Shown piece after piece: positions 1 through 33,547 of a stretch of DNA of 33,547 nucleotides. Under the pieces are notes generated by a model. It was given only the letters and a program-made list of their open reading frames with translations. It was not told where the DNA came from and ran no database searches. Location: positions 1 to 33,547 of the forward strand of contig JAIPIM010000003.1 of NCBI GenBank assembly GCA_021734725.1, given 5' to 3'. The position numbers and the translations under genes are program-made. This stretch comes from Minisyncoccota bacterium. GTDB taxonomy: Bacteria > Verrucomicrobiota > Lentisphaeria > Oligosphaerales > MVZH01. Numbering within the stretch: the first letter of the stretch is position 1; every line of letters starts with the position of its first letter.

Positions 1-1
1 G

Positions 2-484
2 CCGGGTGCTGCGTACGGACCCGCCAAACAATGGCCCGTAGACAACTTCAGACAGGTGGCGGATGCCTGGACCGCGGAAGGGGGGCGTGTGGTTGTAGTC
101 GGCACGAACGCGGAGCGTGACGCGGCCGTCGAGATTATTGACCCGCGGTCGAACAATCTGAATCTGTGCGGAAAGACGTCCCTCAGCCAACTGATGGCCG
201 TACTTAAAACAGTGGCCCTCTGCGTCGCCAATGACAGCGGCGCCATGCACCTTGCGGCGGGTCTCGGCACGCCCGGAGTCGCCATCTTCGGATCCACCAA
301 TCCAGACGCCACCGGCCCCCTGGGCGCCCCATGGGTCGTGCTGGCCAATCCGCCCGCGTGCGCGCCATGCTTTGCAAGAGAATGCCAACGGCCCGCAAAC
401 AGATACCAGTGTCTGACGGCAATCACGCCCGATCATGTCATGCAGGCCCTGACGTTCCTTGAAAAACGACGACATGTCGCATAG
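2..484 (+). CDS. Glycosyltransferase family 9 / ADP-heptose:LPS heptosyltransferase (5'-truncated by window edge)
   Basis: Frame open from base 2 reads PGAAYGPAKQWPVDNFRQVADAW (RfaF/WaaF-like PGAxxGPAKxWP), then CVANDSGAMHLAAGLGTPGVAIFGSTNP, the typical GT9 C-terminal signature. Confidence 0.88.
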   Translation, partial: PGAAYGPAKQWPVDNFRQVADAWTAEGGRVVVVGTNAERDAAVEIIDPRSNNLNLCGKTSLSQLMAVLKTVALCVANDSGAMHLAAGLGTPGVAIFGSTNPDATGPLGAPWVVLANPPACAPCFARECQRPANRYQCLTAITPDHVMQALTFLEKRRHVA

Positions 485-502
485 GAAAGTGCGAAGTTTC
501 AA

Positions 503-524
503 GTCGGACTTAGGCGGCATGAAA
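503..524 (+). repeat. Single half-copy of a dispersed palindromic repeat (GTCGGACTTAGGCGGCATGAAA)
   Basis: 18/21 identity to 12819-12839 and 17/21 to the reverse complement of 12850-12870. Lies just after the GT9 stop codon. Confidence 0.6.
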
Positions 525-601
525 TTGATTTTGACCACCAGAACCGTTATCTTTCCGCTCACCTTGAGGACGCCGATCTTGCTTGTTCCGGAAGGATACG
601 A

Positions 602-2620
602 ATGAACACTACAAAGACATCTGTTGACCGCATGTCCCCCGCGCCGAATACCGAACGCATCGAGCAGTTAAAACGGCTTTTCCCGGAGATCGAATGCGAG
701 GGAAAGATCAATTTTGATACGCTTCGCGAGCTGCTGGACGGCGGGGTGGATGATCGTCCCGAGCGGTATTCGTTCTCGTGGGCCGGAAAACGAGACGCTA
801 TCCGGCTTCTGTCCGCCTCGAGCCGCGCGACGCTGATGCCGGATAGGGATGAGTCACTCGATTTCGACACCACGCAGAACCTGTTTATCGAGGGAGACAA
901 CCTCGAAGCACTGAAGCTGCTCTACAAGTCCTATTTCGGACGGGTCAAGATGATCTATATCGACCCGCCGTACAACACCGGCAACGATTTCGTCTACCCC
1001 GACAACTACCGCGATCCGCTCGATACCTACCTGCAACTGACCGGACAGCGCGACGCCGAGGGCAACCTGCTCACCAGCAACACTGACACCGGCGGCCGCT
1101 ACCACTCCGCCTGGCTCTCGATGATGTACCCCCGCCTCTTCCTCGCCCGTCAACTTCTGCGCGAGGACGGCGTGATCTTCATCTCGGTCGATGACCACGA
1201 AGTCCACAACCTGCGGTTACTCATGAACGAGATTTTCGGGGAGGAGAATTTCGTGGCAACTTTCGTGCGACGAAGGCGGATGGCAACGGCGATGCGGGGG
1301 GAGCCGATTTCGCCAGATCATGAATATGCAGTGTGTTTTGCCAGATCTCGCCAAGCCGTGTGCTTGTTCGGCTCCCTCGCCTCGGTTGGCGATTACCCGC
1401 ATGAAGATGATAAGGGGAAATACAGGAGCACGGACTTAACTGTAGGGATGACAAAGGAAATGCGTCCAAATCAGTGGTTCGAATTGGTTAATCCGCAAAC
1501 AGGCAAGAAATACTCACCCCCGCTTGGTCGGGTATGGAGATTCGAACCAGGTACTATGGCAAGGCATGTGAATGAGCAAAACATCATTTGGCCAGACGAG
1601 AAACCAGACAGCAATATGACCCGTCCAAGGTTCAAAACGCGGTTCGATGATGCCAAAGAGAAGCCCGTGTCAACTTGGATAGCGAAAGAGAAAGACTCAG
1701 GCAATGAAGTTCGCACCTTGAACGGCGCGCTAAATCAGGAAGCCACAAAGGAACTACGGGGAATATTTGGCGAGCAAATACTGGAGTATCCCAAGCCAGT
1801 ATCGCTGCTGGAATCCCTAGTGCAGTGCGGCACGCGTGACAAAGACATCATCATGGATTTCTTCGCCGGTTCAGCCACCACGGCACAAGCAGTCCTGGAG
1901 CTGAACCGAGAGGACGGCGGCAATCGCCGGTTCATCATGGTGCAATTGCCCGAGCGCCTGGAGAAACCGGTACAGCTCGATAATGGCGCGGAGTTGTGTA
2001 CCATCGCGGACATCGGCAAGGAACGCATCCGGCGGGTGGTCGAGAAGATGCAGTCCGAGCGCGAGGGCGAACTTGATCTGTCCGAGCGCGAGACACCGGA
2101 GGATCTGGGATTCCGCGTCTACAAACTGGCCGAGTCCAACTTCCGTCAGTGGGAGGAAAGTCAGAGTTCCGCGTTCACGCGGCAGTTGGAGCAAGCTTCA
2201 GCGAGCGGCTCGGCGGACGCGTCCGATGCGGCAGAAAGCGCTGCCACCCCCTCGGATCCCAAGTCAACCGGAAACACACCTGACAGCGCCGATCTGATCA
2301 AGCAGATGGCGCTGTTCACCGATCCCCTGGTCGACGGCTGGAAGCCCGAGGACGTCATCACTGAAATGACCCTCCGGGAGGGACTCAGCCTGACATCGAT
2401 CATCGAGCGAGTCGACGACATTGCGGAGGCAACCGTCTACCGCGTCACCGACCCCGCCAAGGAGCAGTCATTCACCATCTGCCTCGACGACACCCTCCGC
2501 CTCGAATCCCTGGCGCCGCTCGGCCTGACGCGCGACGACCTGTTCATCTGCCGCGACATCGCTCTCGACGACGAAACCGCCGCCAACCTCGCCCTGCAAT
2601 GCCGGCTGAAGGTGATATGA
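602..2620 (+). CDS. mod: Type III restriction-modification system DNA methyltransferase (Mod)
   Basis: FIEGDNLEALKLL, IYIDPPYNTGNDFVYPDNY (DPPY motif IV) and IIMDFFAGSATTAQAVLELNREDGGNRRFIMVQLPE (FxGxG motif I) in the beta-class Mod order, plus a central variable region. 672 aa. Confidence 0.93.
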   Translation: MNTTKTSVDRMSPAPNTERIEQLKRLFPEIECEGKINFDTLRELLDGGVDDRPERYSFSWAGKRDAIRLLSASSRATLMPDRDESLDFDTTQNLFIEGDNLEALKLLYKSYFGRVKMIYIDPPYNTGNDFVYPDNYRDPLDTYLQLTGQRDAEGNLLTSNTDTGGRYHSAWLSMMYPRLFLARQLLREDGVIFISVDDHEVHNLRLLMNEIFGEENFVATFVRRRRMATAMRGEPISPDHEYAVCFARSRQAVCLFGSLASVGDYPHEDDKGKYRSTDLTVGMTKEMRPNQWFELVNPQTGKKYSPPLGRVWRFEPGTMARHVNEQNIIWPDEKPDSNMTRPRFKTRFDDAKEKPVSTWIAKEKDSGNEVRTLNGALNQEATKELRGIFGEQILEYPKPVSLLESLVQCGTRDKDIIMDFFAGSATTAQAVLELNREDGGNRRFIMVQLPERLEKPVQLDNGAELCTIADIGKERIRRVVEKMQSEREGELDLSERETPEDLGFRVYKLAESNFRQWEESQSSAFTRQLEQASASGSADASDAAESAATPSDPKSTGNTPDSADLIKQMALFTDPLVDGWKPEDVITEMTLREGLSLTSIIERVDDIAEATVYRVTDPAKEQSFTICLDDTLRLESLAPLGLTRDDLFICRDIALDDETAANLALQCRLKVI

Positions 2621-2720
2621 GTACAATCTGCTTTGCCGTTTTTGGCAACACACTTGCATGCGCTAATAAAAAGCAGTATTATTACTCGGCAACCATTGAG
2701 GAGAATCATTCGAGTTCAGC

Positions 2721-5306
2721 ATGAAGTCTAAAATGACAATTCATGAACCTGCGGACGTAATCCCGTTCCTGAAACGCTGCGGCTACTCCCCCCGCAATAT
2801 CCGGCGGGATTATAGCTTCGGTGATTCGGCTCCCGTCCCGGTGGCGGCGTTTGCCCACGAGCCCTGCGATGCCCGAACAGCATGCATTGCAGTCACGGCA
2901 GGCGGAAACGATCCGGAGGCAACGGTGGCGGATCTCCGCAAGCTCGGGGCGCCGGTTGTATTCGTGGTTGGCCATCAGGAGTTTCAGTGGTGGCAGCCAG
3001 GCGCAGAAACCGACAAGCTTCGCCACTCGTATGCGTCGGCACAGGCAGTGAAAGAACTTGACGTGCATCGGGACAAATTGGGGCCGGAGCAACTTTTCCG
3101 GGCCAAGAATTTCGGACGGCAACATCCGAGCTATCAACTCGAGTTCGTTGATCTCGGCCTGTTGCCTTTCGCCGAGAACCAAATGGGAGATACGCTCAGC
3201 TCTCTGATCGAAGATGTCATACAAAGCGTTTGGCGGCAATTGCCGACGCAGAAGGATGAGGGGGCAAAATCCAGGCAATTCCGGAGCCTTTTCGAGACCC
3301 TTTTTCATGTCCTCGCCGGAAAAATCCTTCATGATAAAGAGGTTTCGGGATTCAAACAACTCGACACATCTGATGCCTTCCAGACAATCCAGCGTGTAAG
3401 ACGTCACTATGGCCAAAACCGGTCCCCGCTTGGCGTTGGGAGACTGCCGCAAGAGGTTTTGGTCGAACTGGCTCACCGCATTTCGCAGTTAAGCTCCTTG
3501 TCGAACCTAACAACGGAGACTCTCGGTGCCGTCTATGAGAAGACCCTGGTATCCAAGCAGAACCGTAAACTTTTGGGCATTCACAGCACACCCTCATACC
3601 TGATCGACTACATTGTGTGGGATCTGGTTGACTGGATCGCCGAGATACCCGCGGACCGTCGTCACGTTTATGAACCTTGTTGCGGCCATGCCGGTTTTCT
3701 TGTTGGCGCGATGCGGATGCTGCGGGACTTGTTACTTGGGGAAACACCCTCCATAGATGTAACTGAGCACGACTACCTTCGGGAGCACCTGCACGGGTTA
3801 GAGCTTGATCCGTTTGCCATGGAAATCGCCCGTCTGGGGCTTACTCTTGCCGACGTGCCGAATCCGAACGGCTGGAACTTGAGGCGCGACAACGTTTTTG
3901 CGGCGCAATGGCCCGGCCCCCGAGACCCGGTCCCCGGCATTGTTTTCATGAATCCCCCGTTCGAGAATTTCAAGAAACAGGATCGCGCGGAGTTAGCAAA
4001 CGCCTCGCTTGAGTATCGGAACAAAGCCGCGGAAATATTCTCCCGCCTTGTCAGGCGTCTGCAGCCCGGCGGCGTTTTCGGTGTGGTTCTACCCGAGACT
4101 CTACTTCACAACAAAGAAACCGCGTCGCTTCGGGAACGACTATGCACTGAATTCGAGTTGCGGGAGATCACCCTGTTCCCCGATAAAGTCTTCAATTTCT
4201 CGGACGCCGAATCCGCGGTGCTTCTCGGGCGCCGCAAGAAACCGAAAGCCAATACGGTCCGGGTCAACAGGGTGGACAACCGGGACCTGGATAGCTTCCG
4301 CAAACATCAGGCGCCGTCCGACCGACAGGAATGCTCGCAGCAACGGTTCCGGGAACAGCCCGGGTTTGACCTCAGAATTCCGAGGCTCGATGCCGTTTGG
4401 CAGGAGCTGGAGTACAAGCCGCGATTGAAATCAATCGTAGAAGGAGGGCAAGGTCTCACTTATGTGGCGGAGAAAGAACTTCCGGCGAAAGCCCATGCTG
4501 TAGCCGATCATCCATTCGAAGGTGCTGTGCCCGGTTTCACGAACCCGGGACGCAACGTGATGCTGCACCAACTCCCGCGTGAGCATCGGATGTCCTTGGA
4601 TCCAGAATTGATCGCCGCTCCCAGATGGGGAACCGCCATAGGGCAACCGCAGGTTCTTTTGAACTACGCCCCCGTAAGACGTGGCCCCTGGCGACTCAAA
4701 GCTTTGATTGATCGGGAAGGGCACGCGGTGACAAGCCGCTTCCTGGTTTTTCGGCCCACAGACAAGAGGATACCACTCGATTTCATTTGGGCATTGCTGA
4801 ACTCTCCGGTAGGCAACGCGTTTGCATATTGTCACTTAGGCAAGCGCGACAACCTCTCTGGGACTATGCTTAATATGCCTGTGCCGCGTATTACTGAAGA
4901 GGCCATGGCAGCAGTAACGTGGAAAGTCTGCGAGTACTTTGAAGCAGCAGCGGGGCGGGCGAATTCATTAAGAGCAGAAAGCGAACCAAAACAGCTTCAA
5001 GATTTGCTCCTGCGAATTGACGCCGAGATTCTGCGACTTTACAATCTCCCGCCACGATTAGAGCGGCAGGTTTTGGACCTCTTTCGCGGCCATGAGCGCG
5101 TAGGCGTACCCTTCGTTTTCACCGAGTATTTCCCGCCAGATTTCGGACCATTTATCCCTCTGCATGAGTATCTGTCCCCGGATTACAAACGGGCTACAGC
5201 CGGCGAGCTGCGCAAACGGCTTCGTTCCTTTGACGATCCAGACATTTCAAAAGCGCTGCAGATTGCATGTGAAGCATTCACGCTGGACGAGGAGAATCAA
5301 TCGTGA
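2721..5306 (+). CDS. N-6 adenine DNA methyltransferase, HsdM/type I-IIG-like, with uncharacterised N-terminal region
   Basis: LGIHSTPSYLIDYIVWDLVDWI, HVYEPCCGHAGFLVGAMRML (SAM-binding motif I) and IVFMNPPFENFKKQD (NPPF motif IV), then a C-terminal TRD-like region. 861 aa. AGGAG-like element upstream of the ATG at 2721. Confidence 0.85.
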   Translation: MKSKMTIHEPADVIPFLKRCGYSPRNIRRDYSFGDSAPVPVAAFAHEPCDARTACIAVTAGGNDPEATVADLRKLGAPVVFVVGHQEFQWWQPGAETDKLRHSYASAQAVKELDVHRDKLGPEQLFRAKNFGRQHPSYQLEFVDLGLLPFAENQMGDTLSSLIEDVIQSVWRQLPTQKDEGAKSRQFRSLFETLFHVLAGKILHDKEVSGFKQLDTSDAFQTIQRVRRHYGQNRSPLGVGRLPQEVLVELAHRISQLSSLSNLTTETLGAVYEKTLVSKQNRKLLGIHSTPSYLIDYIVWDLVDWIAEIPADRRHVYEPCCGHAGFLVGAMRMLRDLLLGETPSIDVTEHDYLREHLHGLELDPFAMEIARLGLTLADVPNPNGWNLRRDNVFAAQWPGPRDPVPGIVFMNPPFENFKKQDRAELANASLEYRNKAAEIFSRLVRRLQPGGVFGVVLPETLLHNKETASLRERLCTEFELREITLFPDKVFNFSDAESAVLLGRRKKPKANTVRVNRVDNRDLDSFRKHQAPSDRQECSQQRFREQPGFDLRIPRLDAVWQELEYKPRLKSIVEGGQGLTYVAEKELPAKAHAVADHPFEGAVPGFTNPGRNVMLHQLPREHRMSLDPELIAAPRWGTAIGQPQVLLNYAPVRRGPWRLKALIDREGHAVTSRFLVFRPTDKRIPLDFIWALLNSPVGNAFAYCHLGKRDNLSGTMLNMPVPRITEEAMAAVTWKVCEYFEAAAGRANSLRAESEPKQLQDLLLRIDAEILRLYNLPPRLERQVLDLFRGHERVGVPFVFTEYFPPDFGPFIPLHEYLSPDYKRATAGELRKRLRSFDDPDISKALQIACEAFTLDEENQS

Positions 5307-5824
5307 GGGGATGGCTGCTTGACACCAATATTCTGCGATCACTGACTGATCGTAAACATGAACACCATAATGCTGTTGCCGCCCGCCTGCAGGAAATACC
5401 CTCAACAGAGCCGGTGTATGTTTCTGCGGTAACCGCTGGGGAAGTCGAGTACGGCATCCGGTGCTACCCCAAGATGCCGTCGGAAAAGAAGCATCTATTG
5501 CGCTTTGTGCTGGACGATTTTCTCCTCCTAACGATCACGGAGAATACCAAAGCCCCATACGCTTCAATACGTGCCAAGCTCTTCGAAAACACAATCAAGA
5601 AGGGGAAGAAAGGCATGCGCCCTGAGCAGATCGTCGATCCGGTAACATCCCTCCGCCTGGGAGTGCAAGAGAATGATATCTGGATCACGGCCCAGGCGGT
5701 TGAGCGCGGCCTCACGCTGGTCACGCATGACAGGAAGATGCAGCGTTTGTGGGAAGCTGCAAATGGTGACTTGCGGGTGGCGGATTGGGGCGATCCTGAG
5801 TTTGCCTGGCCGGAGAATGGATAG
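5303..5824 (+). CDS. PIN-domain nuclease (VapC-like), no adjacent antitoxin
   Basis: LLDTNILRSL, TAGEVEYGI, ENDIWITAQAVERGLTLVTHDRKM: all four canonical PIN acidic positions are present. GTG start overlaps the MTase TGA (GTGA), with GAGGAG about 7 nt upstream. Confidence 0.87.
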   Translation: MRGWLLDTNILRSLTDRKHEHHNAVAARLQEIPSTEPVYVSAVTAGEVEYGIRCYPKMPSEKKHLLRFVLDDFLLLTITENTKAPYASIRAKLFENTIKKGKKGMRPEQIVDPVTSLRLGVQENDIWITAQAVERGLTLVTHDRKMQRLWEAANGDLRVADWGDPEFAWPENG

Positions 5825-5827
5825 TTG

Positions 5828-8530
5828 ATGCATCTCCAATTTGACGCCAATCAAGAGTATCAGATTGCCGCGATCGAGGCTGTGGCGGATTTATTTGACG
5901 GGCAGCCGCGGGTCGATGCCGCGATGGATTTCTCGCTGTCCGCCGGGTTTGCCGCGGTTGCGAATCGGTTGGAGCTTTCCGAGGATGCGTTGTTGCAGAA
6001 CCTGGCCGGCGTTCAACAAGCGAACGGCATCCCGCCGGAGGAAGCGCTGCAATGGATCGCCGATGAAATCACAACAGCCGACGGCACCGAGCAGGTGCAG
6101 TTCGCGAATTTCTCGGTCGAGATGGAGACGGGGACGGGCAAGACGTATGTCTACATCCGTACCGCGCTGGAACTGTTTCAGCGGTACGGGTTCCGCAAGT
6201 TTATCATTGTCGTTCCCTCGGTAGCCATCCGCGAGGGCGTGCTCAAGACGTTCCAGATAACCCGTTCTCATCTGACCGGCCTCTATGACAACCTCCCATA
6301 CCGGTTCACGGTATACGATTCCTCGAACTTGTCTCAGGTCCGCCAGTTCGCGCTCTCGGACAGTGTCGAGTTCATGATCATGACCATCGACTCGTTCAAC
6401 AAAGCATCGAACGTGATCCGGCAAAGCACCGATCATCTGCAGGGCGAGACGCCGATCCATCTTTTGCAGGCAACCCGTCCCGTTCTGGTCCTGGACGAAC
6501 CGCAGAACATGGAAAGCGAATTGCGTATCAAGGCCCTGGCCAATCTCAACCCGCTCTTCGCCCTGCGGTACAGCGCCACCCACCGGAATCCCTACAATCT
6601 CGTCCACCGCCTCACGCCGTACGAAGCATACCGGCAGGGGCTGGTGAAACAGATCGAGGTGGCCGGGATCGAAGAACGGAATGAAAATCAGGCGTTTCTC
6701 CGACTCGATGGATTCAAGACAACGGCGAATACTGTTGCCGCCAGGCTTGCGGTTCACAAGCTCATGAAAGACGGGACGGTCAAAGAGAAAGTGGTGACGG
6801 TCAAGCCCGGGGATTCCCTCGCAGACAAAGCCAACCGCAGCGAATATGGCGAGTTCATGGTAGAAGAGATCGATGCCGGCTTGTGCGTGGTCCGCTTCAG
6901 CAACCGGATGGAGCTGAGCAAGGGCGAAACGCACGGCCCGGACAAGGAGGCCATATTCCGGGAACAGATCCGCTACACGGTTGAGCGGCATTTCCGAAAA
7001 CAGAAACAACTCGCACCGCACGGCATCAAGGTGTTGTCGCTGTTCTTCATTGATCGCGTCTCGAACTACCGCAACGAGAATGGGGAAGACGGCCTGATCC
7101 GGGGCCTTTTCGACGAAACCTTCAATGAGGCGAAAGCGTACTACCCGGAATGGCAGTCCAAAGCCCCTGGGGACGTTCAGGCGGCGTATTTCGCACAAAA
7201 ACGAAAGCGCGGAGGCGACACCATTCTCGAAGACAGCACCACCGGCGAGGCCAAGAAGGATATCGAGGCGTACGACTTGATCATGCGGGACAAGGAGCGC
7301 CTCCTGTCATTCGATGAATCCACCTGCTTCATCTTCTCGCATTCAGCACTTCGTGAGGGGTGGGATAATCCGAACGTATTTCAGATATGCACTCTGAACC
7401 AGAGCGTCTCCGAAATGCGCAAGCGCCAGGAGATCGGTCGCGGTGTCCGTCTTGCCGTGAACCAGGACGGTTTGCGGGTTCGCGAAGACGGCATCAACAT
7501 TCTCACGGTGGTCGCGAACGAAAGCTATCAAAAATATTGCGACCGCTACCAGACCGAACTGGCGGACGAAGTCGACGGGGCCAGCCTTCCCCCGAAACCG
7601 TCAAATGCTCGCAAGAAAATTACGGCCCGTTTGCGGAAGCAGTATATGCTCAAGCCCGCGTTCAAAGAGCTTTGGGAACGAATCAAGCACAAGACCCGGT
7701 ACGCCGTGAAGATCGACACGGAGAAGCTTATTGAAGACGTACTGGATGTACTGGACCAAACCGACATCCGTGCCCCGGAGATCGCGGTTTCCACCGCCCG
7801 GATGCAAGTTGACGGCCGGAAAGATGAGCTGCGGGCCATCAAGATCGGCGAGAAACGCGGCGCTTGGCCGAACAGTTCGACGAAAGCTCAAACCAATATT
7901 GTTGAATTGATGAATGACCTGATGCAACGCACAACGCCGCCGATGCGGCTGACACGCCGCACGCTGCTTGAAATCTTTCGCCGCACTCGGAACCGCAACG
8001 AAGCAGCGCGCAACCCCCATGAGTTCGCGGCCACTGCAGTCCAGATCATAAAACAGAAGCTCACTGACCAGTTGATTGACGGAATCCAGTATGAGCGTAT
8101 CCATGACTGGTACCGCATGGAACAGTTCGAGAACGAAATCGAAAGCTGGGAAGAGTATGCCGTTCCCGCTGACCGGTCGCTTTATGACCACGTGATTTCC
8201 GATTCCGACATCGAGAAGCAATTCGTTCAGGATATGGAACGGAGAGATGACGTAAAACTCTACATCAAGCTGCCCGGCTGGTTTACGGTTCAAACCCCCA
8301 TCGGTCAGTACAATCCCGACTGGGCAGTGGTCATCGAACCGCGAGATGAGTTCGGCAATCCCACAGAAGAAGAAATGCTGTACCTGGTAAGCGAGACCAA
8401 GGGGACCGGTAACCTGGACAAACTTCGCCCCGATGAACAACGGCGAATACACTGTGGCAAACGCCATTTCGAAAATACACTCCACATTCCTTACCGCGTC
8501 GTAGCGAACGCCGGACAATTACACGGCTAG
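5828..8530 (+). CDS. res: Type III restriction enzyme Res subunit (DEAD/DEAH helicase plus endonuclease)
   Basis: METGTGKTYVYIRTALELF (Walker A), PVLVLDEPQNM (motif II), RYSATHRN (motif III), QEIGRGVRLAVNQDG (motif VI) and C-terminal YNPDWAVV...LVSETKG (PD-ExK). The supplied ORF starts at TTG 5825; ATG 5828 is more likely, 3 nt after the PIN stop. Confidence 0.93.
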   Translation: MHLQFDANQEYQIAAIEAVADLFDGQPRVDAAMDFSLSAGFAAVANRLELSEDALLQNLAGVQQANGIPPEEALQWIADEITTADGTEQVQFANFSVEMETGTGKTYVYIRTALELFQRYGFRKFIIVVPSVAIREGVLKTFQITRSHLTGLYDNLPYRFTVYDSSNLSQVRQFALSDSVEFMIMTIDSFNKASNVIRQSTDHLQGETPIHLLQATRPVLVLDEPQNMESELRIKALANLNPLFALRYSATHRNPYNLVHRLTPYEAYRQGLVKQIEVAGIEERNENQAFLRLDGFKTTANTVAARLAVHKLMKDGTVKEKVVTVKPGDSLADKANRSEYGEFMVEEIDAGLCVVRFSNRMELSKGETHGPDKEAIFREQIRYTVERHFRKQKQLAPHGIKVLSLFFIDRVSNYRNENGEDGLIRGLFDETFNEAKAYYPEWQSKAPGDVQAAYFAQKRKRGGDTILEDSTTGEAKKDIEAYDLIMRDKERLLSFDESTCFIFSHSALREGWDNPNVFQICTLNQSVSEMRKRQEIGRGVRLAVNQDGLRVREDGINILTVVANESYQKYCDRYQTELADEVDGASLPPKPSNARKKITARLRKQYMLKPAFKELWERIKHKTRYAVKIDTEKLIEDVLDVLDQTDIRAPEIAVSTARMQVDGRKDELRAIKIGEKRGAWPNSSTKAQTNIVELMNDLMQRTTPPMRLTRRTLLEIFRRTRNRNEAARNPHEFAATAVQIIKQKLTDQLIDGIQYERIHDWYRMEQFENEIESWEEYAVPADRSLYDHVISDSDIEKQFVQDMERRDDVKLYIKLPGWFTVQTPIGQYNPDWAVVIEPRDEFGNPTEEEMLYLVSETKGTGNLDKLRPDEQRRIHCGKRHFENTLHIPYRVVANAGQLHG

Positions 8531-8544
8531 GAGCTAATCAATTC

Positions 8545-9687
8545 TCACTGCCGTTGCAGCTCGGCCAGAGTCTCGGAGTTCTCGATGCGGTAGATATAGA
8601 GGAGGACGGCACACAGACCGAAGATGAGCGGTCCGTAAACGATCCCGATCATGCCGAACAAGCGTAAGCCGCCCAGGATCGCGAAAAAGAGCACAACCGT
8701 AGACATCCCGGAACGTCCCTGCATGAGTATGGGACGTAGGAAATTGTCAACCATACCAACCACCAGGATGCACCACAGGGTCAGGAAAATGGCCGCTCCA
8801 ATTTTTCCCATAATCAGCAGGTAAATCACCGCGGGCACCCATATCAGAGCCGTCCCAACCAGCGGGACCAGCGATGCAAGGCCAAGCATCACCCCCCAGA
8901 ACAACGCCGGTATACCCACGATCTTGAACGCGATCATGGCCACAACCGCCTGCACGGCGGCGGTCAGAAAGATCCCCAGCAAGACTGCTTTTGCCAAGTG
9001 TCCAATGCGTTCGAGCAATGTTTCCTCGTACGTCGCCGCAAGCGGAAACAATCCCAGAATATAATGAAGCATACGGTCGCCGTCTCTAAAGGCGTAGAAC
9101 ATGACAAACAGCATAATAAAAAAATTGGCGATCATCAGCCCGGCTTGCGTCAACACCGGCAGGATCCGTTCGGATACGTAGCCGATGGCACCCTCGCTAA
9201 GACGCAGAAGGGTCCCCCGGATATTCAGTTGAGTGGTCTCGCCAGACATAAAGTGATCCATATAGAACTGGCGGATCTTCTGAACACGTGGATGCTCCAG
9301 CAACTCCCGCACCTTCTCACCTTCCATGGCCTTTTCCAGATTGCCGTTTTCCAACCATACTTTGGCATGCCGAAATACTTCAACTCCCTGATCGACCAGT
9401 GACGACACAAACAGCAGAACAGGGATGATAACCAGCAGTGACACAATCACGACCATGACAAAGGCGGCAATGTTTCGGCGTCCATTCAGACGCTTTTCAA
9501 TAAACCTGTACAGAGGATAAAAAATCGAGGCAAGCAGCAGGGCTAGAATGATTGGCGCGAGAAATGGGCGAAGCATCACGATAACTGCGCCCAGTGAGGC
9601 AAAAATCAAGACAAACAATACAATGCGCGACAGCCAGGAGGCCTGCCGTTGTTTTCGTTTGGTAAAATAGGGATGAAGTCGGCGCAT
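8545..9687 (-). CDS. AI-2E family transporter (PerM/YdiK-like membrane protein)
   Basis: 380 aa polytopic protein. FLAPIILALLLASIFYPLY, VPLVGTALIWVPAVIYLL and DNFLRPILMQGRSGMSTVVLFFAILGGLRLFGMIGIVYGPLIFGL are family hallmarks. Confidence 0.93.
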   Translation of the reverse strand: MRRLHPYFTKRKQRQASWLSRIVLFVLIFASLGAVIVMLRPFLAPIILALLLASIFYPLYRFIEKRLNGRRNIAAFVMVVIVSLLVIIPVLLFVSSLVDQGVEVFRHAKVWLENGNLEKAMEGEKVRELLEHPRVQKIRQFYMDHFMSGETTQLNIRGTLLRLSEGAIGYVSERILPVLTQAGLMIANFFIMLFVMFYAFRDGDRMLHYILGLFPLAATYEETLLERIGHLAKAVLLGIFLTAAVQAVVAMIAFKIVGIPALFWGVMLGLASLVPLVGTALIWVPAVIYLLIMGKIGAAIFLTLWCILVVGMVDNFLRPILMQGRSGMSTVVLFFAILGGLRLFGMIGIVYGPLIFGLCAVLLYIYRIENSETLAELQRQ

Positions 9688-9698
9688 GGGTCCGGTCT

Positions 9699-10547
9699 TT
9701 AGTCAGAGGGGTCTGACCGATTTTCGGCCGTCGTCCCATTCTGATTATAACTCCAATAGTTGCGAATGTAATCCCAGGCTTCAACGGGAGTATCGCAAAA
9801 CCGAACAATATCCAGATCGTCAGGACTCACCAAACCGCGCTCGACAAACAGTTCCCAATTGATAACATCACGCCAAAACTCGCCACCGAAAAGCACAACG
9901 GGAATCGGTTCGATTTTTCCCGTCTGGATAAGGGTCAGTGTTTCGAATACCTCGTCCATGGTTCCGAACCCGCCCGGGAACGCGCACAACGCCCTCGCAC
10001 GCAACAGAAAATGCATCTTGCGAATACTGAAATAATGAAATTGAAAGCACAGATCGTCTGTAATATACGCATTAGGCTCCTGCTCGAATGGAAGAGTAAT
10101 ATTCAAACCAATGGACTTGGCGCCGACGTCATTGGCCCCACGGTTCCCCGCTTCCATTATGCCACCCCCTCCACCCGTCATGATGACAAAATCACATGTA
10201 TCATCGCGCTGTGCACAGCGGCTGACTATACTGGCGAACTCACGTGCCATTTCGTAGTAATGACTTTGCTCCATGCGGATATGGGCCAACCGCAAGCGCT
10301 CCCGCACCTCCGGATCGTCGGGCGCACGGTCATGTTCAGCCCGGACACGCTCAAGCCCTTCCCGCGCCGATTCCGGAGTGGGCAGGCGCGCACTTCCGAA
10401 CAAGACAATGGTCGAGCGGATATTCTTGTCATGCATGGCGATTTCCGGCTTCAAATATTCCAGCTGAAGCCGCACGGGGCGACAATGTTCCCCCTTAAGA
10501 AAAGCCATGTCTTCGTACGCTTTTAACGGTATCTGGCGTGTCTCCAC
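9699..10547 (-). CDS. TIGR00730/LOG family Rossmann-fold protein
   Basis: VLFGSARLPTPES, VIMTGGGGGIMEAGNRGA, ALCAFPGGFGTMDEVFETLTLIQTGKI (PGGxGTxxE motif). Confidence 0.92.
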   Translation of the reverse strand: METRQIPLKAYEDMAFLKGEHCRPVRLQLEYLKPEIAMHDKNIRSTIVLFGSARLPTPESAREGLERVRAEHDRAPDDPEVRERLRLAHIRMEQSHYYEMAREFASIVSRCAQRDDTCDFVIMTGGGGGIMEAGNRGANDVGAKSIGLNITLPFEQEPNAYITDDLCFQFHYFSIRKMHFLLRARALCAFPGGFGTMDEVFETLTLIQTGKIEPIPVVLFGGEFWRDVINWELFVERGLVSPDDLDIVRFCDTPVEAWDYIRNYWSYNQNGTTAENRSDPSD

Positions 10548-10617
10548 CGAGAATTGTCCTCATAGTTCATACACTTTTTCACCACTTTTTTCACGAATTC
10601 AGGACAGTGACAAATAA

Positions 10618-11718
10618 TCACTTCGCGTCCATTGCTTTTACCCATGCCTTGGCCTCTTCCTGAATGGCGGCCGTCTTGCCGCCGTCCGATAGTTGCATGA
10701 TAAAATGCTTGAACAATTCCATCAGCACCGTCTGAAAGACATACAGGTTTGTCATGCGCTCTTCGAATATGCTGCCCGGGTCGAGCGCTTCGCCTTCCGG
10801 CACTTTCAGCCCGCGGAAAATAAAATGCTCGGCGTCCACGGAAACGCTCCAGACCTCAGCTTGAGAACGTGCCATAACGAGCTTTGCCTGACGAAGTTTC
10901 TTCCCGACCATGAGAGCGGCCTTGGCTTCCGCCGCCAATGTGGGAAGTCCTTTGCGGATGGCGGATTCAAGGGCCCCCTGCCCGTCCGCTACAAACACGA
11001 GGGGGCCGTCAATCATCATGCTGAACTCGCCTAACTGTGTTTTGGGCAGAACACCGTTGCGCTGATCCAGGTAGAACCAGAGCCACGTCAGAAAACTCTC
11101 CCCCAGCGTTCCACCGGCCATGGCATCGTCCTGTTCAGGCGAGAAATTTAATGTGGCGAGTGATGAAATATCGCCCTGGATATGTTCCGCGGCCACAACT
11201 TCCGGTGCCAGCGGTATCGGTTCAAATCCCACGGTCTGATGAAACATAGCGGCGAACGTGTCGAACTGCTTGTCGGATGTTGCCGTCACATAGAGCTTGT
11301 CCGAACTGGAGTCCACCACGAAATGAATGCCGGTCAATTGCGGCGGCATATCCGGCAGCAATCGTTCCGTTACTTCCTGCTTGATCTGCTTGCGTTGCTT
11401 GCGGCCGACAGTCTCCTGCCCTTGCTCCGACATCAGCTCAAGCTCAGCCATGCGGCACTCGGCCTGCAACAGGGACGCGGGAATCTTGCGCTGAGCCTGC
11501 CGCAGACACAGACGCAAATAGCCGCCGAGATAAGCGGTCTCTTCGTCGATGCGCGACTCAAGCAGATGCCGTCCACTGACCCACCCCAACTGGGGCTCAT
11601 CCTTAACGTATTGCAAGGGCGCCGCCGCTTTGTCCGCAAAGCGACTGAGAGCATCCTCAGGCATCGGCTGCGGCATATGACAAACACGAAAAATGACACT
11701 GCCAGACTCAAACGGCAT
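10618..11718 (-). CDS. RdgC-like (recombination-associated) protein, divergent
   Basis: RKIPASLLQAECRMAELELMSEQGQETVGRKQRKQIKQEVTERLLPDMPPQLTGIHFVVDSSSDKLYVTATSDKQFDTFAAMFHQTVGFEPIPL matches the RdgC pattern (RLLPASVV...GRKEKKELKE...LLPRAF...D...LVVDAAS). ATG at 11718 (MPFESGSVIFRV) preferred over the supplied start at 11748. Confidence 0.65.
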   Translation of the reverse strand: MPFESGSVIFRVCHMPQPMPEDALSRFADKAAAPLQYVKDEPQLGWVSGRHLLESRIDEETAYLGGYLRLCLRQAQRKIPASLLQAECRMAELELMSEQGQETVGRKQRKQIKQEVTERLLPDMPPQLTGIHFVVDSSSDKLYVTATSDKQFDTFAAMFHQTVGFEPIPLAPEVVAAEHIQGDISSLATLNFSPEQDDAMAGGTLGESFLTWLWFYLDQRNGVLPKTQLGEFSMMIDGPLVFVADGQGALESAIRKGLPTLAAEAKAALMVGKKLRQAKLVMARSQAEVWSVSVDAEHFIFRGLKVPEGEALDPGSIFEERMTNLYVFQTVLMELFKHFIMQLSDGGKTAAIQEEAKAWVKAMDAK

Positions 11719-11842
11719 AATACATCCTTTCTCTCCAGATCCAAACAAGGGATTTCAGCGGCATTAAAGCAAACCTTAAATATAGACCGGCTAGCATCGG
11801 TTGTAAACCCGGGAACCTATCCGACTTTGGCGGCCTACGGCA

Positions 11843-12796
11843 TCAAAACTCGTTAAACACCTCGTGGCCAGTGCGAAGTGTGCCGTCAGCTTCGATGAAG
11901 GCCATGTAGCCGGCAGGACCTATCGGGCCAAACTCCGGACGGTGCCCGTCAGCGACCAGCGTATGATGGAGAAGGTGCGGAAGAAACCCCAGTCGCCTTT
12001 CGTTGTAAGCGCGAAGGGATACCTTGATGGACTCCACGCGTTCCCCGTCCTCAAGGCTCCCCCAGCAGCACTCAGTGACCAGAGCGGGCTTGCCGGTTCG
12101 ATTGATGACCTGTATGGACTCGTCGAGGGATGTCTGCAGGGCTTCAGGCGTAGAGCACCAGGATGTGCGGAAATAGGGATGCAGCGAGAAGGCATCCACC
12201 CATTCCGCGATCCCACTTTCCTGGACGGCCGCGTCATGCGCCCATTGTGTGCCGACCGTGCACAGCGCACCGTTGTCTACCTCGCGGACGGCATCCCGCA
12301 TCTCAAGCAGGAAGCCTCCCCACAGTTGCCTGCTGCCCGTGTCCCTCGCGTTGTTGAACGGTTCGTTGCAGAGGTCCCATATCAGGATCGCGTCCCGCTG
12401 TGGCATTACCGCCGCAACCACATCGCGCACATACTGCCGGTACACGGTCCGGTTTTTATGCGGAACAATTAGCTCAGGCACGAGGCCGCCGAAGCTCGGG
12501 AGTCCGAACCAGCCATTGAACACGACCGGTATCGCCCTCAGTTCCAGCTCGGCGAGAATCCCGGCCGCGGTCGCCAGATTGCTTAGGTACCGCTCCCGAT
12601 CACTCAGCCACGCATCCATCGACAGCCAGATGCGAACAGTATTTATCCCCGGGAAAAACGTCTTCCCGCGTGACAGCTCGATACGATACAGCTGCGGAGT
12701 GAAACGCTCCCAGACCTGGAGCCCATTCATTCCGTTGCTCGGCTGATAGTTGAACCCGCGTATGGATTCGTAGGTGGCGTTCTTTAGTTCGACCAT
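11843..12796 (-). CDS. Glycoside hydrolase, GH5-like (cellulase/mannanase superfamily)
   Basis: ILIWDLCNEPFNN (acid/base NEP motif), FSLHPYF, KPALVTECCWG (candidate nucleophile Glu at a beta-strand end). 317 aa. Confidence 0.75.
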   Translation of the reverse strand: MVELKNATYESIRGFNYQPSNGMNGLQVWERFTPQLYRIELSRGKTFFPGINTVRIWLSMDAWLSDRERYLSNLATAAGILAELELRAIPVVFNGWFGLPSFGGLVPELIVPHKNRTVYRQYVRDVVAAVMPQRDAILIWDLCNEPFNNARDTGSRQLWGGFLLEMRDAVREVDNGALCTVGTQWAHDAAVQESGIAEWVDAFSLHPYFRTSWCSTPEALQTSLDESIQVINRTGKPALVTECCWGSLEDGERVESIKVSLRAYNERRLGFLPHLLHHTLVADGHRPEFGPIGPAGYMAFIEADGTLRTGHEVFNEF

Positions 12797-14205
12797 AATT
12801 CCCTCGTCCTCGGAGCCTGTCGAATTTGGGCGGCATGAAACGCTTTCGACTCATGCCGTCCAAGTCCGAAGCCTCCTAGTATGATCTGAAGATCCATGAC
12901 ATTCGTCTTTGTGGGGCCGGTTATGACCAGATCATTCAGGGAAGCGAAAAACGGATACGCGTCGTGTTCAAGAAGAGCTGTTTCCGGATTAAGTCCGGCG
13001 TCACAAGCTCTCGAGACAGTTTTTCCATCAACCATCGCGCCGGCCGCGTCCGTGGGCCCGTCGGTGCCATCGGTCCCAGCACTCAAAACCGTCAGACCCG
13101 GCTGCCCGGAAATCTCCAACGCGGCCGCCAACGCCAGTTCCTGGTTTCGCCCGCCTTTTCCATAATGTTCGCCAAGCGAAACCGTAGTTTCACCTCCGGA
13201 GATCATACAGGTTCGCTCACCGCTTCCCCTGATCTTTTCAATCGCATCCCCGCACAGTGAGCGCGCGGCCACGCGTGCCTCGCCAGCGACGGGTTCTTTC
13301 AGAACGTCCACCTTGTATCCCCTCTTCTCCGCCTCTTTAGCCGCAAAAGCTTTGGCCAACTCATTGTTGCCGCACAAAACACGGTACACCTTCTCGAACA
13401 CCGGGTCTCCCGGCTTGGGTGTTTCCGACCGCGTTCCACGCATTCCAGCTTGAATCACCTGACGAACAGCATCGGACACCTGTTCCCATATCCCGTAACG
13501 ACAGAGGATGTCATGGGCCTCGGCAAAGGTGCTGGGATCAGGTGCGAACGGCCCGGATGCAATGGTAGCGGGATCGTCCCCAACCACATCGGAGAGCGTC
13601 AGTTCCACCACAGTGGCTGGACTGGCAAGCTGGGCGCATCGCCCCCCTTTCACCGCCGATACGTGCTTGCGCACCGCATTGATCTCGTCAATCGCCGCTC
13701 CCGATGCCAATAGAACCCGATTCAGGTCAACGATATCGTTTAATTCCAATCCCGCCGCGGGCTGGCAGAATAATGCGGAGCCGCCGCCGCTGATCAATGC
13801 AATAACTAAGTCATCTTCCCGGAGACTGGACAACAGGCTTGAGATCTTATTGGCCCCCCGAACTCCCCGCGCATCCGGCTCCGGATGCCTCGCCTCGCAT
13901 ATCTCGACAGCCTTCAGTTGAACGTCTTCCCGATGCCCCTCTTTTATAATCGCAACTCCCTCGGCAATGCGGTCTCCGAGAACGTCCTCCACCGCCCGCG
14001 CCATAGGGTACCCTGCTTTGCCGAGCCCCACGACAACGACACGATGAATGTCAGCCAAGCGCCGGGTGACAGGTGGATTGCCCCGTACGAACAGATCCCC
14101 CTTTTCCAGACACAGGACACGGTGCACCGCGGCATACGGTTCCACGCCGGCAACTCCGGCCTTGAAAATCTCGAATGCGTCAGTTCGAAGAGAGCGTAGA
14201 TTCAC
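12784..14205 (-). CDS. Glycerate 2-kinase, DUF4147/MOFRL family
   Basis: VVGLGKAGYPMARAVEDVL, LISGGGSALFCQPAAGL, VRKHVSAVKGGRCAQLA, SAGTDGTDGPTDAAGAMVDG, ITGPTKTNVMDLQIIL. GTG start. Confidence 0.93.
   Translation of the reverse strand: MNLRSLRTDAFEIFKAGVAGVEPYAAVHRVLCLEKGDLFVRGNPPVTRRLADIHRVVVVGLGKAGYPMARAVEDVLGDRIAEGVAIIKEGHREDVQLKAVEICEARHPEPDARGVRGANKISSLLSSLREDDLVIALISGGGSALFCQPAAGLELNDIVDLNRVLLASGAAIDEINAVRKHVSAVKGGRCAQLASPATVVELTLSDVVGDDPATIASGPFAPDPSTFAEAHDILCRYGIWEQVSDAVRQVIQAGMRGTRSETPKPGDPVFEKVYRVLCGNNELAKAFAAKEAEKRGYKVDVLKEPVAGEARVAARSLCGDAIEKIRGSGERTCMISGGETTVSLGEHYGKGGRNQELALAAALEISGQPGLTVLSAGTDGTDGPTDAAGAMVDGKTVSRACDAGLNPETALLEHDAYPFFASLNDLVITGPTKTNVMDLQIILGGFGLGRHESKAFHAAQIRQAPRTRELWSN
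12812..12876. repeat. Imperfect inverted repeat (about 26-27-bp arms, 12-nt loop) overlapping the glycerate kinase 3' end
   Basis: GGAGCCTGTCGAATTTGGGCGGCATGA (12812-12838) / TCATGCCGTCCAAGTCCGAAGCCTCC (12851-12876). Arms resemble the 503-524 repeat. Confidence 0.8.
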
Positions 14206-14325
14206 TGTGAAGTGCGTTTACCTTAATCTTGATCTTTGCCGTAGTCTTTCGCTCTGATCGCAATCCGCTGCACCACCGCTGACATTTCACGGATTCAGGA
14301 CTATAGCCTGAAAACCGGTTGCGGG

Positions 14326-14370
14326 GACAGTGTGACCGCCTTTTTTTGATGGGAATTCCGTCACACGTCC
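14326..14370. repeat. Hairpin 1 of a three-hairpin run
   Basis: GGACAGTGTGAC (14326-14337) pairs with GTCACACGTCC (14360-14370), with one bulged A and a 22-nt loop containing a T7 run. Confidence 0.6.
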
Positions 14371-14399
14371 GCTGAAAAGCCGGATTCCGGCTTTTCAGC
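14371..14399. repeat. Hairpin 2: perfect 13-bp stem, 3-nt loop
   Basis: GCTGAAAAGCCGG-ATT-CCGGCTTTTCAGC. Confidence 0.9.
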
Positions 14400-14404
14400 A
14401 ATAT

Positions 14405-14465
14405 CAGGCTGTTGGATTTAGTGGCTCGAATCCATCAGATTCGAGGCGCTAAGTCCGACAGCCTG
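14405..14465. repeat. Hairpin 3: 28-position stem, 5-nt loop
   Basis: CAGGCTGTTGGATTTAGTGGCTCGAATC-CATCA-GATTCGAGGCGCTAAGTCCGACAGCCTG. 24 Watson-Crick pairs, 3 T-G (G-U in plus-strand RNA) and 1 mismatch. Right arm carries the dispersed motif AGTCCGAC / GTCGGACTTAG. Confidence 0.92.
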
Positions 14466-15912
14466 CCAGGACAAAAGCGGGGCTGCTCCACGCGCGAGCG
14501 CCGTTTCCGAAAGTCGCCCGCACATAGTAGTATACGAAGTCTCCAATATGCTTCGAAGACAACCACAACGGGCTTAAATCCTCCTCATCAACGTAGTCGA
14601 TATCGGCGCGCCAGTCATTGGGGTTGAATGTGTGAACGGTCTCGCCGTTGCGGACAATATCCACCGACTCGATATCGGTTTTTCCAGCGACCGCGGCTTG
14701 GATCCGCCTGGTCTTGCAATTCTCCATTTTCGTTCCGAAGGGCTGGCCGTTCACCGTTCCCATGACGAGAGAACGATCGAGGCTGGCGGCATAACAACGA
14801 CGCTCTTTCAAGGCCTGGACCAAGCTCGAGCGCTCCAGCGAGTTCGCGAAAACGGCGGTCATCCCCGGATGCGCGTCAATGTGGTCCGCCTCGAATCCCC
14901 TGCCGCGCCCGGTGGTTAATGTGCAATGGGAATCCGTCCCTCCAATGAACCCCAGAGGGAGCCCCTGATTCAGCAGATCGACTGCGTAACTCGGACCGTC
15001 GTGAACCTTTTTCAGAGGGTTGGGATTGCCCCGATATTCCGAAGTTCCCCATTTCGAGTGAATTTCAACCACCGGCATCATCGCCTCTCCCGGATATATG
15101 GCATCCGGGATTTCACCGTGTTTGCCCGTGCGGGTGGTGTGATGGGGCACGACAATAAAATCGTCCTCGCTCATTTTCCCCTTCATCTCGTCGGCCAGGG
15201 TGGCCACATTGCCGCCATCGTACTCGTCGACGAAGAGGTCGGGAAAACCCGTCATATACACATTGTTGTCCCCGCCGCATCCTCCCTGCAGCGAGGCTTC
15301 GAAACAGGGCAGAGTCACAAACTTCCCGGGCTCATTGAAGAGATTCGCCACGGCCGTCTGCTCTTTCCATTTGGCATACTCGCAACGTCCGTTGGAGACG
15401 TGGTCCGCGGCACTGGCCCAGTCCAAACCGGTGCTGTGGCGAGCCGCTGTAAAACAGTAGTTAAGGGAACGGCAACGTTCAGGATGACAGTTCGACAGGT
15501 TGGTGTGGATGTGCGGATCTCCCCACCAAATCGACTCCGTGTTCGCCGAGGAACACCTTGTTGGATTACTGTGGAAAAGACGACCGCCGAGCATACCCTC
15601 AAACCGAAATACCCCCTCGTCACCCAAAACAACTCCCCCGATTCGAGCCACAGCCGGCTCGCCTTCGGTGAATGAGATCTCCACATCCAGACCGCCGCCC
15701 CCCGACCCTTTGACGCCGACTTTCGCAACAGCGCGCGTTGCCGGAAAGCCGTGCTCGTCATAAACCGCCACTTTAATGTCGAAAGGTATTCCCGGACGGG
15801 TCAGAGACGGAATAACCAGATTCAGCGAGTCGGGGACCCCGTCCGGCCCTTCCAGCATCAGAATTTTCCGTTCCATCTCGGCGAGAAAAGTCACGCGGCA
15901 ATCCATGGTCAA
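14449..15912 (-). CDS. DUF3604/PHP-like metal-dependent phosphoesterase-family protein
   Basis: IWWGDPHIHTNLSNCHPERC (WGDxHxHT...), GLDWASAADHVSN, VPHHTTRTGKHGEIPD, GFIGGTDSHC: His/Asp metal ligands typical of DUF3604. 487 aa. Confidence 0.82.
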   Translation of the reverse strand: MTMDCRVTFLAEMERKILMLEGPDGVPDSLNLVIPSLTRPGIPFDIKVAVYDEHGFPATRAVAKVGVKGSGGGGLDVEISFTEGEPAVARIGGVVLGDEGVFRFEGMLGGRLFHSNPTRCSSANTESIWWGDPHIHTNLSNCHPERCRSLNYCFTAARHSTGLDWASAADHVSNGRCEYAKWKEQTAVANLFNEPGKFVTLPCFEASLQGGCGGDNNVYMTGFPDLFVDEYDGGNVATLADEMKGKMSEDDFIVVPHHTTRTGKHGEIPDAIYPGEAMMPVVEIHSKWGTSEYRGNPNPLKKVHDGPSYAVDLLNQGLPLGFIGGTDSHCTLTTGRGRGFEADHIDAHPGMTAVFANSLERSSLVQALKERRCYAASLDRSLVMGTVNGQPFGTKMENCKTRRIQAAVAGKTDIESVDIVRNGETVHTFNPNDWRADIDYVDEEDLSPLWLSSKHIGDFVYYYVRATFGNGARAWSSPAFVLAGCRT

Positions 15913-16006
15913 AACCCTTCCATAAAATTGAGCTTACGAAGTCTGAGTCCGAAAAACAAACGCTCGCAAGCATACTCTTACGGCCAGCTTGAGCTTTTAG
16001 AGTAGA

Positions 16007-16069
16007 CTCATCCTTCCGCCCTCAGCCCTCATCCTTCCGCCTTCAGCCCTCATCCTTCCGCCTTCAGCA
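16007..16069. repeat. Tandem repeat, 3 x 21 bp
   Basis: CTCATCCTTCCGCCCTCAGCC, CTCATCCTTCCGCCTTCAGCC, CTCATCCTTCCGCCTTCAGCA. The last unit overlaps the stop codon of the GH116-like ORF. Confidence 0.92.
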
Positions 16070-17248
16070 TTCAAAAAAACGCGTGTCTCCGAGCTGCACT
16101 ATGCCGTCACCCAAACCGGCCAATACTCGGTCGCCAACAGTAAGCTTATCAACTCGCACCTCACCACCCACAACCCTCAGAACGATGCTCTCGCCATTCT
16201 GGCATAACGTACCCCATGCATAGCCGGTGGACCAAAACCACGTAACTGGTTTCTCCGAGGCAGCAAACCGCATCTCACCAGTCACGGCCGAATAATGAAA
16301 TCCGGTCAATGCCGCAATAGCGCCCCAGCTGGCCATGGCACGCGCATAGTGATGACCACATTCCGCTTCGTTGAACGGACTCCGTTTACGTCCGTCATAG
16401 CGGTGGCGGATCGCCTGGATGCATGCCAGCCCGTCATCAACCAGTCCTTCCTGCAGCATCCCGATCGCGGCTGTGTATTCAAAGCCGGTCATGACTTCGG
16501 AAAAATAGGGAAACGGCTGTTCGGGACGCCTGCCCTTCGGGTAGCTTGCCATCAACAAGGCGGATTCACCACCGAGCGCGTAACTGCGTCCACTATTAAA
16601 ATGACCGTGAAATGTCTGCCGCCAGTTATAGCGCCGAATGCTCTCGTAGGCACGCCGCACATGAACAGGATCGAGGAGGTACCCCAACCCCAGGATATGT
16701 GCCATGTACTGTCCCACCAGTTGGTCGATCAAGCATCCTGCTCCGAGCTGCAGTATCGGGCACGGGCCGGGGTTGCGTATGTACAATCCATCCGCAACAT
16801 CGGCTGGACCGCCAACTGGGCGGATTTCGTGTTCGTAATACTCGCCGTTGAACAACTGTTCGTCAACCCACTGGCGGCCCCGTTCAAACAGGGAATGGCA
16901 CGTCGCCGCAAACTCATGTTCCTCCCGGAAACGGGGAATCCCGTGGTTCGCGGCCCGACTCCCGTGGGACCCCTCGTATTCAGCCGCGTCCAGCGGACCC
17001 TCCAAACCGTACGTTGCCACTTCCCCATCAGCATCCTGCAGATTCAGCGCGAAAAAGGGTGCGGTACGCCGGATGCCTTCCCCAACCTCCGGGATGAACC
17101 CTTTCGCCGGCCTATTCATGACCTCCCAGTCTCGCAAATCCCCCCGGCCGCCAAGCGACACGGTGCCCGTCCCAATCCCTCCGAGCGGCATGGCCACCCG
17201 GTACAGATGATCACCGTCATACGAGGTCAAAACAGGCCACTTCTTCAT
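16064..17248 (-). pseudogene. GH116 (beta-glucosidase/glucocerebrosidase-like) gene with internal in-frame deletion; likely non-functional or assembly-collapsed
   Basis: N-terminus PLGGIGTGTVSLGGRGDLRDWEVMNRPAKGF...EGSHGSRAANHGIPRF and C-terminus EFAATCHSLFERGRQWVDEQLFNGEYYEHEIRP...GLGYLLDP...RRAYESIRRYNWRQTFHGHFNSGRSYALGGESALLMASYPKG are both GH116-like but fused directly. Total is 394 aa, whereas GH116 enzymes are typically about 800 aa or more. Confidence 0.68.
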
Positions 17249-17356
17249 TCTGAACTATCCTTATGCCTTCGGATGCAAAACTCAGTTACCGGTGGAGAGT
17301 TTATGTTTATAGTAACACCGCAAGATGGCGGTTGCGAAATGGCCTTCGCGCCAGTC

Positions 17357-17394
17357 GTTCGTGGTTCTTAGTTCGAAAACGACGAACGACGAAC
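17357..17394. repeat. Intergenic inverted repeat GTTCGTGGTTC / GAACGACGAAC
   Basis: 11-bp arms with one mismatch in a GTTCGT/ACGAAC-rich tract between the GH116-like ORF and uvrB. Confidence 0.6.
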
Positions 17395-17409
17395 CAGAAA
17401 CGAAGAGCA

Positions 17410-17440
17410 AGAATTGCGAAAAACTACATTTTGCAATTCT
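17410..17440. repeat. Hairpin immediately 3' of the uvrB stop
   Basis: AGAATTGC-g-AAAA...TTTTGCAATTCT: 12 bp with a 1-nt bulge. No clear U-tract in minus-strand RNA. Confidence 0.7.
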
Positions 17441-19402
17441 CTACTCTTTAAGCTTGGCGATCTGGTCGCGCAGCATAGCGGCACGTTCAAACTCCAGTGC
17501 ATCAGCTGCTTCTTTCATTTCACGCTCGAGCTGCTGGATGGTCTCGGTAATGGTGTAATCTCCACCCTCCTCCTCAATGATGGAAGCAACGACCTCCTCC
17601 GCCTGTTCGTAGAGACGAAGGCTGGATTGCACGGCGCGCTTAATGGAGCGCGGCGTCACGTTATGCTCAAGATTGAAAGCCTGCTGGTGCTTGCGACGCT
17701 CTTCCGTGGTCTCAATCATCCGCCGCATACTATCGGTCATCTTATCGGCGTAAAGAATGACTTGCCCATGAAGGTGACGTGCGGCGCGCCCGGCTGTCTG
17801 GATAAGAGATCGTTCTGACCTCAGGAATCCCTCCTTGTCAGCATCGAGAACGGCAACCAGCGACACCTCGGGCAAGTCCAGCCCCTCGCGAAGAAGATTG
17901 ATGCCCACCAGGCAGTCGAAATCGCCGCTGCGCAAACTGCGGATCAATTCAACTCGTTCAATGGCGTCCACTTCCGAATGAAGGTATCGCACGCGCACAT
18001 CCAGGTCGCGGAGATAATCGGCCAATTCTTCCGCTGTCCGTTTGGTAAGCGTGGTCACAAGCACGCGCTCGTCACATTCCGCCCGACGCCGGATCTCTTC
18101 CAGTACGTCGTCAATCTGGTTTTCCAGCGGACGTACGCTTACTTCCGGATCGAGCAAACCGGTTGGACGCACCACCTGTTCAACCGGTTCCGTGAGTTCA
18201 AGTTCGTACGCACCCGGAGTCGCTGAAACAAACAACGTCTGCCCGGTAAGCGTGTTAAACTCCTCGGCCTTCAGCGGTCGGTTATCCAGCGCCGAAGGTA
18301 ATCGAAATCCGTGATCGACCAATACTTGTTTGCGACTCCGATCCGCGCGGTACATGGCGCCAATCTGCGGTATGGTTACATGCGATTCATCAACGACCGT
18401 GATAAAGTCGTCGGGGAAAAAATCGATCAGCGTATACGGACGCGAACCCGGGGGACGTCCGGCCAAGTGGCGCGAATAGTTTTCAATTCCTGAGCAATAC
18501 CCCAGTTCACGCAACATCTCCATATCGTACATGGTCCGCTGATAGAGCCGTTGCGCTTCGATCAGTTTGCCTTCTCGTTCGAACCGGGCCACCTGTTCAT
18601 CCAGTTCCTCCGTGATCGCTTTCTGCGCACGTTCGATGCGTTCGTACGGCATGACGAAGTGCTTGGCTGGAAAAACGACGATGCTGCCGAGTTCTTCCTC
18701 TTCGTGCTTCGTTAACGCATCTCGGCGCGTGATCCGATCCACGGTTTCTCCCCAGAATTCGACCCGTATCATGTCCTCGCGATAGGATGGAAAAATGTCA
18801 ACGGTATCCCCCGCCGCACGGAATTCACCGCGGTGCGGCGCCGTGTCGTTGCGATTGTACTGCATGTCCACCAGTCGCCGCAACAATTCGTCACGCTGCA
18901 GTTCTCCCCCACGGGTGATAGCTACGCTCATTGCCTGGACATCTTCGGGTGAACCCAAACCGTAAATGCAAGATACGCTGGCGACAATGACAACGTCGCG
19001 CCGCTCCAGCAACGCGCTTGTCGCCGCCAGTCGCAAGCGCTCGATCTCGTCATTTATGGAAGCGTCCTTGGCAATGTATGTGTCAGTCTGGAGGATGTAG
19101 GCTTCCGGCTGGTAGTAATCGTAATAGCTGACGAAATACTCCACTGCATTCTCCGGAAAAAACCCCTTGAATTCGCTGTAGAGTTGAGCGGCCAGCGTCT
19201 TGTTGTGGGAGATAACCAGGGTTGGGCGTTGCACCTCCTGGATAACATTAGCGAGCGTAAAGGTTTTGCCTGATCCTGTAACCCCCAGGAGGGTCTGATA
19301 CCGACAATCACCCGTTTCCAACCCGTGGACCAACTCCGCAATGGCCTTGGGCTGGTCCCCGGCAGGCTGAAAGTCTGAATGGAGCTGAAAACGGCGACTC
19401 AT
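17441..19402 (-). CDS. uvrB: Excinuclease ABC subunit B
   Basis: [108 protein letters not shown] motif at the C-terminus. Start at MSRRFQL (19402) preferred over 19438. Confidence 0.98.
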
Positions 19403-19431
19403 GAACTCCGTATCGTTTTTTTGTTGTGCGT

Positions 19432-19950
19432 TCACCACTCTTCCGAATGCACCGCATCATCGCGGTATCGCGTACGGCCTTCTTTTGATTCAGCAGGCCA
19501 ACCGATTGCTATAGCAGCCACCGGAATGACCGATTGCGGAATACCCAGTAAACGCCTGATATGATCGACTCGCTCCTGACGCGGGTGGACGCCCAACCAA
19601 CAGGCGCCCAGGCCGAGCATACTGGCCGCAATCAGTAGATTCTCAATGGCCGCGGAACAGTCCTGCAACATGTACGACAATTCACCGTCATGCGCACGAT
19701 GCAGATCACCGCAGACAATGACGCCAACCGGTGCATCCGCCAACATTTTGCCATGCGGAAGTCCATCGGCAATGTGCGTTCGCATATCCTGGTCGCGAAC
19801 AACAACGAAATGCCATGGATCGGCGGCAACAGCGGATGGCGCGGCCATGGCTGCCTCCAGTACATCGTGGACAACAGTGTCGCCAACCGGTTCCGGTGCG
19901 TAGGAACGAATGCTGCGACGCGTGAATAGGTCATTAAGTTTCGGATTCAT
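19432..19950 (-). CDS. Nitroreductase family protein
   Basis: [53 protein letters not shown]...[20 protein letters not shown]...[11 protein letters not shown]. Start at 19950 preferred over 20088, which would overlap psd. Confidence 0.93.
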
Positions 19951-20026
19951 CGGTTTCAGTCCTCCCTTAGCTGGTTCCTTTTTCACAAGACTCTGAAGCT
20001 CTCCGAATTGTCGGCGTCCGGAGAGG

Positions 20027-20965
20027 TTATGCTCGGTCTGGCGCGAACAGACAGCCGACACGTTGCCCGGCCAGAATTCGTGTCTCATAACCGTTTAGTG
20101 TATTCTGTGCCAGGTCCGCGTCAAACTCGATACAACCGGGACGCAACACAACAACAATCGTCGAACCACCGAACTCGAAATAGCCTTTCTCATCCATTTT
20201 CGTAAACGTTCGGTCATTGTGCGTGTGCACAATTCGTCCCACGGCAAACGCACCGACCTCAACAAAAGCGGCCCTGCCGAACCCATCAAACTCAACCATG
20301 GATACATATCTCGTATTTGATGTGTATACGTCCGCGCGTCGCCGTAGCGCCATAATATTGACGGGCGCAAGTCCTCCGGGTATTTGACGTTCAGTGAGAA
20401 CACGCCCAGACGCGGGATAATAAAAACGATGGCAGTCAGCGGGTGACAGCCGGAAGACAGCTACAGAGCCTCCGTGAATGTCAGTTGTCTCGTTGTCGGC
20501 ACCCTTCAACAATCGCGATATGTTGAACCGTACGCCTTTCACCGGGAAGCAGGAAAGGGCGTCGACGGAGGGAAACACCAGCACACGCGAGTCGGCGGGG
20601 GCACAGAACTCGTTGGGAGCAGGATTATAGGGACGGGTCCCCTTGCGCAAACAACGAGTGAAAAACTCGTTGAATGTTCGGTATTGCTCAACAGGCTGGG
20701 CAAATTCCGAAACATCTATATGCAATTGCCGGATTGCCGAATTGACAGCGTGTCGCGACCAGCGGGAATCAGCATACCACCCCAAGACTCGACTTATACA
20801 GTGGGAACGAAACAATGCAAGCCGGGGAAGAGCCCCCAAATAGTTCCGGCAGGTGAGCCTCAACAGGTGATCACCGAGAATGGGTTCATCAAACATGTCT
20901 CCCGTCTTACGGTCGTAAACGGTGACCGGAGGTTGACGGGCTTGCTGTCTAAAAACATGCATCAA
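20027..20965 (-). CDS. psd: Phosphatidylserine decarboxylase
   Basis: FNEFFTRCLRKGTRP, APADSRVLVFP, RLSPADCHRFYYPASG, VGAFAVGRIVHTH, YFEFGGSTIVVVLRPG (GGST autocleavage site). Confidence 0.93.
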   Translation of the reverse strand: MMHVFRQQARQPPVTVYDRKTGDMFDEPILGDHLLRLTCRNYLGALPRLALFRSHCISRVLGWYADSRWSRHAVNSAIRQLHIDVSEFAQPVEQYRTFNEFFTRCLRKGTRPYNPAPNEFCAPADSRVLVFPSVDALSCFPVKGVRFNISRLLKGADNETTDIHGGSVAVFRLSPADCHRFYYPASGRVLTERQIPGGLAPVNIMALRRRADVYTSNTRYVSMVEFDGFGRAAFVEVGAFAVGRIVHTHNDRTFTKMDEKGYFEFGGSTIVVVLRPGCIEFDADLAQNTLNGYETRILAGQRVGCLFAPDRA

Positions 20966-23900
20966 AGCTCCCAGACAATCCTGCTTTCATGGATGCGGAC
21001 ATTTGCGTCACCATACTCCGAGTCAACCGCAGTTTGCAGTGAAGACTGCGCGCCGTCTTTAACAATGCCCAGCAGGTAGCCGCCGCCACCAGCACCCGCC
21101 AGTTTTGCACCTTCGAGGTAGGGAGCAATGCTGTCCATCAATCCGTCAATGAATTCATTGGATGTATTCTCGTCCAGTTCCTTATTCAGTTCCCAGTGCC
21201 ACCACATCCGCTCGCCCGCCGTCCGGAAATCTCCTCGTTCGATGGCACAAGCCATATCTTTCGCAACGCGTTGAATGTCAGAGAGGATTTCCACCGTCCG
21301 CGTCTCGCGCGCGAGCCATTTGCCCATGACCTGGCGCAAAAGATTTTTTGCCAGGCGGCGCTGCCCTGTATCGATAACAATGAGGCGGCGGTCCAACTCG
21401 CGGCGAAGTTCCGCATTCAGGTTCAGCGATTTGACCGACAGCTCCTGATAAGCACCGGGGCCCGAGGTGCTCAGCTTCAGCCCCGGGACGAGCCCTCCCA
21501 CCTGGTCCTGCCATCCCCCCCCCGTAGTCAGCATCTGTTCAATCACCGCGGCAGCATCGAATAATTCCTTGTATCCAGGTGTCACGCCATTGCCGGCCCC
21601 CAACAGGAGCAGCCCTTTAGCCAATCCCGCCGCCAGGATACTGCTTGTTCCCAAACCACTGCCCTTGGGAAGGCTCACACGCGAGGCCAGATGCAATCCC
21701 CCCCCCAGCGTCTTGCACAGCTCTTGAAGACTCGATGCACGTTCGCCCTTTGGCATGACCAAGAAACAGAAGGCCGCCTTATGCAATGCCAACGGATCCT
21801 TGGGATTAGCAAAGTTCTGAAGATCGTCCAAGCTGCAGCAGTCGGTTGAGAATCCCAAATCCTGACTTTCGAGCCGCACGATCGGATCGTCGAGGCGGCG
21901 AGCCTCGACCGTGACGGGAAACTCGCCATCAAGACACACCGCCGCATTCAGCACCGTTCCTCCCCGTTCCAATGCGTGTGGAGGCGTATCTGACCAACCT
22001 CCCGCAAAATCAATTCTTGCCGGCAGTTGCACCGCGACCGCCGCTTGCTTCCAATCGGTGACTGCCGCAATTGCCGCATGTTCGTTTTGCGCGGCCACCA
22101 TCACCCGCGCGACTTCCCGAAACGCTCGATCTTCATGCCGCCGCGATAGTTTTCTGAACCGTTCCGATTCCCGCCCCATACGCGCCAGTACGGCAATCGA
22201 ATAGTGCCATCGCGCCTTGTCCAGAGATTCGTACCGGGCATTCTTATCGTCAGACATACGCGCGATGAGATTGCCCAAATCCTTGTTTGTAGGTATCTTG
22301 TCAATCCACCGTGCCACTGGGTGTTCGCTCTCAAAAAAGTGGCGACATTTGTGGAACACAAGCTCGGAAAACAAGGATTCCCACGAACTCCCAAGCACGT
22401 CCAGATCCGCACGTTCGTAGCTGGAGTGCAACGAACACCTTGCACTGTGCCGCCACCTGTTCAGACCATCATTCTCCGATCCGCTTTTGCCTGCCTTGAA
22501 CAACCACAAGCACGCCTCCCAAGCCTCCTGTATGGAGGAGCACACAGGGAAAAGGTTGGCATCCCACAGTTTACATTCCGCATCCGTGCGGGCGTCGGGC
22601 CAAAGATCCCCGCGGGAAATGCCACAGCGTGTGAGCCACTGCCGCATCGGTTCCCCTAGAAACGTGGCCGTTGCAAGACCGTCCTTCGGATTGTCATCAA
22701 CCCCCCATATGCGGACAACATACGTCGGGCCATTGTCCGCATTCTCACTCGCCAGTGGCAGTGAATGGACCACAACATTACTGGGAACAACCGCATCTTC
22801 GGGCAACTTCATGTTGCTGACGACTGAGTCTTTCCCGATGGTACACCGTCGTGATATATCGCTGAACTCGACTGTAGTTCCAGCTTCTATCACACACTGC
22901 GCCCCCACCTCGCTGTGGAGAATACACGCGGTTTCAGCAACACGACTGTCCTCTCCCAGAACATGGCTGACACGGCGCTTTCCACCCAAAGCACGGACAT
23001 CGTCATCGTCATACGTAATCAGGCGTTGATATTCACGTACCGTTCCGAAATGAAGGAATTTTGCGGGATGCAGGGTCTCCACATAGAACGGAGTGCCTCG
23101 CAGCGAGTCCCATATCGACTGCCGAATGGCCTTAAGGGCGGAAACCGCGGGCCCATCACTCGTATCGTTGATGTAGCTTTCAAACGCCGTACCTGGAGCA
23201 AGCGGCGAAAGGATGTCCCCGTACAGGTTCACCGATGTCCGGGACTCCACCGCCTGGTGAAGCCAGCCGCCGTGAGCACAGCCATCCAGCCATAATGCCG
23301 ATGCCGTATTGGCATCAACGTAGACAATTCCCGTGTCAACCAAGGCATGGCCTCCATCGGAAAGAGCCCCATACTTCCGAAGGGTTCGTAAAGCGGGCTT
23401 GTGCAAAAACAATTGAACACGTCCGCTGGCATCCGGCACAAAAACACCATGGTGAGTAGCTGTTTCACAATCTGTTCTTATGGCGATGCCAGTCATTCCT
23501 GGACGAACAAGGCTAAGCTGAGAGTGGTCGAACAGAAGGAGTACATCGCCGGATGCCAGCAAAAGGCCAGGCCCGATCGTCCCCGGAAGCCCACTCAACG
23601 CCACAAACAATTCATCAAACAATGTCGATGGACGACCTGACGCAAGCAAGCGTGGGATGGGAGCAAAAACTTTACCGAAGGCGGAGTACTGAGGGAGACG
23701 TTTACTGTCACCGCCGGAATGCAATACAAGAATACGGCGGTCCGCAAAAAAAGCTTGCCCCTCTCCCTCTCCGCGGTCCGGCGGAACACCATACTGAGCA
23801 GTAAGTTGCTCGAGAACATTCAGTGTAGCGCCACCGGATCCTATCCGTATACCGCCGGGATCGGCAACAACATGGAACGCGGTTTCCTTGGGAAGCATCC

Positions 23901-24069
23901 CCAGCTCATGACGGACCCGCAACTGGTACCGAAAAGCCGCCGCCTGCGACTCGTTGGCCGCGGTCAACACGACGTCATCCCATGTGGGCAAACGCCTTGC
24001 GCCGTGAAGCGCGTCGCTATAGACACGCCAGTTGTTGAGGTGAGCTTGGTGAAAGAAGGCTGTCTGCAT
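20962..24069 (-). CDS. fkp: Bifunctional L-fucokinase / GDP-fucose pyrophosphorylase (Fkp-like)
   Basis: N-terminal IRIGSGGATLNVLEQL and LHSGGDSKRLPQYSAFGKVFAPIP (pyrophosphorylase). C-terminal LPARIDFAGGWSDTPPHALERGGTVLNAAV, LPKGSGLGTSSILAAGLAKGLL, KLAGAGGGGYLLGI (GHMP kinase). Start at MQTAFFHQAHLNNW (24069) preferred over 24144. Confidence 0.93.
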   Translation of the reverse strand: MQTAFFHQAHLNNWRVYSDALHGARRLPTWDDVVLTAANESQAAAFRYQLRVRHELGMLPKETAFHVVADPGGIRIGSGGATLNVLEQLTAQYGVPPDRGEGEGQAFFADRRILVLHSGGDSKRLPQYSAFGKVFAPIPRLLASGRPSTLFDELFVALSGLPGTIGPGLLLASGDVLLLFDHSQLSLVRPGMTGIAIRTDCETATHHGVFVPDASGRVQLFLHKPALRTLRKYGALSDGGHALVDTGIVYVDANTASALWLDGCAHGGWLHQAVESRTSVNLYGDILSPLAPGTAFESYINDTSDGPAVSALKAIRQSIWDSLRGTPFYVETLHPAKFLHFGTVREYQRLITYDDDDVRALGGKRRVSHVLGEDSRVAETACILHSEVGAQCVIEAGTTVEFSDISRRCTIGKDSVVSNMKLPEDAVVPSNVVVHSLPLASENADNGPTYVVRIWGVDDNPKDGLATATFLGEPMRQWLTRCGISRGDLWPDARTDAECKLWDANLFPVCSSIQEAWEACLWLFKAGKSGSENDGLNRWRHSARCSLHSSYERADLDVLGSSWESLFSELVFHKCRHFFESEHPVARWIDKIPTNKDLGNLIARMSDDKNARYESLDKARWHYSIAVLARMGRESERFRKLSRRHEDRAFREVARVMVAAQNEHAAIAAVTDWKQAAVAVQLPARIDFAGGWSDTPPHALERGGTVLNAAVCLDGEFPVTVEARRLDDPIVRLESQDLGFSTDCCSLDDLQNFANPKDPLALHKAAFCFLVMPKGERASSLQELCKTLGGGLHLASRVSLPKGSGLGTSSILAAGLAKGLLLLGAGNGVTPGYKELFDAAAVIEQMLTTGGGWQDQVGGLVPGLKLSTSGPGAYQELSVKSLNLNAELRRELDRRLIVIDTGQRRLAKNLLRQVMGKWLARETRTVEILSDIQRVAKDMACAIERGDFRTAGERMWWHWELNKELDENTSNEFIDGLMDSIAPYLEGAKLAGAGGGGYLLGIVKDGAQSSLQTAVDSEYGDANVRIHESRIVWEL

Positions 24070-24322
24070 AGGAGTCCACGGGGTTACAGGCAAACAAGCA
24101 GAAAATGACCGCCATCTTAGCTGGACCTTGCGTGAAAAAGTCAAGCTTGTATCGCGTCAACGTTGACCGAGGAAGGAGCAATGCATTTCACATATCCCAA
24201 CAGCCGACACCGCTCTGACGCGATCTGAGTCGCCCGCCTTCAGGCGTTCCGCGTCCGCCGCGCAGCCTTAATCCACACGACTTCAAGAGATGGCGACAAT
24301 GTGCACCTCGGCCGGCACAAAC

Positions 24323-25405
24323 CTATTGCTCTGTCTCCGCCGGTGACAATGGAACATCGTGCAAAGGAGGCACGGGATTCAGAGGCGGATTCACCGGAAC
24401 AATTTTCGGCCCCACCGGGTCAGGCAGCTGCTCAATCTGCATAAGGATATCGGGATTCACACCGAACACCCAGCTGTCCGCATACCAACAATCGAGTGGT
24501 GCTTCCAGCAGTTCGTTGCACTGTGTACATAACCACTCGGCCGCGTTCATGTAGTCATCCGCATTATGGCCTTCCATAATTTTCGTACCGCGGATAAACT
24601 CGGCCGGCGAATCTTTATCCAGAATAGTCTCCTCCACCAGCACCCGACCGGCAAGAACGTCAAGAGCAAAGTACTCGGTGCGCTTGGGAATGTTCTCCAT
24701 GGCTCCCTTGGCTAATGCACCGTCTTCAAAAAGCACCTTGTGAAGCTTAGCCAATGTAATGTGCAGATCTTGCCCCTGAATGGAGATCAACGGCAAAAAC
24801 GCATAGTCCCGCTCGAGACATGCCAGAACGCCAAATTCAAGGATACTCCCGGCACGGATCGTATCATCCGGCGTGGATACATAATTCCCGTCCACCACCA
24901 CCTCGCCCTCGATACATGCAACTTTCATGTAGTGCGACATGCCGTCTGTATGCAGCAGGTAGGCCACGATAAAATCGGTAGATTTCGCGATGGCCACTCC
25001 CAAGGGCGTTGCAACCTCAAACCCGTATTTCTTCGGCTTATTATCCAACGTTACCTTTACTTCTCCCATGACAAGCCAGACACTGACACGTCTGGGTGTC
25101 TCTTCGTATTTCTGAAAGACCGCACCCGTGCTCTCCAGAAGGCGCACTGTGTTCCCTTCACCGATTTGAACAAGAGCTGAACCGTTTTTTCCCGTCCGAA
25201 ATTCCGTACCAAACGGGTAAGTCGCCCCCTTCTCCGCCGGATAAAATTGCCGCACTTCCTCAGTGCGGACATATACTCGTCCTTTCGTCGCACTGAGCGT
25301 GATTTCATTCTCCACGGCTGCACCTTGCGCACATACGGTATCAGCCCCAAACAATGCCGCCGCACATACGGCTCCACATACTGTCATCCATAACCTGGGT
25401 CTCAT
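24323..25405 (-). CDS. Exported FecR-domain-like protein
   Basis: Signal-peptide-like N-terminus (MTVCGAVCAAALFGADTVCAQGA), then YPFGTEFRTGKNGSALVQIGEGNTVRLLEST...VWLVMGEVKVTL...FEVATPLGVAIAKSTDFIV...IEGEVVVDG. GGGAG upstream of the ATG; Pro-rich C-terminus. Confidence 0.6.
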   Translation of the reverse strand: MRPRLWMTVCGAVCAAALFGADTVCAQGAAVENEITLSATKGRVYVRTEEVRQFYPAEKGATYPFGTEFRTGKNGSALVQIGEGNTVRLLESTGAVFQKYEETPRRVSVWLVMGEVKVTLDNKPKKYGFEVATPLGVAIAKSTDFIVAYLLHTDGMSHYMKVACIEGEVVVDGNYVSTPDDTIRAGSILEFGVLACLERDYAFLPLISIQGQDLHITLAKLHKVLFEDGALAKGAMENIPKRTEYFALDVLAGRVLVEETILDKDSPAEFIRGTKIMEGHNADDYMNAAEWLCTQCNELLEAPLDCWYADSWVFGVNPDILMQIEQLPDPVGPKIVPVNPPLNPVPPLHDVPLSPAETEQ

Positions 25406-25493
25406 GGTTTTACTCCCTGCTCTGATTATTGATAATACGAATCGGTTGAAGTTGTTCTCAACACCTTTAAGCTAGCTTCTCTTTCGCGAAAGG

Positions 25494-26300
25494 TCAATAC
25501 CGTCCACGGGTTTGGACGTCGGGTTTGCAGGAGAACGGCGAATATACCACAAACCCCTGATGCTTCAGTATGGCACGCGGCGAGTAACTCAACGGGATAC
25601 CGTCCAAATCCGTCACACAACAACCGGATTCACGCGCAATAATGGTGCCTACCCCCGTGTCCCAATACCATGTCGGCCCCAGTCGCGGGTATACATCGGC
25701 AACACCCTCGGCGACAAGACACATCTTGAGAGAACTTCCTGATGGAATGGTTTTTCGCACCCCGTTCCGCACCAGCCAATGCCGAGTCTCCGCCGATGAA
25801 TGCGACCGGCTCACTACGGCGGTTAAACGGTCGCTTTCTCGCCTGACATGCAACCGTTCAGCTTCGCCCTTATCCGCTCGCCGGAACGTTCCGCCACCAC
25901 GACTGGCCCAATAGATGACCTTGGCAGCCGGAACATAAATCACACCAAGCACCGGATCGCTATCCTCAACCAAGGCAATATTGACGGTGTATTCCGGCAG
26001 TCCCTTAATGAATTCCTTCGTGCCGTCCAGCGGGTCTACCAGCCAATACCTGAAGCAGTTTGCGCTCTCAACGGTTTTTATCTCACCCTCCTCCGAGATC
26101 ACGGGGATGTCCGGGTCAAATCGACACAGGCCCTCAGCAATCACTTTGTGCGAATGCATATCCGCTCGGGTTACCGGTGAACCGTCCACCTTCTCGGCAA
26201 CTGTGCGAGGTTCGTTCTCAATGGCGGTTATTGCGCTGCCGGCTTCCAACGCAATCTCGCGACATACTTCCAAGATATTCTTGAGGTTCTCGTCACTCAC
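25494..26300 (-). CDS. cysQ: 3'(2'),5'-bisphosphate nucleotidase
   Basis: [56 protein letters not shown] (DPxDGTxEF), [24 protein letters not shown]. Confidence 0.93.
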
Positions 26301-28236
26301 CGGTATTTATCCTTGCAATAATACCCCGCTGGGCCAGCACCGCCAAAATACGCTCTACCGCCTCGTCCACCGTCAGTTCGTGCGTCGGCAACTCAACATC
26401 GGCATTCACGGGCGGCTCATACGGCGCGCTCACGCCGGAGAAGTTGCGGATTCGACCGTCCCGCGCCCTTTCGTAGAGCCCTTCCGCATCCCGTTTTTCG
26501 CATGCGCTAAGTGGTGTACTTACATACACTTCCACAAACCTGTCCTCACCCACGGCTTGCCGCGCGTGATCCCGCCCTTCGCGATAGGGCGATACGAACG
26601 CGGCAATGGTGATCATGCCAATCTCGTTACAAAGCTTCGCGACCTCGGCGGCTCGGCGAATATTCTCCGAACGGTCATTGCCGGAAAATCCCAAGTCACG
26701 GCTCACGCCAAGACGAAGATTCTCACCATCCAGAACGTGAGCAAAATACCCCATCTCGAACAACCGTTTTTCCAGTGCATATGCAACCGTAGATTTGCCC
26801 GCCTTCGGCAGCCCGGTCAGCCAGATCGTGGCTGGGCTTTGCCGCAAACGAGCAGTCCGTTCATCCAGCGTAACACCGCTCTGCTTCGGATGTATATCCC
26901 TGCTGACAGGACGTTCCTGCTGCTTTTCTTCCACAATCAGGTCGTTAGGTTCCTGTTCCAAGATCATGCCTGCGCCAACCGTGACGTTCGAAGTACGGTC
27001 AATGATAATGAAGGATCCCGTGGCATGATTTTGGCGATAAGGATCGAAAGCAAGGGGGCGATGCAACTCAAACACGGCGCGCCCAATCTCGTTCAGCCCA
27101 AGCTTCGCCGCTTTCTCTCTGTGCAGAGTATTGACGTTAACCGCGTAACGAACATCGGAGACCAGCGCCGGCACCGTATTGGTGGTCTGCTTTAGCAAGT
27201 ACGTCTCATTGGCGACCATGTCGGCATCACTCATCCACACTACCATGGCCTCAAGCCGTCGTTCGATACGGGGGACATTATTGACGTGTACAATCATATC
27301 CCCCCGGCTCACATCAATCTCGTCGGCCAGCGTAACCGTTGTCGACATTGGCGGGAACGCCTCCTCCATGTCACCATCATACCCGACAATTGAGGCCACT
27401 TTCGAACGCTGACCGGCGGGCAACACCAAAACGTCGTCGCCAACCCTGAGTATGCCAGACCCCACAGTCCCGCAAAAACCACGAAAGCTCCGGTCGGGCC
27501 GCAACACATACTGCACGGGATATCGCAAGTCAATAAGATTCCGGTCACTCGCAACGTGTACCGTTTCCAAATAGTCGAGCAACGGAGGACCATGATACCA
27601 CGGCATCCTGTCGCTTTCCTCGACTACGTTGTCCCCTTTGAGCGCGGAGAGCGGAATGAATTCAATGTCCGGTATCTCCAATTTGGTCGTGAAATCAATG
27701 TAGTCCTCTCTGATCTTTTGAAAGTACGCCTCGGAATAATCCACCAAATCCATTTTGTTGACAGCCACAACGACGTGCTTAATACCGAGCAGGGAAGCGA
27801 TAAAGGTGTGTCGACGCGTCTGGGGGAGCACGCCTTGTTCAGCATCGATGAGAATGACCGCCAGATCGGCCGTCGAGGCCCCCGTCGCCATGTTCCGAGT
27901 ATACTGCTCGTGTCCCGGACTGTCGGCAATGATGAATTTTCGCCTGGGCGTTGAAAAATAACGGTAGGCAACATCAATCGTAATGCCTTGTTCCAGCTCG
28001 GCCCGCAACCCGTCCAACAGCATTGCATAGTCAATATCCTCTCCGGCCGATCCATGGCGAGCCGAATCGCGCTTCAAGGCGGACACCTGATCCTCGTATA
28101 CGGTTTTGCTGTCAAACAGTAAACGCCCGATGAGCGTCGATTTACCGTCGTCCACACTTCCCGCTGTAAGCAGTCTCAGAAGGTCCTTCTGCTCGCTCTC
28201 CGCAAACAACTGTTGCACTTTGGTGGAAGAATCCAT
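26293..28236 (-). CDS. cysNC: Bifunctional sulfate adenylyltransferase subunit 1 / adenylylsulfate kinase
   Basis: [65 protein letters not shown] (GTPase) fused to [21 protein letters not shown]...[10 protein letters not shown] (APS kinase). Confidence 0.96.
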
Positions 28237-28242
28237 GACCGG

Positions 28243-29148
28243 TTAAAAGTACCCTTCGCGTTTTTTCAGTTCCATGCTTCCCTCGGCGTCGTGATCAATC
28301 ACGCGTGTCGCGCGTTCCGAATCCCGCGCCAGCATGGTTTCTTCAATAATTTTCTCCAGGGTATCGGCATTGGAGGGTACCGCGCCAGTACACGGATAAC
28401 AGCCCAGCGTGCGGAATCGGCACATGATCCTCCGCGGCTTCTCGCCTGCTTGCAGCGGGATGGGGCCGTCCAGGGGAATAAGCTGTCCGTCCCGCACAAT
28501 CATCTCCCGCTCCCTGGCAAAATACATGGGAACAATCGGAATCTGCTCAACGTAGATGTAATGCCAAATGTCAAGCTCCGTCCAATTGGACAGCGGAAAA
28601 ACACGAATGGACTCTCCCTTGTCATGGCGACCATTGTATATGTTCCAAAGCTCCGGACGCTGATTCTTGGGATCCCATTGGCCAAACTTGTCGCGAAACG
28701 AATAAACCCGTTCCTTGGCACGTGACTTTTCTTCGTCCCGCCGGGCACCGCCAAATGCCGCGTCGTATGCTCCCTCGGTCAATGCATCCAATAAGGCTTG
28801 GGTTTTCAGCAACCCGCAACATTTCTGAGTTCCAAGATCAAAAGGGTTGGCGTTCTGCCGGATAGCTTCTTCATTTGTGTGGACAATCAGCCGAACACTG
28901 GGCTCTCGCGCAATCCGGTCACGAAATTCATACATTTCCTTGAATTTATAGGTGGTGTCAATATGCAGAAGGGGAAACGGAAGCTTGCCCGGGTAAAAAG
29001 CTTTCTGCGCGAGTCGCAGCATGACGGACGAGTCCTTGCCGATCGAATAGAGCATGACCGGGTTGTCAAATTCGGCCACCACCTCTCGCATGATATGGAT
29101 ACTCTCGGCCTCGAGTTGTTTAAGATCGGTTAAGCGATATCGACTCAT
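28243..29148 (-). CDS. cysD: Sulfate adenylyltransferase subunit 2
   Basis: [74 protein letters not shown]...[22 protein letters not shown]. Start at MSRYRL (29148) preferred over 29226. Confidence 0.97.
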
Positions 29149-29801
29149 GCTTTTCCTTCCGATGGGTCGGTTGGCGGGAAGAGAAAACGTTCCCCTGTAA
29201 GATAATCCACTACCCGTTGAACACAAACAGCCACAGGTTGCTCGGACGTATCCAAGCGAACGTCCGGATGGAGGGGGGGCTCATAGGGTGCATTCACGCC
29301 CGTGAATTCCCGTAGTTCGCCCGATCGGGCTTTCTTATACAAATTCTTGGGGTCCCGAGCCTCGCACGTTGCCACAGGCACATCCAGATAAACTTCAACG
29401 AAACGATCATCGCCACAAAGTCCACGCACGCGCTGGCGATCGTCGCGATAGGGAGAAATGAACGCGGTCAACGTAAGTATGCCACAGTCGGCAAACAATG
29501 TGGCAACCTCACCGATACGCCGGATATTTTCGCACCGTTCGTCGGGGGAAAACCCGAGATCCGCGTTCAGTCCGTGGCGTACGTTGTCGCCATCCAGAAC
29601 ATACGCAAGATGCCCCTCGTCGATGAGTCGTTCCTCCAATGCTCGAGCAATGGTGGATTTACCGGAGCCGCTAAGGCCCGTAAACCATATCACCCCACCC
29701 CGTTGGCCCAACAGCACCTCGCGCTGTCGACGTGTGACAGCCCCGCTGTGCCACGTGACGTTGCGCCGAGTGTCGTCATTGAATTGGTCGCTTTGGCTCA
29801 T
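29145..29801 (-). CDS. cysC: Stand-alone adenylyl-sulfate kinase
   Basis: [79 protein letters not shown]. Stop overlaps the cysD start (ATGA-type). Confidence 0.96.
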
Positions 29802-29852
29802 AAATGTTATCTGGATGGACCTCCGAGTCAGACCTTTTCGCGGAAGGTCGAG

Positions 29853-31832
29853 TTACTCTGATCGATAGTTGGACATCTCGCTCGTCAACCAAGGGCGCAG
29901 GTCAACCACATGCCGGGCCGCACGATCCGCCCGTTCAACGTTGCCTAGGCCATATTCCGTTTTGGCCAGCACCCGCCAGACTTTGTAATTGTTCGGGTTA
30001 TAGGCCCCCGCCTGTCGCATCATGGAGATTCCCGCTTCCGAGACAGGGCCAAGCTTGCCCCCGTCGGCGTATCGGACAATATCGTCATTTATCAGACGTC
30101 GGCCTAATTCATACCAGGGCAACCAATAGGCCGGCGCCCATTGCACAGCCTTCCGCAGCTTGGCCAGGGAACATTGCCCAAGATAACCATTACGGTCCAA
30201 CCGGTATGCATCCGCCCCGAAGACGAGTACAAGAGTAAGGACAATCACGCCCAGAACCGACACGATGCGCCGTTGCCATTCATCCACATTCTTTTGCGCG
30301 TCCAGCGCACTCTTGCCCATGGTCTGAGAAAACGGAACCGCAACGGCCGTCAATATACCGAGGAGCACGGCATTCAACGGTATCCTCGCACCGAAATCCA
30401 CCATCCAGTTGGCAGCCATAGCAACCCACATTCCCGCCGCGGCAGGCAAAAATACGCCGGAGGTGCACGGTTGGGACGCGCAGATTGCCGCCGAAGGCCC
30501 CGTGAATCTCCGCCTCGATTTCAGCAACGATACTCGGCCTCCCAATCTGGCGTAAATTATGGAGCACCAAATACTGCCGGTAACAAGTACGACCAGAATC
30601 GTCCCTATCCCCCCCCCCTCCGCCAATATCTGCACATATTCGTTCTCGGCATGGAGAGCGCCTTTGCGTGAGTCCGATGTTTTATACGCTGGATACACGG
30701 TACGGAAGGCACCAAATCCTGCTCCCGCAACTGGAAATCGTCGCCATATTCGAAGAGCGTCCGACCACATTTGGAAACGCGTTTGAGCGCTTGCTGTTTC
30801 CGTCGCATCCCGGAGAGAATCTATCCTCTCCCGGCTGCTCTCGGATGGCCAAAGAAGAAGGGCCAAAACAACAGCCATCCCCAGCATACTGGCAACCGTT
30901 GCAGCTAGAGGACGACTCTTGACAAGCAGCGCCGAAGTCGCCCCAACCCCAATGACAAGCGTCAAAATACCTCCGCGCGACAGTGAAAAGAAAGCACCCG
31001 CCACCAACGCCGCAAAACACATACCGTAGATCACGATACGTAACAAGCCCACGGCATTGCCTGGCGCTGGCGGACGTTGCCCCTCGGATGCCGCGGCGTC
31101 ATCACGTATTGTCCATCGATGAGGACCGTGCGGACGAACAGTGAGAAGCAATGCAAACGGGGAAAGAATCGCACAGAAAAAGGCAAAATGATTCCGGTTA
31201 ACAAAGGGTCCCATGGATTTGCCGTGCGGTACGGCAATCAGCCACAACAGCTTTTTCCCCTGCGGAAAAACGACTTGTCCCAGTATCCCCAGCACGGCAA
31301 TACACCCCGCCCCCAAAACAATAACCTGAACTAAACGACTCCTAAATGGGAAGGGCAAACCAACCACAAGCCAGAAGGCAGCCCATATACTGACGGTAAG
31401 AAAAAGAAAACGCAGAGTTCCTGCCGCGTTGAAGGATAATCGCCCCAATACCACTTTGCGCTGCCGTTTCATGCTGACGGAAGTATCCTCCTCCGTGAAT
31501 GAAACGCCACCTTGCGCTGGGGCGTCCATAACATCCTCCGACAACGTCACAGCCTCATGTGCACGCCGAAAAAAGGTGGCGCGCAGCTCTGGCATCAGCA
31601 AGATGGGCCAAGGCATGAGTGTGCTGAGGATAAAGATAAGCGCGACTAGACTTGAATACCAAGTCACCCTCGACGCATTCCAAGGAGAAGACTTCCGCTG
31701 TAATACCAAGACCAGCGTAAGACCCGCCGCCGACACCCTGACCCCTCCGTCAAGGCCGCCGCCGGCAAATACCAAGTACGTCAGGATACCCAGCAAGAAA
31801 ACTGTAACCATAATCCGGGCGCGCAACGTCAC
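29853..31832 (-). CDS. O-antigen ligase / Wzy-like polymerase family protein with TPR-like C-terminus
   Basis: 659 aa multi-TM protein. FVNRNHFAFFCAILSPFALLL, AGAFFSLSRGGILTLVIGV, FPVAGAGFGAFRTVYPAYKT...LHAENEYVQILAEGGGIGTILV (Wzy_C signature). Confidence 0.88.
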   Translation of the reverse strand: MTLRARIMVTVFLLGILTYLVFAGGGLDGGVRVSAAGLTLVLVLQRKSSPWNASRVTWYSSLVALIFILSTLMPWPILLMPELRATFFRRAHEAVTLSEDVMDAPAQGGVSFTEEDTSVSMKRQRKVVLGRLSFNAAGTLRFLFLTVSIWAAFWLVVGLPFPFRSRLVQVIVLGAGCIAVLGILGQVVFPQGKKLLWLIAVPHGKSMGPFVNRNHFAFFCAILSPFALLLTVRPHGPHRWTIRDDAAASEGQRPPAPGNAVGLLRIVIYGMCFAALVAGAFFSLSRGGILTLVIGVGATSALLVKSRPLAATVASMLGMAVVLALLLWPSESSRERIDSLRDATETASAQTRFQMWSDALRIWRRFPVAGAGFGAFRTVYPAYKTSDSRKGALHAENEYVQILAEGGGIGTILVVLVTGSIWCSIIYARLGGRVSLLKSRRRFTGPSAAICASQPCTSGVFLPAAAGMWVAMAANWMVDFGARIPLNAVLLGILTAVAVPFSQTMGKSALDAQKNVDEWQRRIVSVLGVIVLTLVLVFGADAYRLDRNGYLGQCSLAKLRKAVQWAPAYWLPWYELGRRLINDDIVRYADGGKLGPVSEAGISMMRQAGAYNPNNYKVWRVLAKTEYGLGNVERADRAARHVVDLRPWLTSEMSNYRSE

Positions 31833-33547
31833 TCGTCTTTCACGCCTTCAAGCGATTCTCCGTTGCCGTGCTCGTCCTCTTCCTCTGTCCCTTCCTCGTC
31901 ACTCTCGTCGGGACCGTAATAATCGTACCCGTACCCATAGAGAGCCTGACTGTAGTACTGGTAGTAAGAATACATACCATACCGCATGTAGCCGGAGTAG
32001 CCTCGGTAGTAGTGACCATGCCCGCGAGGCATCTCGATCGCGTTCAGGCAGAACCCCAAGACATTGGTTCCCTCCAGACGTCGCAAAGCATGACGCATAG
32101 CCGGAAAACTTGCCTTGCCATGCAACGCCATGAGAAGTGCACCATCACAAGATTTGGCAACCATAGCCGTGTCGACGATCCGACCGATGGGCGCGCTGTC
32201 CAAGATAACAATATCGTATTCCTGCCCCCAGCTGTCCAACAGACTGCCCAGTCGCTCCCGAGAGCACAATTCCGACGCCTCGTAGACAAACTTGCCTGCC
32301 GGGATAAAATCGACATTCTCGTAGTCCGTGTGACGCAAGGACTCACGCCAGTCCGCCACTTCGCCCATCAAAATTTGCGTCAACCCATGGTCCGAATTCT
32401 TTTGTCCGAGCACGTTGTGAAGATTGGGACGACGTAAATCCGCATCGACCAGCAAGACACGCCTCTCACTCCAGGAAAAAGCCACGCCAAGGTTGGCTAC
32501 CGTCGCGGATTTTCCTTCTCCCGGATCCGCCGACGTCACCAACAACGCGTACCCCTTCTTGTCCTCCAGGTAACCATCAAGGCTAATTCGGAGGCTTCGA
32601 TAGGCCTCAGATACCGCATTCGGCTCGTCTTTGTCCATAATAATCGTTTCTTCCGGGTCATAATCGTGCAAAACACGCTGCCAACGCGGGATCCCGCCAA
32701 TGAACGGAAGGCCAAGCTTCTGTTCAATTGCCATGATATCGGTGAACTTCGAGTCAAAAAAGAACAGCAGAAACGCCAGCCCGACGCCAACCCCAAACGC
32801 ACCGGCAAAAGAAGCAGGCACCACGATCATGGGCTTAGGCCAAACCTGACCGATCCCCGCTGGCTCAGCCACCATGCGCGTAATCAGCGATTCCCCGCTC
32901 TGTGCCGATACATCGATAATCCGGTGGGCAATCGAACTGACAAGCTTTCCCAAACGTTCAACCTCCTGCTGAAGATCTCTGTATTCCGATGCTTCCGCAA
33001 TCGTTAAATCCTGTTGTGGACCTGCCCATCCCTGGGTTACGTCAGACAATGCTTCCTGCTGGATTTTCAACGCATTGTAGCGCGCCTGAAGACGACGGCG
33101 TGCAAGCTCACTCTGAAACTTGATACTCTCTTTTGCCTGATGGATGTTGGTCCGCAATTTCACCATAACCGGGTGTTCCGGCTTGTAGGTGTCCAGCCTT
33201 TTGTCGTACAGAGCCTGAAGTTGGGAAATGGCGAACTCCATCTGTTCCCAATGCGACGTTTGACCTAGCCCCGAAAAACGAGGCACCGCCGTCTGTTCCG
33301 ACTCACCTTCACTGGTCGATGCAGTTTGCCCCTCTTCGCCCGCCGCTGTGTTGGTGTCCGCGGCGGTCGTGAGAGGCTGCGATCCGCCCCCGCCGGTCCC
33401 CTGGCCCGATGTTGCGCCATGTGCTTCCAGCGAAAGTGCCAGCTCATCTTGAACCGTCGGCGCATCCGCGTCTTTCAACGCACGCAACTGGATACCTATC
33501 ATGGCCCGTTCCGTGCGCAGGGACTGCTGCCTCTGCAACAGCTTGTC
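31829..33547 (-). CDS. Wzc/CpsD-like polysaccharide biosynthesis tyrosine autokinase (BY-kinase), 5' end beyond window
   Basis: Wzz-like coiled coil and TM (PMIVVPASFAGAFGVGVGLAFLLFFF), VTSADPGEGKSATVANLGVAFSWSERRVLLVDADLRRPNLH (Walker A/A'), YDIVILDSAPIG (Walker B), Tyr-rich C-terminal tail. Frame remains open to base 33547. Confidence 0.92.
   Translation of the reverse strand, partial: DKLLQRQQSLRTERAMIGIQLRALKDADAPTVQDELALSLEAHGATSGQGTGGGGSQPLTTAADTNTAAGEEGQTASTSEGESEQTAVPRFSGLGQTSHWEQMEFAISQLQALYDKRLDTYKPEHPVMVKLRTNIHQAKESIKFQSELARRRLQARYNALKIQQEALSDVTQGWAGPQQDLTIAEASEYRDLQQEVERLGKLVSSIAHRIIDVSAQSGESLITRMVAEPAGIGQVWPKPMIVVPASFAGAFGVGVGLAFLLFFFDSKFTDIMAIEQKLGLPFIGGIPRWQRVLHDYDPEETIIMDKDEPNAVSEAYRSLRISLDGYLEDKKGYALLVTSADPGEGKSATVANLGVAFSWSERRVLLVDADLRRPNLHNVLGQKNSDHGLTQILMGEVADWRESLRHTDYENVDFIPAGKFVYEASELCSRERLGSLLDSWGQEYDIVILDSAPIGRIVDTAMVAKSCDGALLMALHGKASFPAMRHALRRLEGTNVLGFCLNAIEMPRGHGHYYRGYSGYMRYGMYSYYQYYSQALYGYGYDYYGPDESDEEGTEEEDEHGNGESLEGVKDE

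What the first reader, a model, noticed from the sequence alone, without database searches (positions are those of the whole stretch)
602..8530. Composite restriction-modification operon: Mod + second N6-MTase + PIN nuclease + Res
Classical type III R-M systems are mod-res pairs. Here two extra genes sit between recognisable Mod and Res: an 861-aa HsdM-like adenine MTase and a PIN nuclease. The MTase stop overlaps the PIN start, and Res starts 3 nt after the PIN stop, so the extra genes look like integral parts rather than chance insertions. It lacks the core proteins expected of BREX (PglZ/BrxC) or DISARM (DrmA/DrmB). It may be a four-component defence system with two methylases and two nucleases, one DNA-directed (Res) and one potentially RNA-directed (PIN). 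I cannot tell whether this arrangement is already catalogued.
Basis: partly seen in the sequence, partly recalled or inferred. Interest (0 to 1): 0.72.

Follow-up and report, generated by a model that had tools for sequence, protein, structure and literature searches.

The report
Toxin-methyltransferase pair inside restriction operon
A bacterial restriction operon carries, wedged between its two normal genes, a travelling gene pair: a DNA methyltransferase whose tail appears made to hold a partner RNA-cutting toxin. In relatives the toxin is swapped for others and the tail changes with it, which points to a DNA-sensing enzyme used as a leash for interchangeable toxins.

Summary
All four genes are real, complete and carry intact catalytic motifs. 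Mod (602-2620) and Res (5825-8530) form an EcoP15I-type III restriction-modification system. The 861-aa MTase (2721-5306) and PIN protein (5303-5824) are not integral parts of it. They are an independent two-gene module. In 84 homologous MTase loci from about a dozen phyla, every one whose contig continues (82) has a small effector gene directly downstream: PIN 72, HNH 6, RES 3, unclassified 1. Only the window and two others also have mod/res. The MTase C-terminal tail switches with the effector rather than with the MTase core phylogeny. RES-type tails carry an Xre/MbcA/ParS antitoxin-like domain, the known partner of RES toxins. This suggests a methyltransferase-tethered toxin: the MTase holds and inhibits a swappable effector. 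In same-phylum type III loci the mod-res gap holds same-strand extra genes in about half, and those identified are mostly defence or toxin families (VapBC, Abi_2, GmrSD, YhcG, RhuM, Fic, Schlafen), so it is a cargo slot. The closest known concept is PrrC embedded in the EcoprrI type I locus. Restraint by the MTase, RNA as PIN target, the trigger and phage defence are inferred, not shown. I found no description of this module in the papers searched.

The parts
602..2620 (+). Mod: type III adenine methyltransferase/specificity subunit (EcoP15I type)
   Evidence: PF01555 1.4e-33; PADLOC MTase_III 6e-178; PDB 6k0w 3e-80, 4zcf; DPPY and FAGSAT present
2621..2720 (+). 100-nt gap between Mod and the second MTase; AT-rich, might hold a separate promoter for the MTase-PIN pair (no consensus match above threshold)
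   Evidence: sequence, scan
2721..5306 (+). Second adenine MTase (CamA/PglX/type IIG-like, own target-recognition domain), core of the MTase-effector module
   Evidence: PF02384 6.2e-18; AF2 pLDDT 86.5; Foldseek CamA 1.6e-21, BpuSI, PglX; 84 homologous loci
2721..3065 (+). N-terminal alpha/beta domain of the MTase (aa 1-115), no conserved E-x-K, so probably not an active nuclease
   Evidence: secondary structure of model; conservation over 78 homologues
3951..3962 (+). Catalytic NPPF motif (motif IV) of the second MTase, aa 411-414
   Evidence: NPP(F/W/Y) in 84/84 homologues
5118..5303 (+). PIN-type C-terminal tail of the MTase (aa 800-861), proposed effector-docking/antitoxin segment
   Evidence: matches PIN-associated tails, not HNH- or RES-associated tails; extended or low-confidence in the model
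5303..5824 (+). PIN-domain nuclease (VapC-like), effector of the module; tetrad D7, E47, D125, D143 invariant in 69/69 relatives
   Evidence: PF01850 4.6e-14; NCBIfam VapC hit 9e-12, below cut-off; conservation
5825..8530 (+). Res: type III restriction subunit (helicase plus C-terminal PD-(D/E)XK endonuclease)
   Evidence: PF04851, PF19778; PADLOC REase_III 1e-239; PDB 4zcf_C 4e-54; motifs intact

Best explanation
A portable two-gene module, a DNA adenine methyltransferase plus a PIN RNase, has been inserted into the mod-res gap of an EcoP15I-type III restriction system, a gap that is a recurrent cargo slot in related loci. Proposed mechanism: the MTase scans and methylates host DNA through its own target-recognition domain and, with a dedicated C-terminal tail, holds the PIN toxin bound and silent (MTase as antitoxin and sensor). 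When the MTase is disturbed (foreign or unmethylated DNA, a phage anti-restriction protein, or loss of the locus) the PIN nuclease is freed and cuts RNA, probably tRNA, stopping growth. Mod-Res is then first-line DNA restriction and MTase-PIN a second-line suicide or dormancy module. Shown by sequence: an obligate MTase-effector pair, effector exchange, matching tail exchange, an antitoxin-like domain on RES-type tails, conserved catalytic residues, modularity relative to mod/res. Inferred: physical binding, inhibition, RNA as PIN target, trigger, phage defence.
For: 82 of 82 untruncated MTase loci have an effector directly downstream: PIN 72, HNH 6 (L026 found), RES 3, unclassified 1. The effector is exchanged at least 4 times on the MTase core tree, RES twice independently. 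The tail follows the effector: a model of planctomycete PIN-type tails finds the window tail at 1.1e-18 and PIN tails of MTases with only ~30% identical cores at 1e-7 to 1e-13, but HNH tails only at >0.1, although HNH-clade cores (42%) are as close to the window as PIN ones. L026's tail was classed HNH-type before its HNH gene was found. RES-type tails match the Xre/MbcA/ParS antitoxin domains (PF09722, PF23125, TIGR02293 2.4e-6, RES/Xre antitoxin 4.6e-4). PIN tetrad invariant 69/69. PIN and MTase distances correlate, Mantel r 0.82, 0/2000 permutations. No PIN of this subfamily apart from the window's in 390 same-phylum genomes. Precedent: PrrC is kept inactive by the EcoprrI complex and released when phage T4 Stp inhibits it (PMC12707154; PMC3710099).
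Against: No experiment. The antitoxin-domain matches are below Pfam/NCBIfam curated cut-offs, and there are only three RES cases. The PIN-type tail shows no visible similarity to the VapB antitoxins beside the nearest free-standing VapC relatives. Neighbouring genes are only weakly enriched for known defence families, so a defence role rests mainly on the window and a few loci. HNH effectors are normally DNA nucleases, compatible with plain restriction. A planned structure prediction of the RES-type tail could not be run.
Confidence: 0.58

Rival explanations
1. Two-subunit restriction-modification: the MTase recognises and methylates a site and its tail recruits the downstream nuclease (PIN or HNH) to cut unmethylated DNA; PIN acts as a DNA nuclease.
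For: HNH is a common restriction nuclease fold and replaces PIN in 6 loci; the MTase has its own target-recognition domain; a docking tail fits subunit recruitment equally well.
Against: RES replaces the nuclease in 3 loci on two branches and RES domains are NAD-attacking toxins (own knowledge), not nucleases; RES tails match antitoxin domains; the PIN is VapC-like, i.e. RNase-type; the module has no ATPase/translocase.
Confidence: 0.22
2. Four-component integrated system: Mod, MTase, PIN and Res work as one machine.
For: Tight packing with overlaps; L060 and L049 also place mod-res beside MTase-PIN.
Against: 81/84 MTase-effector loci lack adjacent mod/res; the same mod-res gap carries unrelated cargos in related loci; gene order differs (MTase-PIN lies before mod in L049 and L060).
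Confidence: 0.08
3. Selfish addiction cassette: MTase-toxin pair maintained by post-segregational killing, with no role in phage defence, inserted by chance.
For: Toxin-antitoxin-like anatomy; occurrence on plasmids; weak defence-island signal.
Against: A DNA-sensing MTase is a costly antitoxin unless sensing matters; placement in the mod-res slot, which otherwise carries mostly defence and toxin genes. Mechanistically it overlaps with the best explanation.
Confidence: 0.12

Closest known systems
PrrC anticodon nuclease embedded in the EcoprrI type I hsd locus
   Same: RNA-cutting toxin gene embedded in a restriction operon and held silent by restriction proteins; second-line response when restriction is blocked (PMC12707154, PMC3710099)
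   Different: Type III host locus; toxin is PIN, not ABC-HEPN; it comes with its own MTase rather than being held by the host locus's subunits; the module is portable and effector-swappable
VapBC and RES-Xre type II toxin-antitoxin systems
   Same: PIN (VapC) or RES toxin downstream of its presumed neutralising partner; RES-type tails resemble the Xre/MbcA/ParS antitoxin
   Different: The antitoxin function would sit on an ~830-900 aa DNA methyltransferase; PIN-type tail not recognisably VapB
Panacea (PanA) hyperpromiscuous antitoxins
   Same: One conserved sensor-like core with exchangeable toxins and matching neutralisation domains (PMC10440598)
   Different: Core is a DNA methyltransferase, unrelated to PanA
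EcoP15I-type III restriction-modification
   Same: Mod and Res with all motifs, same gene order
   Different: 3.2-kb cargo between mod and res
BREX PglX / type IIG / CamA adenine methyltransferases
   Same: Fold of the second MTase
   Different: No PglZ/BrxC; no nuclease triad in the MTase; effector encoded separately
BREX auxiliary/backup effectors (HEPN, PIN, Schlafen, OLD, HNH)
   Same: Backup effectors recruited next to methylation-based defence (PMC12839542)
   Different: There they flank a multi-gene BREX core; here one MTase plus one matched effector is the whole module

Membership tests
Type III restriction-modification (mod/res) | Mod with N6/N4 MTase domain and DPPY motif | tested here: met
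Type III restriction-modification (mod/res) | Res with SF2 helicase and C-terminal PD-(D/E)XK endonuclease | tested here: met
   PF04851, PF19778, motifs
Type III restriction-modification (mod/res) | Extra MTase-PIN pair conserved as part of the system | tested here: not met
   Only 3/84 MTase-effector loci have mod/res; related mod-res loci carry other cargos or none
BREX | PglZ and BrxC/PglY next to PglX | tested here: not met
   Not among the four operon genes or the ten further window proteins scanned
DISARM | DrmA/DrmB/DrmC | tested here: not met
   No such families in the operon or scanned neighbours
MADS (methylation-associated defence) | MAD2 MTase at equivalog level with the other mad genes | tested here: not met
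   NCBIfam MAD2 27 bits against cut-off 720
VapBC toxin-antitoxin | PIN toxin with intact acidic tetrad | tested here: met
VapBC toxin-antitoxin | Small VapB antitoxin directly upstream | tested here: not met
   The upstream gene is the 861-aa MTase; no VapB-like ORF; tail not VapB-like
Toxin-antitoxin (any) | Toxin arrests growth and partner neutralises it | not testable with these tools
   needs expression assay
RES/Xre toxin-antitoxin (RES variants of the module) | RES toxin plus Xre/MbcA/ParS domain partner | tested here: inconclusive
   RES PF08808 1.5e-16; tail matches PF09722/PF23125/TIGR02293 below curated cut-offs
Type IIG restriction enzyme (second MTase) | Active PD-(D/E)XK nuclease in the MTase polypeptide | tested here: not met
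   No conserved E-x-K in the N-terminal domain
PrrC-type embedded toxin | ABC-HEPN anticodon nuclease inside a type I hsd locus | tested here: not met
   PIN instead of ABC-HEPN, type III instead of type I; works-like claim only

The most novel reading that the evidence does not exclude
A new class of modular immune system, methyltransferase-tethered toxins: one conserved DNA-methyltransferase chassis whose exchangeable C-terminal tail docks and silences one of several unrelated effectors (PIN RNase, HNH nuclease, RES NAD-attacking toxin, a fourth unclassified one) and releases it on sensing foreign or unprotected DNA or MTase inhibition.
Probability: 0.45. Interest if true: 0.8.

Novelty: new variant of a known kind. 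Interest (0 to 1): 0.62.

Why it matters
It would link restriction-modification and toxin-antitoxin systems at the protein level: a DNA methyltransferase acting as the antitoxin and sensor for interchangeable toxins. It is directly testable by toxicity rescue, complex formation and tail swaps. It also shows the mod-res gap of type III operons as a place to look for unknown defence and toxin genes, as hsd loci were for PrrC.

Tried and rejected
(1) The four-component integrated machine: rejected on synteny. (2) BREX, DISARM and MADS membership: rejected. (3) Viral spread: no relative of the MTase in 2.9 million viral contigs. (4) Search for free-standing PIN relatives whose antitoxin resembles the MTase tail: nearest are cyanobacterial and Herpetosiphon plasmid VapCs with small DUF2281-type or other short antitoxins, no similarity to the tail. 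(5) Defence-island enrichment around the MTase loci against distant genes: only weakly different. (6) Effector of L062: HEPN-like by eye, no database support. (7) Structure prediction of the RES-type tail: machine busy. (8) Ten literature searches found no description of this module or of a type III mod-res cargo slot, but the held library lacks most subscription papers and bioRxiv preprints.

Full report
OBSERVATION. The four genes exist as described, with type III Mod and Res around an 861-aa N6-adenine MTase and a 173-aa PIN protein. Junctions: a 100-nt gap Mod-MTase, GTGA overlap MTase-PIN, TAG-TTG-ATG PIN-Res. Catalytic motifs are intact in all four. The flanks are ordinary chromosomal genes (glycosyltransferase 9, AI-2E transporter, LOG-like, RdgC, UvrB and others), so the cassette stands alone in this window.

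THE SECOND MTASE IS ITS OWN SYSTEM. Tblastn found three full-length plasmid relatives (28-30% identity); two are followed by PIN and one by a RES-domain toxin. A profile of these four recovered 80 genome loci, closest (about 40%) in Planctomycetota and also in Verrucomicrobiota, Acidobacteriota, Chloroflexota, Desulfobacterota, Pseudomonadota, Nitrospirota and others. With the window and the three plasmids this makes 84 loci. All 82 whose contig continues past the MTase have an effector ORF directly downstream, usually overlapping or within about 15 nt: PIN in 72, HNH in 6, RES in 3, an unclassified 127-aa protein in 1 (L026's HNH gene). The PIN tetrad D7/E47/D125/D143 is invariant in 69/69 full PINs. 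MTase and PIN distances correlate (Mantel r 0.82), so the pair is inherited together. A PIN-profile search of 390 same-phylum genomes found no other member of this PIN subfamily. About 50 of 84 loci, mostly Pseudomonadota and Desulfobacterota, also have a conserved ~150-190 aa upstream ORF (HTH-like by eye, no Pfam match), usually with a 4-nt overlap; the window lacks it.

TAIL AND EFFECTOR CHANGE TOGETHER. The effector changed at least four times on the tree of the MTase core, RES twice independently (FastTree only, and the window's own branch is long). The MTase C-terminus changes with it. PIN partners go with a ~65-78 aa tail (consensus around YFPxxFxPxIPLHxYLS in many). HNH partners go with a ~95-106 aa helical-looking tail. 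RES partners go with a ~160-180 aa tail. A model built from planctomycete PIN-type tails finds the window tail at 1.1e-18 and PIN-type tails of MTases with only ~30% identical cores at 1e-7 to 1e-13, but no HNH- or RES-type tail below 0.1, even though the HNH-clade cores are as close to the window as the PIN-clade cores (42% versus 41-42%). Some far alphaproteobacterial PIN tails are not found by this model. The HNH and RES tail models score their own training rows by construction; L026, which was not in training, was classed as HNH-type (3e-23) and then found to have an intact HNH gene. RES-type tails match the Xre/MbcA/ParS antitoxin: PF09722 1.5e-4 and PF23125 1e-3 in L002, PF23125 8e-5 in L079, TIGR02293 2.4e-6 and RES/Xre antitoxin 4.6e-4 in L002. 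All are below curated cut-offs, but they occur exactly where a RES toxin follows.

STRUCTURE. AF2 on 25 aligned homologues gave pLDDT 86.5 and pTM 0.82. Foldseek matches CamA (1.6e-21), M.BseCI, BpuSI and BREX PglX: a self-sufficient adenine MTase with its own target-recognition domain, so it needs neither HsdS nor Mod. The N-terminal alpha/beta domain has no conserved E-x-K, so I assign no nuclease activity to it. The tail is extended or weakly structured in the model, as expected for a segment that folds on a partner (inference).

THE MOD-RES GAP IS A CARGO SLOT. Res relatives occur in 43 of 390 same-phylum genomes. In the loci where both Mod and Res could be seen, 11 have mod and res abutting (gap of at most 14 nt), and about 17 besides the window carry same-strand genes between them. 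Pfam assignments of sampled cargos: C5 MTase + GHKL ATPase + receiver-like (L115), Eco57I-type MTase + 233-aa ORF (L117), PIN of a VapBC-like pair (L119, res first), Abi_2 + GmrSD (L120), DUF3800 (L121), ORF6N (L122), Schlafen AlbA_2 (L130, L141), YhcG (L138), GmrSD (L139), RhuM (L142, L144), Fic (L144, L149), AAA_21/OLD-like (L147). A few other gaps were ambiguous because of ORF calling. In the desulfobacterial L049 the order is MTase-PIN-Mod-(two small ORFs resembling an MNT-HEPN pair by eye)-Res and in L060 MTase-PIN-Mod-Res. Tight spacing in the window is therefore what any cargo in this slot shows and is not evidence of one machine.

MECHANISM. The simplest account of an obligate pair, swapped effectors, a matching tail and an antitoxin-like domain in the RES version is that the MTase tethers and silences the effector and releases it when disturbed. 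Precedent exists for the principle: PrrC is embedded in and silenced by a type Ic restriction system and freed by the phage T4 Stp peptide (PMC12707154; PMC3710099), and Panacea antitoxins combine one core with many toxins (PMC10440598). The main rival is that PIN and HNH are DNA-cutting restriction subunits; the RES variants speak against it. No binding, toxicity, methylation or phage protection has been measured.

NOVELTY. Toxins embedded in restriction operons are a known concept (PMC3710099), as are backup effectors including PIN in BREX (PMC12839542). I found no description of an MTase chassis with swappable effectors and effector-matched tails, nor of the type III mod-res cargo slot, in ten searches of an open-access library; subscription papers and bioRxiv were not searched. 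PADLOC-DB 2.0.0 has no model matching the PIN and places the MTase only among generic MTases. I therefore call it a new variant of a known kind.

Noticed in passing
L117:2832-11206 (G320:C68): Same architecture with unrelated parts: Mod - Eco57I-type MTase (1009 aa) - 233-aa ORF without Pfam match - Res, all overlapping; possibly a second independent MTase-effector cargo.
   Followed up: partly
upstream of the MTase in about 50 of 84 loci, e.g. L063:9483-9965: Conserved ~160-aa HTH-like ORF with no Pfam or NCBIfam match, 4-nt overlap with the MTase; candidate regulator of the module.
   Followed up: partly
L062:5041-5424: Unclassified 127-aa effector in place of PIN, HEPN-like by eye (RNKCDY), with its own unique MTase tail.
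   Followed up: partly
L049:15687-16320: Two small ORFs resembling an MNT-HEPN pair by eye lie between mod and res of a desulfobacterial type III locus that also has the MTase-PIN module upstream.
   Followed up: no
L161 and L163: Nearest free-standing VapC relatives on cyanobacterial plasmids sit with a short antitoxin next to an MmeI-type enzyme or a DNA methyltransferase and a DEAD/DEAH helicase, another toxin-inside-restriction-locus arrangement.
   Followed up: no
window:20965-24144: 1060-aa fusion of a fucose pyrophosphorylase domain and a GHMP kinase domain; ordinary chromosomal neighbour.
   Followed up: no
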